Below are positions 1 to 64,000 of a stretch of DNA of 64,000 nucleotides, in pieces. Every line of letters starts with the position of its first letter. Position 1 is the stretch's first letter. The stretch is from Myxococcaceae bacterium (lineage in GTDB: Bacteria; Myxococcota; Myxococcia; Myxococcales; UBA5297). Location: NCBI GenBank assembly GCA_017500825.1, contig JAFVYB010000058.1, forward strand, positions 1 through 64,000. Direction: 5' to 3'. The notes under the pieces were generated by a model. It worked only from the letters and a program-made list of their open reading frames with translations. It had not been told where the DNA came from and ran no database searches. The position numbers and the translations under genes were made by a program.

Positions 1-333
1 GAAAATACCGGTCATCGCAAGGTGCTTAGGGCGACGGCAGCCTTTTGTCCCGCCCCGAATCCGAGCTAACGCGCAAACGCTAAAAATTAAATCGAGCAAA
101 CGCCGCTCGTCTGAGGGGCGGGTAAGGAAAAAGGGGAGCCGCGAGGGGGGAAACAACCATTGGTTTTTCCCCCTCGTGAATTGAGGACACTATTGGTGGG
201 CCGGACGCGCTCACGGTCCGCGCTTCCCGAGCGGTAAATCGGAGCTCCCATAAAATGTTTTTAAAATAATCCGCGCTTTTCGAACGGTTTCTTGAAATGA
301 TCATTTTCACAAAAACATAAAATCCCCAAAATA
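1..333. other. Non-coding stretch at the left window edge
   Basis: No credible gene is visible on either strand; the short open frames here lack family resemblance and a ribosome binding site. The stretch lies downstream of the minus-strand lipoprotein gene that ends at 334. Its one notable feature is the long inverted repeat at 142-176. The beginning of the window may cut into a neighbouring gene's regulatory region. Confidence 0.6.
142..176. repeat. Long perfect-like inverted repeat (possible terminator)
   Basis: The arms CGAGGGGGGAAA (142-153) and TTTTTCCCCCTCG (164-176) pair, and the central bases AACCATTGGTT are themselves palindromic, so almost the whole 35 bases can fold. It lies about 155 bases downstream of the minus-strand gene ending at 334 and could terminate its transcript, although only a weak T-run follows on the minus strand. 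Its role is uncertain. Confidence 0.45.
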
Positions 334-1587
334 CTACTGGGCCACTTCGATACAGGCATCGCGCACAAACTCACCGCTCTTGCCACTCTCGTCGACAATA
401 AACTTGTCGCTGCCTGCATATGTGCGCGTTTCAGGATCAAAGTCACCAAAAACACCTCCCTCATAGTGACCGCTCGTCTCTGTATCCCAAACCCATTGCC
501 CCGCATCGCAAATCCAGCGGTTGGGGTTATTGATACAGCTCATTGGATTGTCAAAATTATCAGCATAGTTATGACAAATCCACGATTCATGGTCATGAGG
601 TCGACACATGGAAGTCGGCAGTCCGGTATTGCGCCGAATGCGTCCAGCCACTGCCTTAAACACACGTCCGCTGTTTTCTTCGTCGCAATTCATACAATCA
701 TTCAACGCGCCCGTCAGCTCACCCCCCGCGATATGGTGCGGCGCTTCTAAAAGAGCCACACATGTATTCTGGCAAACTTTTCGCGTATATATTGAATTCC
801 AAAACCAAGCCCAGGTGCAGTCCTCGTCAAAACCAATGTCTCGAATACACTGGCGCGCGCGATCTTCGCGCTCACGTTCTGTTCCATCATTGCCGAGCAA
901 GACCATCGCGCATTCGCGCACGAGCACTGTCAATTCAGGTTTTTCCATATAGACGGCGAGATTTTGCATCGTCGAACAAAAACCGCAATTATCCTTATGC
1001 GTGACACGCGCGCCATCTGTTTCAGCAGCAGACCAGCTCTCATATGTCTGAAGCGTGTATTCGCCATTTTCCAATAATTTGAGACCACATACGCGCTCAT
1101 TATTTTCACTGAGTAATGAGGTGACACCGTCATTCTGCGCCGTAGCCTCAATCTCATAAGGCGAGGTCGTGCCATCGGTAATCGCCGAATAATAGTCGCT
1201 ATAGGTGGCACCGCCGACTGAGACACTGTGGCGATAGGGAAACTCGCTTTTATGTGGCGAATTCTCCGCCAAACGCATTGTTTTGATCTTGTCAATTTCA
1301 GCTGTGGTGTAGACGCCGGTGAACACGCCACCCTTGCTTTCATCCTCGATTTCCGGGCGGCATTTTTCGGTCGACAAGCCTGTTCGCGGATAAATCACAC
1401 CATAGAGGACATTTTGTCTCGCGTAATCGAGCTGGTCTTGTGAGGGGGCGTTTTCCGAATTGTTGTCGGCGTTCGCATCGCCTTCATCGTCGTCGACTGC
1501 CGAATTATTCGCGCCACAGGCATACAGACCAGCGCTGAGAAAGGCACAGAGCGCGGCGAAACCAAACCCAAAACGCATTGTTTTCAT
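334..1587 (-). CDS. Cys-rich secreted lipoprotein, unknown function
   Basis: A 417-residue protein with a lipoprotein signal peptide: basic start, hydrophobic core and lipobox LYAC with the lipidated Cys at residue 24. An Asp/Asn-rich acidic spacer follows, typical of exported lipoproteins. About 16 further cysteines are spread over the mature part, several as CxxC or CxxxC pairs (CGFC, CQNTC, CMNC), which suggests a disulfide-bonded extracytoplasmic domain. The start is supported by an AGGAG ribosome binding site 6-7 bases upstream of the ATG. I recognise no family. It stands alone, and its sequence is less GC-rich than the metabolic genes further right. The prediction of a secreted lipoprotein is firm; the function is unknown. 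Confidence 0.8.
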   Translation of the reverse strand: MKTMRFGFGFAALCAFLSAGLYACGANNSAVDDDEGDANADNNSENAPSQDQLDYARQNVLYGVIYPRTGLSTEKCRPEIEDESKGGVFTGVYTTAEIDKIKTMRLAENSPHKSEFPYRHSVSVGGATYSDYYSAITDGTTSPYEIEATAQNDGVTSLLSENNERVCGLKLLENGEYTLQTYESWSAAETDGARVTHKDNCGFCSTMQNLAVYMEKPELTVLVRECAMVLLGNDGTEREREDRARQCIRDIGFDEDCTWAWFWNSIYTRKVCQNTCVALLEAPHHIAGGELTGALNDCMNCDEENSGRVFKAVAGRIRRNTGLPTSMCRPHDHESWICHNYADNFDNPMSCINNPNRWICDAGQWVWDTETSGHYEGGVFGDFDPETRTYAGSDKFIVDESGKSGEFVRDACIEVAQ

Positions 1588-2108
1588 GACATTCTCCTGG
1601 GATTAAGGGAACGAGGGAGCGTTTTGCTCGAATGAAGCCGCTGCTCTTTGCAGGCGAACACTTAAAAGCGCAACTTTTTTCTTGTTTCAGTCCCATGAAT
1701 GCATAAACAATAGATATAGTTCGAATCGACCCATTTCATGAACTAAATCGACCGATACTTTTAAAACACAAACACCAGAGGACCTTATATAAAACGCAAT
1801 CAGATCAAAAAATCCAATTCAGAAACAAACTTCAAAACAAACATCCACACCGTGGCTCAACCCGACAGAACATACTTCCCCAATAAAGTTCTCCACTATG
1901 CGTCCGTCGTTCCATAAATCATTAAATTCCTCTGTTGAAACGATTTATCTGACAACTGGAAAGACAGCGGGCTAACTTCATTCGCCAAACAGTCTCATCT
2001 GACGCAAAACTGACCAGAAAAAACTTAGTCAACCCAAAAACATCTCCCCAATAAAGAACGCACAACAAACATAAAAAATAAAAAACATCAATCATAACAA
2101 CTCAAACG
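1588..2108. other. AT-rich intergenic region without genes
   Basis: About 520 bases, visibly AT-rich, between the lipoprotein gene and the tRNA terminator. Stops occur in all frames and no tRNA-like fold was found. The part next to 1588 must carry the promoter of the lipoprotein gene, but no convincing -35/-10 pair was seen. Confidence 0.6.
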
Positions 2109-2141
2109 AAAAACCCCGGTCGGAGTCGAACTCCACCGGGG
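2109..2141 (-). terminator. Rho-independent terminator of the tRNA operon
   Basis: Read on the minus strand, CCCCGGT pairs with ACCGGGG around an inner GGAGT/ACTCC stem, followed by five Ts. It lies about 50 bases downstream of the last tRNA-Gly gene and fits as the end of that operon. Confidence 0.85.
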
Positions 2142-2191
2142 CTAAAAATCTCTTGTCGCAGCAGACCGAGATCAAAAATTAATTTTTAATG

Positions 2192-2264
2192 AGCGGGAAA
2201 CGGGGGTCGAACCCGCGACATTCAGCTTGGAAGGCTGACGCTCTACCATCTGAGCTATTCCCGC
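2192..2264 (-). tRNA. tRNA-Gly (anticodon UCC)
   Basis: A 73-nt cloverleaf: acceptor GCGGGAA/TTCCCGC, D-stem GCTC/GAGC, anticodon stem TCAGC/GCTGA with loop CTTCCAA, T-loop TTCGACC and discriminator U. The 3' CCA is not encoded. It differs from the neighbouring tRNA-Gly(CCC) at four positions (32, 34 and two in the T-loop), so the two are duplicates. Confidence 0.96.
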
Positions 2265-2320
2265 CTAATGCCCTGGCAACATTCAATAGAATCGCAAAAC
2301 AATCTTCATTTACCGCGATG

Positions 2321-2393
<73 letters not shown>

Positions 2394-2428
2394 TTAATTC
2401 GCCGTGACCGCGATTTCTACTGTTTGTG

Positions 2429-2510
2429 TGGACGGGGGTGGATTCGAACCACCGAAGTCATCGACGACAGATTTACAGTCTGTTCCCTTTGGCCACTCGG
2501 GAACCCGTCC
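2429..2510 (-). tRNA. tRNA-Tyr (anticodon GUA)
   Basis: An 82-nt class II tRNA: acceptor GGACGGG/CCCGTCC, anticodon loop CTGTAAA, a long variable arm and T-arm GGTGG/CCACC with loop TTCGAAT. Discriminator A, CCA not encoded. It is the second gene of the operon, a common position next to tRNA-Thr(UGU). Confidence 0.96.
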
Positions 2511-2531
2511 TTGATTACTGCTAAAGAGCAA

Positions 2532-2604
2532 AGCCGGCGGCGGGAATCGAACCCACGACCCTCTGTTTACAAGACAGACGCTCTACCTGCTGAGCTACGC
2601 CGAC
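2532..2604 (-). tRNA. tRNA-Thr (anticodon UGU)
   Basis: A 73-nt cloverleaf: acceptor GTCGGCG/CGCCGGC with one G-U pair, D-stem GCTC/GAGC, anticodon stem TCTGT/ACAGA with loop CTTGTAA, T-loop TTCGATT, discriminator U. CCA is not encoded. It is the first gene of the operon, about 40 bases from the promoter at 2644-2672. Confidence 0.95.
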
Positions 2605-2643
2605 GGCACAAAAAACTTTCGGTCGCTGCCGAAAGCGCGGCGC

Positions 2644-2672
2644 CTTTTAGTGATCTCGCACTTGGCTGTCAA
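2644..2672 (-). promoter_or_regulatory. Sigma70-type promoter of the tRNA operon
   Basis: On the minus strand, TTGACA (2672-2667), a 17-base spacer and TAAAAG (2649-2644) stand upstream of tRNA-Thr. The -35 box is a perfect consensus; the -10 box has the TANAG form seen repeatedly in this window. Confidence 0.8.
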
Positions 2673-2779
2673 TCAATTTTTCCGCACTTTTTCGCTTTTT
2701 TTTAGGAGGGAGGCTTTAGGAGGGCAGAGGAACGTGAGACGACGCGCGCTCCTCCCCAGACGACCTCTCAGCGCATCGT

Positions 2780-3505
2780 TCAGCCAAGGCCACCGTTGAT
2801 GCCGAGCACCTGTCCTGTGATGTAGCCAGCCTCTTCGCTCGCGAGAAAAGCGACGAGCGCGGCAACTTCCTCCGGCCTGCCCAAACGGCGCATGGGGACG
2901 CGTTCGAGGATTTTGTCGATGGGCGCGTCCTGAATCATTTCGGTCTCGATCAGACCGGGGGCCACTGCGTTGACCGTGATGTTGCGGCGCGCCACTTCGA
3001 GCGCCAGTGCCTTGGTCGCGCCGATGAGGCCTGCCTTGGCCGCCGAGTAGTTCACCTGGCCGCGGTTGCCTGCCACGCCAGAATACGAGGCGATGTTGAC
3101 GATGCGCCCGAAGCGCTGCCGCACCATGGGCATCAGCAGGGGACGCGTCACGTTGTAGAAGCCGTCGAGTGTGGTCCGCGTCACTGTCTCCCACTCGTCC
3201 TGCTTCATCACGGGAAAGCTGTTGTCGCGCGCGATGCCCGCGTTGTTGACCACGATACCGATCGGGCCCTTGCCGTCTTCGAGGAGGGTGTTCATGGCCG
3301 CCGCGCTCGCATCCGCGTCAGCCACATCAAAAGGGCAGAGCGTCACCTCTACGCCCAAGGCCTCGATACGCGCGCGAACCTCCTCTGCAGCGGCCTGATT
3401 GCTGCGGAAATTCAGGATGATGGGATGACCGGCCTGGGCCAACCTCAGCGCGATGGCCGCACCAATGCCGCGGCTGCCGCCCGTGACGAATGCTCTCGTC
3501 TTCAT
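2780..3505 (-). CDS. FabG-like 3-oxoacyl-ACP reductase (SDR)
   Basis: A 241-residue short-chain dehydrogenase/reductase, predicted to reduce 3-oxoacyl-ACP with NADPH in the cytoplasm. Visible features are the nucleotide loop TGGSRGIG (8-15), NNAG (87-90), catalytic Ser140, Tyr153 and Lys157, and a C-terminal GGLG. The usual tetrad Asn, in the place of N in 'NLxG', appears to be Thr112 here. The ATG has an AAAGGA site upstream. It is the last gene of a three-gene minus-strand unit with a dehydratase and a ketosynthase-like gene, which resembles the reductase of aryl-polyene clusters more than housekeeping fabG. No acyl carrier protein gene is nearby, so the fatty-acyl substrate is an inference. 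Confidence 0.88.
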   Translation of the reverse strand: MKTRAFVTGGSRGIGAAIALRLAQAGHPIILNFRSNQAAAEEVRARIEALGVEVTLCPFDVADADASAAAMNTLLEDGKGPIGIVVNNAGIARDNSFPVMKQDEWETVTRTTLDGFYNVTRPLLMPMVRQRFGRIVNIASYSGVAGNRGQVNYSAAKAGLIGATKALALEVARRNITVNAVAPGLIETEMIQDAPIDKILERVPMRRLGRPEEVAALVAFLASEEAGYITGQVLGINGGLG

Positions 3506-3567
3506 GATGGATTCCTTTCGGTTGGTAAGTTTTGGGGCGCCTGTTCAAAGGGACGCGGGCGCAGGTG

Positions 3568-4011
3568 TCACCCGCGGCCCGGCAGGACATGTTCCCGATT
3601 GCAAAAGACGTTCAGAGTGGCGCTGGCCACGACCTCGCCACCGCGACGGACAGCGCACTGAAAGACGCCGAGCTCGTCCTCGCCAAAGAGGCGCTCGACA
3701 TCGACCAAGAGCTCGTCGCCAACGCTGAAGTGATCGACGCCGAGCTCAAGCGTGCGCGTCCCGAGGAGGTAGCCGACCTGAATGGGGTGCTTTCTCGCGT
3801 GGGCGATGACGCCGGTAAGCAGCCCGATCGACTGGGCCATGTATTCGATGGCCACGAGCGCCGACACGCGACCGTCTTCAACGAGAGGTGAGTCCTCGCG
3901 GAGGATGACGCGACCGGTGGCCTTCTCGCCGCTGAAGGAGATGAGCTCGTCAAGAAGGATCATCGGGGCAGAGTGCGGCAAGAGCACTGCGGGCGGGGGA
4001 AATGCGCTCAT
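3568..4011 (-). CDS. ApeP/FabZ-like 3-hydroxyacyl-ACP dehydratase
   Basis: A 147-residue single hotdog-fold protein. The segment LLPHSAPMILLDEL holds His13 in the position of the FabZ/ApeP catalytic His, and Glu56 sits in IEYMAQS like the FabZ catalytic Glu. The length matches single-domain ApeP-type dehydratases. Its start codon overlaps the stop of the upstream ketosynthase-like gene (ATGA), showing translational coupling, and the FabG-like gene follows. Together they could carry out condensation-related, dehydration and reduction steps of an acyl or polyene chain. The family call is strong; assignment to an aryl-polyene-type pathway rests on the gene order. Confidence 0.82.
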   Translation of the reverse strand: MSAFPPPAVLLPHSAPMILLDELISFSGEKATGRVILREDSPLVEDGRVSALVAIEYMAQSIGLLTGVIAHARKHPIQVGYLLGTRTLELGVDHFSVGDELLVDVERLFGEDELGVFQCAVRRGGEVVASATLNVFCNREHVLPGRG

Positions 4012-4802
4012 GGGTTGTCGCCTCCTGGTTCGTTTGCGGAGCTGTCATCGTCGGGCAGCTCATGAAGGTGATGGAGGAAAGCAAGCGCCGCGATCAGGGG
4101 GTGACCGAAGAAGGGGCGCAGGGGCCCGGGCAAGTCGTCGGCACGCGCGGCGTCGCGGTGACGGGCGCAGGTGGCGGCGATGGTGTCGAGTGAAAGGCGG
4201 CGCGGCTGAATTGGCAGTTCGGGATCGATCGCGGCGTCGGCTGCGAGATGGAAAGCCACAGCGAGCAGCGGCCAGTGGGGACTCGGCGCAAAGGGCGCGG
4301 GCGGCGGCTCGTCAAGGCAGACGAGCAGGAGATCTCCGCCGTGCGTGGCCAGATAGGCGGCCGCCTCGACAAAACCCATGGTCACAGTCTCGGGGCCAGC
4401 GGCGATGGCCGTTGAAAAAGACTTGTTGCCAAGCGCGATCGAGGCCGTTCCGGAGGCGGTGTTGTGGACGCTGTTATGAAAGCGCGTGGGCGAAGGCATG
4501 CCGTCGCCGCGCATCATCTCGAGAAGGGCGATCGTGTTGTCGATCTCCCCATAGGCCGAGGCCCAGATGGTGGGAGAGGTGGCGAGATTGGCCCCCCCCA
4601 TGCGCGCGGCTTCGCTCAAAGCTTCAACGCCGGCGCGTGTGAGCAGGCTGGAACGGCGACGCAGCGTGGCGGGCAGACAGGTGGCTGGTGGCGTTTTGAC
4701 CTCGGGATCAGGCGCTTCGCCACAGAGAAAGGCGCCGACGCCTGAAAAGCCGGGCGACCACAGCCCAAGGCCCTTGAGGAGGAGCGGCGGGGGATTCGTC
4801 AT
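4008..4802 (-). CDS. Beta-ketoacyl synthase-like protein (N-terminal type)
   Basis: A 264-residue protein resembling the 'ketoacyl-synt_2' family of half-length ketosynthase-like proteins found in aryl-polyene-type clusters. The segment FHNSVHNTASGTASI corresponds to the nucleophile region of ketosynthases, but the TACS-type Cys is replaced by Ser (TASG). The C-terminal ketosynthase half with its two His residues is missing. It is therefore probably a non-condensing partner such as a chain-length factor. The ATG at 4802 follows an AGGGAG site; an in-frame TTG lies one codon earlier. It is the first gene of the trio, downstream of the promoter at 4857-4885. No full-length ketosynthase is encoded in the window. 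Confidence 0.75.
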   Translation of the reverse strand: MTNPPPLLLKGLGLWSPGFSGVGAFLCGEAPDPEVKTPPATCLPATLRRRSSLLTRAGVEALSEAARMGGANLATSPTIWASAYGEIDNTIALLEMMRGDGMPSPTRFHNSVHNTASGTASIALGNKSFSTAIAAGPETVTMGFVEAAAYLATHGGDLLLVCLDEPPPAPFAPSPHWPLLAVAFHLAADAAIDPELPIQPRRLSLDTIAATCARHRDAARADDLPGPLRPFFGHPLIAALAFLHHLHELPDDDSSANEPGGDNP

Positions 4803-4856
4803 CAAGGGACACTCCCTAATTGGGCGCGCGCGGGCCCTGTCGAAAAAGGGGCGCGG

Positions 4857-4885
4857 CTCTTAGTCGTCGAGCCTGACCGCGTCAA
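4857..4885 (-). promoter_or_regulatory. Promoter of the ketosynthase/dehydratase/reductase operon
   Basis: On the minus strand TTGACG (4885-4880), a 17-base spacer and TAAGAG (4862-4857) lie about 55 bases upstream of the ATG at 4802. The spacing is ideal. Confidence 0.65.
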
Positions 4886-5040
4886 TGGCGACCAGAGATG
4901 CCTCGACTGGCTGTCCGCCCATTCAGCGAGCACAGCTTTTCGATGCAAAAAAAGCCGGGCGTGAATTGCTCCTTGCCCTAGAGTCTTCCGCCTTTCCCGT
5001 GTCGGACACTCAACATCCGACGCATTCCCCGAGGCAAAAC

Positions 5041-6360
5041 ATGGCCAAAAACTTCGTCCTGGACACCAACGTCCTGCTTCACGACCCGCAGGCGCTCTTC
5101 GCATTTGGCGACAACACCGTGATCATCCCGATCTACGTCATTGAGGAGATCGACACGTTCAAGAAGGACCTGAATGAGCTGGGCCGCAACGCCCGCCAGG
5201 TGGCGCGCTATCTCGACAGCTTCCGCGCCCAGGGGAGTCTTGGAGACGGTGTGAAGCTGCCCAACGGCGGCGTGCTCAAGGTGGCATTCACCAAGCGCAC
5301 CATCCCGCCCGAAATGCTCAGCGTGCACTCGATGGACAACAAGATCATGGCCGTGGCGCTGGAGGCGCGCGACTCGCATCCCAACATGCCGGCCATCTTC
5401 GTCACCAAGGACGCCAACCTGCGCATCCGCGCCGACGCGCTGGGGCTGACCTCGGTGGACTTTGAGGGTGATGAAAAGATCGCCGTCGACGACCTCTACA
5501 CGGGCTACGCCGAGGTCATGGTCTCAGGCGAGCTCATCAACGCCTTTTACGAAAAGGGCGAATGCGAGCTGGAACTCGAAGGCCACGCGCCCAACCAGTT
5601 CCTCATCCTCAAAAATGAAGCCAATCCCTCGCAGACAGCGCTCGCCAAGTTCGCGCCCGGCAAGGGACCAAACAAGATCGCGCCGGTCGCCCGTCTCAAG
5701 GACGGCGTCTGGGGCATCCGCCCGCGCAACATGGAGCAAAGCTTCGCGCTCGACGTGCTGCTCAACGACGACATCAAGCTGGTGACGCTCGTCGGCAAGG
5801 CTGGCACTGGCAAAACGCTGCTCGCCATCGCCGGTGGTCTGCAGCGCACCATGGAGGCGCAGGTCTTCAGCAAGCTGCTCGTCTCGCGCCCCATCTTCCC
5901 GCTCGGCAAGGACATCGGCTTTTTGCCCGGCGACGTGGAGCAGAAGCTCAATCCGTGGATGCAGCCCATCTTCGACAACGTCGAATTCCTGATGAACCTC
6001 TCACGCGCCGACAAGAAACGCGGGCGCGGCTACCACGAACTCATCGACCTCGGCGTGTTGGCCATCGAGCCTCTGACCTACATTCGCGGTCGCTCCATCC
6101 CGAACCAGTTCATCATCGTGGACGAAGCGCAGAACCTCACGCCTCACGAGGTCAAGACGATCATCACGCGCGCTGGCGACAACACGAAGATCATCCTCAC
6201 CGGCGACCCATACCAAATCGACAACCCCTATCTGGACTCGATGAACAACGGCCTGATCCACGTGCTCAACCGCTTCCGTAACGAGAAGATCGCCGGGCAC
6301 GTCACCCTGACAAAGGGCGAGCGCAGCCTGTTGGCCGAATGCGCCTCCAACGTCCTCTGA
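5041..6360 (+). CDS. phoH: PhoH-family ATPase with N-terminal PIN domain
   Basis: A 439-residue protein. The N-terminal PIN-type ribonuclease domain starts with FVLDTNVLLHD and spans roughly residues 4-145. The C-terminal PhoH ATPase domain carries Walker A GKAGTGKT near residue 253, Walker B IIVDEAQNL and the sensor-like ILTGDPYQID. The layout is that of the YlaK/PhoH2 family, proposed to be RNA helicase/ribonucleases, perhaps in RNA turnover. I place the start at MAKNF (5041), because that is where PIN homology begins; the frame is open upstream, but those 52 residues look non-coding. A strong terminator follows immediately, so it is a single-gene unit. A TAGAGT box lies near 5000 without a clear -35 box. 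Confidence 0.93.
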   Translation: MAKNFVLDTNVLLHDPQALFAFGDNTVIIPIYVIEEIDTFKKDLNELGRNARQVARYLDSFRAQGSLGDGVKLPNGGVLKVAFTKRTIPPEMLSVHSMDNKIMAVALEARDSHPNMPAIFVTKDANLRIRADALGLTSVDFEGDEKIAVDDLYTGYAEVMVSGELINAFYEKGECELELEGHAPNQFLILKNEANPSQTALAKFAPGKGPNKIAPVARLKDGVWGIRPRNMEQSFALDVLLNDDIKLVTLVGKAGTGKTLLAIAGGLQRTMEAQVFSKLLVSRPIFPLGKDIGFLPGDVEQKLNPWMQPIFDNVEFLMNLSRADKKRGRGYHELIDLGVLAIEPLTYIRGRSIPNQFIIVDEAQNLTPHEVKTIITRAGDNTKIILTGDPYQIDNPYLDSMNNGLIHVLNRFRNEKIAGHVTLTKGERSLLAECASNVL

Positions 6361-6385
6361 GCGCGCCCTCTCAACTCATCCGCGA

Positions 6386-6421
6386 CGCGTCCGACCCCTC
6401 TTGGTCGGGCGCGTTTTTTTT
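6386..6421 (+). terminator. Rho-independent terminator after phoH
   Basis: An 11-bp stem, CGCGTCCGACC/GGTCGGGCGCG, with a 6-base loop is followed by eight Ts, 25 bases after the phoH stop. Confidence 0.93.
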
Positions 6422-6474
6422 GGGGGAGGGGACACACGCCATCCAGAGGCACAGTCAGTGCGCCGCGGCTTGCA

Positions 6475-7179
6475 TCACGGGCGCTTCGCTCCCTCGCCAG
6501 CGCCAACGCCCGACGCCATTGGCGCGGACGCCTCCCCTGCCCCGCCCTGTTCCCCAGTCGCTTTGGCCAACACCGCTGCGCGGCGCGCATACTCGGCGAG
6601 CACCTTGGGCACGTAGAACTCGGTCTCGCCATTGACCGGAACGCGGTTGCCCACATTGCCCGGACCGGCGTTGTAGGCGGCGAGCGCCAGCGAGAGGTCT
6701 TTGAATCGGGCGATCTGTCGCGCCAGGTAACGCGCGCTGCCGTCGATGGCCTCAACCGGGTCAAAGGGATCGCGGACGCCCATCATCCTGGCTGTGGCTG
6801 GCATCAGCTGGCCCGGTCCCATGGCGCCCGCGCGCGAGATGCGGTGAACGCGACTGCCCGACTCGATGTGGATCAGCGCCGCCAAAAGGCCGCGAGGCAG
6901 ATGATGGCGCGCCTCTGCCTGGGCGACGATCTCGTCGAGACGATCGGGGTGACCGCGCTGAAGGCAGGTGGGCAGATGACGCGCGTAGGCCTGGAGCGCG
7001 GCCCACTTCTCCTTCAAAAAATACGGCGAGAGCGGAAAGACGGGCGTCTGGCCAACGAGGGAGACGGCACCGTTGAGCGAGGCGATGGGGCCGAGCGTGA
7101 GAACGACGAGGAGCGCGACCAGCTTGAATTTCGCGCTGCGGCGCCTTTTGGCGCGGGATTTCGAGCGACGCTTGGCCAT
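6475..7179 (-). CDS. Lytic transglycosylase (SLT domain), membrane-anchored
   Basis: A 234-residue protein with a very basic N-terminus (KRRSKSRAKRRR), one hydrophobic segment at about residues 18-38, then an SLT/GEWL-type catalytic domain. Visible motifs are HIESGS, which includes the catalytic Glu, GAMGPGQLMP and LALAAYNAGPG. These enzymes cleave peptidoglycan to 1,6-anhydro muropeptides in the periplasm. The tail is Ala/Gly-rich and probably disordered. I chose the ATG at 7179 because the earlier in-frame start would overlap the upstream phosphoribosyltransferase gene and would add a non-homologous extension before the basic segment. It follows that gene on the same strand with about an 80-base gap. 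Confidence 0.9.
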   Translation of the reverse strand: MAKRRSKSRAKRRRSAKFKLVALLVVLTLGPIASLNGAVSLVGQTPVFPLSPYFLKEKWAALQAYARHLPTCLQRGHPDRLDEIVAQAEARHHLPRGLLAALIHIESGSRVHRISRAGAMGPGQLMPATARMMGVRDPFDPVEAIDGSARYLARQIARFKDLSLALAAYNAGPGNVGNRVPVNGETEFYVPKVLAEYARRAAVLAKATGEQGGAGEASAPMASGVGAGEGAKRP

Positions 7180-7258
7180 GGGGAGGCCCTCTTTGGCAGA
7201 GAAGGCCGTCGAAGAGCGCAAAAACTTTCGCCAAACGCGATGGCGCCAGTCGACGCGT

Positions 7259-7954
7259 TCACACCTCGCCGGAATCCTCGTTTTCATCGGTCGAGGGCGA
7301 TCGATGCGACTCCTCGAAGCGAAATTGCCTCAGGGCGCGGGCCGCCTCCTCGTCCTCCAACGCTCGCTCCGCCGCGCAATCTGGCCCCGACGCGTCGCAC
7401 GCCACATCGCCGGGAGAAGCGATTGTGTAGACGGCGCTCGTCAGCGGGCTCAGGGCAAAGAAGATCTCGTTCGACAGCGTGGGCGCGGCAAAGAGCAGAC
7501 GACGGGGCATCATGCGGCGGGCAGAGGCCAGTGCGACGCGCGCGGTGGGGAGCGTTGAGAGGCCGTCGCTGACGAGGATGATCGTGCGCGCGTAGAGATC
7601 CGGCAGAGGGCTGCCGCTGCGATACAGGCCAATGCGGCGCTCAATCTGGAGCAAGGCGCGGTCGGTGCAGAGATCGAGGGCGCTCTCCGAGACCTGCTGT
7701 TCGCGCACGGCCACAAGGTCGAGGAAAAAATCGCCGCGCTCGGACATGGCGCCAATCGCCATCTTTCGACCGCCCAAGAGGCACAGCTCGCTCGTGATCA
7801 ACACTTCCAAGGGCAAATCGAGCCGTCGGGCGAGCTCGATGCCGAGGGGAACGCCGCGAGGCACCAGCGCCAAAAGACTCGCCGTCTCATCGCGAAACGG
7901 CGCCAGCACGCTGGCCAGCTTTGCCCCTGCCTCGGTCCGCGGATTGAGTGACAT
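7259..7954 (-). CDS. Phosphoribosyltransferase-fold protein with altered PRPP loop
   Basis: A 231-residue protein with a type I phosphoribosyltransferase-like layout: an N-terminal PRGVPLGIELARRL segment, a central ERRIGLYRSGSPLPDL segment, then the PRPP-loop region IILVSDGLSTLPTA. The canonical loop is V(L/I)VDDGxxTG; here the first Asp is Ser and the Thr-Gly end is lost. It resembles the stand-alone 'putative phosphoribosyltransferase' group often annotated next to hydrolases. Enzyme activity is doubtful. The ATG has an AGGAG site about 9 bases upstream. It lies between the PP-loop gene and the transglycosylase on the same strand; no pathway is implied by them. Confidence 0.72.
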   Translation of the reverse strand: MSLNPRTEAGAKLASVLAPFRDETASLLALVPRGVPLGIELARRLDLPLEVLITSELCLLGGRKMAIGAMSERGDFFLDLVAVREQQVSESALDLCTDRALLQIERRIGLYRSGSPLPDLYARTIILVSDGLSTLPTARVALASARRMMPRRLLFAAPTLSNEIFFALSPLTSAVYTIASPGDVACDASGPDCAAERALEDEEAARALRQFRFEESHRSPSTDENEDSGEV

Positions 7955-8101
7955 CGCGACGCGCTCCTGAGTGCCACGCCCGCGGGAACTCCGCCGACGG
8001 CCCGGCGCTGCCTGAGGCGATCAACGTGGCGACGCGCGCGCGCTTTGGACAGCCCCAGCCTGGTCTTCCCCGACTCGGCTCCCCTGCCCTTCCCTCCCGA
8101 C

Positions 8102-9208
8102 TCAGATACGCAGCGACGCCAGCACCGCCTCGTCGTCATGCGGCGCCACCTCCCGCAGCTCGACAGCGCCCGTCACATCCCGCCACTCGACACGCACGCG
8201 CGCCTGCACTCTGCCCTGCCCATAACGGGCGACGATGGCGGAAATCCAACGCCGCGCCTCCTCGTCCGGCGCACCTTCGACGAGCGCCAAAGGTCCATTG
8301 ACCCCGATCGCCTCGACGGCATGACGCCCCCCGATAAAGCGACGAAAGGCCACACTCTCGGTCTCGTTGCGCGCGACGATCAGCTTGACCTCGCCGAGGC
8401 GGAAATGACGCCCCATCGCGAGCAGCAAGACCTCTTCTTCCGCCAGGTTGCGTTCAGGACGACGGGCCATGAGGTCGTGGAAGCGGCGGCCGAAACTCTC
8501 GTCGGTCAGGTAACAGCAGCCGCCGGCGGGCTGCGGGTAGTCGGTCAGCCCCAGCTCTTTGGCCAGCGCCATCTGCGAGGCGCGCGAACGGCCGCGAAAA
8601 TCAAACAGGCGTTCGCGATCGAGCAGCCCCTCCAGCTCGGGAATGGTCGGTTCGAGCAACTTGGCCGAAAGCGGTCGCACAAGGCGCCCTGTCAGTCCGC
8701 TGTCGCGCTCGACGATGCGCAAGGTGTCGCGCCGCTGGCTCTTGGGCCGCTGCCCCAGCACCTCGCCGGTGAAGACAAAGCTCGCGCCCCACGCTTCCAT
8801 CAGCGCCTTGGCCTTCTTGAACATGAAGATGCGGCAGTCGACGCAGGGGTTGGCGTTGGCGCCGTAGCCGTAGCGGGGATGGGTGATGAGGTGCAGGTAG
8901 TCGGGCCCCGAGATGTCGATGAACTCCATCTCCATCTCCAAATTCGCGGCCGCGCCCAAAGCCTCGTTGGCCGGGATGGAACCGTCGCGGCGGCGGCGCC
9001 CCAATCTGCGCTGCGTCTCGACGATGCACAGGCCTGTGTAGAAGTTGACCGCGCGCACCTCGATCCCCTGGGCGCGAATCACGGCGTGGGCCAGCATCGA
9101 GTCGAGTCCACCGGAGAGGAGCCCAATGGCGCGCACGGGTTTCTTGTCGACTTTGGTCGCCGCGTCTAACGCTCGCGCTTTGGTCGCCGTCACATCGCTG
9201 TCAGTCAT
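8102..9208 (-). CDS. PP-loop thiouridylase-like protein (MnmA/ThiI-related)
   Basis: A 368-residue protein. The N-terminal PP-loop ATPase domain carries SGGLDSMLAH near residue 32, which adenylates its substrate. NPCVDCRIFMF supplies a CxxC pair, and PQPAGGCCYLTD supplies further cysteines. The C-terminal part, with LAMGRHFRLGEVKLIVARNE, resembles the NFACT-R/DUF814-like module fused to such enzymes in some delta-type bacteria. The architecture suggests sulfur transfer to tRNA or a related substrate. Its start overlaps the stop of the TusA-like gene (ATGA), which supports a persulfide relay from TusA. The exact target is not known from sequence. Confidence 0.82.
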   Translation of the reverse strand: MTDSDVTATKARALDAATKVDKKPVRAIGLLSGGLDSMLAHAVIRAQGIEVRAVNFYTGLCIVETQRRLGRRRRDGSIPANEALGAAANLEMEMEFIDISGPDYLHLITHPRYGYGANANPCVDCRIFMFKKAKALMEAWGASFVFTGEVLGQRPKSQRRDTLRIVERDSGLTGRLVRPLSAKLLEPTIPELEGLLDRERLFDFRGRSRASQMALAKELGLTDYPQPAGGCCYLTDESFGRRFHDLMARRPERNLAEEEVLLLAMGRHFRLGEVKLIVARNETESVAFRRFIGGRHAVEAIGVNGPLALVEGAPDEEARRWISAIVARYGQGRVQARVRVEWRDVTGAVELREVAPHDDEAVLASLRI

Positions 9209-9465
9209 GTCGTCCGCTCTTTCTTTTGCACCCAGGCCGTGAAGCGCTCCGGCTCAACGCGGGTGGCGATCAGGGTATGGCGCGCCGCCTTGCAGAAGGC
9301 TGTCAGATCGCCGGGCGTGCCCGGATCGGTCGAGATGAGCTCGACGATGGCTCCGGGCGAGAGTTCCTTAAGCGCTGCCGACAACCGCGCGATCGGCATG
9401 GGGCAGAAGAGCCCCGAGGCGTCCACCACACAGGCGATGTCACCGTCGCTCGGCCGCTCACCCAT
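9205..9465 (-). CDS. TusA-family sulfur-carrier protein
   Basis: An 86-residue protein with the TusA signature: VVDASGLFCPMP, in which Cys21 of the CPxP motif carries the persulfide. The fold is completed by the VELISTDPGTPGDL segment. Length and motif fit the family well. I place the start at MGERPSDG (9465); an open frame further upstream encodes Arg/Cys-rich sequence without homology. The gene overlaps its neighbours on both sides by a few bases, so the small Cys protein, TusA and the PP-loop enzyme form one translationally coupled unit. It likely relays sulfur to the PP-loop enzyme. Confidence 0.9.
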   Translation of the reverse strand: MGERPSDGDIACVVDASGLFCPMPIARLSAALKELSPGAIVELISTDPGTPGDLTAFCKAARHTLIATRVEPERFTAWVQKKERTT

Positions 9466-9841
9466 CCGACGAGCCTCGCGCGCGCGGCGTTCCCTGTGAC
9501 ACGGGCACCTCTTCGTCGATCTCCAGCGACAACAGCTCTGGCGGCGGCCTCGGCGGCACCAGAGGCGTCGGCACACGGGAAAACCTCGTCTGGGCGGCCA
9601 GCCGCTTCCTGATGAGGTAGCTCTCCGCGTCGCGCTTCATCGAGATGAACGTGCGCAAAAAATCCTGGCGGCAGTCGCTCGGGACATCGCCAAAGACGCC
9701 GTTGTCGAAATACGGGCACTGGGCGCAGCGCTCAAAGAGGGCGACAAAACGCGCGTGCGTCTCTCGGGAGGCATGGCCGCGCGCAAAATCCCGCTCATTG
9801 AGCTGGCGCAAGATGTCCAGATGACTTGCCGAGAGGCACAT
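9458..9841 (-). CDS. Small Cys-containing protein of the TusA operon, unknown
   Basis: A 127-residue protein I do not recognise. The N-terminal 80 residues look folded and mainly helical and contain CAQCPYFD (Cys39/Cys42) and a later Cys57, which could bind a metal or take part in sulfur chemistry. The C-terminal 45 residues are Pro/Arg-rich and probably disordered. Its stop overlaps the TusA start, so it is the first gene of the thio-transfer operon. Coding status rests on the overlap and the coherent protein sequence; the function is open. Confidence 0.6.
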   Translation of the reverse strand: MCLSASHLDILRQLNERDFARGHASRETHARFVALFERCAQCPYFDNGVFGDVPSDCRQDFLRTFISMKRDAESYLIRKRLAAQTRFSRVPTPLVPPRPPPELLSLEIDEEVPVSQGTPRARGSSDG

Positions 9842-10019
9842 GCAGACCTCGAACGAGTGACTGGCCGGACAGCTGAAGCCCCAAGTCGCTCGGCCCGAAA
9901 AAAGGCGCGCCGTGTATCAAAAATGTTCGCCTGGACAACCGCGATTCGCGCCGCGACACGCCTCCAACCGAGGCCATCCGGCGGGCGTTGAACCTGGCAA
10001 ATCGCCCCCACGACGCGCG

Positions 10020-10883
10020 TCAATACAGCCCGGGATCACCTTCATCCGGCCGCGTCTTGAAGCGCCGATGCACCCAAAACCACTGCTCCGGATGGCGCCG
10101 CACATGCCGTTCCAGCCGTTCGTTGAGCATGGCCGTGAAGTCGCGGATGTCCTCCTGAACGTCCTCGTGTTCACGCGCCACGGTAAAGGGGCCCTCGATA
10201 TTGAGCCGATAGCGGCCGCGCGCGGTGCGTTCGAGCAGGGCCAGATAGACGGGCGCCTCGGTCGTGAGCGCCACCTTGGCCGGCGCCGGTGTGGTCGACG
10301 ATTCAACGCCAAAGAACGGCACAAAGATGGCCCGCCGCCGGATCATGTTCTGGTCGATGAGCAGCGCCAAAACATCGCCGCGCCGCACCGCGTCGAAGAG
10401 GTTCTGCCAGCCCTTGTGAATCTCGCGCACACCAGCCAGCTCGCGCGTCTTGACCCAGGCCGCGTTGGCCCGCCCCTTCAGCGCCTTGGTCAGGATGGTG
10501 ATGGGCACACCGCGCCGCCCAGCCCACACGCCAAAGAGCTCAAAATTGCCGAAATGCGCCGTGGCAATGACGAGGCCCTGGCCCGCCTCGATCAGCGGCC
10601 GGACCTTCTCGTAGTCGGCGTCGTCGACCATCGAGAAGAGCTCCTCGTCCGACATCTTGGGGCTGCGCAGGAAGTCAGCGGCGCACTCCCCCAAGTGCAG
10701 GTAGTTGGCGAGCACCAGGGCGTCGCGCTCCTTGTCGCTTATCTTTGGAAAGGCGATCGCCACGCTGCGACGGGCCACTTGGCGGCGAATGCCGAACGCG
10801 TGCGCCAATCGCGCGAGCATCCGCAACAGGCAGCGCAACACGTCGGCGGGCAGCGCGTGAAAGAGCCAAAAGAGAAGGTTCAT
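10020..10883 (-). CDS. lpxL: LpxL/HtrB-type lipid A acyltransferase
   Basis: A 287-residue protein with an N-terminal hydrophobic segment (NLLFWLFHALPADVL) and the lysophospholipid-acyltransferase motif AHFGNFE, the HX4(D/E) catalytic dyad of LpxL enzymes, around residue 114. Later segments ALLIDQNM and EQWFWVHRR are typical of lipid A late acyltransferases. It adds a secondary acyl chain to Kdo-lipid A at the inner membrane. The start is the ATG overlapping the lpxK stop (ATGA), so it is coupled to lpxK. The open frame further upstream is the antisense-frame shadow of lpxK. Whether it is LpxL or LpxM by specificity cannot be told. Confidence 0.9.
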   Translation of the reverse strand: MNLLFWLFHALPADVLRCLLRMLARLAHAFGIRRQVARRSVAIAFPKISDKERDALVLANYLHLGECAADFLRSPKMSDEELFSMVDDADYEKVRPLIEAGQGLVIATAHFGNFELFGVWAGRRGVPITILTKALKGRANAAWVKTRELAGVREIHKGWQNLFDAVRRGDVLALLIDQNMIRRRAIFVPFFGVESSTTPAPAKVALTTEAPVYLALLERTARGRYRLNIEGPFTVAREHEDVQEDIRDFTAMLNERLERHVRRHPEQWFWVHRRFKTRPDEGDPGLY

Positions 10884-11968
10884 CGCCCCAGCACCTCGTC
10901 GAGCAGCGCCTCTCCAGCCACGATCTCGAGGTCGATGTGGACCACGCGCCAAACAGCGCCTTCCAGCTGCGCCGATTCGCCCAGACACTCGCGGATTTTG
11001 GCCGCGTCCTTGGCCGTGATGGCGATGGCCTCTGCCCCGAATGACCGCGCCTTTGACGCGACGACTTCCAAATCCGCGCGCGTAAAGGCGTGGTGATCGG
11101 CAAACAGCGCCTCGCCGATGAGCGTCACCCCCTGCAGCGCGGCGAGCGTTCGGCGAAACGACTCGGGACGCGCCAGGCCGCAGGCCCAAAAGACGCGCTT
11201 TCCACGGAGCGCATCCTTTCCCAAAGACGCGCCCGCCAAATCGCAGATGTCACTGACGCGCGTGGCCGAACACACCGGCGCTCGACCGGTCATGGCTTCG
11301 AGCTCACTCGCCAGCCGCGCCACCTCGTCCGCGTCCGCCCCCTCGACCTTGGTGATCCAGGCGAGGTCCGCGTGCCTCATGGCCGACTTGGACTCGCGCA
11401 GAGGACCGCGCGGCATCACATGCCCATTGCCAAAGGGATTGGTGGCGTCGACGAGAACGATGTCGAGGTCGCGCGCCAGCCGCAGGTGCTGAAACCCATC
11501 GTCGAGCACGATCACCTCTGCGCCAAAGCGCTCGATGGCCATCTCGGCAATCACCGCCCGATCCGGCCCAACCAGCACCGGCACCCCGGGCAAAGCCCTG
11601 GCCAGCACCATCGGCTCATCCCCGCCCTGCGACGCCGAGACGAGAATCTTATGCCCGTCACTGACCACGAGCGGCTGATTTCCCTGACGCCCATAGCCGC
11701 GCGAGAGCACCGCCACGCGACGACCTTGAGCGATCAAACGTCGCGCCAAAGCGATCGTCACCGGCGTCTTGCCCGCACCGCCGACCGCGAGATTGCCCAC
11801 CGAGACGACGCGCGCCTTCACGCGCCGCGATCTGCCCGACAAGCAATGCCGCCGCATCCACGCGACACCCGCGACGACCAAAGAAACCAACCACAGCGGC
11901 CCAAGCAGCGCCTTGAGAAACACATTCTCCCGGCGCTGCAGCCAAATTTGCGAGATGAAATGACGCAC
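10880..11968 (-). CDS. lpxK: Tetraacyldisaccharide 4'-kinase
   Basis: A 362-residue protein of the size expected for LpxK. It has an N-terminal hydrophobic anchor (about 19-40), then VVSVGNLAVGGAGKTP, the modified Walker A of LpxK, SRGYGRQ, and VIVLDDGFQH, the conserved DDGFQH-type motif. It phosphorylates the 4' position of the lipid A disaccharide at the inner membrane. GTG is the likely start (11968). It is followed directly by the acyltransferase gene with an ATGA overlap, so two consecutive lipid A steps are coupled. The upstream AT-rich pseudopilin unit ends in a terminator just before it. Confidence 0.95.
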   Translation of the reverse strand: MRHFISQIWLQRRENVFLKALLGPLWLVSLVVAGVAWMRRHCLSGRSRRVKARVVSVGNLAVGGAGKTPVTIALARRLIAQGRRVAVLSRGYGRQGNQPLVVSDGHKILVSASQGGDEPMVLARALPGVPVLVGPDRAVIAEMAIERFGAEVIVLDDGFQHLRLARDLDIVLVDATNPFGNGHVMPRGPLRESKSAMRHADLAWITKVEGADADEVARLASELEAMTGRAPVCSATRVSDICDLAGASLGKDALRGKRVFWACGLARPESFRRTLAALQGVTLIGEALFADHHAFTRADLEVVASKARSFGAEAIAITAKDAAKIRECLGESAQLEGAVWRVVHIDLEIVAGEALLDEVLGR

Positions 11969-11985
11969 GGCACAAACAACAGCTC

Positions 11986-12014
11986 AAAACAAAACTCCCC
12001 GCCAAAGCGGGGAG
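11986..12014 (-). terminator. Terminator of the pseudopilin unit
   Basis: On the minus strand CTCCCCGC/GCGGGGAG with a TTTG loop is followed by TTTTGTTTT. It closes the AT-rich gene run ending at 12037 and separates it from lpxK. Confidence 0.85.
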
Positions 12015-12036
12015 AAAACAAAAAAACGCCTTCATT

Positions 12037-12243
12037 CTAGGGAAGTGGAAAATTCAACACATACATAATTCCATCCAAATAAGTCATGAGTGCATCAATC
12101 ATCGTCGAAAAAATCGGCGTTGTTATTACTAGAGCAGTCACCAAGACAGCAGTTAACAATGTATACTCCACCATTGCCTGCCCTCTTGGGGCAACAAACC
12201 TCTTCGACACGATTAACTTTAAAAATAACCATCTCATCAACAC
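12037..12243 (-). CDS. Flp-like small pilin subunit
   Basis: A 68-residue protein. A basic leader (KLIVSKRFVAPRG) is followed by GQAMVEYTLLTAVLV, a Glu at position +5-like spacing and one long hydrophobic segment, the hallmark of Flp/type IVb prepilins. It is the last gene of the AT-rich minus-strand unit that also encodes TadE- and TadG-like proteins, and it ends just before a terminator. Prepilin peptidase cleavage would fall near the RGQ. No Tad ATPase, TadB/C platform or RcpA secretin is present here, so assembly would need genes elsewhere. Confidence 0.75.
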   Translation of the reverse strand: MLMRWLFLKLIVSKRFVAPRGQAMVEYTLLTAVLVTALVITTPIFSTMIDALMTYLDGIMYVLNFPLP

Positions 12244-12266
12244 ATCCTTTCAAAATAAACTCTTAC

Positions 12267-12590
12267 TCAATGTGTATGTCTTTTTGATTCTTCTCTAGCC
12301 GCTTCCTCAATTAATTTTTCCCTTTTCTCTTTAGGCATCTTTTTTACATTCCTTACGACATCCTGTGCAGACTTACAACTTGTAGAAAAACCTTCTTTAG
12401 TCGAGTTACAGGTCTGCCAACACTGTTTCGCGTGTTCTTCATCTTTCACCTGCGAACATTGTGAAAAACATTTTTTTTCCATCAACTCAACAAGCTTTTT
12501 GCAGTCGATCTGATCCGCCTCATCCATCAACCTCTCTATTTCGACTGGTGTTGTATTCAACAAAACACCAATCACCACAAAAATCATCAT
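12267..12590 (-). CDS. Small exported Cys-rich protein, unknown
   Basis: A 107-residue protein starting with a short hydrophobic segment (MMIFVVIGVLL) that could be a signal or anchor. The remainder is hydrophilic and mostly helical, with six cysteines including CFSQC and CWQTC, spaced like a helical-hairpin disulfide fold. The Lys/Glu-rich C-terminus ends in HTH. I recognise no family. It lies between the TadE-like gene and the Flp-like gene on the same strand and shares their AT-rich composition, so it is probably part of the same surface system. Confidence 0.65.
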   Translation of the reverse strand: MMIFVVIGVLLNTTPVEIERLMDEADQIDCKKLVELMEKKCFSQCSQVKDEEHAKQCWQTCNSTKEGFSTSCKSAQDVVRNVKKMPKEKREKLIEEAAREESKRHTH

Positions 12591-12636
12591 ATTTTACTCC
12601 TCTTCTGAAAGTTATGACTCGATAGTCACAACATGG

Positions 12637-13953
12637 TCAAAGCGACTCCTTAGCGCCCAAATAGAAGTATCCTCTACTATCCGCCTGAAGATAATTCTTC
12701 GTTGACGAAGTATAAAGTTTGTCATTCATAAAATAATCACTTGAAGGCTGATATGAATAATCCTCCGAATTATACTCACTTCCTCTATGAGAATAAGTCG
12801 CTGCCATCCATAAAGAAAGCGGCGATGGCCATAGACCAATCGCTGGAATATGCTCCCCCAACTGAGCAATGAGTCCCCCTGCACGATCAGTAAGCTCTTG
12901 AATCTGAGTAAACATCGCATAAGATAATTTTTCATCCAACAATTTTGTCAGATACTCTCCTATCGCTGTATCTTTTTTTAAATTTGCTGTAGCCAAAACA
13001 TCGAGAGCCAATACTCCTTCCAAGTTTCCTCGATAAAATTCCCTCACACGACGATAAAAATCTTTCCCTTTATTTTTATTATCTTCAGATTGCGGCGTAT
13101 AATCATTTACATAGTAGACCTCCAAGTTATGATGTTCCGAATCATAAACATGATCGGCCAACGAACTCCAATCGCCTGCTATCAATGATGCTTTTGCTCT
13201 AAAATTAATTACACCTTCTTCATTTTGAACAGAAGATGCACTGCTTGTCTCTTTAGAGGAACGCGCAGAAATCATTTCCGTCTCAGTGAACTCAGAAAAA
13301 AGTTTTTTGGGTATCAAATAATTAAAAACCCACCCCTTTGCCCAACAAATATATCGACCACCATCTGAAGCACCGCTGGCATCAAATTCTTTTATAAACA
13401 ATTTTAATCCAAAATTTTCAACACCAACATCAAGCCCAGCAATACTGACCTGTGGAATTGGAAAAGACACTCTCCCCTTGTACTGGCAAGAAACTTGTGA
13501 TGGCTTATTGCGTTTAGCTCCATAATAACCTTCTTCGAAATTTCCTTCCTTATAAGAAACATCGTTACCATCTTTATCCTTAGCAGTCGATGTCCCCCAA
13601 CACATATGTGCGAACGGTTGATTATGCTGCCAGTCCTCCGAACGAACATCTAACGCAAGCCTGGCACTTGTATGATCTGCATATTGCACACGATTATAGT
13701 TATCGATAGAACCATTTGCGAAAGCACCACTTACATTTTTCAAGGCAGACGTCTCTCCATTCTTTTTAACACCAAGAGGAGCAGTTGAAAAATCCCAGAC
13801 AGTTGAAATCACCGTCTCTTGAGCATCCAAGAAATGCGCCATAATATCTGAAATAAAAAAAGTATAAAAAATTAAAGGCAAGAAAATTAATAACATAATA
13901 GCAACCTCTACAATAGCAGCACCACTTTCATCAAATTGTTTCATTCGTCTCAT
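12637..13953 (-). CDS. TadE-like pseudopilin with large C-terminal domain
   Basis: A 438-residue protein. The N-terminus, FDESGAAIVEVAIMLLIFLP (from about residue 6), is a TadE-type leader with a transmembrane helix and the conserved Glu. The remaining 400 residues are exported and show no family I know; they are rich in Ser, Asp and Tyr with a few Cys. TadE proteins are usually only 150-200 residues, so this is much enlarged. It is in a minus-strand row with a TadG-like protein (16-base gap) and is clearly AT-rich compared with the flanking lpxK and pyrG genes. Confidence 0.75.
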   Translation of the reverse strand: MRRMKQFDESGAAIVEVAIMLLIFLPLIFYTFFISDIMAHFLDAQETVISTVWDFSTAPLGVKKNGETSALKNVSGAFANGSIDNYNRVQYADHTSARLALDVRSEDWQHNQPFAHMCWGTSTAKDKDGNDVSYKEGNFEEGYYGAKRNKPSQVSCQYKGRVSFPIPQVSIAGLDVGVENFGLKLFIKEFDASGASDGGRYICWAKGWVFNYLIPKKLFSEFTETEMISARSSKETSSASSVQNEEGVINFRAKASLIAGDWSSLADHVYDSEHHNLEVYYVNDYTPQSEDNKNKGKDFYRRVREFYRGNLEGVLALDVLATANLKKDTAIGEYLTKLLDEKLSYAMFTQIQELTDRAGGLIAQLGEHIPAIGLWPSPLSLWMAATYSHRGSEYNSEDYSYQPSSDYFMNDKLYTSSTKNYLQADSRGYFYLGAKESL

Positions 13954-13968
13954 AGATTCCTCCCATTC

Positions 13969-15636
13969 TTAGAAGCTAATAGACTCAAGGTCGGTGCCAG
14001 CCAAAGCTTCGACAGCCCCAACCGTTGCTACATCAGCAGCATCCGTAAGATTCAATCCCACTGGGTGCAACTTAGCACGCCAAAATGGACTCCAAAAATT
14101 TGGTGGTTCTTTCCAGTTTCCCGGATGGTGATAATAAGTTAACGCCTTGGAAACCGCTTTTGCTTGGTCTTGATTTCTCAAATCCACAGACGTCTCATTA
14201 ATATCTAACTTTATCTTAAACTTCAAATCCCACGGATTTGGGGCTGAAGAATTCGTTTCTTCAGGAGTCACAGATAAACTGTCAACCATAAAGCTGGAAA
14301 CAATTGTAGGCTGCCGATAACCATCATCCTCTGCTGAATCAGCATCATAAACAACCATATTAAAAATGTCTTTCATTTCCAGTTTATGATCTCTAGAACC
14401 ATGAACATCATTAAGTCCCATCGTAAATCCCCACCCGTTATGCGCTCCACCTTGCGCATTCGATTCTACTTTTGCTGGACCGATAGGACCCAACAACGGC
14501 GACGCCTTTAAACTAGGTAATAATGGCCAAAAACACCCAGCATCCACCCCTCCAACTGCTAATCTGTAATGATCGAACGAAGCTATAGATTTTCCTTTTT
14601 GATTGCTTCCGCCGCTTGATCCCAAAAGAGATCCTACCAAAGGAAGAGCTCCCGATGGAGGATCTTCATAAAACGCAGTAGCGCCACCTGTTCCCGGAAT
14701 TTGAGCAACAACCCCGTAGACCCAATAATCCAGCTCCTCTTTCAATGCTTGAGTAGCAGCAGGCAGCATCATTAAAGGTGCAACAGCCAATCTCATACGA
14801 TTTCGAATCCAATGTGGTCTCGAAGCATTGACAATCTCAGTGATCTCTGTCTTTCTATTTTCTTCCTGAGATTCTATATTGACTTTACAGGCCGGAACTG
14901 AATTTTCAAGAGATGGAGCGCCCAATAATTCTACCCCCATGAGAGCCAACGAACAAGATGCCCCTTTACTTTGGCCATTATACATATTCCACTTATTCAT
15001 CTGATCATCGCCACCTGCGAAATCACCTGGCGCCCCTATCGCTGCGATAGCCCCCTGCAAGCCTTTCTGAAGTAAAGAAATTGTTTTATTTGAAGCATTA
15101 ATCGCATTAATCGCCTCCACAAAGTCAGCATCCGTATTAGAAATCTTACCTCCCATAGAATCACCGATCCAAGCCATTAGTGCCTTCAGCGAATCCAAAA
15201 GCAATTTTAGATTATGAACCACACAGTGATTTAATTTAATACAATAACACCCAAATATCCCAAAACACACAGTTCCCGCAGCAATCTCTGCCGCCATAGC
15301 CAATGTATATACAGGGATTGTTGCAAAATATAAATCTGCAGCGGCACTAACCTCACTATGATAAGCATGAAGTATAGTCATCGCAACGATATTGCCAACC
15401 ATCGCCCTATTTGAATATGCAAATGTATTGTATGCCCGAGCTACCATAGTTGCATCAGAAAAAGCTCTAGCATCTGCAGCGTGCTGCAGCTGTATCCTAC
15501 TTCTGACTTGCCAAGCCACACTGATAGTCATAAACATACATACTGTTATCAACAAGGCAGTCAACACACCTAAGACTATTGTTTGGCCACGCTGATTTCT
15601 CTTAATCATTCTCCTCACCCTCTCGCTGAATATCAT
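13969..15636 (-). CDS. TadG-like pilus-assembly protein
   Basis: A 555-residue protein. The N-terminus RNQRGQTIVLGVLTALLI and the following hydrophobic stretch match the TadG-like leader, and the next segment (LQHAADARAFSDATMVARAYN) is typical of the 'AADAAALA' region after the helix. Two further hydrophobic segments occur at about 95-130. Thereafter it is a long exported region without recognised domains (no clear von Willebrand A motif seen). An in-frame ATG 10 codons later is an alternative start. The short gaps to its neighbours suggest one transcript. Confidence 0.75.
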   Translation of the reverse strand: MIFSERVRRMIKRNQRGQTIVLGVLTALLITVCMFMTISVAWQVRSRIQLQHAADARAFSDATMVARAYNTFAYSNRAMVGNIVAMTILHAYHSEVSAAADLYFATIPVYTLAMAAEIAAGTVCFGIFGCYCIKLNHCVVHNLKLLLDSLKALMAWIGDSMGGKISNTDADFVEAINAINASNKTISLLQKGLQGAIAAIGAPGDFAGGDDQMNKWNMYNGQSKGASCSLALMGVELLGAPSLENSVPACKVNIESQEENRKTEITEIVNASRPHWIRNRMRLAVAPLMMLPAATQALKEELDYWVYGVVAQIPGTGGATAFYEDPPSGALPLVGSLLGSSGGSNQKGKSIASFDHYRLAVGGVDAGCFWPLLPSLKASPLLGPIGPAKVESNAQGGAHNGWGFTMGLNDVHGSRDHKLEMKDIFNMVVYDADSAEDDGYRQPTIVSSFMVDSLSVTPEETNSSAPNPWDLKFKIKLDINETSVDLRNQDQAKAVSKALTYYHHPGNWKEPPNFWSPFWRAKLHPVGLNLTDAADVATVGAVEALAGTDLESISF

Positions 15637-15645
15637 AAAATCGGA

Positions 15646-16512
15646 TTAACTATTCTCATTCGAAGGCGCAATACAGGTTTCTTCTTCTGGAAGGTCATCT
15701 ATCTTAAAATTCGACTGCATTCTAAATGCATAGTTCGCATACATCGGCAAGAAATAAACTCCTATAGCAGCAGCAAGGTCCAAGATTGACACCGGAATAC
15801 TATTAACCACACCCTCAATGGTTCCAATCTTTCCATTTAATCGAAGCTCTTCCATCACCTTTCTACCCGTAGAAATTTTATATATTACCCAGTTTGCAAA
15901 CGGAATAATAAGTCTATGATTATACTGAACTTGAATCCTCAGCTTTGTCCGTTCAAACATCTCGAGTTCATCAGCCCTCTTCCCATCCCAACTATGCAAT
16001 CGTGATAAATCCGGATTGTCATAAGTATTTCTTGGATCATCAAAATCCACTTCCCCTGCCGAAGTTTTTCCATCATAATTATAATATTTCCCATTAGAAA
16101 GCCAAGGTTTCAGCGGACCACACACAACCACCTTCAAAACAGAAAAATCAAACAATGAACCAATGGCCGAAACAACGCTGTTCAGCAATGATGCAATCTC
16201 ATGATATGCTAATACCTCCAAAGGTTGATCGGGAGCCTTAATATAACCTAATGTCGAAATAACTGGACTCAACGCTATAAGCGCCTCTTTTTCCATTTTC
16301 TTTACATCCATACTGTGCATAGCGCCAGCACGAGCCGCCCGATATGCGGCATATTTCAACATGGATCTCGTTTGAAAAACTTGGGTCATTTGAATCAAAC
16401 CCAGCACAATAAAAATAAAAAGAGGCATCACGATGGCCGTCTCGACCATAGCCTGCCCAGACTGTCTTTTGGTCCATTGTTTAAGGCGCATCATCGCAAT
16501 CTCGCTTTTCAT
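15646..16512 (-). CDS. TadE-like pseudopilin
   Basis: A 288-residue protein with the leader RQSGQAMVETAIVMPLFIFI, a textbook TadE N-terminus with a Glu five residues after the Gly, followed by the hydrophobic helix and a soluble exported domain. The frame is open upstream to 16695, but that part overlaps the preceding gene and has no homology; ATGs at 16512, 16494 and 16491 are all possible, and none has a strong ribosome binding site. It is the first of the Tad-like genes in this unit. Confidence 0.75.
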   Translation of the reverse strand: MKSEIAMMRLKQWTKRQSGQAMVETAIVMPLFIFIVLGLIQMTQVFQTRSMLKYAAYRAARAGAMHSMDVKKMEKEALIALSPVISTLGYIKAPDQPLEVLAYHEIASLLNSVVSAIGSLFDFSVLKVVVCGPLKPWLSNGKYYNYDGKTSAGEVDFDDPRNTYDNPDLSRLHSWDGKRADELEMFERTKLRIQVQYNHRLIIPFANWVIYKISTGRKVMEELRLNGKIGTIEGVVNSIPVSILDLAAAIGVYFLPMYANYAFRMQSNFKIDDLPEEETCIAPSNENS

Positions 16513-16619
16513 AAAAGGTGACACAGAAACAGGCCTTTGACGAAGGAGAGACATTGTTCGAGTCAGCGGTGACCAAGGGGAAAGTTCACGCACCTTCGAC
16601 AACGCCTCCCTTTCAGTGG

Positions 16620-17534
16620 TTACTGATACTCCTGGCAGAGGGAGAGACTTTCGAAAAAGCCCTCCTGCGCACCAGGAGTGATGGTCACTGAGCACCTTCG
16701 AGCATCCTTCTCAAAGGTCGCGGAGAGACTTTCGTCGCGCTGTGACCTGCCCTGCGTCATTTTCCATCCCGAGAGCGCGAGCTCTCGATTGTAATGGCGC
16801 ATCACACCATCTAAAGACTCGCCCTTGACGGTGATTTTGCGCGTTGTCTGAATCGTGCTGCCTTCGGATTGCCGAAAGACAATGGGATTACCCTCGTGCT
16901 CGGGTTCGCGCCAGTCGTCCCATGGCGCCGGCGAACGACGGCCATCGAGTCCCAGAAAACTCTCGTAAACTTTGCGCGCATCGGTGACCGCTGCGAAGAC
17001 GACCGTCTGTCGACCGATCTCCACCAAGGTGATTGTCCGCATAAAGCCGTCTTCAGCGCGATAAGCAAAGTAAATAGAATTGGCCTTCAGCTGATTGACC
17101 ATAGGGACGATATTTTTGGACGCTAATTCTTGCGCGTAATACTTGGCAACTGTCTCCAAATCCGCGACGAGATTCAAGGTCGCCATGCGCGCTTCACTGG
17201 CGCCAAGCTTGATGTCCTTGCCGAGATTTTCGATGGGCATCTTTCCCTGATATTGGGCAAAGGCGAACAATTCTTCGGCAGGCTTGGTCATGACATCTGC
17301 AACCGCAACAGCGTAATCCTGCTTATTCTCCGGCGGATGCGGTCCCAAAAGCTCAGGCGGCTTGTTGGCGTATTTGAGGATCATCTCGTCAAAAGGCGTG
17401 GAACTGTGCTCGCCATCCGAACCCATGATGTCCTCCAAAGTCCAATTCTCCTCAGCGGACGCGTCCATTGCCGAGAGCGACATATCGCCCGGTGTCTGGA
17501 GCATCATGAGGAGAATGAATCCTTCGGTGACCAT
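16620..17534 (-). CDS. Unrecognised protein upstream of the pseudopilin genes
   Basis: A 304-residue protein. The N-terminus MVTEGFILLMMLQ is mildly hydrophobic, so export is possible but not certain. The C-terminal 80 residues (RKITVKGESLDGVMRHYNRE onwards, with SGW) form a compact domain containing two Cys and resemble small alpha/beta modules of exported proteins, but I cannot name the family. The ATG has an AAAGGA site. It begins 45 bases after the pyrG stop and precedes the TadE-like gene on the same strand, with a composition intermediate between the GC-rich and AT-rich parts. Confidence 0.65.
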   Translation of the reverse strand: MVTEGFILLMMLQTPGDMSLSAMDASAEENWTLEDIMGSDGEHSSTPFDEMILKYANKPPELLGPHPPENKQDYAVAVADVMTKPAEELFAFAQYQGKMPIENLGKDIKLGASEARMATLNLVADLETVAKYYAQELASKNIVPMVNQLKANSIYFAYRAEDGFMRTITLVEIGRQTVVFAAVTDARKVYESFLGLDGRRSPAPWDDWREPEHEGNPIVFRQSEGSTIQTTRKITVKGESLDGVMRHYNRELALSGWKMTQGRSQRDESLSATFEKDARRCSVTITPGAQEGFFESLSLCQEYQ

Positions 17535-17578
17535 CGACGTTTCTTCCTTTGGAGAAAATCTTGACGAAAAAACTCTCT

Positions 17579-19201
17579 TTAAAGGCTCTTTTGCTGTCGC
17601 CGTTCCAGCGCCGCTTGAATAAAGCCCGCGAAAAGCGGGTGGGGTGAAAGGGGTTTGGACTTGAACTCCGGGTGAAACTGGCAGGCGATGAAGTGCGGGT
17701 GGTCGGGCAACTCGATGATTTCGACCAGGTCGAGATCGGAATTCACGCCGGAAAAAACCATCCGCTTTTCGGCCAACTTCTCGCGATAGTCGTTGTTGAC
17801 CTCGAAGCGATGGCGGTGGCGCTCGCTAATCTGGGTGATTCCATAGAGCGCGGCAGCCTTGCTGCCCACTGAGAGCGTGCACGGGTAGGCGCCAAGGCGC
17901 ATGGTGCCGCCCTTGTCGCTGACACCCTTTTGCGCGTCCATGAGCGTGACCACCGGGTGAGGTGTCTTCTCGTCGAGCTCGACACTGCCGGCGCCGTTCA
18001 GCCCCAACACATTGCGTGCGAATTCGACGATCGCCATCTGCAGACCGAGGCAGATGCCGAAGAAGGGGATACCACTCTCACGCGCATAGCGGACGGCGGC
18101 AATCTTGCCCTCAGTGCCGCGCACGCCAAAACCGCCGGGGACGAGGATGGCGTCGACATCGCCGAGGATGCTCTGCGCGTCGCCTGTCTCCAGAACGCCC
18201 GAGTCGATGAAGACAGGCTCGACATGACAGTCGTTGGCAATGCCGGCGTGGACGAGCGCCTCGTTGAGGCTTTTGTAGCTCTCGATCAGGCTGACGTATT
18301 TGCCGACCACGGCCACGCGCACGGTCCCGTTCCTGGGCGACTTGATCTTTTCGACCATCTGCGCCCAGCGCTCCATCTGCGGCGCGCGCGACCAGATGTT
18401 GAGAATCTCGGCGATCTTCTCGTCGATGCCCTCCTCCTTGAAGACGAGCGGCAGCTCATAAATCGTCGGCACATCGCGTGAGGTGAAGACCGATCCGGGG
18501 GGCACTGAGCAGAAGAGGGCTATCTTGTCGCGCATGGACTGCTCGATCTCGCGGTCGGTGCGGCAGATGAGCATGTCCGGCTGGATGCCGATCTCGCGCA
18601 GCTTCATCACAGAGTGCTGAGTGGGCTTTGTCTTCAGCTCGCCGGCAGTCGGGATGTAGGGCAGGAGCGTGACGTGGATGTAACAGACGTTCTCGGGGCC
18701 CACGTCGTAACGCATCTGACGGATGGCTTCGAGAAAGGGCAGACTCTCGATGTCGCCCACCGTGCCGCCGACCTCGGTGATGCAGACGTCGAAGTCGGCC
18801 GCCGTGCCGCGAATCGCCGCTTTGATCTCATCGGTGATGTGCGGAATCACCTGCACTGTGTTGCCCAGGTATTCGCCGCGACGCTCCTTCTGGATGACGG
18901 CGTCGTAGATGCGACCGCTCGTGTAGTTGTTGGCGTGGCTGAGCGGCGCGTGAGTGAAGCGCTCGTAATGGCCAAGGTCGAGATCGGTCTCGGCGCCGTC
19001 GTCTGTCACAAAGACTTCGCCGTGCTGGATCGGGCTCATCGTGCCGGGATCGACGTTGATGTAGGGGTCGAGCTTGAGGTGGGTGATCTCGAGGCCGCGG
19101 TTTTCGAGAAGCGCGCCGATAGAGGCAGACGCCAGGCCCTTGCCCAGCGAGCTGACCACGCCGCCCGTCACGAAAATGTATTTGGTCCGCCTTGCACGCA
19201 T
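17579..19201 (-). CDS. pyrG: CTP synthase
   Basis: A 540-residue CTP synthase. The N-terminal amidoligase domain starts with [16 protein letters not shown] (P-loop). The C-terminal glutaminase domain has [12 protein letters not shown], the nucleophile motif GICLGLQ and the HPEF of the catalytic triad. It converts UTP to CTP using glutamine and ATP. I set the start at MRARRTKY, the usual family start; an in-frame ATG 12 codons earlier exists, and a GGAAGG site lies between them. kdsB, whose product uses CTP, lies just upstream on the same strand about 200 bases away. A promoter is visible at 19314-19343. Confidence 0.97.
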
Positions 19202-19313
19202 CTGACTGTTTTTCCTTCCCCACAGGAGGCTTTGCATTGCCCTGGCAAGCGGGCATCGGACGAGTTGACGCTCGCCCCACTCTGCAGCCGGAGGGGCCTC
19301 AAAAAGGGCGCGC

Positions 19314-19343
19314 GCCCTAGCACATCAGACGAAGCGCTTTCAA
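19314..19343 (-). promoter_or_regulatory. Promoter upstream of pyrG
   Basis: On the minus strand TTGAAA (19343-19338), an 18-base spacer and TAGGGC (19319-19314) with an upstream TGTG precede pyrG by about 110 bases. It lies in the kdsB-pyrG gap, so pyrG probably has its own start. Confidence 0.5.
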
Positions 19344-19402
19344 CGCCCTTGCGATGCATCCCCAAGACGCGCGTCACTGGGAACGCTCCATTTTGGAATG
19401 GC

Positions 19403-20128
19403 TCATTTTTGCAGGGCGAGACGGCGTTCGACGCGCTCGAGATCTTCAGGGGTATCCACGCCCATGCTGCGGTGTTCGGTGAGGACGGTGCGGATGCGGT
19501 GGCCGTGCTCCAAGACGCGCAGCTGCTCCAGGCTCTCGGCGTTTTCGAGGGGCGTGCTCTCGAAGGTGGTCATGCGTTCCAGAAAGGCCTTGCGGTAGGC
19601 GTAGACGCCGACGTGGACAAAGAGCCCGGTCGATCGACGACGCAGATAGGGAATGGGCGAGCGCGAAAAATAGAGGGCGTCTCCGTTCAGGGCGCAGGCC
19701 ACCTTGACGACGTTGGGGTCGCCCTCTTCGCCCTCGGCCAGCGGACGGCGCAGCGTGGCCATCTCCACGGCCGGATCGTCGAAGGCGGCGAGCAGCGCTT
19801 CGAGGCACAGCGGGTCGATCAGCGGCTCGTCTCCCTGGACATTGAGCACGATTTCCACATCCAGGGCGCGCACGGCCTCAAAGACGCGATCCGATCCCGT
19901 GCGGCACTCCCCTGTCATGATCGCGCGTCCCCCGAACTGCTCGACGGTCGAGGCGATGCGCGCGTCGTCGGTCGCCACGAGGACCTGGTCGAGACCGCGC
20001 GCCAGAAGAACGCGGCTGTAGACGTGCTGAATCATCGGCAGGCCGGCCAGCAGGGCCAGCGGCTTGCCGGGAAAGCGGGTCGAATCGTAGCGGGCCGGAA
20101 TCACGGCCACGGCGTGAAGCGAAGCCAT
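19403..20128 (-). CDS. kdsB: 3-deoxy-manno-octulosonate cytidylyltransferase
   Basis: A 241-residue KdsB. The N-terminal VIPARYDSTRFPGKPL motif binds CTP; further on are LVATDDARI, MTGECRTGSDRV and LNVQGDEPLI, all diagnostic, and the C-terminal MGVDTPEDLERV. It activates Kdo with CTP for lipid A core synthesis. The ATG at 20128 is preceded by GAGG at a suitable distance; an in-frame ATG three codons earlier is less well placed. The pyrG gene downstream supplies CTP. Confidence 0.96.
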   Translation of the reverse strand: MASLHAVAVIPARYDSTRFPGKPLALLAGLPMIQHVYSRVLLARGLDQVLVATDDARIASTVEQFGGRAIMTGECRTGSDRVFEAVRALDVEIVLNVQGDEPLIDPLCLEALLAAFDDPAVEMATLRRPLAEGEEGDPNVVKVACALNGDALYFSRSPIPYLRRRSTGLFVHVGVYAYRKAFLERMTTFESTPLENAESLEQLRVLEHGHRIRTVLTEHRSMGVDTPEDLERVERRLALQK

Positions 20129-20174
20129 CCTCGCCATCCTCGTTCGTGGGGTTGATGTGTGGGAGAGAAGAGAG

Positions 20175-20206
20175 AAGCCCCCGGGAACGATGCGTCCCGG
20201 AGGCCT
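20175..20206 (-). terminator. Possible terminator after the SPW-motif gene
   Basis: On the minus strand AGGCCTCCGGGA can pair with TCCCGGGGGCTT around CGCATCGT, followed by a pyrimidine-rich CTCTCTTCTCTC rather than a clean T-run. It lies between the SPW gene and kdsB. Confidence 0.45.
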
Positions 20207-20344
20207 CTGTGAGCGCTTGTCTGGCCGCGCGTCTGTCGATGTCGCCGCGCTCTGTCGCCAGCGGCCGGCCCCTTTGCCGCCCTTCTTCGGGCGCTGTCAA
20301 TTCAGCGTGTGGCCAGTGCTGGGCGAGCGTGCCTCTGGTCCTGA

Positions 20345-20668
20345 TCAGGCGCTGGTGCGCACCGGTTTGCGAACCATCGCGTCAGTCGGGCCGACGAGTG
20401 ACATGACGAAGAGGGCGATGGCCACGAGCGCGTTGTTCCACCCCGTGGCGGTCGTCGTCGGCAGCACGAACACCGAGATGAACAGCCACAGAGAGAGCAG
20501 CGTGTTCAGGTAGCGGAGGTTCGACGCGACCATCGTCAGAAGCGTGAAGGCCACGCCGACCACGCCCACGATCCACGTGTTGGTGAACTGCGCCTCGGTG
20601 TGCGTCCACACGAACGAGGAGATGAACAGCCAGACGCTCAGGACGATGCTCATGATGCGGACGATCAT
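20345..20668 (-). CDS. SPW-motif membrane protein
   Basis: A 107-residue integral membrane protein with about four hydrophobic helices, arranged as two copies of an SPW-type unit: LSVWLFISSFVW and LSLWLFISVFVLP, each followed by a Trp/Asn-containing turn (NTWIVG, GWNNALVA). This matches the SPW repeat family, whose function is unknown. The ATG at 20668 has GAGG 8 bases upstream; a GTG three codons earlier is possible. It is a single gene with its own downstream hairpin. Confidence 0.82.
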   Translation of the reverse strand: MIVRIMSIVLSVWLFISSFVWTHTEAQFTNTWIVGVVGVAFTLLTMVASNLRYLNTLLSLWLFISVFVLPTTTATGWNNALVAIALFVMSLVGPTDAMVRKPVRTSA

Positions 20669-21033
20669 GTGTGTCACCTCACCTTTCCTCAGCTGAGACT
20701 CCCTCCAAAGGTGAACACGCCCACCCGGATGGGCCAGTGCGGGAATGGGGCCACAATTCAGGCGCGTTTCGACAGGCCGAAGCCATCTCGGGACGACTTC
20801 GCGGCTTTTTCAGGACGGCTTCGCCATTTCGCAGTCACGGTTCGACGCGCGAGCGCGACAAAGGCGACGGCACGTTGCCGCTCCTGATTTTGTGAATGAT
20901 TTTTCAAAGGCGCTGATGCAGAAGGCCCGCCCTCTCGCTCCCTGCTTCCTCGCCAGGTGCGCCGCCCGCCTCTCTGTCCCGAAAGGACTTCGGCCAGCGG
21001 CGCTTCACTTTTTGAGAAAGGCGGCTGGTGCCC
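20669..21033. other. Divergent intergenic region between SPW gene and nfeD
   Basis: About 365 bases that must hold promoters for both flanking genes. No convincing -35/-10 pair, tRNA or riboswitch fold was recognised, and open frames crossing it look like chance. Confidence 0.5.
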
Positions 21034-21567
21034 ATGGATCCGTCAACCCTGACCTACGTTTGGCTCATCGCCGGGATTTTGCTGGCCGTCTCGGAGCTCT
21101 TCATCCCGGGCGGCGTCGTCTTCTTCCTGGGCCTTTCGGCCACGCTCGTCTCCGGCGGCTTTGCCCTGGGCATTGTCGAGTCTCTGGCTCCAGCGTTCGC
21201 CCTCTGGTTCGCCCTCTCGCTCGCCCTCGTCTTCGGCGCCCGCAGGTTCCTCCGGAAGTATTTCAAGAGCGCGCAGGGCGTGGCCATCACCGACGAGGAC
21301 ACCACGGTCTTTGGACGCATCGCCGACGTGGTCGATACGATCGAGAGCGGATCCGACAGCGGCCGCGTTCGCTTTCAGGGCACCACCTGGTCCGCGCGCG
21401 CCATCAAGGGCACGATTCCCGCCGGCTCGCAGGTGCGCCTCGTCGATCGCGATAACCTCTGCTGGATCGTCGAGCCCATCGGCAGCGATCTGGAGCTCTC
21501 GCCGGTCAAGGACAACGCCGCCACGCCCCTGACCGCCCAGCGCGAACGCCATCCCGAAAAAAACTGA
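21034..21567 (+). CDS. NfeD-like membrane protein with OB domain
   Basis: A 177-residue protein with two or three N-terminal hydrophobic helices (about 8-70), then a soluble domain with GRIADVVDTIESGSDSGRVR and TWSARAIKG, the OB-fold of NfeD proteins, ending in a disordered charged tail. NfeD proteins work with SPFH (stomatin-like) proteins in membrane microdomains, and two SPFH genes follow directly. A GTG two codons earlier has the better-spaced AAAGGCGG site, so the start is uncertain by two residues. Confidence 0.88.
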   Translation: MDPSTLTYVWLIAGILLAVSELFIPGGVVFFLGLSATLVSGGFALGIVESLAPAFALWFALSLALVFGARRFLRKYFKSAQGVAITDEDTTVFGRIADVVDTIESGSDSGRVRFQGTTWSARAIKGTIPAGSQVRLVDRDNLCWIVEPIGSDLELSPVKDNAATPLTAQRERHPEKN

Positions 21568-21661
21568 CCCCGCGTCCCGCTTTTGTTTCCCCTCGGGCCC
21601 GCCAGCGCGCGGCCACCCGTTTTCCCGTCACCGCCAACCAGCTTCGGCAAGGAGATAGCTG

Positions 21662-22705
21662 ATGTTTCCCCTGTTCACCGCCGCCGTCGTCGCTGTGCTC
21701 ATCGTCATCAAACTCACCTACGTCATCGTCAGCACCAAAGAGGCAGCCATCGTCGAGCGCTTCGGCAAGTTCAAAGAGGTGCTCAAGCCCGGCTTCCACC
21801 TGCTCATCCCTGTCGCCGACAAAGTCCGCTTCCGCCCGGACATGCGCGAGCAGGTCATCGATGTGCCGCCGCAGTCGTGCATCACCCGCGACAACATCCA
21901 GATCGAGGTCGACGGCGTCATCTACCTGAAGATCTTCGACGCCAAGCGGGCCTGCTACGGCATCGACGACTACCGCCGCGCCTGCATCAACATGGCCCAG
22001 ACGACGATGCGCTCCGAAATCGGCAAGCTGTCGCTCGACCGCACCTTCTCCGAGCGCGAGACCGTCAACGAGAACATCGTCCGCGAGATCGACAAGGCCT
22101 CCGACCCCTGGGGCGTCAAGGTCCTGCGCTACGAGATTAAGAACATCACCCCGCCCCACCGCGTCATCGACACCCTTGAGAAGCAAATGGAGGCCGAGCG
22201 CCAGAAGCGCGCCCACATCCTCCTCGCTGAGGCGGAAAAGACGCTTCTCGTCAGCCGTTCCGAGGCCGATCGCCAGGAGGCGGTCAACCTCTCCGAGGGC
22301 GCCAAGGAGCAGCGCATCAACGAGGCCAACGGCCGCGCCAAGGAGATCATCCTGGTCGCAGAGGCGACCGCCAAGGGCATCGAGCGCGTCGGCCAGGCCA
22401 TCACCCGTCCCGGCGGTTCGGCGGCGCTCAAGACGCGCCTCGTCGAGCAGTTCGTCGACGAATTGGGCCACATCCTCCAATACTCCAAGGTCTCGGTCGT
22501 CCCCTCGGAGCTGGCCAACATCAAGGGCTTCTTCGAGGGCATGGGCCAGGTGACCACGGGCCTTGGCGATCAGTCGGCCGCCAGCGCCGCGAACCGCACC
22601 GTCACCCCCGTCATGACCAAGAACGTCAGCGCTCCGCCTCTGCCGCGTCAGGCAGCGCCGAAGCAGCAGGTCGTCCGCCGCGCCCCGCCCCCGCGCCAGG
22701 CCTGA
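21662..22705 (+). CDS. SPFH/Band 7 stomatin-like protein 1
   Basis: A 347-residue protein: an N-terminal membrane helix (4-24), the SPFH domain (about 25-205) beginning at VSTKEAAIVERFGKF and containing NITPPHRV, a long helical coiled-coil region rich in Ala/Glu (SEADRQEAVNLSEGAKEQ), and a Pro/Arg tail. It resembles paraslipin/QmcA-type proteins that oligomerise in the inner membrane. Strong AAGGAG upstream. It lies between nfeD and a second SPFH gene, 44 bases apart, in one operon. Confidence 0.93.
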   Translation: MFPLFTAAVVAVLIVIKLTYVIVSTKEAAIVERFGKFKEVLKPGFHLLIPVADKVRFRPDMREQVIDVPPQSCITRDNIQIEVDGVIYLKIFDAKRACYGIDDYRRACINMAQTTMRSEIGKLSLDRTFSERETVNENIVREIDKASDPWGVKVLRYEIKNITPPHRVIDTLEKQMEAERQKRAHILLAEAEKTLLVSRSEADRQEAVNLSEGAKEQRINEANGRAKEIILVAEATAKGIERVGQAITRPGGSAALKTRLVEQFVDELGHILQYSKVSVVPSELANIKGFFEGMGQVTTGLGDQSAASAANRTVTPVMTKNVSAPPLPRQAAPKQQVVRRAPPPRQA

Positions 22706-22749
22706 TCGCCAACCAACGCCAAACCTTTGAATCTCAAGAGGAGAACATC

Positions 22750-23991
22750 ATGGAAGAGTTGCTCAACAACCTGAGCTTCCTGGACGTGACGGCCGCGCTG
22801 GTCTGGCTTGGCCTCATCCTGACCTTCTTTTTCAACTGTGGCTCCATCGTGGCCATGATCTCGCAGGACAAGGCCTACATCGTCGAACGCCTGGGCGAAT
22901 ACCGGAACACCCTGCGCTCTGGCCTGCACGTCATCGTGCCCTTCATCGACAAGGTCGCCTACATCCACGACATGCGCGAGCAGACGCTCATCGTGCCGCC
23001 GCAGGAGTGCTTCACCGCCGACAACGTCAAGGTCCTCGTCGACGGCGTCATGTACATCAGCATCTCCGACCCCTACGCGGCGAGCTACGGCGTGACCAAC
23101 TACAACTTCGCCGCCGTGCAGCTGGCGCAGACGACGACGCGCTCGGTCATCGGCACCATCGAGCTCGACCGCACGTTCGAGGAGCGCGATCTCATCTCCA
23201 GCCGCGTCGTCTCCGACGTGAACGAGGCCGGCCTCAACTGGGGCATCCGCGTTCACCGCTACGAAATCAAAAACATCACCACGCCCAACACCGTGCGCAA
23301 CGCGATGGAGCAGGAGATCACCGCTGAGCGCGAACGCCGGGCACTCGTCGCGCGGGCCGAGGGCGACAAGCAGAGCCGCATCAACCGCTCCGAAGGCCAG
23401 AAGCTCGAACTCATCAACAAGTCCGAGGGCGAAATGCGGGCGCGCATCAACGAAGCCGAGGGTCAGGCCGCCGAAATTTTGGCCATCGCCGAGGCCACCG
23501 CGCAGTCGATCGAAAAGCTCGCCGACGCCATTACGGCCCCGGGCGGCGAGGACTCGATGCGCATGCAGCTCGTCGAGCGCTACTTCAAGGGCCTCTCGCA
23601 GCTGGCCAAGGCCAACACGCAGGTCGTCCTGCCCGCCAACCTGACCAACCTCGATTCGCTGATCGAGCAGCTCGGTCTGGCCGGCGACATGCTGAGCGAC
23701 GAAGAGCGCGAAGCCGCCCGCAACCAGCCGCGCCCGCCACCTGTGACCGCGCCCGCCATCAGCGCCGCAACCACGCAGAGCGCTGCTTCCCCGGCGATGC
23801 TCGCGCCCGAGCCCGAGTTCGAAGATGAGCCCGCGCTCGTGCCCGCCACCATTCCGGCGCCTCCCGCGATCCCGGCCCCTGTCGCCGCCCGGCCCGCCAG
23901 GCCGCCAGTCCCACCGCGCGCCCCGGCCCAGCCACAGCCGCCGGAAAGCGCCCTGCGCGCCCTGTTCCCCTCGCCGACAAACAAGGGCTAG
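22750..23991 (+). CDS. SPFH/Band 7 stomatin-like protein 2
   Basis: A 413-residue paralogue of the preceding protein: an N-terminal hydrophobic segment (about 15-37), the SPFH domain starting at ISQDKAYIVERLGEY with NITTPNTVRNAMEQ, a coiled-coil (RAEGDKQSRINRSEGQ), and a long Pro/Ala-rich low-complexity C-terminus (about residues 325-405). The pair suggests a hetero-oligomeric membrane ring with NfeD. The strong AGAGGAG site 5-8 bases upstream fixes the start. A terminator follows. Confidence 0.92.
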   Translation: MEELLNNLSFLDVTAALVWLGLILTFFFNCGSIVAMISQDKAYIVERLGEYRNTLRSGLHVIVPFIDKVAYIHDMREQTLIVPPQECFTADNVKVLVDGVMYISISDPYAASYGVTNYNFAAVQLAQTTTRSVIGTIELDRTFEERDLISSRVVSDVNEAGLNWGIRVHRYEIKNITTPNTVRNAMEQEITAERERRALVARAEGDKQSRINRSEGQKLELINKSEGEMRARINEAEGQAAEILAIAEATAQSIEKLADAITAPGGEDSMRMQLVERYFKGLSQLAKANTQVVLPANLTNLDSLIEQLGLAGDMLSDEEREAARNQPRPPPVTAPAISAATTQSAASPAMLAPEPEFEDEPALVPATIPAPPAIPAPVAARPARPPVPPRAPAQPQPPESALRALFPSPTNKG

Positions 23992-24016
23992 CGCGACAAA
24001 CCATCGCCCATCCCCA

Positions 24017-24055
24017 AACCCGCTTCCCTTCACCGGGGAGCGGGTTTTCTCTTCT
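24017..24055 (+). terminator. Terminator of the nfeD-SPFH operon
   Basis: AACCCGCT/AGCGGGTT with an inner TCCC/GGGG pair and a TTCACC loop, followed by TTTTCTCTTCT. Confidence 0.85.
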
Positions 24056-24112
24056 CTTACTGGCTTCCCCTTCCCTTTCCCGCGCAACCGCGACCGAGAG
24101 GCTCCACATCCC

Positions 24113-24586
24113 ATGAGCAAGCCCACGACAGACGGACTGAAGGTCATCGCCCGCAACAAAAAAGCGCGTCACGACTACGCCATCGAGGAGACGGTCGAGG
24201 CAGGCCTGGAACTGATGGGCAGCGAGGTCAAAAGCCTGCGCCTTGGCCGCGCCAACCTCTCGGACAGCTACGCCCTGCCGGAACACGGCCAGATCTTCCT
24301 GCACCACCTCAACATCGCGCCCTACGAAGCCGCCTCCGTGCTCGGCCACACGCCCCTGCGCACCCGCCGCCTCCTCCTCAAGCGCCGCGAAATCGACCGC
24401 CTGACGCAAAAAGTCGCCGAGCGCGGCTACGCCCTGATCCCGCTGCAGCTCCACTTCCGCAACGGCTGGGCCAAGGTCGACATCGGCCTGGCCAAGGGCA
24501 AAACCAACATCGACCGCCGCCAGGATCTCAAAGAGCGGGAGACAAAGCGCGAGATCGATCGCGAACTCAGAGCGCGGCGACGATGA
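24113..24586 (+). CDS. smpB: SsrA-binding protein SmpB
   Basis: A 157-residue SmpB. Diagnostic motifs are KVIARNKKARHDYAIEE, GxELMGSEVKSLRLGRANL and NIAPYEAA, and the basic C-terminal helix with KERETKREIDRELRARR that enters the ribosomal decoding path. With tmRNA it rescues stalled ribosomes. The start ATG at 24113 matches the usual family N-terminus (short, then 'xKVIARNKKARHDY'); the open frame upstream overlaps the SPFH gene and is not used. No tmRNA gene was recognised nearby. Confidence 0.97.
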   Translation: MSKPTTDGLKVIARNKKARHDYAIEETVEAGLELMGSEVKSLRLGRANLSDSYALPEHGQIFLHHLNIAPYEAASVLGHTPLRTRRLLLKRREIDRLTQKVAERGYALIPLQLHFRNGWAKVDIGLAKGKTNIDRRQDLKERETKREIDRELRARRR

Positions 24587-24782
24587 GCTTTGGCCGCTCC
24601 CTCCAACAGCCACCGAAGGCGCTACCCATCGTCGGCAGGTGAGTCGCCAGAGGCGGCCCAAATGTTCGACGGACGCGCGACAAAAACGGGCCTGACTCAT
24701 CCAAAGCGCTGTCCCACCCCGCCGCGAGGCACCAACTTGCCGTCCGGCACGATGTTCACCCCCAACCAGGAAGGACACTCCC

Positions 24783-24947
24783 ATGAGCAAATGGCGCTGC
24801 ACCGTCTGTGGCTATATCTACGACCCCGCCCTCGGCGATCCCGACAGCGGCATCCAGCCTGGCACCGCCTTCGAGGCCCTGCCCGATGACTGGACCTGCC
24901 CCGAGTGCGGCGTTTCCAAGGAAGACTTCGAAAAAATCGACGATTGA
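24783..24947 (+). CDS. Rubredoxin
   Basis: A 54-residue rubredoxin beginning [15 protein letters not shown]. The iron ligands are the two CxxC pairs CTVC and CPEC, with the usual [11 protein letters not shown] loop between. Length and motif spacing are canonical. It is a one-iron electron carrier of the cytoplasm. It has its own terminator 40 bases downstream and lies about 200 bases after smpB. The stretch between smpB and this gene holds no other gene. Confidence 0.97.
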
Positions 24948-24987
24948 TTTTTTGGGCTTGTCTTCTCTCGTTGTCACCCGACAGCAC

Positions 24988-25019
24988 AAAAGCCTCCGGC
25001 ACCTCGCCGGGGGCTTTTT
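24988..25019 (+). terminator. Terminator after rubredoxin
   Basis: AAAGCCTCCGGC/GCCGGGGGCTTT with a short ACCTC loop and five Ts. Confidence 0.9.
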
Positions 25020-25252
25020 GTTTACTCTTCTCGTTAATTCACTTCTTTTATTTTCATTGAATACTTTCAAACAACCCAATCTTTCATTATCCCGAAAACA
25101 ATATCTTCACCCCCCTGTCTGATTTGGAAACATCGACCTATCTCAATCGACACCAAACAGCTCGATTTAATTTATTCAAAAACGCGCTTTCTCCCCCAAA
25201 CGGGCTCCCCCGAATGATTCGCAGATTTTAATTTGCCGGACGTGTATTTTAA

Positions 25253-25307
25253 CGGGGCGGGAGGTGATGGAGGGAGGGGCGGGGCGGGCGGGGTGGGTGG
25301 TGGGTGG
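25253..25307 (+). repeat. G-run tract, quadruplex-forming potential
   Basis: At least eight runs of three or four Gs, separated mostly by single bases, occur in about 55 bases on the plus strand. The spacing meets the usual pattern for intramolecular G-quadruplexes. It lies about 300 bases upstream of the promoter of the next operon; a role is unknown. Confidence 0.7.
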
Positions 25308-25563
25308 CCGCAAACCGCGTGCCAAAAATAATCCCCCAAATGGGTTCCACCCATTGCCCGAATGACAATTGTTAAAAAACATGATTCGATCCAGGGTGGG
25401 CGGGAGGGGGCATTCAATTATCGCGCGCCAGCGCCACCTTATTGTTTTTGTGCTGCGCCCGAGTGGAAACGCATCGTTAATAATACCCCACGCCAAAGCG
25501 AAAAAAAAAAAAAACACTGGGACGTATTAAAATCCTTTTGGAATAAATTTGATGATTTCCGCA

Positions 25564-25592
25564 TTGCGGCCCACTCGCCTCGCGACTATAGG
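25564..25592 (+). promoter_or_regulatory. Promoter of the TPR/ABC transporter operon
   Basis: TTGCGG, a 17-base spacer and TATAGG, about 78 bases upstream of the ATG at 25670. Confidence 0.65.
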
Positions 25593-25669
25593 GCCGCGCC
25601 TTTTTTCGTCCCCCTCTGGTTGCCTTCCCACCGCGACATCTCTCTTCATCCGCCTTCCCCAGTCCTGCC

Positions 25670-26530
25670 ATGCATCGCCCCATCATCGCCGCGTTGGCCT
25701 GTCTTCTGGCGACGGCCGCGCTCTCGGCGCCGCCCGTGCCTCCTCACAAAACGTCCGCAGGGCGACTCATCCTGCCGCGCGAGGAGGTCTTTCAAATCCT
25801 CGGCAAGCCCTATCTGCACGCCATCGCCGATTTTTACTGGATTCAGACGAGTCACAGCGTGGGCATCGCCAAAAGTGCCGCCGATTACCTCGTCGCGTAT
25901 CAATACGGCGACCTCGTGACGCGCATCGATCCCGAGTTTTGCTACGCCTATCAATTCGTCGGCCAATCTATTCCGGTCAATACTGGCGCCAGGGGCTGGC
26001 AAAACGTCGATGAATCGACCGAGATAATGGAGCGGGGCGTGAGGCGCTGTCCCAAGAGCGGCAACACGCGGCTTTTGCTCTCGTTTAATTACAGCCATTT
26101 TTACCGCCGCTATGTCGACGCGGCGAAAGTGCTGGAGCCGATGATCGGCCAGCCTGAGACCGTGGAATTTATTCCCAAGCTCGTCACGCGCCTTTACGCG
26201 CAATCCGGCCAGACAGATGTGGCCATGGAAATCGCCCAGGCGCTCTATGAGACAGCGGCATACGAGGACGAGCGCGCGGCCTATGCCGATCGCATTCGCG
26301 AAATCGAATTGGAGCGCATTCTGCAAATGGTGGAGCGCGCGAGGGATCAATTCCAGAAGCGCGAAGGGCGAATGCCCGCTGACATCGCCGAGCTCGTGCA
26401 GTCCCGCGATCTCGCTGAGGTGCCCACCGACCCCTTTGAAGGTCAGATTTATCTCTCGCCGGACGATCACCGCGCCCACTCGACGGCGCAGTCAAGCCGC
26501 CTGGAAGTCGTCACACCCCAACACCGGTAA
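25670..26530 (+). CDS. Exported TPR-like helical protein
   Basis: A 286-residue protein with a Sec signal peptide (MHRPIIAALACLLATAALSA) and a helical mature part. Segments such as FCYAYQFVGQSIP and QTDVAMEIAQALYETAAY read like degenerate tetratricopeptide repeats, and the end has the 'GRMPADIAELV' type motif of periplasmic helical proteins. It is the first gene before an ABC transporter ATPase and permease, with 40 bases to the ATPase start. A periplasmic scaffold or partner of the transporter is plausible, but the substrate is unknown. Confidence 0.78.
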   Translation: MHRPIIAALACLLATAALSAPPVPPHKTSAGRLILPREEVFQILGKPYLHAIADFYWIQTSHSVGIAKSAADYLVAYQYGDLVTRIDPEFCYAYQFVGQSIPVNTGARGWQNVDESTEIMERGVRRCPKSGNTRLLLSFNYSHFYRRYVDAAKVLEPMIGQPETVEFIPKLVTRLYAQSGQTDVAMEIAQALYETAAYEDERAAYADRIREIELERILQMVERARDQFQKREGRMPADIAELVQSRDLAEVPTDPFEGQIYLSPDDHRAHSTAQSSRLEVVTPQHR

Positions 26531-26570
26531 GCCGCAAGACAGCGGCCCCGCTTTGTCCGATGGACACGCC

Positions 26571-27554
26571 ATGACCGAAGCGTCCCCTCCCCCCATTCTC
26601 CCGATCGAATTCAAGGCCGTTTCCAAGCAATACCGGCTCGGATTCTGGCTCTCGAAAAAAGTCCAGGCCCTCAAGTCGCTCGATTTGCGCGTCGAACAGG
26701 GTCAAATCTTCGGCCTGCTCGGCCCCAATGGCGCGGGCAAGTCGACGACGATCAAAATCCTGATGAATCTGGTGCAGGCGAGCGCGGGCGAAGTGCGGCT
26801 TTTTGGCGCCTCGCCGTCTGACGCCAAGGCGCGGCGGCAGGTGGGCTACCTCCCGGAAAATCCGGCGCCCTACGATTATTTGACCGGGCGCGAGTTCGTG
26901 ACGCTGGGCGCCCAGCTGGCTCAATTCCCGGCCAAAGAGATCAAAAAGCGCGTGGACGAGGTGCTCGACGTGGTGGGCATGGCGCGGACAGCCGGACTGC
27001 AGATCCGCCGCTACTCGAAGGGCATGGTGCAGCGCGTGGCACTGGCGCAGGCGCTCGTCGGCGCGCCCAAGCTGCTCGTCCTCGACGAACCGACCAGCGG
27101 TCTCGACCCGGTGGGACGGCGCCAGATGCGCGATATCATTCTCCACGAGCGCGAGCGCGGGACGACCATCCTCTTCTGCACGCACATCATCCCCGACATT
27201 GAGGCGCTGTGTGATCGCGTGGCGGTCCTCGTCTCGGGCAAGCTGGTGCAGGAGGGGGGGGTGCGCGAACTTTTGACGACCAAGGCGCCGGGGGTGGAAA
27301 TCGCCATCGAGGGAATCGGTCGCGAGGCGCTCGACGCCCTCAAGGTCTCGCCCGAGGCGGTTCATGAGATTGGCGGCCGGCTGCTCGTCCGCGTGAGTGG
27401 CGCAGATTCGAACGCGCTCATCGGCCAAATCATCGCCGCGGGGGGGCGCGTCACCCAGCTCCAGCAGGTCCGATTCAGCCTGGAGGACCTCTTCATGGAT
27501 GTCGTCAACAGCGCCGGCTACACGGCCAGCGCCGGAGGAGAAATCGTCGGATGA
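26571..27554 (+). CDS. ABC transporter ATP-binding protein
   Basis: A 327-residue ABC ATPase: Walker A GPNGAGKST near residue 52, Q-loop, signature motif RYSKGMVQR (variant of LSGGQ), Walker B LLVLDEPTSGLDP and the H-loop (CTHIIPD). A C-terminal extension of about 90 residues (from about 235) resembles the regulatory tail of ABC-2-type exporters. I start at MTEASPPP (26571); the frame is open upstream but overlaps the previous gene. The last codons overlap the permease start (ATGA), so the two are coupled. Confidence 0.92.
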   Translation: MTEASPPPILPIEFKAVSKQYRLGFWLSKKVQALKSLDLRVEQGQIFGLLGPNGAGKSTTIKILMNLVQASAGEVRLFGASPSDAKARRQVGYLPENPAPYDYLTGREFVTLGAQLAQFPAKEIKKRVDEVLDVVGMARTAGLQIRRYSKGMVQRVALAQALVGAPKLLVLDEPTSGLDPVGRRQMRDIILHERERGTTILFCTHIIPDIEALCDRVAVLVSGKLVQEGGVRELLTTKAPGVEIAIEGIGREALDALKVSPEAVHEIGGRLLVRVSGADSNALIGQIIAAGGRVTQLQQVRFSLEDLFMDVVNSAGYTASAGGEIVG

Positions 27555-28318
27555 ACGCCTTTGCCGCCCTCACCCTCAATGGCTTCCGCGAGGCCCGCCG
27601 CAACCGCGTCACGCTGCTCATCGCCGGATTTGCGCTGGTCCTTCTGCTCTGCTCCACCCTGCTCGCCGACGTGTCGATCGCCAGTATCGAGCGCGTGCTC
27701 GTGGATATGGGCCTGTCTGGCATGAGCCTGATGCTCGTCGTCCTGGCGATCTTTTTGTCGACGAGTCAGCTCGGCAGGGAAATCGAGCGGCGCACCATCT
27801 TCATGATCGTCTCCAAGCCCGTCTCGCGCGCCACCTTCATTCTCGGACGCATGGCCGGCAACATGCTCACGCTGGCCGTGCTGCTCCTGGCGATGGCAGC
27901 CATCTTCTGGGTTGAACTCGCGCTCTTTGGCTATCCCATGCGCGCCCAATACGGCGTCGCCATCGCCGCGCTCTATGTGGAGCTCGCCGTGCTTTCGAGC
28001 GTGGGCTTTGCCATGTCGAGCTTCGCCGGCCCCATCGTCTCGGCCATGGTCACCGCGGGCGTCTACCTGGCGGGGCATCTGTCCGGCGACATCTACCGGC
28101 TCGGCGAAAGCGCCCAGAGCGCCTTTCTCACGGCCATCGCCAAGGGCGTCTACTACCTGTTGCCCAACCTCGACCGGCTCAACTTCCGTCCGCACGCGAC
28201 CTACCTCATCGACATCTCCGGCGCCGATCTCGGACTGTCCGTGCTCTACGCGATAGCCTATGCGGGTATCATGCTCTCGCTCAGCGTCCTTTTCTTCGCC
28301 AGACGCGACTTTAAGTGA
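27551..28318 (+). CDS. ABC-2 type transporter permease
   Basis: A 255-residue integral membrane protein with about six hydrophobic helices (around 20-45, 57-75, 97-117, 125-150, 157-180 and 232-250). It contains the REIERRTIFMIVSKPVSR loop typical of ABC-2 permeases, where the membrane dimer contacts the ATPase. Coupled to the upstream ATPase by an ATGA overlap. It probably exports an unknown substrate or works in membrane remodelling. Confidence 0.88.
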   Translation: MNAFAALTLNGFREARRNRVTLLIAGFALVLLLCSTLLADVSIASIERVLVDMGLSGMSLMLVVLAIFLSTSQLGREIERRTIFMIVSKPVSRATFILGRMAGNMLTLAVLLLAMAAIFWVELALFGYPMRAQYGVAIAALYVELAVLSSVGFAMSSFAGPIVSAMVTAGVYLAGHLSGDIYRLGESAQSAFLTAIAKGVYYLLPNLDRLNFRPHATYLIDISGADLGLSVLYAIAYAGIMLSLSVLFFARRDFK

Positions 28319-28378
28319 GCGTTCAAGCGCTTTCCCAAGCGTCCGACAAAACGCCCTGAACGGCATTCTTTCCCTCTG

Positions 28379-28424
28379 AAAAGCCCCTCTCCGACGCGCT
28401 CGGACGAGGGGTTTCAACTTTTTC
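28379..28424 (+). terminator. Terminator after the ABC transporter operon
   Basis: CCCCTC/GAGGGG and TCCGA/TCGGA stems with a CGCGC loop are followed by TTTCAACTTTTT. Confidence 0.85.
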
Positions 28425-28434
28425 GGCCATTTTC

Positions 28435-28462
28435 TTGGTGGTTTCGCGCCTGGCGCTAGATT
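28435..28462 (+). promoter_or_regulatory. Likely promoter of the pil operon
   Basis: TTGGTG, a 16-base spacer and TAGATT lie about 85 bases upstream of pilM. The -10 box overlaps a TGGCGCTAGATTGC sequence that resembles a sigma54 site one base too short. Confidence 0.5.
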
Positions 28463-28546
28463 GCGCGCCCTTCACCTGCGCGTTTCCCCGTCACCGCCAC
28501 AAAAGCGCCGGGGGACACCTTTTTCCCGCCGAGAGAGGTCCCTCAG

Positions 28547-29629
28547 ATGGCCAATCCCAAACTCACCCTCGGGCTCGACATCGGCTCGACCTCCATCAAG
28601 CTGGTCCAGCTCAAGGAAGTCGTTCAGCGCGGCGTTGTCGGCTATCAGCTGCAGGCATTCGGGATTAAACCGCTGCCGCCCGAGGCCATTATCGACGGCG
28701 CTTTGATGAATTCGACGGCCATTGTCCAAGCTATTCAGGAATTGGTCGCCGAATTGAACATCAAAAACAAAAACGTCACTCTCGCCATCCCCGGACATTC
28801 GGTCATCATCAAAAAAATCAGCCTGCCGGTGATGAGTCAGGAAGAATTGGACGAGAGTATTCAGACCGAGGCTGGGCAATACATCAACATCGATATCAAA
28901 GACGTCTATCTCGACACCTATCCGTTGCCGAGCGAGGACGATCAGATGGGACAGATGGATGTCATGCTCGTCGCGGCCAAAAAGGACATGGTCAACGACT
29001 ATGCAGCGGTTGTGAGTGAGGCGGGGCTCAATCCTGTCATCGTCGACATCGACACCTTCGCCATTCAGAATTGCTTTGAGGCAAACTACGAGGTGGCCAG
29101 CGGCGAGACAGTGGTCCTGCTCAATGTCGGCGCGTCGATCATCAACATCAATATCCTGACGAATGGCGTGCCCGCTTTCACCCGCGACATTACCGTGGGC
29201 GGCAACCACTTCACCGAAGAGATCCAGAAACAGCTGAACGTCTCCTACGAAGAAGCCGAGATGTTCAAGTCGGGCGGTGCGGACAGCGACAGCGACGCGA
29301 TTGTGCCGCAGGAGGTCGAATCGATTCTGGAGGCGACCGCGGAACAAATCGCCGGTGAAATCCAGCGCTCAATCGATTTTTACACCTCGACAATCGCCAG
29401 CGATCACATCGGCCGCATCTTTGTCTCCGGCGGTTCGGCCAAGGTGCCTGCGCTCTTCAAGGCCATCGAGCAGCGCGCGGGCCTGTCAGTCGAAATCCTC
29501 AATCCTTTCCGCTGCATTGAGATCCACAACCGGCGCTTCGACCCTGCCTACATCATGGATTTGGCACCGGTGGCGGCGGTAGCTGTCGGATTGGGGCTGC
29601 GCCGACTCAATGACAAGGAACTTGGCTGA
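28547..29629 (+). CDS. pilM: Type IV pilus assembly protein PilM
   Basis: A 360-residue actin-like ATPase: LGLDIGSTSIKL phosphate-1 motif near residue 8, VVLLNVGASIININI, and the phosphate-2-like SGGSAKVPALFK near residue 301. PilM is cytoplasmic and binds the N-terminus of PilN, linking the inner-membrane alignment complex. The start is fixed by AGAGAGG upstream. It begins the canonical pilM-N-O-P-Q order. Confidence 0.96.
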   Translation: MANPKLTLGLDIGSTSIKLVQLKEVVQRGVVGYQLQAFGIKPLPPEAIIDGALMNSTAIVQAIQELVAELNIKNKNVTLAIPGHSVIIKKISLPVMSQEELDESIQTEAGQYINIDIKDVYLDTYPLPSEDDQMGQMDVMLVAAKKDMVNDYAAVVSEAGLNPVIVDIDTFAIQNCFEANYEVASGETVVLLNVGASIININILTNGVPAFTRDITVGGNHFTEEIQKQLNVSYEEAEMFKSGGADSDSDAIVPQEVESILEATAEQIAGEIQRSIDFYTSTIASDHIGRIFVSGGSAKVPALFKAIEQRAGLSVEILNPFRCIEIHNRRFDPAYIMDLAPVAAVAVGLGLRRLNDKELG

Positions 29630-29698
29630 ATTGGCGCGATGAATCGCCGCGCATTGTCGGCATTGGGCCGTTTTTCGCGGAAAAATGAGGTCTGACCC

Positions 29699-30367
29699 AT
29701 GATTCGGATCAATCTGTACCCCCACAAAACAGTCCGAAAAAAGAAAACGCCGGGGCTGGGCGCGCTCGTGGCGATTATCGCCTGCGGTTTGGCGTCGTTC
29801 GGCGGAAATTACATGTATTTGTCCGATAAAGAGGACGAATACAAAAGCCTCCAGCAGACCGTTCGCAAACAAAAGCAGGAAATCGACGAGCTCAATCGCG
29901 CCATCGGCAAGGTCAAAACGTTCCAGGAAGAAAAGACCAAGATCGAGGAGCAGCTCAAGGTGCTCAAAGAGCTGGAGCAGGGGCGCAGTGGTCCGGTCAA
30001 AATGCTCGACGCCCTGGCGACGGCGGTGCCCAAGCACGTCTGGCTCAGCTCGCTCAAGGAAAAGGATCTCGCTGTCACGCTGGCGGCCGAGGCCACCTCC
30101 AACGAGGATATTTCCCAGTTCATGAAAGCGCTCAAGGAGACGGTCTGGACGCCGGGCGGCATCGGACGCGTGTTGCCAAACCTGACGGGAACCGATGCGC
30201 CGCCGCGCGTGGAACTGTTGCCTTCGGGTGAAATGCGGGAATTCGAGCAAAAAGAAATCTCGTATTTCTTTCAGAATATCGAACTGGGTCGCACCTCGTC
30301 GCGCGGTGATGGATCGGCGACCACCGTCAGTTTCACCCTCTCCTTCCAGGTGAATTACGCCATTTAA
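29699..30367 (+). CDS. pilN: Type IV pilus assembly protein PilN
   Basis: A 222-residue bitopic protein. The conserved N-terminal IRINLYPHK is the PilM-binding motif, followed by a hydrophobic helix (about 19-37), a coiled-coil (YKSLQQTVRKQKQEIDEL) and a ferredoxin-like periplasmic domain. It has ATGAGG before the ATG. The gene lies 69 bases after pilM and 19 before pilO. Confidence 0.95.
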   Translation: MIRINLYPHKTVRKKKTPGLGALVAIIACGLASFGGNYMYLSDKEDEYKSLQQTVRKQKQEIDELNRAIGKVKTFQEEKTKIEEQLKVLKELEQGRSGPVKMLDALATAVPKHVWLSSLKEKDLAVTLAAEATSNEDISQFMKALKETVWTPGGIGRVLPNLTGTDAPPRVELLPSGEMREFEQKEISYFFQNIELGRTSSRGDGSATTVSFTLSFQVNYAI

Positions 30368-30386
30368 TCGGCGCAAGGAATCGACC

Positions 30387-30971
30387 ATGGCGACCCAAGC
30401 AAACCAGATCAATCTCGAACCGCTCGCCGCGCTTCCCATTTGGGGCAAAATTCTAATCGCGCTCGGCCTGGCGCTGGTCATCACCGGCGGCAATTTTTAT
30501 TTCTACGTCCCCGACATCGAAAAAAAGATTAAACGAACGCTCTCTGATATTAAAAAGAATGAAACCGAAATCACCAACAGCAAAATCATTGCCGAAAACC
30601 TGACGCAATTTCAACGCGAGCATGAATTGCTCAAACAAAAATTGGCAGAGGCGCTGACGGCGCTGCCCCTGAGCAAAAACATTGACGACTTGCTCGGCGA
30701 ATTGAACGCCAATGCCAAAAAGGCCGGCGTCGTCATCCGCAGCCTGACGCCCAAACCCGAAAACGCCCACGGTTTCTACGCGGCCATCCCTCTCGACATG
30801 CAAATCGCCGGCACCTACCACGAGATTGCCATCTTCTTTGAGAGCATCTCCAAGTTCAGGCGCATCGTGAACATCAGCGGCATCTCGCTCGCGTCCGCCC
30901 GTAACGAGAGCGACCGCATCGTGCTGACGGCCAATTATCTGGCGACCACGTTCCGCTTCATCTCCAACTGA
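30387..30971 (+). CDS. pilO: Type IV pilus assembly protein PilO
   Basis: A 194-residue bitopic protein: one membrane helix (about 20-40, LIALGLALVITGGNFYFY), a periplasmic coiled-coil and the ferredoxin-like domain (ETY-type segment at IAGTYHEIAIFFE). It pairs with PilN. AAGGAA lies before the ATG. Position and size match the family. Confidence 0.94.
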   Translation: MATQANQINLEPLAALPIWGKILIALGLALVITGGNFYFYVPDIEKKIKRTLSDIKKNETEITNSKIIAENLTQFQREHELLKQKLAEALTALPLSKNIDDLLGELNANAKKAGVVIRSLTPKPENAHGFYAAIPLDMQIAGTYHEIAIFFESISKFRRIVNISGISLASARNESDRIVLTANYLATTFRFISN

Positions 30972-31032
30972 AGCCGGTCCACCGATCGCTTCATCACTCT
31001 GTGAACAACCAGCGCGACAGATGAGGTTCCCG

Positions 31033-31632
31033 ATGATTCGACGCCTTCTGGTCATTTCACTCTGCGCGGCGGGGATTTTCGCCTGCGGGGATGACAAGCC
31101 GAAGCGCTCCCTGCCCCACCAGGCGCCATCCACAGCCAAGAACGCACTCTCCCAGGCCGAGGCCGCCAACCTGCCAGCGGAAAAGATCGAGCTTCCCTTC
31201 GAATACGCCTATTCGCCGGTGGGCAAACGCGATCCCTTCCGCTCCTACCTGATCGACGAGGCCAAGACCGCCGAGAAGAAAGTCGACGAGCCGGTCAGGC
31301 CCATCGAAAACCTGCGCTGTGGACCGCTCTGCAAATGGGATTTGGAGCAGCTGCGCCTGGTCGCCATCGTCAGCGGCATCTCCAACCCCATCGCCATGGT
31401 CGAGGCGCCTGACGGCAGGGGTTACACGGTGCGGCGCGGCACGTTCATCGGCAAGCGCAGCGGCAAGGTCACCAACATCCGCCCGAGCGAGATGGTGATC
31501 ACCGAAATCTACAAGGACAACGCCGGCGTCCCCCAGCCGCACGAAATCTATATCGCCCTGCCCAAGTCGCCCGAGGAGCAGATGGACTTGGAGGGTGAGA
31601 ACAACCTGATGAACGCGGGAATCGATCAATGA
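31033..31632 (+). CDS. pilP: Type IV pilus lipoprotein PilP
   Basis: A 199-residue lipoprotein with lipobox IFAC (lipidated Cys about residue 17), then a disordered linker, GKRDPFRSYL (the PilO/PilN-interacting segment), LRLVAIVSG and ADNA-like alternating beta-strands of the C-terminal domain, including the GTFIGKRSGKV loop. I prefer the ATG at 31033, which follows GAGG at 6 bases; an in-frame ATG 4 codons earlier lacks one. Its stop overlaps the frame preceding pilQ. Confidence 0.93.
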   Translation: MIRRLLVISLCAAGIFACGDDKPKRSLPHQAPSTAKNALSQAEAANLPAEKIELPFEYAYSPVGKRDPFRSYLIDEAKTAEKKVDEPVRPIENLRCGPLCKWDLEQLRLVAIVSGISNPIAMVEAPDGRGYTVRRGTFIGKRSGKVTNIRPSEMVITEIYKDNAGVPQPHEIYIALPKSPEEQMDLEGENNLMNAGIDQ

Positions 31633-31673
31633 CACGCGCCATCCTGAAGAAATCGCTTGAAGGAGAATCAAAA

Positions 31674-34151
31674 ATGAACGGTCGCACCTGGTTCGCGAGA
31701 GTCCTGCTGTCGCTGACCTTCCTCCTCCCCCAGGCCGCGATGGCAGAGGGCACGGATACAGGCCGCCGCTCTGTGCCGGAGTCGGACAAGGCGTCGCCAA
31801 CCGCTGCGACCAAACAATCCCGCGCGGGGAACCTGCCGCCCGGCGCTGCGCGTGTCGCTACCGACGAACCCAGTGCCGTGGCTGCTTATCGCGACGAGAA
31901 GAAGGTCAACCAACCGGCGCAACGCGTGCGCGACATCACCTTCTCGCAGAAGGCCGATCGCTTCGAGGTGCGCCTCAAGGCTGACGGCGAGATCGGTCGT
32001 TACACCCTGCTCGAACTGGAAAATCCCCCGCGTCTGGCGATTGACCTCGACGGTTTCCGCCGCGGTGTGAAGGAACGGATCACGCCCAATGAGGCGCCCA
32101 TCAGCAAGGTGCGCTCCGGTCGCCATGACAGCCACGTGCGCCTCGTCCTCGACAGCAAGGACGGCTCTCCCCTGCCGCGCTACGACGTGAAGCGCCTGCG
32201 CGACGGCCTGATCATCTCCCTGCAGACGCCCGCGATGGCCGCCAAGAAGTCCCCTGCGCCATCCGCCAAGGTGATGGCTCAGGCGGCGCCAGTGGCAAAG
32301 CCAGCCGAAAAGCCCCAGGCCGAAGCCAAGGCCCCCGGAAAGCCCATCGCGCTGAGCGACATCCGCGACATCTCCTACAGCGGCGACAAGCAAAGTGGCC
32401 GCGTCCTCATCGCCGTCGGCAAGGGCGTCACTCACTCGCTGGAACAGCCCGATCCACGCACGGCCATCCTCACCATCAAGGGCGCGCGTCTGCCCAAAAA
32501 GCTGGCACAAAACCTCGACACCTCGTCTCACAACGGGCCGGTGACGATGGTCAGCGCCTTCAGCGCCCCTGGCAAGGACGACACGGTGCAGGTCGTCGCC
32601 ACGCTCGACGACACTGTCGCCGGAACCGTTCACAGTGATCGCTCCGGCATCCTCGTCTGGGAGATCAAGCGCGCCAGCGCCTCGCCCAACGACCCGATGG
32701 AGCTCGTGGTCGACGGTCGGGCCGTCAGCCTCAAGGCGCCCGAGGTCGAGAGCGCCGTGACCACCGCCCGCGCCAGCGCGCTCGCTGCCGAAGCACCTGA
32801 TCCCAACGCCGCCGCAGGAGCGCCGACACAGAAGCCGCGCCGCGGCAAATACAGAGGCCAGCGCATCTCCTTCGAGTTCAAGGACATCGACATCCACAAC
32901 CTGCTGCGAATCTTCGCCGACATCTCCAAGAAGAACGTCATCGTCGGCGACAACGTCAGCGGCAAGGTGACGATCAAGCTGCGCAACGTGCCATGGGATC
33001 AGGCCCTCGACATCGTCCTCAAATCCAAGGGGCTCGACAAAGAGGAATACGGCAACATCATCCGCATCGCGCCGGCCAAGCTGCTCGAAGACGAACGTCG
33101 TCAGGCGGCCGAGAAGGCCAAGATGCAGGTTCAGCTCGAACCGCTCAAGGTCCGCATCATCCCCATCAACTACGCCACGGCCTCCGGACTCGCCGACCGC
33201 GTCAAGGATGTGCTCTCCGATCGCGGCAAGTTGAGTGTCGACGCCCGCACCAACGTCATCATCGTCAAGGACATCGAGGAAGCCATCGCCCGCGCCGAGG
33301 GTTTGGTGCGCCGCCTCGATACGCAGACGCCCCAGGTTCTGATCGAGAGCCGCATCGTCGAGGCCAGCGTCAACTTCTCGCGCGAGTTCGGCATCCAGTG
33401 GGGCGGCGATCTCAACTTCGGCCCCAACACCGGCAACTCGACCGGCCTCGCCTTCCCCAACACCATTCGCGTCGCGGGCGCAGCGGGCAACGAAGGCACC
33501 AACGGCCTGGGCACCTCATCGCCCAACTACGCCATCAACTTGCCAGCGGCGATTGGCATGGGCGCCGGCGGCGGCCTCGGCTTCACCTTTGGTTCGGCTG
33601 GTGGCGCGGCACTGCTCAACCTGCGTCTGAGCGCGATGGAATCGAGCGGCCAGTCAAAGACGATCAGCGCCCCGCGCGTCATCACTCTCGACAACAACAC
33701 CGCGACCATCTCCCAGGGCATCTCCATTCCCTACAGCCAGACCTCCGCTTCCGGCGTGAACACGACCTTTGTCGAGGCCAAGCTGGAGCTTAAGGTCACC
33801 CCGCACGTGACAGCCGACGGCAGCATCCTGCTCGACATCAACGCCAGCAATAACCAGGCCGACTCCAGCATGACGGGCGCCAACGGCCAGCCTGCCATCA
33901 GCAAGAAGGAGGCGCAGACGCAGGTGCTCGTCAAAGACGGCGACACCACCGTCATCGGCGGTATCTACACGCGCTCCCAGGGCTCGAACGAATCCGGCGT
34001 CCCGCTCTTCTCGCGCATCCCCGTTCTCGGCTGGCTCTTCAAAAACCGCTCCGAGTCGGACACGCGCACAGAGCTGTTGATTTTCATCACGCCGCGCATC
34101 GTCAACCGCAACCAGAGCATGGCCGCCGACGACCTGCCTGCCGCGCTGTGA
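31674..34151 (+). CDS. pilQ: Type IV pilus secretin PilQ
   Basis: An 825-residue outer-membrane secretin. Signal peptide to about residue 24 (LLPQAAMA). Two AMIN domains (about 80-165 and 225-315) bind peptidoglycan. An STN/N0-type domain begins at RISFEFKDIDIHNLL (about 398), then a Secretin_N domain, and the secretin pore domain from about 560 with VPLFSRIPVLGWLF and the terminal beta-rich ITPRIV. The start is chosen at 31674, where AAGGAG stands 8 bases upstream; the frame is open 15 codons earlier. It forms the pilus exit channel. Confidence 0.97.
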   Translation: MNGRTWFARVLLSLTFLLPQAAMAEGTDTGRRSVPESDKASPTAATKQSRAGNLPPGAARVATDEPSAVAAYRDEKKVNQPAQRVRDITFSQKADRFEVRLKADGEIGRYTLLELENPPRLAIDLDGFRRGVKERITPNEAPISKVRSGRHDSHVRLVLDSKDGSPLPRYDVKRLRDGLIISLQTPAMAAKKSPAPSAKVMAQAAPVAKPAEKPQAEAKAPGKPIALSDIRDISYSGDKQSGRVLIAVGKGVTHSLEQPDPRTAILTIKGARLPKKLAQNLDTSSHNGPVTMVSAFSAPGKDDTVQVVATLDDTVAGTVHSDRSGILVWEIKRASASPNDPMELVVDGRAVSLKAPEVESAVTTARASALAAEAPDPNAAAGAPTQKPRRGKYRGQRISFEFKDIDIHNLLRIFADISKKNVIVGDNVSGKVTIKLRNVPWDQALDIVLKSKGLDKEEYGNIIRIAPAKLLEDERRQAAEKAKMQVQLEPLKVRIIPINYATASGLADRVKDVLSDRGKLSVDARTNVIIVKDIEEAIARAEGLVRRLDTQTPQVLIESRIVEASVNFSREFGIQWGGDLNFGPNTGNSTGLAFPNTIRVAGAAGNEGTNGLGTSSPNYAINLPAAIGMGAGGGLGFTFGSAGGAALLNLRLSAMESSGQSKTISAPRVITLDNNTATISQGISIPYSQTSASGVNTTFVEAKLELKVTPHVTADGSILLDINASNNQADSSMTGANGQPAISKKEAQTQVLVKDGDTTVIGGIYTRSQGSNESGVPLFSRIPVLGWLFKNRSESDTRTELLIFITPRIVNRNQSMAADDLPAAL

Positions 34152-34204
34152 GGCTCTCCCCTCCCCCAACGCCCTTCCAGCCTCTCAACCACGAGGAACC
34201 CTCT

Positions 34205-34876
34205 ATGAAACGCCTCTCCTGCTGGCTCTCGTCCCTCTGCCTCGCCACGATGTGCGCCTGCGTCGGCGACGCGGGCATCTACACGCTCTCCAGCCACCCG
34301 CTCGACGAGAACTGCCTGTGCGACTCCACCGTCATCCGTCCGAGCGGCACGTTGGATGTCTCCGCCCAGGAACTCTTCCAAGATTCCAGCTACCACCTCG
34401 GCATCCTCCTGCAGAACGACCTCGACGGCGAAGACACCGACACCGTGGGCGCGCAGCGCAACCTCTTCTATCTGCGGCAAATCGTCCTTGAGACGCGTAT
34501 CGGCAACTCGACGGTCTCCGAAGAGATGGACGTCTCCGGTTCCTGCTCTCCCGGCGGCGGTCAGCTTCTCGGCGTCTTCGACATCGTCTCGCCCAAGGCC
34601 TTCCAGAAGATGTCGCAACTGGCCAGCGCCGACCTGCAGACGGCCGTGGTCAGCATCCGCTTCAAGGGCAAGCTCCTGAGCGGCGACGACTACACGACGA
34701 ACGCCTACGACTTCCCGATCAACTTCTACGCCTCTGGAGTGACCCCCACGCTGGAGTGTGGCGATGGCGAAGTCCTTCAAATCTACTCAAGCAGCGGCTG
34801 TTCCTTGGATTCGTTAATCGGCCAAGACGGGGCATTTTCCGAATGCATCCCCGAAGAAGACGCCGAGAGCACCTGA
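34205..34876 (+). CDS. Lipoprotein downstream of pilQ, unknown
   Basis: A 223-residue lipoprotein: signal peptide ending in MCAC (lipidated Cys about residue 19). The mature part has 7-8 cysteines and mixed beta-rich sequence with Asp/Glu-rich ends; I recognise no family. A GAGG site stands 6-8 bases before the ATG. It follows pilQ by 54 bases and precedes a terminator, so it is probably the last gene of the pil transcript, and a pilotin-like or surface role is possible but unproven. Confidence 0.78.
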   Translation: MKRLSCWLSSLCLATMCACVGDAGIYTLSSHPLDENCLCDSTVIRPSGTLDVSAQELFQDSSYHLGILLQNDLDGEDTDTVGAQRNLFYLRQIVLETRIGNSTVSEEMDVSGSCSPGGGQLLGVFDIVSPKAFQKMSQLASADLQTAVVSIRFKGKLLSGDDYTTNAYDFPINFYASGVTPTLECGDGEVLQIYSSSGCSLDSLIGQDGAFSECIPEEDAEST

Positions 34877-34910
34877 TCCCAGAACGCGCGCAGTTTCACT
34901 GAACCGCCAG

Positions 34911-34948
34911 GAAGCCGCTCCCCTGATTTTAAGGGCGAGCGGCTTTTC
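34911..34948 (+). terminator. Terminator of the pil operon
   Basis: AAGCCGCTC/GAGCGGCTT with an inner CCCT/AGGG and a GATTTTA loop, followed by TTTTC. Confidence 0.88.
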
Positions 34949-35075
34949 ATTGTCCGCCCATTCACGATCCTCGCCATTGAACCACGGCGTTTTATCAAGG
35001 CGAGCGCCACATTCCCTCCCCGGCGCGACCACAAAAGGCATGTCACAGGCTTTTGGAAAACACCCGCCGATAATC

Positions 35076-35104
35076 TTGACGCCCCACCGCTTCCCGTTTA
35101 GGAA
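35076..35104 (+). promoter_or_regulatory. Promoter upstream of the Roadblock gene
   Basis: TTGACG, a 17-base spacer and TAGGAA, about 70 bases before the start codon at 35173. Confidence 0.5.
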
Positions 35105-35172
35105 GCCGCGCTTTTTTTGGGGAGCCCGAAAGGCTCTGGCCAGAGGCATTGAGGCCATTTGAGGAGGCAATG

Positions 35173-35538
35173 ATGACCTTTCGCGAACAGCTCGATCACA
35201 TCCTGAAGCAAGTCGAAGGCGCCGTCGCCTGCAGCGTCATGGGACTCGACGGCATGTCCATCGAGACGCGCCAGACGAACCAGGACACGGGCGCGGACAT
35301 CCCCAGCCTGATCGTCGAATACGGGGGCCTTCTCAGCACCATGCGCAAGACGATGCGCGCGCTCGAAGCCGGCGAAGTCGCCGAGTTTTCCATCAATACC
35401 GAGCGCATTCTCACCATCGTTCGCATGTTAAACGCTGAATACTTTTTGGTTTTGGCCCTGAGGCCCGAGGGCAATTACGGCAAGGGGCGTTACGCCCTGC
35501 GCATCGCGGCCCCCGAGCTCAAAAAACAGCTCGAATGA
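35173..35538 (+). CDS. Roadblock/LC7 domain protein
   Basis: A 121-residue single Roadblock/LC7 domain: N-terminal amphipathic helix (FREQLDHILKQVEG), the strand AVACSVMGLDGMSIE, the helix SLIVEYGGLLSTMRKTM and the strand ERILTIVRMLNAEYFLVLAL. Such proteins bind small GTPases; MglB, which regulates MglA and cell polarity in Myxococcus, is the best-known example. No GTPase gene lies next to it. An AGGAGG site directly before 35170 fits the second ATG (35173) best. Its neighbours are the pil operon and a TPR protein gene. Confidence 0.85.
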   Translation: MTFREQLDHILKQVEGAVACSVMGLDGMSIETRQTNQDTGADIPSLIVEYGGLLSTMRKTMRALEAGEVAEFSINTERILTIVRMLNAEYFLVLALRPEGNYGKGRYALRIAAPELKKQLE

Positions 35539-35601
35539 CAGCAGCGGCGGAAGGCGATCGGGGCGCGGCGAGTGCTCCATTCGAATTCCGGCATTTTCTG
35601 G

Positions 35602-35640
35602 AAACGGTTCTCTCATTTCGAGGGACCGTTTTAATTTTTT
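35602..35640 (+). terminator. Terminator between the Roadblock gene and efp
   Basis: AAACGGT/ACCGTTT with an extended TCTCT/AGGGA part and T-rich TTTTAATTTTTT end. It lies about 65 bases after the Roadblock gene. Confidence 0.85.
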
Positions 35641-35731
35641 AGCAGGCGCACGCCAAAACACCGCCCTCCGGCCATCGTCGCGGGGAGGTTTTATCTCCAA
35701 AAAGGAGTGCGCCAAGGAGCGAAGAGCGACC

Positions 35732-36304
35732 ATGGCAGACATCATCGACACCAGTGAATTTAGAAACGGGCTCAAGATCGAAATCGACGGCGAACCCTTC
35801 GAAATCGTCTATTTTCAGCACGTAAAGCCCGGAAAGGGTTCGGCGTTTGTCCGAACCAAAATCCGCAACCTTATCAACGGCCGCATGCTCGAACCGACCT
35901 TCCGCTCTGGCGACAAGGTCAACAAGGCCGAGGTCGAAGAGCGCCAGATGCAATTTTTGTATGAGCAGGGCGGCGAATACCACTTCATGGACGCCAAAGA
36001 TTATGAACAGACATATTTGACCAAGAAACAATTGGGCGACGCCGTCAATTATCTGAAAGAAAACCTGATGGTGGACATTCTTTTTTATAAGAATGAAGCC
36101 ATTGGTGTGACTGTCCCCAATTCCGTCGACCTCAAGATCACCAAGTGCGACCCCGGCATGAAGGGCGACACGGTGAACGGCGCGCTGAAGCCCGCCACGC
36201 TTGAGAGCGGTTATGTCGTCAACGTCCCCCTCTTCATCAACGAGGGCGAAGTCATCCGCGTCGACACGCGGACAGGCGAATATCTGACACGCGTGACTGC
36301 CTGA
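35732..36304 (+). CDS. efp: Elongation factor P
   Basis: A 190-residue EF-P with three OB-like domains. The first has the loop HVKPGKGSAFV, in which Lys35 is the residue modified in many bacteria; the domain continues to about residue 65. Domains II and III end in VDTRTGEYLTRV. EF-P helps the ribosome through polyproline stretches, and this organism's proteins here contain many. No epmA/epmB genes are in the window. Confidence 0.96.
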   Translation: MADIIDTSEFRNGLKIEIDGEPFEIVYFQHVKPGKGSAFVRTKIRNLINGRMLEPTFRSGDKVNKAEVEERQMQFLYEQGGEYHFMDAKDYEQTYLTKKQLGDAVNYLKENLMVDILFYKNEAIGVTVPNSVDLKITKCDPGMKGDTVNGALKPATLESGYVVNVPLFINEGEVIRVDTRTGEYLTRVTA

Positions 36305-36325
36305 GAACTCGTCATTCGCATTTCC

Positions 36326-36358
36326 AAGGCGCCGTTTGTATCGAGCGGCGCCTTTTTA
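36326..36358 (+). terminator. Terminator after efp
   Basis: AAGGCGCCG/CGGCGCCTT with a TTTGTATCGAG loop and a T-rich end (TTTTTATATTTTT). Confidence 0.92.
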
Positions 36359-36503
36359 TATTTTTAAATTTATTTTAATACAATTAAACCACCCACAAAG
36401 ACCTGGCCTGTGGCCGCGCCAGCGCCCATCAGCGCGATTCCTTCGCGACGCGCTCCCGCCACATAAGGGTGTGTCACGGTGAGAAACGCCTGCGCCAGGA
36501 ACC

Positions 36504-36532
36504 TTGACGCGCCGCAGAACTTGCCCTAGAGG
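36504..36532 (+). promoter_or_regulatory. Promoter of the large TPR protein gene
   Basis: TTGACG, a 17-base spacer and TAGAGG lie about 100 bases upstream of the GTG at 36635. Confidence 0.7.
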
Positions 36533-36634
36533 CTGCCCCCCTTTGCCGCCCGGGCCTTCTTCCCGCAGCCCGCCCCTAAAAAAGACGACGATCACCCGGC
36601 GAAAAACCGGCGTGCCTCCGAAGAGACAGCGACT

Positions 36635-39622
36635 GTGGCCATCGACAAAAATAAAATCTCAGAAGCCGCGACCAAATACATTCAAAAAGGTCAATTGGAC
36701 AAGGCGATTAAGGAATACCGAAAAATTATCGCCGCGGATCCGAAAGACGCGCGTATTCAGCAAAAACTCGGTGAGCTTTATGCCCGCAATGGTGAGTCCG
36801 CGCAGGCGATCGAGTGCTTTCTCAAAGTCGCCGAGGGTTACACGACGGACGGTTTTTTGCTCAAAGCCATCGCCGTCTACAAACAAATCATCAAGATCAG
36901 CCCGGAACGCATCGATATCCACCTCATCCTCGCGCAGCTCCATCAGCAGTTGGGATTGCTCGGCGATGCGATGACGCAATACCAGGCGATTGTCGCTCAT
37001 TATGAAGCCGCAGGAAATCTCAATGCCTGCATGGAGACCCTGAACAAAATCGTCGAGCTCGATCCGGACAATACCGTTATGCGGATTAAGCTCGCGGAAT
37101 TGTGCGTCAACCAGGGGATGAATGAAGAGGCTGTCGAAGAACTGCTCAAAGTTCGCGATTACTTTAAGAAAAACAACCGAACCGACGATTACATTAAAAT
37201 TTCTGAAAGAATTATCTTCCTGGACTCGAAGCGCATCGATCTCGTCCAGGAAATCGCCGCCCAATATCTCGCCATGGGCGAGGCGCAGCGGGCCTTGGCC
37301 AAATTGCAGATTTGTTTTCGCGCCAACCCAAAAGATATCGAAACGCTTTCTCTGCTCGCGCGGGCGTTTCAAATGTCCGGCGAAATCCCCAAAACAGCCT
37401 CCATTTATAAAGAATTGGCGCGCATTTACGGCGCAAAGAATCAATCCCAGCTGGAAAAGGAAACCTGGAACAAGGTCCTGCAGCTCGTCCCAAACGATCC
37501 TGAAGCGCTCCGCCACCTCAATCCCAAAGCACCGGCGCCCGCCCCCGCGCCCAGAATGCCGCCTGCGGCGGCCAAGCCACCGCCTTCGCCCGCGCCCGTC
37601 GCCGCCCAGCCCGCGAACACCGCCCAGCCGTCAAAAGCCTCGGGCGCGCAGCAGGCCACCGCCAACCTAGCCCGCCTCCTGAACGAGGTCGATGTCTACA
37701 TCAAATATGGCCTCACCGATAAGGCGCTCGACCACCTGGCCAAGATCTTCGAGGCGCATCCCAAGGCGATCGAGGCCCACGAGAAGGCAGCCAAGGTCCA
37801 TCTGGCGCGCAAAAGTCCGCCAGAGGCCTTCCATCACGTGTTCGAAGCGCTGCGTCTGCGGCAAGCAGCGGGTGACAAGGCCGGTGCGATGGCGGCGCTG
37901 GAGCAGCTCAGGGAAATCAGTCCGCGCCACCCGGCCCTCGCCAACCTGCGCGCATGCCTGGAGCAGGGAACGCCTTTGCCTGCCACGCTGAAATTCGATG
38001 CGCCGCCAGTCGAAGAGGTGCTGGAAGTCATCGAGATCGCGGATCTCGTCGAGGAAGAGGCAAGTCCCGCGCCCACCAGCCCCGAGGCCAAGGCGCCCGA
38101 GATGGAAGTGCTGGGCAACGATGCCTTCCTGGACCCTGAGGACGACGGCGGCATTGTTTTCGAGATCGAGCCGGAGGCGCCTGCGAAACAGACCGCGCAG
38201 CCTGAAGCGGTCGAAGCCGCCAAAGAAGAAGAGGAAATCGACTGGGCGTCGCTGCCCGACATTGAGCTCGACGTGCGCGATGAGGCGCCCAAAGCGCCCG
38301 TCCAGAAGGAACCAGAAGCCAGGCCCAGCGCCCCGCGCGCGAGTGCTGCCGAGAGCGAAATCGACTGGGCGCTGCTCGACGCCACCGCCGAGCCTGAAGA
38401 GGTTCAGGAGATCGAACTCGTCTCCGAGTCTAAGCCCGAGCCTGTGGTGGACGCGCGTGAAGACGCCATCGACTGGGCATCGCTGGGTGACGATGACAAC
38501 GCCGCACAGGCGATCGAGCTCATCTCTGAACCGGAACCTGCGCCCGCGGTGGACGCGCGCGAAGACGCCGTCGACTGGGCGCTGATCGACGCGGTGGCCA
38601 CTTCCGCCGATGCCGACGAGGCGCAGCAGGCGATCGAGCTCATCTCCGAGCCGGAACCCGAGCCTGCCGTGGCCGCGCCCAGAATGGACACGTCTGTCGA
38701 CTGGGCACTGCTCAATGAGGCCATCGCCTCAGATGACGCGCAGGTGGTCGGGGTGAGCCAGGCCAGAGTGGAGTCGCGCGCCCCCTTCACGCCGACGCCC
38801 GACGCGGTCTTTGCCGTGGCGCCAGAGGCTGTCGCCGCCGACGAGGTTCCGGTCGCGAACCTGGACGACCTCCTCGATGAAGCCGCCTTCTTCATTAACC
38901 AGGCCGACTTGAAATCAGCGCGGGAGGCGCTTGGGCGTGCTTCGAACGCCTATCCGGGCAACGCGCGCGTCGAGGAGATGCTCATCCTCCTGGAGGCGCA
39001 CGAACAGTATTACGCCGAGCAGCAGGCCGCCTTTGAGCAGGCCGTGGTCGAGGAGACGGCGCACGCCGACCAGGACGCAGAGGCCGGGGCGGACATGGCG
39101 TTCGATCGCCTCACCACCGCGGCGCTCTTCGACACCGACATGCGGGCCGAGGCCAGCGCGCCCGATCGCATCGACTCGCAGTTCTCCTTCGACAGCCTCT
39201 TCTCCGAGTTCAAAAAGGGCATCGAGCAGATCGTCCGTCCCGAGGACATCGAGACGCACTACGACCTCGGGCAGAGCTATCGCGAGATGGAGCTGTTCGA
39301 CGACGCGATTGGCGAGTTCGAGCAGGCCATGAGCGCGGCCAAGGGACAGCCCAAGGAACTCGACTGCCTGACCATGATCGCCATCTGCCAGATTGCCGCC
39401 GGGCGCCTCGATACCGCCGAGCAGACATTGCAGACGGGCCTCGCCTCTCCCCTGCTCACGCCGCCGACCGAGGCGGCCATCCGTTTTGAGCTGGCCTCGC
39501 TCTACGAGACGCAGGGACGGACGGCAGAGGCTCTGGCCGAGTTTTTGCGCCTTGAGCAAGACGACCCAGATTACCGCGACATCAGCCACCGCATCGCCGC
39601 GCTCCGCATGTCCGCCGGCTAG
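36635..39622 (+). CDS. Large TPR protein with acidic IDWA repeats
   Basis: A 995-residue soluble protein. Residues 1-300 are a run of TPR units (for example IQKGQLDKAIKEYRKIIAAD). A Pro/Ala linker follows (about 296-345), then a second short TPR block (345-440), a long acidic linker (about 445-780) with five IDWALLD-like motifs, and a C-terminal TPR block (about 785-995). The start is a GTG (36635). It has its own promoter and no neighbour in its transcript. Large TPR proteins with such linkers next to type IV pilus genes recall SgmX of Myxococcus, which activates pili, but homology to SgmX is not established here. Confidence 0.88.
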   Translation: MAIDKNKISEAATKYIQKGQLDKAIKEYRKIIAADPKDARIQQKLGELYARNGESAQAIECFLKVAEGYTTDGFLLKAIAVYKQIIKISPERIDIHLILAQLHQQLGLLGDAMTQYQAIVAHYEAAGNLNACMETLNKIVELDPDNTVMRIKLAELCVNQGMNEEAVEELLKVRDYFKKNNRTDDYIKISERIIFLDSKRIDLVQEIAAQYLAMGEAQRALAKLQICFRANPKDIETLSLLARAFQMSGEIPKTASIYKELARIYGAKNQSQLEKETWNKVLQLVPNDPEALRHLNPKAPAPAPAPRMPPAAAKPPPSPAPVAAQPANTAQPSKASGAQQATANLARLLNEVDVYIKYGLTDKALDHLAKIFEAHPKAIEAHEKAAKVHLARKSPPEAFHHVFEALRLRQAAGDKAGAMAALEQLREISPRHPALANLRACLEQGTPLPATLKFDAPPVEEVLEVIEIADLVEEEASPAPTSPEAKAPEMEVLGNDAFLDPEDDGGIVFEIEPEAPAKQTAQPEAVEAAKEEEEIDWASLPDIELDVRDEAPKAPVQKEPEARPSAPRASAAESEIDWALLDATAEPEEVQEIELVSESKPEPVVDAREDAIDWASLGDDDNAAQAIELISEPEPAPAVDAREDAVDWALIDAVATSADADEAQQAIELISEPEPEPAVAAPRMDTSVDWALLNEAIASDDAQVVGVSQARVESRAPFTPTPDAVFAVAPEAVAADEVPVANLDDLLDEAAFFINQADLKSAREALGRASNAYPGNARVEEMLILLEAHEQYYAEQQAAFEQAVVEETAHADQDAEAGADMAFDRLTTAALFDTDMRAEASAPDRIDSQFSFDSLFSEFKKGIEQIVRPEDIETHYDLGQSYREMELFDDAIGEFEQAMSAAKGQPKELDCLTMIAICQIAAGRLDTAEQTLQTGLASPLLTPPTEAAIRFELASLYETQGRTAEALAEFLRLEQDDPDYRDISHRIAALRMSAG
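38231..38725 (+). repeat. Five IDWA-type repeats in the acidic linker
   Basis: Within the TPR protein, EIDWASL, EIDWALL, AIDWASL, AVDWALI and SVDWALL recur at about 30-45 residue intervals, each followed by an acidic stretch such as IELISEPEPEP. They look like short linear binding motifs rather than a folded domain. Confidence 0.85.
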
Positions 39623-39869
39623 CGTTTCAAGAGCGCAGGCGAATGTTGCTTTCAGGCTGGCAGAACGGCGCATCGACAGCCGCGACGGCGATTTTGAGTG
39701 GCGCGGGAGTATCGAGCGCGCATCGCGGTTTGGGCCGCGGCACAGTTTGTAAAGCGCCTTGGCGGGCGCGGCCGCCCCACAGAGAGTCCACTTTTCTTCA
39801 CTTGCGGATGGCCCACCCAAAGACGCGCGATGACCTGGCGTCTGGACCGCCCACCGCGAGAGGTTCCCC

Positions 39870-40808
39870 ATGACCTACCTAGAGCTGTTTCAACTCACCC
39901 AGAGGCCATTCGCGAACCGTCCCGCCCCCTGCCTCTTTTTTTCCTGCGAGGAGCAGGAAGGCGCTGTCCGGCAATGCGTGGCGGCCCTCGAGCAGGCGAC
40001 AGGCCTGACCTTCGTCACGGCCGATGACGGGCTGGGCAAGACAGAATTTGCGCTACGGCTCGCTGCGGTGCTTCCCGCTGAAAGCTGGATCGTCCGCTCG
40101 CTCACCGTCCCCCACGCCGCGCTGACCGAACGGGGATTTTTGCGTCGCGCCTGCACACTTTTCGCGGAGGACGGCCTCTGGCCCTCTCGCGACGAGGACG
40201 AGACTCATCTCAGCGCGAGACTCGACGACCAGCTCGACGGCGCGCGCAAGAGAGGGCTTACGCCGGTGCTGATCATCGACGAGGCAGATCTCATCGCCCG
40301 GAGCGATGTCATTCACACGCTGGCGCGCCTCTCCTCCAAAGGCGATGGCGACAAGCCCAGGCTGGAGATCGTCCTGTTGGGGCGGCCTTCGTGCGCCATC
40401 CGTCTGGGCGACGCCCTGCGCCGCGCGGGGAACGACCACGCCGAATTCCTGAGGCTGGAGGCGTTCGCGCCCGACACTGTCGCGGCCTACGTGCAGCATC
40501 GCCTCACCGTGGCCGGCGCCCCAAACAACCCCTTCACGGCGGAGGCGCTCGACACGCTCCACCAGCTCACGGCAGGCGCGCCGAGGCGCATCAATCTCCT
40601 GTGCGAGGCAGCGCTCGTCGAGGCGGCGCGACATGGGCAGAGCGACATCGATCGGGATCTCATCGCGCGACTGGCGACGAGTGTCGAACCGATCCAGGAC
40701 GCCGCGCCGAGCCTCGCCTTTCTCTCCAACCGCGCCTCCGCGACACCGCTGACGGGTGAAGAGCTCGCAGAGGTCGATCGCGCCCTCGACGCGCTCAGGC
40801 TTGGCTGA
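39870..40808 (+). CDS. ExeA-like AAA ATPase
   Basis: A 312-residue AAA-type ATPase of the ExeA/GspA/TniB-like family: FQLTQRPFANR near the N-terminus, Walker A region TADDGLGKT, Walker B LIIDEAD, the VLLGRPS sensor strand and the LTAGAPRRINLLCE winged region. The first Gly of Walker A is Ala, so nucleotide binding may be weakened. A GAGAGG site stands 6 bases before the ATG. ExeA-like ATPases help place secretins in the envelope; it stands alone between the TPR gene and tamB. Confidence 0.82.
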   Translation: MTYLELFQLTQRPFANRPAPCLFFSCEEQEGAVRQCVAALEQATGLTFVTADDGLGKTEFALRLAAVLPAESWIVRSLTVPHAALTERGFLRRACTLFAEDGLWPSRDEDETHLSARLDDQLDGARKRGLTPVLIIDEADLIARSDVIHTLARLSSKGDGDKPRLEIVLLGRPSCAIRLGDALRRAGNDHAEFLRLEAFAPDTVAAYVQHRLTVAGAPNNPFTAEALDTLHQLTAGAPRRINLLCEAALVEAARHGQSDIDRDLIARLATSVEPIQDAAPSLAFLSNRASATPLTGEELAEVDRALDALRLG

Positions 40809-41010
40809 CCTCGCGCGCCGACGCCCGAAGCCCCGCTCCCGAGACAGCTGTGAACACAGACGCCCAGCGAGAAGACGCCGCCGCATCGATGGGCCTGCTC
40901 TGGGCAGGGGGCCAGCGCCGGACACGCGCATGTCGCACGCCTGCTGAACGTCACTGCGCGCGCGCCATGGCCCAGGCTTCCGCGACCGCCCCTGAGGCAG
41001 GAGATGCGCG

Positions 41011-44000
41011 ATGAGGAGCAACGCGGCCCGCATCGCCCTGCTCGTCTTCCTGCTGACCTGCGCCGCTTTCCTGCGTTTTTTGCGCTCGGAACGCGCCGGG
41101 CAGTGGATTTGCGAGGCCGTGCGCGAGCGGGCGGGCGCGCTGATGAGTCCGGGCGAGTTCTCGATTGGCCACTGCGCCTTCGCCCCCTGGGAAGCGGAAA
41201 TCCAGGTCGAGGAACTGAGCGCGGTCGTTCCCGGCGAACCGGCGCTCCGCCTCAAGGCGGGCCGCGCCCAGATCCAACTCCTGCGCCCGGAGCTCCTGCC
41301 GTGGCGGCTGCGCTTCGGAAAGGTCAACGTCTCCGACCTCGAAGTGGAGATCGCGCTCGACCCGGACAATCTCCCCAAGGGCGATCCGCAGGCTGACAAG
41401 AGCTGTCCCATCGCTCCACTGGATCGCCTGCGCGTCGAGCAGCTGACGTTTTCCAACGCCCGTTTCGCGCTCCAGCTGCCCGCCGACCGTCGCGTCGAGC
41501 TGGCCGGCATCGACGCCAGCGCCCACTCCGGCAAGGCGAGCCACTCGCTCAAGCTGTCGATCTCCTCGGGTGAGCTCAGCAACGGACCAGCCTCACTGCC
41601 CATCGCGCGCATCAAGCTGTCGGCCGCGCTCGACCTGGAGGCCGACGAACTCAACCTGACCCACCTGGAGCTATCCGCCGGCGACCTCTCGCTCTTTGCC
41701 CGCGGTGGTCTGGAATCGCTGTGCGGCAAGGCGCGCGCGGACCTGTTGTTGCAGCTCTTCCTGCCGCTGGGCCTGTTCGACGCGATGCTGCCCGAACTCG
41801 ATCTGGGCCTGCGCGGACACGCCACCCTGCGCGCCAGACTCGACGGCCCGCTCGACAATCCCGCCATCGAAGGCGACCTCTCGCTCATCAAGGCCGAGAT
41901 CGCCGACTTCGAAATCGGCGACGCCTATCTCGCCGCCCGCGTCGAGGAGAAAACCGCGCTGATCGATCGCCTGGAGCTCAACATCGGGGCGCAAAAGGCC
42001 ATCGTGAACGGCGCGATCGGGCTCGGTCAGGACTTCCCCACCAAGGCGCGCGTCGAGCTCGATCAGATCGGATTTGGCCAGCTCCTCGACATGCTCTCGC
42101 TCGACCACGTCTGGCCCGACTTCAAAGCCAGCGGCACGGTGGAGGCAACAGGCACCCTCGTCCCCTTCCATCTGGCCGGCAAAGCGCGCCTCGACCTCCG
42201 TGACTTCAAGGTCTTCGACCGCGGCTGGGACCAGGCAGGCCGCGAGGCGATGTTGGAGCTCGCTCCGGCGCACCTCGACATCGACGTCGACTTCACCCCC
42301 CAGCGCGCCCATCTGGCCAACGTCGATCTCTCCCTGCCGCGCTCGCGCCTCAAGGTCGACACCAAGCTCTTCTTCGACGAGCAGCGCGGCCTCGACATCA
42401 CCACCAGCTTCGACCCCATCGACCTCTCGGACCTCGGCCACATCGTGCAAATCCCCTGGAGCGGCCTGCTCAGCGGTCACGCCCGACTCAAGGGTCCCTA
42501 CGCCGAGATCGCCATCGACGGCGAGGTCGAGGGGCAGCGGCTGCGCTTTCACGAGCTCGACTTTGGCCGGGCCAACCTTGAGGTCCACTTCGAAGACCTC
42601 GTCCTCGCCTTCAGGCGCGTCCACATCCTGCGCGGCCAGTCGCGCTTTGACGCCGCGGGCGAGCTCGACTTCAGCGGCCATGCCCCCGAGGGACGCGGCC
42701 AGGGCCACTTTGAGGGCGCCCTCCTCTCCGACCTCGTCGACATGATCGGCAGGACGCACTGGATCTTCGACTTCATCCGCGACCGCGCCCAGGCGCGCCT
42801 GAGCGGCACGGCCAGTGTGCGCGGCGAACTCCTCAAGCCCGAGAGCCGCATCGAGGCCAGCCTCGACGACCTCGTCTATTACGGACGGCGGCTGGGGCAC
42901 GGCGAGCTCGTCTTCAGCACGCGCGACGGCGAGATCGTGGCCATCGACCGCTTCGACATCGACGGCCCGGTCGGCAAAGCGAGCCTGTGGGGTGAAATCC
43001 GCCTCAGCGAAGGGCTCGACTTCCGCCTCAAAGCGCCAGCGCTCTCGATCTTCGAGCTCTCCAAGCCGCAGGGAGAATTCCTCGACGCGGGCGGCTCGCT
43101 CTCGCTGAACGCGCGACTCTTCGGCGGCTTTGACGACGTGCGCATCCGCGGCGAGGCCGATGTCAAAGACGCCACAGCGCTCGGCGTGCCACTCGGCTCC
43201 GGACCGCTCGACCTCGGCATGGACGACTTTGTCCTCTGGCTGCGCGGGCCCATCGGCGAGGCGCTGCGCATCGAGGGACGCATGACGGCCGAAGGCGCCC
43301 TGCCCTTCGCGATCGATGTCTCAGTCGCGACGCGCCAGCTCGGCCGCTATCTGCCCCAAAGTCTCGGCGTCGACGGAACGCTCAAGGCCACGCTCACCGC
43401 CAGCGGCACGATCGACGCCATCGAACAGACGCGCGGGCGCCTCGATGTCGAATCGCTTCAACTGACACGGGAACGGCTGCGCCTGAGGAGCGACAAGCCC
43501 TTTCAGGCCACCTTTGTCGGCGGCGCCATCGAGTTGCCCTTCATCGCGCTCAGGGGGAGCAACGATTTGCGCGCCAGCGGCGCCTTCAGGCGGACTGCGG
43601 ACGGATCGCTCGACGGATCGCTCACCGCCCACTTTGACGCGCGCCTGGCCGAGGCCTTTGTCGACGACATTTCGCAGACCGGCGGCCCCATCCGCGCCGA
43701 GCTCAATCTCCTGGGAACGCTGGAGCGGCCGACCATCCTCGGCACGCTGACACTGCGCGGGGTGCGCGCCTCTCACGCCGACATGCCGGTGCGGGCACAG
43801 GACCTGCGCGGCAGCGTCAGTTTCTCGCAGAACAAGCTCTACCTGGACGGCATCGAGGGAACGCTCAACGACGGCCGCGCCCGACTCGGCGGCGAGATCG
43901 ACTTCGAGGGCCTCTTCGATCCGAAGCGACTCGACCTGTCGATCGCCTTTGACGACGCCCAGTTTCGCCTCCCCTCGTGGCTGCCCTCGACGCTCTCGGG

Positions 44001-44928
44001 CGATCTGCGTCTGAGCGGAACGCCCTCGGCGCTGAACCTGAGCGGCGCGATGAGCATCTCGCACGTGCGCTACCAGCGCGATGTCGGCCTCGACCTCAAG
44101 TCGCTCATCACCCGCCTGGGACAGCGCGCGCCGGACTTCATCCTCGTCGAAGAGGAAAAGAGCTGGCTCAACCTCAACCTGGGCGTGCGACTGGGCGAGG
44201 AGGTCTGGATCGACAACAACATGATCCGCACGCGCCTGGGCGGCGAGCTGCAGATCGTCGGCGACAACCTGGATCTGGGCGTGATCGGCACGGTCCGCGT
44301 GGAGGACGAGGGCAAACTCTTCTTCCGCGGCAACGAATTCGAGCTCACGCGCGCCACCGTCGACTTCACCGACCGCGACCGCATCGCCGCCATCCTCGAC
44401 GTCCACGCCGAGACCGAGCTGCGCGACTACCGCGTCTTTTTGCGCCTGATGGGGTCGCTCGACGAGCCGGAGCTGACGCTGTCGAGCGAGCCCGACCTCG
44501 ACCAGGCCGACCTGGTGATGCTGCTCACCCTCGGCTTCACCACGCGCGAGACCGAGATGGCCTCCTCCAGCGTCGGCATCGGCCTGATTGGCGAGACGCT
44601 GCTCAACCTCTCGGGACTCGACAAGCAGGTGAAGCGCTTCATGCCCAACAACGCCGTCTTCCGCGATTTCAACATCCAGCTGGCCACCCAGTATTCGGAG
44701 GTGAGCGGCACGGTCGAACCAATGGCCCAGATCGAGTCGAAGCTCCTCACCGACGACTTGAGGTTGCGCCTCGTCCAGCCCGTGCTCTCCAGCCGTGGGC
44801 GCCAGGCGCACCTCGAATACCGGATGAACGAGCACCTCTCGGCGCAGATGCAGTGGAACGACGAGATGAGCGACTTCTCGCTGGGCGACTTCGGCCTCGA
44901 CCTGAAGCTGCGCTGGGAGCTCGAATGA
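41011..44928 (+). CDS. tamB: TamB-like translocation and assembly protein
   Basis: A 1305-residue protein with an N-terminal membrane anchor (about 7-25) and a very long, repetitive beta-strand region full of LDG/IDG-type repeats, then the conserved C-terminal TamB (DUF490) domain (about 950-1305, with SWLNLNLGVRLGEEVWIDNN). It forms a periplasm-spanning groove for lipid or protein transport. A GGAG site stands 7 bases before the ATG. The following gene encodes an Omp85 protein, the expected partner. Confidence 0.94.
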   Translation: MRSNAARIALLVFLLTCAAFLRFLRSERAGQWICEAVRERAGALMSPGEFSIGHCAFAPWEAEIQVEELSAVVPGEPALRLKAGRAQIQLLRPELLPWRLRFGKVNVSDLEVEIALDPDNLPKGDPQADKSCPIAPLDRLRVEQLTFSNARFALQLPADRRVELAGIDASAHSGKASHSLKLSISSGELSNGPASLPIARIKLSAALDLEADELNLTHLELSAGDLSLFARGGLESLCGKARADLLLQLFLPLGLFDAMLPELDLGLRGHATLRARLDGPLDNPAIEGDLSLIKAEIADFEIGDAYLAARVEEKTALIDRLELNIGAQKAIVNGAIGLGQDFPTKARVELDQIGFGQLLDMLSLDHVWPDFKASGTVEATGTLVPFHLAGKARLDLRDFKVFDRGWDQAGREAMLELAPAHLDIDVDFTPQRAHLANVDLSLPRSRLKVDTKLFFDEQRGLDITTSFDPIDLSDLGHIVQIPWSGLLSGHARLKGPYAEIAIDGEVEGQRLRFHELDFGRANLEVHFEDLVLAFRRVHILRGQSRFDAAGELDFSGHAPEGRGQGHFEGALLSDLVDMIGRTHWIFDFIRDRAQARLSGTASVRGELLKPESRIEASLDDLVYYGRRLGHGELVFSTRDGEIVAIDRFDIDGPVGKASLWGEIRLSEGLDFRLKAPALSIFELSKPQGEFLDAGGSLSLNARLFGGFDDVRIRGEADVKDATALGVPLGSGPLDLGMDDFVLWLRGPIGEALRIEGRMTAEGALPFAIDVSVATRQLGRYLPQSLGVDGTLKATLTASGTIDAIEQTRGRLDVESLQLTRERLRLRSDKPFQATFVGGAIELPFIALRGSNDLRASGAFRRTADGSLDGSLTAHFDARLAEAFVDDISQTGGPIRAELNLLGTLERPTILGTLTLRGVRASHADMPVRAQDLRGSVSFSQNKLYLDGIEGTLNDGRARLGGEIDFEGLFDPKRLDLSIAFDDAQFRLPSWLPSTLSGDLRLSGTPSALNLSGAMSISHVRYQRDVGLDLKSLITRLGQRAPDFILVEEEKSWLNLNLGVRLGEEVWIDNNMIRTRLGGELQIVGDNLDLGVIGTVRVEDEGKLFFRGNEFELTRATVDFTDRDRIAAILDVHAETELRDYRVFLRLMGSLDEPELTLSSEPDLDQADLVMLLTLGFTTRETEMASSSVGIGLIGETLLNLSGLDKQVKRFMPNNAVFRDFNIQLATQYSEVSGTVEPMAQIESKLLTDDLRLRLVQPVLSSRGRQAHLEYRMNEHLSAQMQWNDEMSDFSLGDFGLDLKLRWELE

Positions 44929-44983
44929 GGCGGTCCCTTCCCCCTTGAAATCCGACTTCAACCCGGCTCTTAGCCCCGCCCCG

Positions 44984-47900
44984 ATGATCGTCCGCCCTGC
45001 CCTGTGCGCCCTGTGCGCCCTTCTCGTGTGCGCCACCGCCTGGGCGGAAAAACCGGCAAAAATCGCGGCCTCTCCCTCGGATGGACAGCGCGTCGCGCGC
45101 GTCGAACTCAGGGTGTCCGAGGGCCTGGACAGCGCCGACTTCGCTCCCCTCGTCTCGATCCGGCCCGGCGACAGGCTCACGCGGCGGGAGGTGCGGCGCA
45201 CGATCGACCTCATCTTCGCCACAGGGCAGGTGGCCGATGTCCGCGCGCTCCAGGCGAATGGCCCGGGTGGAATCGAACTCGCCTTCGACATCGCGCCACG
45301 GCGCTTCATCGCCGCCGACCACATCGCCTTCACGGGCAACGAGCGGCTGGATGAGGCGACGCTCCACAAGGCGATCGAGCTCGACGCGGATCGCTTCGAA
45401 TACTTCCCCGAAAACATCGAGAGGCTCTTTGGGGCCCTGCGCGAGCGATACGCGCGCGTCGGATTCAACGGTGTGCGCATCGATCACGCGATCTCGGTGG
45501 ACAGGGACGGCGCCGAGCGGCTGACGATCGCGATCGACGAGGGCAGCCCGTCACGCGTGAGCGCCATCGCCTTGGCCGGCAACCCGGGTCTGAGCGCGGA
45601 CGAGCTTTTGCCCATCCTGGGGCTGACGACGGGCGACATCCTCGACCTCGACCAGCTCAAGCGGGGTGTCGAGGCGCTGCGCGCGCGCTATCGCGAAGAG
45701 GGCTTTCACCAGGCGCGCGTGGGCCAACCCGAGGTGCGCTTCGACGAGACGGGAACGGCGCAAATCCTCCTGCCTGTCAGCGCCGGACTGCCGATCGAGT
45801 TCGCCTTTCAGGGCAACGCCATGTTCAGCGGCGCCGAGCTCAAAAAGCTCATCAATTACACGGGCGCCGATCGCCTCGACGAATCCCACCGCGAGGAGCT
45901 CGCGCGGCGGCTGGAGGAGGCTTACCGCCTGATCGGGTTTGCCGACGCCCGCGTCACGTCGAGCTTTCGCCTCCTGCGCGATCAGCGACGCGGCGTCGTC
46001 CTCTTCCACATCGAGGAGGGCGCCCCCCTGCGCGTGCGCGGCGTCGAATTTTCGGGAACGCGCCATTTTTCGCCCGAGACGCTGCGCGAGGAGCTCTTCG
46101 GCATGCTGCGCGCGGCGGCAGCCACGGTCGAGGAGCGGGAAATCCCCAACGGCGCCTTCATCGTCGGCGGCCCTGGAGACGACCGCGGTTCGACGCGCCC
46201 CCTGATCGCGCCCGAGGAGCTCTACATCGAGTCGATCTACCGCGAGGTCACCGCCCGCGTTCAGGCCCGCTACCAGGCCGAGGGGTTTCTCAAGGCGCGC
46301 GTCGATTTGCCCCGCGTCGAGCGCGATGAGGCGCGGCGCGAGGCCATGGTGCAATTCACCGTCAGCGAGGGCGTCCAGACGCGCGTGGCCCAACTCGATG
46401 TCGCGACCCTGCCCGAAGGCGTCTCGAAAAAGTCCATCGACAGCGCCGTGACGCTCGCCATCGGCGACAGCTTCAATCCATCTCAGGTCGGCGTTTCCAA
46501 AGAGGCGCTGGAGCGCGCGCTTCAGGCCGCGGGCTACCTCTTCGCCGCCGTCGAAGTGGCCGTGGAGATCGTCGACGAGGGGAGGAGCGCGCACCTCTAC
46601 TTCGACCTCAGGCCAGGCCCCCGCGTGCGACTGGGGCGCATCGTCATTCAGGGCCACGAGCGGACAGACGAGGCCGTGGTGAGGGCGGCGCTGGCCATCA
46701 AAGAGGGCGAGGTCCTCACCCCGCAGGCCATCCAGCACAGTCAGCGGACGCTGGTGCGGCTCGGCATCTTCCGCACGGCGCGCGTGGCCATGGAGGCGCC
46801 GGACGTGCCCGAAACCGTCAAGGACCTCACCGTGCGCCTGGAGGAGCGCAAGACCTGGTTTTTCAGCGTCGGCGCCGGTTACTCGCTGATGGACGGCGCG
46901 CGCATCACCGCCGAGGTCGGCAAGATCAACCTCTTCGGACAGGCGCTCCAGCTGCAGCTGCAGGGCAAGCTCAACTTCCTCAAGCTCAGTCCCCTGCCCC
47001 GCGTGCGCGACGCCCAGGACGGCCTCGACGCCATCGGTCGCAAGCTCAACCTCGGCCTCGTCTACCCGCACGCGCTGTGGCTGATGCCGCTCGACGTGAC
47101 GCTGCGCGCCAACCTGCTGCACGAATACCTGCTCAGGACGAGCTACACGTTCCAGCGCACCGCGGCGGTCCTCGGCGCCGACGTGGCGCTCTTCTCCAAG
47201 CTGTCGTTCTCGCTGCAATACGAGATCGAGGAAGTCATCGTGGACCGGCTGAACACCGCCGAAGACGCCAACATCCTCTGGATCGACCGCGAGCGGCTCA
47301 GATTCGAGGAGGGTCGCGTCTACCTCCACTCGATTCGCCCGATCCTCCGGCTTGACCTGCGCGATCACCCGCTGACGCCGCGCAAGGGCTTTCTCTTCAC
47401 AGCCCAAGTCGAGCTGGTGCAGTCGCTCAACTCGCCCGGAGACGAGATCGAGCCGTTTTTTTTCCTCAAGCTCGGTGGCCAGGCGAACGCCTACGTCCCG
47501 CTGCCGGCGCGCATGGTGCTGGCGCTGAGCGTCTCGGCCGGCAAGGTCTTCCCGCTCGATGCCGACAGGAGTTCGCGCACCATCGTCCCCAAGCGATTCT
47601 TCGTCGGCGGCGCCGGATCGATGCGCGGCTTCATGGACGACGGGATGGTGCCCGAGGACCAGCGACAGGCCATCCACCGCGAAAAAAACGAGTGCGCGCT
47701 CAAGGGCACCTGCGACGAGCTCGACGACTACACGAGCGAGGGCGGCGAGCTCTTCACGCTGGCGCGGGCCGAACTGCGCATCCCCATCCGCGGCCAGTTC
47801 GAGCTGGCGCTCTTCTTCGACGCCGGCAACCTCTGGCTCGACCAGGATCAGTTCAATCCCCTGAAGCTGCGCTACGCCGCGGGCGTTGGTCTGCGCATGC

Positions 47901-48007
47901 TGACGCCCATCGGTCCGGCGGCACTCGACCTCGGCGTCAACCTCAACCCGGACGAGGCGCTGGGCGAGAGTCGCTTTGTGCCTCACTTCAGCATCGGCCT
48001 CTTCTGA
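44984..48007 (+). CDS. Omp85-family TamA/BamA-like outer-membrane protein
   Basis: A 1007-residue protein: signal peptide (about 1-21, VCATAWA), then about seven POTRA-like units (about 30-610) and a C-terminal Omp85 barrel with the loop-6 motif SMRGF and a terminal Phe after SIGL, the beta-signal. TamA normally has 3 POTRA domains and BamA 5. The gene follows tamB by 55 bases, suggesting a TamA role, but the domain count fits neither exactly. The ATG at 44984 has no clear ribosome binding site; TTG at 44945 would extend it by 13 residues. Confidence 0.88.
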   Translation: MIVRPALCALCALLVCATAWAEKPAKIAASPSDGQRVARVELRVSEGLDSADFAPLVSIRPGDRLTRREVRRTIDLIFATGQVADVRALQANGPGGIELAFDIAPRRFIAADHIAFTGNERLDEATLHKAIELDADRFEYFPENIERLFGALRERYARVGFNGVRIDHAISVDRDGAERLTIAIDEGSPSRVSAIALAGNPGLSADELLPILGLTTGDILDLDQLKRGVEALRARYREEGFHQARVGQPEVRFDETGTAQILLPVSAGLPIEFAFQGNAMFSGAELKKLINYTGADRLDESHREELARRLEEAYRLIGFADARVTSSFRLLRDQRRGVVLFHIEEGAPLRVRGVEFSGTRHFSPETLREELFGMLRAAAATVEEREIPNGAFIVGGPGDDRGSTRPLIAPEELYIESIYREVTARVQARYQAEGFLKARVDLPRVERDEARREAMVQFTVSEGVQTRVAQLDVATLPEGVSKKSIDSAVTLAIGDSFNPSQVGVSKEALERALQAAGYLFAAVEVAVEIVDEGRSAHLYFDLRPGPRVRLGRIVIQGHERTDEAVVRAALAIKEGEVLTPQAIQHSQRTLVRLGIFRTARVAMEAPDVPETVKDLTVRLEERKTWFFSVGAGYSLMDGARITAEVGKINLFGQALQLQLQGKLNFLKLSPLPRVRDAQDGLDAIGRKLNLGLVYPHALWLMPLDVTLRANLLHEYLLRTSYTFQRTAAVLGADVALFSKLSFSLQYEIEEVIVDRLNTAEDANILWIDRERLRFEEGRVYLHSIRPILRLDLRDHPLTPRKGFLFTAQVELVQSLNSPGDEIEPFFFLKLGGQANAYVPLPARMVLALSVSAGKVFPLDADRSSRTIVPKRFFVGGAGSMRGFMDDGMVPEDQRQAIHREKNECALKGTCDELDDYTSEGGELFTLARAELRIPIRGQFELALFFDAGNLWLDQDQFNPLKLRYAAGVGLRMLTPIGPAALDLGVNLNPDEALGESRFVPHFSIGLF

Positions 48008-48164
48008 GCCGCCGCGCGTCGGCAGGCCCTGTCGGAAGCGGGCGGAGCGCCTGATTCTGGCGACAGCATCGCGCTGGCGATCCGCGGAACAAGCCCGCCC
48101 AAACGCCCCGCCCGCGGCCCGTCGTCATTCGCAAAACAGCTCTCTTAGGCGCCCAAAACGCGTC

Positions 48165-48194
48165 TTGCCCGGCGCGGCGGGCTTCCACTAAGAG
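48165..48194 (+). promoter_or_regulatory. Promoter upstream of the O-antigen ligase-like gene
   Basis: TTGCCC, an 18-base spacer and TAAGAG, about 90 bases before the start at 48282. Confidence 0.5.
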
Positions 48195-48281
48195 GCTCGG
48201 CCTTTTTTGGCGATGGCCCTGGCCGCTGGCGCGTGGACCGCCGTCCTTCCCGGCACGAGCCGCATCTAGCGAGAGATCATC

Positions 48282-49694
48282 TTGGCCCCCCAGGACGCCT
48301 CCCCCCTGCCCACGCCCACCTCAGCGCCCGACGAAGCGGCGCCGCCTCCAGAACGCGCGCGGTGTGAGCCGGTCCCCACGCCGATCTGGATGAAGCGGGC
48401 GGCCGCCATCGTCCTCGTCACCTGGACCGTGGGCGCGTTGTGCGGCGAGGTGCTCTCGCAGGTCGCCAACGGCATGGCCATCGTCCTCAGCCTCGCCTCG
48501 TGGCGCGCGCGGCCCCCTCTGCCCAAGAGCCTGCGGCGCGTGGTCGTCCTGGCCCTCTTTCTCGCCGCCTGGCAGGCGCTCTCCCCCCTCGTCGCCTGGC
48601 TGTGCGGCATCCACCCGGAGCTGCCGCCGATGCGCCGCTACGGTCAGTTTTTCGACACCCTGGCCCTGGCCGCGCTCGTCTGCGTTGTCCAGCTGGGCGT
48701 CCCCTGGCGCGCCCTCCTCTGCGTCTCGGCCGTCGGCTGGCTGAGTCACAGTGCCGCCGCCTTTCTGCAGCATCAGTCGATGTGGCCGGGCTGGCTGAGC
48801 GAGTGGACGAGCTTCAAGGCCAACCCCCAGCGCCTGATGGAAAACTTCGCCGCGCCCGGAGAGCCCGAGCAGCGCGCGGGACTCGGCCTCTATTACCACC
48901 GCCTCAAACTGGCCCATCACGCCGTCGCCTTCCTCGGCCTCGCGCTCGCCCTGGCCAAAAGCGCCGCGACACGCCTGCGCGGAACGGGAATCGCCTTCGC
49001 CCTCCTGCTCGTCGGCTGCATCTGGGCGACCTACGCGCGCGCCTCGCTGGGAGCGGCCATCCTCATCTCTGGCGCCTGGCTCCTGCTGACGTTTGGTCGC
49101 CGCGCCATCGCCCCGCTCATCGCCCTCTGCCTGTTGACCGGCGCGCTCGTCGCCTTCTCCCCCTCCTGGCAGCAGCGATTCGAAAAGCTCTCCGGCTCGT
49201 GGATCGGCTTTGACCGCCGCTTTTCCTGGAGCGCCGCAGCCACCCTGGCCCGCGAGCACCCGATGACAGGCGTCGGTTTTGGCAACCACCAGCAGGCCGT
49301 CCTCCTGCGCATCGAGCGCCCCGCCGCCGGCGAGCCGCCCTCGCCCCGCTTCGACCGCTACCTCTCCTCGCTCGCGCGCTACCTCGACACCAGGCTCATC
49401 ACGCTCGACGCCCACAACATCCTCCTGACCGTGTTCGCCGAGACAGGGCTTGTTGGCCTCGTCCTCTTCGCCCTGCTCCACCTCTCGCTCTTCACCGCCC
49501 TCTTCAGGCGCCACCGCGAAGGACACCTCGCCGCGACCGCCGCGCTCCTCGCCTTTGTCGGCTTTCACTGCCTCGGCGTCGTCCACTACCTCCCCTTCCA
49601 CACAGGGGTCTTCCTCGCCTTCACGCTGATCTGGAGCCTGGGCCTCTCCCCCCACTCGCCCGCGCGCGCGTCCAGCCCCACACCAGCCCCATAA
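48282..49694 (+). CDS. O-antigen ligase-like (WaaL/Wzy) membrane protein
   Basis: A 470-residue protein with about 10-12 hydrophobic helices and the Wzy_C/WaaL-type features: a large periplasmic loop between helices with FDRRFSWSAAATLAREHPMTGVGFGNH, in which Arg and His residues are typical of these glycosyltransferases, and AHNILLTVFAETGLVGL after it. It is expected to attach or polymerise a glycan at the periplasmic face. The start is taken as TTG (48282) after GAGAG; the first ATG (48390) would drop the Pro/Ala-rich 36 residues. Confidence 0.85.
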   Translation: MAPQDASPLPTPTSAPDEAAPPPERARCEPVPTPIWMKRAAAIVLVTWTVGALCGEVLSQVANGMAIVLSLASWRARPPLPKSLRRVVVLALFLAAWQALSPLVAWLCGIHPELPPMRRYGQFFDTLALAALVCVVQLGVPWRALLCVSAVGWLSHSAAAFLQHQSMWPGWLSEWTSFKANPQRLMENFAAPGEPEQRAGLGLYYHRLKLAHHAVAFLGLALALAKSAATRLRGTGIAFALLLVGCIWATYARASLGAAILISGAWLLLTFGRRAIAPLIALCLLTGALVAFSPSWQQRFEKLSGSWIGFDRRFSWSAAATLAREHPMTGVGFGNHQQAVLLRIERPAAGEPPSPRFDRYLSSLARYLDTRLITLDAHNILLTVFAETGLVGLVLFALLHLSLFTALFRRHREGHLAATAALLAFVGFHCLGVVHYLPFHTGVFLAFTLIWSLGLSPHSPARASSPTPAP

Positions 49695-49746
49695 GACGCC
49701 CCGCTTCCTGAGCTTCGCCGCGCCACTCTCCTCCTTCGAGACCGCC

Positions 49747-52437
49747 ATGCCCCCGCCCTCTTTTTGGGATTACGGCCAAGCCCGCGAGGCCGAATGCCGC
49801 GTGATCTTCGCCGATCCGCGCTTCGCCTTCGCCGACTTCCTCGAACCCCTCTTCCAGACGCTGCCCTTCAGACTCGGCGAGTCCGCGGCGGCGACGATCA
49901 TCCCCTACGCGCTCGACGATCACCTCTCTCTCGCGCTGGAACGGGCGATCGACAGCCTCGTCGACCTCCTCACGCGGCGCCGCGAAGAACAGCTGGGCGC
50001 CCCATCGGGCAGCCACATCCCCCACAGCGAGATCACCCTCGGAAGCGCGCACCACTCGCTGTCGCCCTTCGCCGACCACCCGCTCGCCCTTGTCGCCGCG
50101 CGCCAGGCCATGCACGCCGACGCGCTGCTCGACGCCGGACTGACGCACGCCTGGCTCCTCAACGCGCCGGGGGGAGAGCTGCTCTCACAGCTGAGCGCGC
50201 TCTTCGCCAAGTGCTTCGCCGAAGACGTGAAGGAGGAGGGCAAAGTCCACCGCCTGCACCTGTCGTGGACGGCCATTCTCGACGCGATCGAGGCCGCCAA
50301 GGAGCGAGCCAAGCCCCATGTCTCGCGCGCGCTGCCCTGGGACAGGCTGGAAAAAGCCATCGGACTCGCCTGCTTTTGTCTGGCGCGGGCCGCGATCGCC
50401 CCGGTCCTCAAGACGCTGGAGAAGCGGCACTTCAACTTCGACGCCGCCGCCTACCGCCGCGCCATCCTCGCCTGTCTCTCGCCGCTCGCCTGCTGCTCGA
50501 TTCAGAAGAACGCCCTCAGGGACGACCTCAACCCCTGGGGCCTGACGCCCAACCTGGCCGACGATCTCGAACGCCTCTGGTTTGGCCTGCTCGAAATCGA
50601 TCCGCGCGCCGATCGCGCCGCCGAACGCCTGATCCACGAGCTCAACGCCCAACCGCCCCTGTGGGCCAGAGCGGCGCAGGCGGGCGCCATCCAGGAATTG
50701 CGCGAGCTCACCTTTGCCTGGCTCGACCAGCGCCACGGCGTCGACGACGACATCGTCAAGGCGCTCGACGGCCATCTGACGAGCAACGCGACGCTCTTCC
50801 GCCACCTGAGCGATCCGCGCGCGCTCCAGGCCTCGCTCAGGCATCACGCCGAATCGCCCTCTGTCGACGGGCAGGCCCGCGCGGCCAGCGAGCGGATTCT
50901 GGAGCGCCTGCACCGGGGATTCGACAGCGAACGGGATGTCCAGCGCGTCGCCCGCTCCTTTGTCTGCTGGTCGATCGACCGCGCCACCGCGCACACACTC
51001 AGCCGCGCCCGCGGACTTCTGCGCGATCTCAGGCGGACGCAGGACGCCTCGTCGCTCTCGGAGGCCTATGCCCGGGGCCGCCTCTACCGCCTCTCCGCCG
51101 ATCGCCAGCCGACGCTCAGCGCGCTCAGCGTGGCCGCCCAGGGACACCTCTTCGTCGACCTCAAGGGATTCACCCAGCGCACCTACCGCGCCAAGGAGAT
51201 CGACATGGCCGACTTCCTCAGGACCGAGTTCTACGAGCCGATCCTGGCGGCGGCGGCCCAGTGTGGCGGTCAGGCGCGGGGCGAGGCGCGTCTGTGCCTG
51301 CAAAACCTGCCCGGCGACGCGGCCATTTTCTCCGGCGAACTGCCAGCGCTCGTCGACCTGGCGCAGGAGATCTGGCGCGTCCACCGCGAATACAGCCGCA
51401 AGCTCGACAAGCGTCTGTCGAGCGCCTCGAACGCCCTCAAAAAACGGCGGCAGGAGGTCCAGTCCCGGCTGCGCGAACAGCTGGAGGCCTTCGATGTCGA
51501 GCGCCGCAGGCTGCAGGACAAGATCGACGCCGAGGGACGCCTGACGACCGAGGAAAACGACCTGCTCCGCCAGCATCGAGTCGAGGCTGAAATCGCGGCT
51601 GTCGAGGCGCGAACGCACGTCGCCGACATCGAGGCAGAGGAGCGCGAACTGATGCTCGAAGCGGGGCTTTTCATCAGTTACGGCGCGGCGGCCGAGGTCG
51701 CCCATCTCGATTCGCCGGTCTTTGGCGCGATCCAGGTCGCGGTGGCCGAGAAGATCAACGAGGCGGCGCGGGGCACGGCGCGCAACGACGCCCTGCGGGA
51801 ACGCATCGAGGAGCGCCTCGCCCAGGAGCGACACCTGCGCCAGAATCCCACGCTCACCCTGCCCTTCCGCGTCCACATCGGCCCCGACTTCCGCATGAGC
51901 CTGCCACCCGCGCTCGGCGACAAAATGGAGCGCGCCATCAAGGACCGCGACATGGGGCTCGCGCGCGACATCGCCCAAAACCTGGCGCAGGCGATTTACG
52001 CCGACATGGCCCGGGCCATGAGCCGCGACGACAGCGCCGCCCAGGAGGCGCTCGGCCTGACCGACCAAATCTACAACACCGGCGAGGCGCTCTCTGAGGA
52101 GGCGCTCTTTGCCTGGCTGACGGCGACCAGCGCGCAGCGCCACTATCTGCGACGGGTGGTCGCGGTCGACTCGCTCGACGCCGAGATCCGCAAGCGCTTC
52201 CTCTTCCTGTCGACCGACCTCGACCTCACCATCAGCCTGCCCATCGGCGGTCCCCTGGAAGAGGCGCTGATCTTCCGCCGCGTGGGCCAGGTGCAGTTTT
52301 GCGGCTTTGAGTCGAAGGAGCGGACGACCGTCTACGAAATGATCCGCCGCTGCTCGCCGTTCGCGCGCCTTATCGTCGAGCGCCATCTGCCCCAATGGGC
52401 CGCAGAGGCCACCGCGCGGCGCGCCGGACACGCCTGA
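49747..52437 (+). CDS. Large protein with interrupted class III cyclase-like domain
   Basis: An 896-residue cytoplasmic protein. The N-terminal 430 residues are helical and I recognise no family. From residue 467 there is a class III nucleotidyl-cyclase-like pattern: FVDLKGFT (first metal Asp), GDAAIF near 522 (second metal Asp), then an inserted coiled-coil of about 90 residues (about 548-640), then GLFISYGAA and VAEKINEAARG, where the NxxxR catalytic pair falls. Its C-terminal 200 residues hold another helical region. The purine-recognising Lys before GD is Asn. It lies between the O-antigen ligase-like gene and parC. Domain order is visible; the activity is inferred. Confidence 0.7.
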   Translation: MPPPSFWDYGQAREAECRVIFADPRFAFADFLEPLFQTLPFRLGESAAATIIPYALDDHLSLALERAIDSLVDLLTRRREEQLGAPSGSHIPHSEITLGSAHHSLSPFADHPLALVAARQAMHADALLDAGLTHAWLLNAPGGELLSQLSALFAKCFAEDVKEEGKVHRLHLSWTAILDAIEAAKERAKPHVSRALPWDRLEKAIGLACFCLARAAIAPVLKTLEKRHFNFDAAAYRRAILACLSPLACCSIQKNALRDDLNPWGLTPNLADDLERLWFGLLEIDPRADRAAERLIHELNAQPPLWARAAQAGAIQELRELTFAWLDQRHGVDDDIVKALDGHLTSNATLFRHLSDPRALQASLRHHAESPSVDGQARAASERILERLHRGFDSERDVQRVARSFVCWSIDRATAHTLSRARGLLRDLRRTQDASSLSEAYARGRLYRLSADRQPTLSALSVAAQGHLFVDLKGFTQRTYRAKEIDMADFLRTEFYEPILAAAAQCGGQARGEARLCLQNLPGDAAIFSGELPALVDLAQEIWRVHREYSRKLDKRLSSASNALKKRRQEVQSRLREQLEAFDVERRRLQDKIDAEGRLTTEENDLLRQHRVEAEIAAVEARTHVADIEAEERELMLEAGLFISYGAAAEVAHLDSPVFGAIQVAVAEKINEAARGTARNDALRERIEERLAQERHLRQNPTLTLPFRVHIGPDFRMSLPPALGDKMERAIKDRDMGLARDIAQNLAQAIYADMARAMSRDDSAAQEALGLTDQIYNTGEALSEEALFAWLTATSAQRHYLRRVVAVDSLDAEIRKRFLFLSTDLDLTISLPIGGPLEEALIFRRVGQVQFCGFESKERTTVYEMIRRCSPFARLIVERHLPQWAAEATARRAGHA

Positions 52438-52512
52438 ACCGACGATCCAACGCTTTCGCGCCGTCCCAAACCGCGGCGACCACTCCACCCCTGAACGACC
52501 AGGCAGGATCCC

Positions 52513-54885
<2,373 letters not shown>

Positions 54886-55008
54886 ACCGGGCCGCCGGTC
54901 CCATAACGCCCGCGACAGCCTCGCCAGCGCGAACGCGGGGACCTGCCAAACAGGCCGCCGGGGGCCGAAAAGGCGCTCGTCGCGATGAGAATCAGCGCTC
55001 CCAAATAA

Positions 55009-55056
55009 AAAACCCGCTCGGGCGCTCTCCGAAGAGAGTCTCGGGCGGGCTTTTTT
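55009..55056. terminator. Bidirectional terminator between parC and queC
   Basis: CCCGCTCGGG...CTCGGGCGGG with inner CTCTC/GAGAG forms a long hairpin, flanked by TTTTTT on the plus side and AAAAAA on the other, so it can terminate both convergent genes. Confidence 0.93.
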
Positions 55057-55114
55057 GTGTCCTGGGACAGCTTTTGACGCGGCTTTTGGGGAGGGGACGA
55101 ACGCTTGAACGCGC

Positions 55115-55849
55115 TCAGGCGTAACGCGTCGGGTCAGCGATGCCAGCCTTGGCGAATCCGGCCTTGCGCAGCTGGCAGGCGTCGCAGTGGCCACAGGAGG
55201 CGCCGTCTTCCGTCGGGTCGTAGCAGGAGTGCGTCAGGCCATAGTCGACGCCCAGACTGAGGCCGGTGCGGATGATCTCGGCCTTGCTCATGAACTGCAG
55301 TGGCGCGCGGATCTTGAAGCGCGTGCCCTCGATGCCCGCCCTGGTGGCGAGGTTGGCCATGGCCTCGAAGGCGGCGACAAACTCCGGTCGGCAGTCGGGA
55401 TAGCCCGAGTAGTCCACCGAGTTGACGCCGATGAAGATGTCGGCCGCGCCAATCACTTCGGCCAGACCGAGCGCGACGCCCAAAAAGGTCGCGTTGCGCG
55501 CCGGCACATAGGTGATGGGGACAGCGCTCTCGCCCGCCTCGTGGACGAACGATCCTTCGCCGCCTGCATCTGCCGGGCGATCCTTGGGCACCTCGATGTC
55601 GTCGGTCAGCGCCGAGCCGCCGATGGCCCTGAGATCGAGCGTGACGACGCGGTGTGAGGCGGCGCCGAGCGCGTTGGCGATGGCGCGCGCCTGCTCGACC
55701 TCCTGGGGATGACGCTGGCCATAGGTCACGGTGAGCGCGTGAACCTCGAATCCCTCGCTTTTGGCGATGGCCAGGCAGGTCGCCGAATCGAGACCGCCGG
55801 AGAGCAGGAGGACGGCGCGGGGCGGCTGAGTGGACGGTTGGGAAGACAT
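55115..55849 (-). CDS. queC: 7-cyano-7-deazaguanine synthase QueC
   Basis: A 244-residue QueC: PP-loop [10 protein letters not shown] near residue 15, [34 protein letters not shown] and the zinc-binding [10 protein letters not shown]. It converts 7-carboxy-7-deazaguanine to preQ0, an early step of queuosine synthesis. An AGGAG site lies 10 bases before the ATG. No other queuosine gene is nearby; the gene is alone with a shared downstream terminator. A minus-strand candidate promoter (TTGGCC-N16-TAAAAG) lies far upstream near 56170-56200. Confidence 0.96.
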
Positions 55850-56311
55850 CTCTTGTTGGCTCCTGTGAAGGCGCGAACGCGGCGCGCCCGGTGAAAGGGG
55901 GGAGGCGGCTGAACGACGTTGACCTCGTCCAACGCGCCTAACGGTCCGCCAAGGCGGTGTTTTTGGGGGGAGGCAGGGCTTGAGAGCGCGCGAAAACGCC
56001 GCTGTCGGGTGTCCCGCATCGACGCCTCGGACCAGGCCACAGTCGCTCGCCTCGGCAGCGCTCAGTCATCTATCCGGCCCTGGCGACGCGCGATTTGGCC
56101 TTTTGTCCGGCACGGGCTGAACGCCCAACGGACGCGCCCGCCCCCGGCGACATGCGCTCGAAAAGCGGCGCCTTTTAGTTCCGCGCGCGCTTTGGCCAAG
56201 CCCCAATTTCAAGTCCCGGTTTGAACTTCGAAGCGCCCGGCGCTATCGGGCCGCCCCCTCTCTGTGGCCCCCTTCTGCCCCCACATTTGGCCACGCCGTC
56301 TTTGCCCACGC
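55850..56311. other. Divergent intergenic region between queC and the sulfatase-fold gene
   Basis: About 460 GC-rich bases with no convincing gene. A TAAAAGGCGCC box on the minus strand near 56170 matches the -10 region of the tRNA promoter, with TTGGCC 16 bases upstream, and would leave a leader of about 310 bases before queC. No preQ1 riboswitch fold was recognised. Confidence 0.5.
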
Positions 56312-58300
56312 ATGAGCGCCTCTTCCGTCCCCGAATCCGCCCCTGCCGACGCCTCGCCCGCAGCGCCTTCCCCCGGCGCGTCGCCTGTCGCCAATGCGCC
56401 AACGCCCACGCGCGGCGCCCCCTGGTTCGCCCTCTGTCCGGGCAAGTTCGCGACGATCCTTGCCATCGGCCTCGTCCTGCGCCTTACGCTCCTCGCCAGA
56501 GCCTTCGCCGGCTGGCCAAGCATCGCCGCCCTTGTCTGGGGCCTTGGTGCCGACCTCGGATTGGCCCTCGCTTTGGCCGCCCCCCCCTGGGCCACCAAGC
56601 GCCGCGCCGCCGTCATCTTCCAGCGCGTCCTCACGGGCCTGTTCTTCGCGGCCTTTGCCTTCTGGAGCTTCGTCGAGTTCTTCTACTTCGACGAGTTCGG
56701 CACGCGCGCCGATCAGGTGGTCCTCGACTACGTCTTCTACACGGGCGAGGTGACCGGCAACGTCTTCGAGACCTACCCTGTCGTCCCCATCGCGCTGGGC
56801 TGCGCCCTCTTCGGCGCCCTGACGGCACGCGCGCTGGCACGCTGGCACGCGAAAACGCTCGGCGCTCACTGGCGACCGCGACTGGGGCGACTGGCTTTCG
56901 GCGCCCTCCTCTTCGCCCTCTCGACCGCTGTTGAACCGCCCTTCGCCGACCGGACCACGCGCGAACTGGCCAAAAACGGCCTGGCGAGCCTCTGTCGGGC
57001 GGCGGTCACCGGCGAACTCGACTACGCGAGCCACTACTCGACGATCCCGGACCCGCTGGCGCGCCTGCGCGACTTTTTCGCCGAGGAGAGCGGCTTCGCC
57101 GGCTTTATCGACGACGGCGTGCGGCGACGCGTCGACACCAACCGCCCCGCGCGAAATCTCAACCTCGTCCTCGTCCTGGCCGAAAGCCTGGGGCGCGAGC
57201 TGACCCACACCGGCAGCAGCGACAAGCCCTCGCTCAGCCCCCGCTTCGACGCCCTCACCCGAGAGGCGCTCCTCTACGACAACGTCTACGCGACCGGCAC
57301 GCGCACGGCCCGTGCCCTGGAGGGCGCCCTCGCCTCCTTCCCCCCGATCCCGGGCAACGCCATCGTGCGCCTCAGCCACCAGCGACCGCTCGACTCGCTG
57401 GCCAGCGTCCTTGTCGCCCGCGGCTATCAGGCGCGTTTCGTCTACGGCGGCGATCTCGGCTTCGACAACATGCGCGACTTCCTCAAGGCGATCGGCTTCA
57501 GCGGCTGGATCGAGGACGCGGGGCAGGAACATCCCGACGCCTTCACGACCTCCTGGGGCGCGGCCGATGAATTCGTCCTCGATCGCGCTCTCGACGAACT
57601 GCGCCAGGGCAAATCGCGCGGCATGCCCACCTTCCTCACCGTCCTCACCGTGAGCAACCACCGCCCCTTCCTCTTCCCCGAGGGACGCGTCGCGAACGCC
57701 CGACAGAAAAAACGCGCCGGCGCCGCGCTCTACGCCGACTTCGCCCTGGGCCGATTCTTCGACGCGCTCAAAGCCGAGGGCTTTCAAGAGAACACCATCG
57801 TGGCGGTCATCGGCGATCACGGACCGCGCTCCTACACGCGCGAACGCATGCCGGCCGACGCCCACCGCGTGCCCTTCCTCATCTGGGGACCGCGCGATCT
57901 CATCCAGCCGGGGCAGCGCGAAACGGTCATCGGCTCGACCATGGATGTGGCGCCGACGCTGCTCGGGCTCATCGGCGGCGTCTATGAGGCGGGCTTCTTT
58001 GGCCGCGACCTGGCGCGCGTTCGCGACGGCGGCATGGCGCCGATGCAGGACAAGCAGGACATCGGCCTCAGGCTTCCGGGCGGCACCATCGTTCTCGGCT
58101 TCAACGGCCAGGACCGCTGGATCGCCCTCGACGACGAGGACAGGCCTTTGGCGCCCGCGGGAACAGCGTCAGGCGAAACGCGCTCCGGACAAACACCGCC
58201 CCCAAAGACGCCTCCCGTTCCGGACGCGCGGGATTTGGCCATCGCGATTTTTCAATCAGCCCACGCGCTCTATGCGGGCGAGCGATTGACCTTACGCTGA
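56312..58300 (+). CDS. Sulfatase-fold phosphoglycerol/phosphoethanolamine transferase (LtaS/MdoB type)
   Basis: A 662-residue membrane enzyme. A disordered Ala/Pro-rich N-terminus of about 35 residues is followed by four to five hydrophobic helices (about 45-230), then the periplasmic alkaline-phosphatase-like domain: LVLVLAESLGRE (first metal site), TGTRTARALEG with the likely Thr nucleophile, TVSNHRPF and VIGDHGPRS (metal-binding His/Asp). It would transfer a phospho-alcohol from a phospholipid to a glycan. A short low-complexity linker stands near the C-terminus. The first ATG used is at 56312; an upstream extension is possible. Confidence 0.86.
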   Translation: MSASSVPESAPADASPAAPSPGASPVANAPTPTRGAPWFALCPGKFATILAIGLVLRLTLLARAFAGWPSIAALVWGLGADLGLALALAAPPWATKRRAAVIFQRVLTGLFFAAFAFWSFVEFFYFDEFGTRADQVVLDYVFYTGEVTGNVFETYPVVPIALGCALFGALTARALARWHAKTLGAHWRPRLGRLAFGALLFALSTAVEPPFADRTTRELAKNGLASLCRAAVTGELDYASHYSTIPDPLARLRDFFAEESGFAGFIDDGVRRRVDTNRPARNLNLVLVLAESLGRELTHTGSSDKPSLSPRFDALTREALLYDNVYATGTRTARALEGALASFPPIPGNAIVRLSHQRPLDSLASVLVARGYQARFVYGGDLGFDNMRDFLKAIGFSGWIEDAGQEHPDAFTTSWGAADEFVLDRALDELRQGKSRGMPTFLTVLTVSNHRPFLFPEGRVANARQKKRAGAALYADFALGRFFDALKAEGFQENTIVAVIGDHGPRSYTRERMPADAHRVPFLIWGPRDLIQPGQRETVIGSTMDVAPTLLGLIGGVYEAGFFGRDLARVRDGGMAPMQDKQDIGLRLPGGTIVLGFNGQDRWIALDDEDRPLAPAGTASGETRSGQTPPPKTPPVPDARDLAIAIFQSAHALYAGERLTLR

Positions 58301-58527
58301 GCGATTTCCGCCCCATTGAACGCCCTTTGGCGGACACGTCGGCGGGGCAAAACAAGCCGGTTGCAGCTTTTGTCGCTTTGTCTATTTGTCCGCGCCCCCA
58401 GACCCCATGCGGTGAGCGTCCATCGTTTTGGAATAGATCCCCGCCCATGGGGTTTGGCGGTTTTTTCATCCGTCCCGCATTCCATCCGGGAATTTGTGGA
58501 CGCATTCCCCGCGCTAAGGAGTTCCCT

Positions 58528-60153
58528 TTGAAACACGCATTTCACACGCTCGTGGGCATGGCCGTTTTGCTGGCCGCCATGGGCTGCAAAGACAAATCGC
58601 CTGCCCCTTCCATGCCAGAGGCCGCTTCCGCTGACCTCAAATCCACCGGCAAGGTCGCGCCCTCCATCAAGCCGAGCGAAAACGCCGTCAGAGTCGATCT
58701 CTTCGTCATGTCCCAGTGCCCCTATGGCGTTCAGGCGCTCGACGGGATGATTCCCGCCGTCAAAAAGCTGGGCAGCGAAGTCGACCTCCACCTCGAATTC
58801 GTCGGCAACAAGGCCGCCGATGGCAAGCTGGAGTCCATGCACGGCCAGGCGGAGGTCACCGGCGACAAGGCGCAGATCTGCGCGGCTGAGATTGCCCCGG
58901 ACACCTACCTCGACTTCGTCCAGTGCCAGAACAAGGACTACCGCAGAGTCGCGACCAACTGGGCCGACTGCGCCAAGAAGACCAAGATCGACGTTCAGCA
59001 GCTCGGCGCCTGCATCGAGGGCGAGCAGGGCGAGCGACTCCTGGGCGCCTCCTTTGACCGCGCCCGCAGCAAGGGCGCCCGCGGCAGCCCGACGATCTTC
59101 ATCGGCAACCAGCGTTACTCGAAGGGCCGCTCGGCGACCTCGTTCCTGCGCGCCATCTGCAACGCCCACAAGGCCCCCAAGTCCGTCCCCGCCTGCGCCG
59201 GCCTGCCCGAGATCAAGCCCGTCAACGTGACGCTCATCGGCGACAAGCGCTGCGGCGACAGCTGCCAGAGAGACATCGCCACCGCCAAGCGCAGCCTCGG
59301 CAATGTCTTCGGCGTGCCGCCCGTCTACACCGAGCTCGACTACGGCGATGAAGCCGGCAAGGCGCTCTATGCCCAGGTGGCCCAGGGCAACACCCCGCTG
59401 CCCCTCATCCTCGTCGACAAGAGCGTCCAGGGCGATCCGGACGCCGTCAGCCAGCTGCGTCGCGCCCTGCGCAAGACCAATCACGCCGACTATCAGCAGA
59501 TCAGCCTGCGCGCCTCGTGGGATCCCATCTGCGTGACCGACAGCGACTGCGCGCTCGATCAGTGCAAGGGCACGATGTCCTGCCGCAAGGAGGAGCCCGG
59601 CAAGCTGGAGCTCTTCGTGATGTCGCAGTGCCCCTATGGCGTCAAAGCGCTCGACGCGATGCCCGAGGTCCTCAAGAACTTCGACAACAAGATCAAGTTC
59701 GAGGTCCACTTCATCGCCAACGGCACAGCCAAGGGCGGCTTCACGGCGCTGCACGGACAGCCCGAGGTCGACGAGAACATCCGCGAGCTGTGCGCCATCA
59801 AGCACTACGGCGCCGACTACAAGTTCATGGATTACATCCTCTGCCGGAACAAAAACATTCGCAGCAACGCCTGGGAGGGCTGCACTGGCTCGAATGGCAT
59901 CGACACCGCCGTGATGAAGGCCTGCTTCGAGGGCGATGAAGGCAAGTTGCTGCATGAGGAAGACATCAAGATCGGCAACGCGCTGCGCGTGTCCGGCAGC
60001 CCGACCTGGATCGTCAATGGCAAGCACAAGTTCAGCGGCCTCGACGCCGAGACCATCCGCGCCAACTTCTGCAAGCACAACGCTGGCTTCAAGGGCTGCG
60101 AGAACACGCTCTCGAAGAACAGCACGCAGGTTCAGGGTGGCTGCGGCAACTGA
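58528..60153 (+). CDS. Multi-domain thioredoxin-fold lipoprotein
   Basis: A 541-residue lipoprotein. The TTG start (58528) follows AAGGAG at 6 bases, and the lipobox AAMGC gives the lipidated Cys near residue 20. Two thioredoxin/DsbA-like units begin with nearly identical LFVMSQCPYGV(Q/K)ALD segments (Cys about 64 and 368), and between them a middle unit carries KRCGDSC. In both outer units the second Cys of the expected CxxC is Gly, so they have one nucleophilic Cys. Further Cys pairs follow each (about 18 in total). It has GSPTIFIGNQ and GSPTWIVNG cis-Pro segments, as in thioredoxin folds. A role in disulfide handling at the outer or inner membrane is inferred. Confidence 0.85.
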   Translation: MKHAFHTLVGMAVLLAAMGCKDKSPAPSMPEAASADLKSTGKVAPSIKPSENAVRVDLFVMSQCPYGVQALDGMIPAVKKLGSEVDLHLEFVGNKAADGKLESMHGQAEVTGDKAQICAAEIAPDTYLDFVQCQNKDYRRVATNWADCAKKTKIDVQQLGACIEGEQGERLLGASFDRARSKGARGSPTIFIGNQRYSKGRSATSFLRAICNAHKAPKSVPACAGLPEIKPVNVTLIGDKRCGDSCQRDIATAKRSLGNVFGVPPVYTELDYGDEAGKALYAQVAQGNTPLPLILVDKSVQGDPDAVSQLRRALRKTNHADYQQISLRASWDPICVTDSDCALDQCKGTMSCRKEEPGKLELFVMSQCPYGVKALDAMPEVLKNFDNKIKFEVHFIANGTAKGGFTALHGQPEVDENIRELCAIKHYGADYKFMDYILCRNKNIRSNAWEGCTGSNGIDTAVMKACFEGDEGKLLHEEDIKIGNALRVSGSPTWIVNGKHKFSGLDAETIRANFCKHNAGFKGCENTLSKNSTQVQGGCGN

Positions 60154-60192
60154 CGCCAGCCATCGCGTTCTTCACTGACGCGTGAATCAATG

Positions 60193-60227
60193 GGCGCCTC
60201 GACACAGGTCGGGGCGCTCTTTTTTTG
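60193..60227 (+). terminator. Terminator after the thioredoxin-fold lipoprotein gene
   Basis: GCGCCTCGAC/GTCGGGGCGC with an ACAG loop and seven Ts. Confidence 0.92.
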
Positions 60228-60297
60228 TCCCGCGCGCAACAGCAACGCCTGACACCGAACGCCCTCAAGGGGCCGAAGAACGCGCATGCTTTTGGGC

Positions 60298-60326
60298 TTG
60301 TCGCGCCCACAGGCCACCGCTAGAGG
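60298..60326 (+). promoter_or_regulatory. Promoter of the Ser/Thr kinase gene
   Basis: TTGTCG, a 17-base spacer and TAGAGG, about 60 bases upstream of the ATG at 60387. It has almost the same boxes as the promoter at 36504-36532. Confidence 0.65.
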
Positions 60327-60386
60327 CCCGCCGCTTCCCCTTCACGAGCGCCCCCCGCGCCACCTCACCACAAGGATCCTGCGACC

Positions 60387-61709
60387 ATGGCCACTGGAGA
60401 AACGCGCCGTCCCTCGCTCCGCTTCGGCAAATACACGCTGATCAACCGCATCGCCGTGGGTGGCATGGCCGAGATCTTCCTAGCCCGGCAGGCAGGCCTC
60501 GAAGGCTTTGAGAAGACCATCGTCATCAAGCGCATCCGCCCCCACCTCTCCAAGCAGCCGAGCTTCGTGAAGATGTTCCTCAACGAGGCCAAGCTCGCCG
60601 CCCAGCTCAACCACCCCAACGTCGTCCAGATCTACGACCTTGGGAAGATCGGCGAGACCTACTTCATCGCCATGGAATACATCTTCGGCCGGGACATGCG
60701 CCGCATCATCCCCAAGGCCTCGTCGATGAACATCGAGTTCCCGATGGTCTACGCGCTGAAGATCGCCTCGTCCGTCTGCGAAGGACTTTTTTACGCCCAC
60801 CAGCGCGCCGACATTTACGGCAACCCTCTCAACATCGTTCACCGCGACATCACGCCGGAAAACATCTTCGTCTCGTTCGATGGCACGGTGAAAATCCTCG
60901 ACTTTGGCATTGCCAAGGCATCGACCCAAATCGAGCAGACGCGCGCGGGCGAAATTAAGGGCAAGCTCTCCTACATGTCCCCCGAGCAGTGCCTGGGCAA
61001 AAAGCTCGACCACCGCTCCGACATCTTCTCGCTCGGCACGGTGCTCTACGAGTGGATCACCGGCTTCAAGCTCTTCACCGGCGAGAGCGAGGTCGCGATT
61101 CTCAAGTCCATCTCCGAGGGGAAGATCTACGCGCCGAGCTACTTCAAGGCCGACATCCCTGAAGCGGTCGAGCAAATCCTCATGCGCGCTTTGGAGAAGG
61201 ATCGCGACAAGCGCTACCAGTCCGCCTGGGAGATGCAGTTCGACATCGATCAATTCCTGTCGAGCTACGAATTCACGCCCTCGAACATCCACCTGTCGAA
61301 CTTCATCAAGCAGCTCTTCTCGGATGAGCTGGAGGCCGAAAAAAAGGCGTTGATGAAGGCGCTGGCGCCCGTCGAGCCCCAGCCGCTCGACGACGAGCAT
61401 GTGGATGAGCTCGATCCGGATCCCGTCGCTGATCAGGACATCACGCCGACACCCGACGCCATGGACGAGGAGGACGCGGCGCCAGGCGAAGGTGCCGTGC
61501 AGTCGATGCCAACCGAGGTCCTGCGCGCCGACAAGAGCGCCTTGCTCTCGGCACCAGAGCAGCCGACGACATCAACCTCGCGACGCATGATCACGATCCC
61601 TGTGGAGCAGAGCGTCTATGAGGCCTTGAGCGCCACCGCCGAGCGCAACCAGGTCTCGCTGCGCACCCTGCTGCAGTCAGTGCTCGGAGACTTCGCCAAA
61701 TACCGCTGA
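60387..61709 (+). CDS. Ser/Thr protein kinase with C-terminal RHH-like tail
   Basis: A 440-residue soluble protein. The kinase domain (about 13-285) shows [13 protein letters not shown] (glycine-rich loop), VIKRI (Lys), HRDITPEN (catalytic Asp), LDFGIAK (metal Asp) and SPEQ. An acidic disordered linker (about 325-395) follows. The last 45 residues, [19 protein letters not shown] onwards, have the strand-helix-helix pattern of ribbon-helix-helix DNA-binding proteins. No transmembrane segment is seen, unlike many bacterial kinases. An AAGGAT site stands before the ATG. A possible transcription-linked role is inferred from the tail only. Confidence 0.9.
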
Positions 61710-61776
61710 AGGCGCCCCGCTTGGATGGCGATGGCCCGCGAGAACCACTCTTCAGGACATCCCCGATGAACAGCGC

Positions 61777-62448
61777 TCAATCGGTGCCTGCCCGCTCCGT
61801 CGCATCGACCGCATTGATACCGGCGTCCGTCTCATCTGCGCCCACCACCTCAGCGGATGACGGCGGGACATCCGCGTCCACAGCGTTCGTCGCGGCGTCC
61901 ACCCGCGCCTCGCTTAATTCACCGACCGAAGCCGCCTGCGGCGCAGTTCGCGCGCGCCAGCGATGGTAGGCCAGGACGCCCTGATAGGTGGCGACGTAGC
62001 AGATGGCCCCAAGAATGGCGCCGATGATCACGCTGCCCAGCATCAGTGGCGCCAAAACGTCCCACAACGTCTGAATCAGGACGAAGAATCGCTCCTTGAT
62101 GCCGTTGTCGTTGAGACCAAAGGCCTGCGCTAGCGAGGCGATGAGACGGTCGGTGCTCGGCTCCTCCTGCAGCAGCCAGCAGCCGAGCAGATAGTTGGGG
62201 ATGTAAATCCACAGCGTCGCCGGGTTGGAGAGCCAGACAATCGGCACGCCGACGACCTTATTGGCGCGCAGGATCGTGGCCAGGAAGACGGTGAGCGCCA
62301 TCTGAAAGCCGATGGTCGGCGTCCATGTGATGAAGATGCCGATAGCGACGCCGAGCGCGATGCGATGTGGGCTGTCGTGAACCCCGAGGATCTTGTCGAC
62401 AATGAAGCGGCAGAGCCGATCAAACTGACGGCGCACGAACTTCCACAA
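61777..62448 (-). CDS. DUF2062 membrane protein
   Basis: A 223-residue membrane protein of the DUF2062 family: HDSPHRIALGVAIGIFITWTP at about 25-45, IVWLSNPATLWIYIPNYLLG at about 70-89, then another pair of helices and a long Ala/Asp-rich disordered C-terminal tail of about 50 residues. Function unknown. The start is TTG (62448) after GGAGG at 9 bases. It is convergent with the kinase gene. Confidence 0.88.
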   Translation of the reverse strand: MWKFVRRQFDRLCRFIVDKILGVHDSPHRIALGVAIGIFITWTPTIGFQMALTVFLATILRANKVVGVPIVWLSNPATLWIYIPNYLLGCWLLQEEPSTDRLIASLAQAFGLNDNGIKERFFVLIQTLWDVLAPLMLGSVIIGAILGAICYVATYQGVLAYHRWRARTAPQAASVGELSEARVDAATNAVDADVPPSSAEVVGADETDAGINAVDATERAGTD

Positions 62449-62545
62449 AGCTCACGTCCTCCACAAAGCGGATTGGTCCTGGGAAACGCTGCAATCCCTC
62501 TGACGCCATGCCAGCGAAGCGCGCGACGGCAGAGCCTCTCTCCGC

Positions 62546-62586
62546 AAAAAATCAAAGGCGGCGCCGCGCTATGGCAGGCCGCCTTT
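62546..62586 (-). terminator. Terminator after the DUF4870-like gene
   Basis: On the minus strand AAAGGCGGC/GCCGCCTTT encloses a 15-base loop and is followed by GATTTTTTG. Confidence 0.85.
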
Positions 62587-62622
62587 GGCTTTGAGCGCAT
62601 GCCCATGTGGGCACACGGCGAT

Positions 62623-63135
62623 TTACTTGAACAGCTTCTTGGAGACCGAGGCCACCAGCGGGATTTCCCAACGCGCCGGCTTGAGGGCGTTGATGATGCC
62701 CATGACGCAGGCGACCGTAATCAAGACGCTGAAAAGCGGCGCGGCGATGCACCCGATAACCGGGATGAAGCCGATGACGATGGAGCCAACGATACAGGTG
62801 ATGAGGAGCGCCATGCCCTGGTTGGCATGCCACTTCACGTAGTCGCTGTCCTTGACCGTGAAGAACGGGATGAAGGGCAGGATGTAGGCGAGGATGAGCA
62901 TGATCTTGTCCTCGTCGCGGATCACGTCGGCGCTCAGCGATGATTCTGCCACCGGCGCGATCTGGGCATCCACTGCTGGCGCGTCCATCGGCGCGGGCTC
63001 AGGAGACGCCCCCTGCCCCAGTTCCTCCTGAAGGGCGGTGACGCGCGCGATCACGTCATCGTTGGAGGGCGTATCGGGCACGATTCCCCCGCCGTTGGCG
63101 TCGAGCTTCGGGTCGTTCTGATCGATGTCGTTCAT
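62623..63135 (-). CDS. DUF4870-like membrane protein
   Basis: A 170-residue protein with a disordered acidic N-terminus (about 1-75) and three hydrophobic helices. IMLILAYILPFIPFFTVKDS and HANQGMALLITCIVGSIVIG match the DUF4870/Tic20-like pattern, and the helices end in a KLF C-terminus. Function unknown. The ATG at 63135 has GAGG 10 bases upstream; an in-frame start 25 codons earlier is less likely because its sequence lacks homology. Confidence 0.83.
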   Translation of the reverse strand: MNDIDQNDPKLDANGGGIVPDTPSNDDVIARVTALQEELGQGASPEPAPMDAPAVDAQIAPVAESSLSADVIRDEDKIMLILAYILPFIPFFTVKDSDYVKWHANQGMALLITCIVGSIVIGFIPVIGCIAAPLFSVLITVACVMGIINALKPARWEIPLVASVSKKLFK

Positions 63136-63219
63136 GTTGATCCTCTCCATGGACAGGGGCGCCATACGGTGGGGGCCCACGGGGTCAGGCCGCTCCCTCT
63201 GGGGAAGCAAGCGCGCGGC

Positions 63220-63249
63220 GCTCTACAGGTGCGCTATCGGCCATGTCAA
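63220..63249 (-). promoter_or_regulatory. Promoter of the DUF4870-like gene
   Basis: On the minus strand TTGACA (63249-63244), an 18-base spacer and TAGAGC (63225-63220), about 85 bases before the start codon. Confidence 0.7.
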
Positions 63250-63306
63250 CGCGCCACCTCGGACCGCACTGACCACTGACGCACGCGGCCCAGACGACAC
63301 GTCGCG

Positions 63307-64000
63307 CTAAATGCCGCGCATCGTCTCCTCGATCAGGAAATCGACCACCGCGTTCAGATCGCCGCCGCTCTTCTCGTAGACCTCAAGCTGGCGGTGCGCA
63401 CTCGTTCCCTCTTTGGCGATGCGCAGGACGCCCTGCAGGTAGTCGACCGTCCCCAGAGCCTCGGCCGCGTCAGAGACAAATTCGACGAGCTCATGCGCCA
63501 GCTCCGCGAACGGCCTCTCCTCGCCGATGCCAAGATCGATCAGCTTGGCGTCTGTCCCGTAACGCGCCGCGCGCCACTTGTTCTCCTCAATCAGGCTGCG
63601 CGGATAGCTGCGCCAGGAGATGCTGCGCTTGTGCATCATATAGAGCTGCGCCACGAGCGCCTGGATCAGCGCCACCACCGCCAGCGTGTCCTCAAGGTTG
63701 GTCGGGATATCGCTGATGCGCACTTCGACCGTGTCAAAGCGCCAGTGTGTGCGCACATCCCACCAAATTTTTTTGCCGTTATCGATGCAGCGCGTGCGGA
63801 TGAGCAGATTGATGAAGTTCTTGAGCTGTTCGACCGACTCGAACTCATCGGGGATGCCGGTGCGCGGGAAGCGCTTGAAGACCTGGCTGCGGTAGCTCAT
63901 CAACCCTGTCTTGCGCCCCTTCCAGAATGGCGAGCTGCAGGTCAGGCAGAGGATGTGCGGCAAAAAGTAGCGCAGCTGGTTGGCCATTGCGAGCGCCACC
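63307..64000 (-). CDS. YbdK-type glutamate-cysteine ligase (GCS2), C-terminal part
   Basis: The last 230 codons of a carboxylate-amine ligase of the GCS2 family; the N-terminal part is beyond the window edge. Visible are FWKGRKTGLMSYRSQVF, the RFPRTG segment, FDTVEVRISDIPTNLEDTLA (active-site strand) and ENKWRAARYG, all of the YbdK/GshA2 type. It joins glutamate to cysteine or a related amine. No start codon is used here; the true start lies outside. Confidence 0.9.
   Translation of the reverse strand, partial: VALAMANQLRYFLPHILCLTCSSPFWKGRKTGLMSYRSQVFKRFPRTGIPDEFESVEQLKNFINLLIRTRCIDNGKKIWWDVRTHWRFDTVEVRISDIPTNLEDTLAVVALIQALVAQLYMMHKRSISWRSYPRSLIEENKWRAARYGTDAKLIDLGIGEERPFAELAHELVEFVSDAAEALGTVDYLQGVLRIAKEGTSAHRQLEVYEKSGGDLNAVVDFLIEETMRGI

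Follow-up and report, generated by a model that had tools for sequence, protein, structure and literature searches.

A predicted KilM-KilN-KilL "Tip" module with AT-rich, C-poor codon usage between pyrG and lpxK, very probably the Tip operon of a Kil-type Tad pilus, in a Myxococcaceae bacterium

Six co-oriented minus-strand genes flanked by pyrG and lpxK in a draft genome of a Myxococcaceae bacterium (G000; 2.9 Mb in 125 contigs, 89% complete) very probably constitute a Tip operon for a Tad (type IVc) pilus of the Kil type, the predicted content being of a kind already known, i.e., a KilM-KilN-KilL "Tip" minor-pilin module with a KilK/KilO-type Flp adapter. The Kil (Tad) pilus of Myxococcus serves prey recognition and killing by contact (PMC12075869, PMC8460266), with an interchangeable tip, and M. 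xanthus has four scattered KilL-KilM-KilN clusters, each representing a trimeric minor-pilin "Tip" of this pilus (Herrou 2025, PMC12075869), in which KilM is short, KilN large and KilL extended, all being homologous to TadE, TadF and TadG, with KilK and KilO as Flp adapters and KilP as the major pilin (PMC12075869). The AT-rich, C-poor codon usage of the Tip genes, shared with KilB, KilH and KilG, is a genus-specific trait. The features are collected in Table 1; "the window" denotes the whole 64,000-nucleotide stretch analyzed (G000:C22:1-64000).

Table 1. Features of the predicted Tip operon and its 3' flank (window coordinates; a slash marks leader cleavage).
Feature	Coordinates	Strand	Basis
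P304	16620..17534	-	profile matches in 83/102 Tip loci; without Pfam or NCBIfam family
KilM/TadE1 (TadE-like minor pilin)	15646..16494	-	Pfam TadE 2.4e-13; class III leader RQSG/QAMVE
KilN/TadG (large TadG-like minor pilin)	13969..15636	-	alignments A1, A2; conserved C-terminal motif
KilL/TadE2 (extended TadE/F-like minor pilin)	12637..13953	-	leader SG/AAIVEV; profile and position
Small exported six-cysteine protein	12267..12590	-	cysteine pattern C-x11-CxxxC-x11-CxxxC-x9-C
KilK/KilO-type Flp adapter pilin	12037..12243	-	RG/QAMVEY ... YVLNFPLP; match to M. xanthus KilK
Terminator-like hairpin	11995..12014	-	8-bp stem, 7 GC pairs, T tail; between Flp gene and lpxK

All six genes proposed by the initial annotation at 12037-17534 exist with intact reading frames, and its recognition of TadE-, TadG- and Flp-like proteins, far larger than classical TadE, was borne out by the Pfam TadE match of KilM and by matches to the M. 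xanthus Kil pilins: KilM matched KilM4 (E 7e-25, 28% over 319 columns), KilN also matched (E 6e-12), and the Flp protein matched KilK (E 2e-12, 41% over 61 aa), the two having a VLN-P-P C-terminus in common. The KilL assignment, the weakest of the three large-pilin homologies, would depend mainly on position and profile, the single-sequence match to KilL4 being weak (E 4e-4) and the profile being positive, in the same position, in 95/102 Tip loci; KilN and KilL match Pfam Tad/TadE below threshold only. Adjacent KilM, KilN and KilL homologues and the Flp adapter are all present, and all four pilins show class III leaders with a cleavable glycine and a hydrophobic helix (RQSG/QAMVE, QRG/QTIVL, ESG/AAIVE and PRG/QAMVEY, respectively). 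KilN ends in the conserved motif YYHxPGxWxEPPNFWxPFWRAKL, and the residues that it retains among those invariant across 57 family members include YxHxxxxWxExP and PxW near the C-terminus; KilN had no match in the PDB, and its single-chain model reached a pLDDT of 75. The KilM start in the mechanical ORF list (16695) falls within P304, the likely start being the ATG at 16494 or 16491. The terminator-like site at 12014-11995 is the putative end of the six-gene unit, such sites being no more numerous in the region than in shuffled sequence.

Neither a Tad ATPase nor a platform protein nor a Tad secretin is encoded near the cluster, as the initial annotation had stated, and its suggestion of assembly by a Tad machine encoded elsewhere is probably right, the genome search having located such a machine on contigs C84, C56 and C42. 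The predicted Kil apparatus is present but scattered, with KilA, KilC, KilF, KilB, KilG and KilH all found: KilA-KilC-KilF with FHA protein(s) on C84 (L018), KilB-KilH-KilG with FHA and FHA-TPR proteins on C56 (L016), and a candidate KilP-type major pilin, an 87-aa Flp scoring 30.1 bits, i.e., just under the Pfam cut-off of 32.2, on C42. KilB, KilH and KilG are 63-68% identical to their M. xanthus counterparts, and a second Tip module lies on C55 (L017). FHIPEP, the core export protein of T3SSs, was not found in the incomplete drafts of G000 and its congeners G001 and G002, the whole genus sample, and was found in G003, G004 and the tested Myxococcaceae; the needleless T3SS* appears to have been lost in the genus, since absence from three genomes makes an assembly gap an unlikely cause.

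The description of the cluster as an "orphan" found no support, as it is syntenic in both congeners (pyrG-P304-KilM-N-L-Flp in G002; KilN-KilL-Flp-lpxK, a partial module adjoining lpxK, in G001) and its genes belong to the regular complement of the kil/tad locus in Myxococcaceae, where the Tip module adjoins KilB-H-G; the latter is an outcome that the initial annotation had itself named as refuting. M. xanthus kil cluster II (L107) reads KilM-KilN-KilL-P304-like-Flp-KilB-KilH-KilG-FHA, each gene matching one in G000. The KilN profile detected two copies in G000, one (partial) in G001 and three in G002, and 41/60 relatives were matched; modules detached from KilG/H are common, these genes adjoining the module in 28/102 surveyed loci (some places fetched twice, many loci clipped at contig ends). 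In G001 the ends of contigs C157 and C94 fall within KilN and within the 3' portion of pyrG, and the bin, although rated 96% complete, yielded neither KilH nor TadE; AT-rich DNA may be dropping out of assemblies such as this one. Myxococcus-type kil loci also occur in a record labelled Comamonas sp. KCTC 72670 (L104, L108), which is probably mislabelled, since it includes a KilN sharing 87% identity with the one in G033. KilN-family Tip modules detected by sequence in records bearing the names Hydrogenedens, Bdellovibrio, KSB1 and Gammaproteobacteria (L157, L169, L172, L182) would extend the range published from sequence data; these draft records may be contaminated.

P304 and the C55 protein P264 constitute a single family found in 83/102 Tip loci, with an M. 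xanthus member at 4554-5480 of L107. Sequence searches of Pfam, NCBIfam and the PDB with P304 returned nothing; its model (pLDDT 76) is predicted to comprise two tandem alpha/beta domains, for which Foldseek gave only weak single-domain PsbP/DcrB/Flpp3-like matches, the top-ranked hits having a TM below 0.2. It is a conserved, probably periplasmic partner of the Tip module. The M. xanthus locus numbers mxan_4656 and mxan_4657, expected from the gene order to cover the P304 homologue, are absent from the main text of PMC12075869 and PMC8460266. The six-cysteine protein, noted initially as Cys-rich and exported, lacks a significant Pfam match and seems confined to the genus: the pattern, screened in 18,387 ORFs, recurred only once, in the corresponding module of congener G002, and no counterpart was seen in M. 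xanthus or other loci outside the genus among those examined.

The shift to AT-rich composition proposed initially was confirmed by the GC and codon-usage check: GC is 0.39-0.44 over 12001-16500 versus ~0.65 on either side, and GC3 is 0.30-0.48 (0.30-0.40 in the three large pilin genes) versus ~0.8 outside, including lpxK and pyrG, with P304 intermediate (GC 0.54). At four-fold sites the Tip genes of the window have C 0.09, G 0.24, T 0.41 and A 0.26 (housekeeping genes: C 0.57, G 0.32), and T rises at synonymous sites where C falls. Among 905 gene-like ORFs from 1.4 Mb (48% of G000), mechanically picked and perhaps including antisense shadows, ranks 1-5 for lowest four-fold C are held by Tip genes, rank 6 by KilH and rank 8 by KilB, KilA-C-F on C84 being far less affected (C 0.43). 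The Kil core genes of G002 are likewise C-poor (C 0.10-0.17), those of G004, of the same family, are not (C 0.53-0.61), and among 80 Tip loci a C deficit above 0.2 was seen only in this genus, with the G002 module L054 as an exception lacking it, and in L138 (Deltaproteobacteria Tb.RUG.239; Tip genes C 0.16, neighbours 0.40). In the same 1.4 Mb, GC stays below 0.46 for 2.5 kb or more in only three places: the window cluster, the C55 Tip cluster and C85, where a D12-class (Dam-type) adenine methyltransferase lies next to an AT-rich protein with DUF6996/6997/7226 domains (L292, 2204-4340), probably a restriction-modification pair. Another lower-GC stretch of the window (334-1587) encodes a Cys-rich lipoprotein-like protein without a Pfam match, whose counterpart on C9 of G002 is ~35% identical.

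The initial annotation attributed this composition to a different origin or relaxed constraint. Import of the Kil set (Tips and KilB/H/G) from an AT-rich relative into the ancestor of the genus, with codons still unadjusted, would agree with the extremity of the composition, with the similarly AT-rich C85 methyltransferase locus and with the existence of AT-rich Myxococcota carrying Tip modules (L135, L138, L139, L170); we consider it unlikely, since those sampled loci have C > G at four-fold sites, opposite to the G >> C seen here, the congener G002 carries both modules at the same loci, and the relatives outside the genus are GC-rich. In the KilN tree the window copy groups with two G002 modules (100/96) and then with the GC-rich G005 module L064 (99/94), and the C55 copy groups with G002 and then with GC-rich modules of the same family (100/100); on synteny and tree together, the AT-rich state is most simply placed inside the genus, where it would have arisen in two Tip lineages. 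Relaxed constraint, with a cluster in decay or hardly in use moving toward mutational equilibrium, would account for the 25-37% identity of KilM, KilN and KilL between congeners and for the exchange of C for T, and is improbable nonetheless, given the intact frames and the retained leaders and KilN invariants. The AT-richness is not random decay, and fast evolution as its sole cause was likewise rejected, because other poorly conserved, unrelated genes keep a GC3 of 0.81-0.87, and KilH is C-poor despite 85% identity between G000 and G002. A C-avoiding, T-ending synonymous code common to the scattered Kil genes (Tips and KilB/H/G), setting them apart from the remaining genome and upheld by selection or targeted mutation, e.g., for translation control, is a tentative alternative that we put forward with considerable reserve.

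Regarding function, the type IV pilus assembly envisaged initially could draw on the PilQ-like type IVa secretin with AMIN domains encoded in the window at 31599-34148; a role of the pilins as type IVa minor pilins was nevertheless rejected and may be deemed next to negligible in probability, their leaders being of the Flp/TadE type, none of them giving a Pfam N_methyl match, and the genome encoding a full Tad apparatus. The main functional rival is that the Tips cap an ordinary adhesion Tad pilus for surface or host attachment, of no use against prey, which is a serious contender at somewhat below even chances: TadEFG tips are also present in non-predators (PMC12075869), and an altered lifestyle would fit the small genomes of the genus (2.9-3.0 Mb) without a detected T3SS export gene, against which stand the closeness of the Kil core to that of Myxococcus and the Kil-type motifs in Flp and KilN. 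Prey killing by this system is plausible because of that closeness, and we lean slightly toward it; since the T3SS export gene was not found, the killing/lysis mode of M. xanthus, where the needleless T3SS* acts together with the Tips as a partner system outside the Tip itself, cannot be transferred whole.

With the Tip operon reading, and with the assembly, adapter and prey roles taken from M. xanthus genetics, KilA on C84 would be the prepilin peptidase cleaving KilM, KilN, KilL and Flp after the leader glycine, upon which the three minor pilins would form a trimer with KilN at the extremity, its base priming the filament; Flp would link the trimer to the KilP-type filament (the C42 candidate), KilF, KilG/H, KilB and KilC would extrude it, and the variable outer part of KilN might contact the target cell, P304 being a conserved, probably periplasmic partner. 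Common to this system and the M. xanthus Kil Tip complexes (KilL/M/N 1-4) are the gene trio with its relative sizes and order, the class III leaders, the Flp adapter, several paralogous scattered Tip clusters and the same core apparatus. Unlike in M. xanthus, however, the Tip genes lie apart from KilB-H-G, and P304 precedes KilM instead of following KilL; the six-cysteine protein is additional, codon usage is C-poor, two Tip modules were found versus four, and the export gene of the T3SS*, the Kil partner in Myxococcus, was not detected. Classical TadE/TadF/TadG have a homologous N-terminal pilin region and the same expected place in the Tad pilus, whereas the proteins described here are much larger, KilN carries its C-terminal motif, and there is no tadA/B/C linkage.

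As an almost constant neighbour of KilLMN, P304 is a candidate fifth part, and a lineage with small genomes that has Kil Tip operons but no detected T3SS would allow Tip function to be studied separately from the T3SS*. The Kil codon signature, if selected, would offer a new handle on the regulation of a contact weapon and a route to its missing parts.
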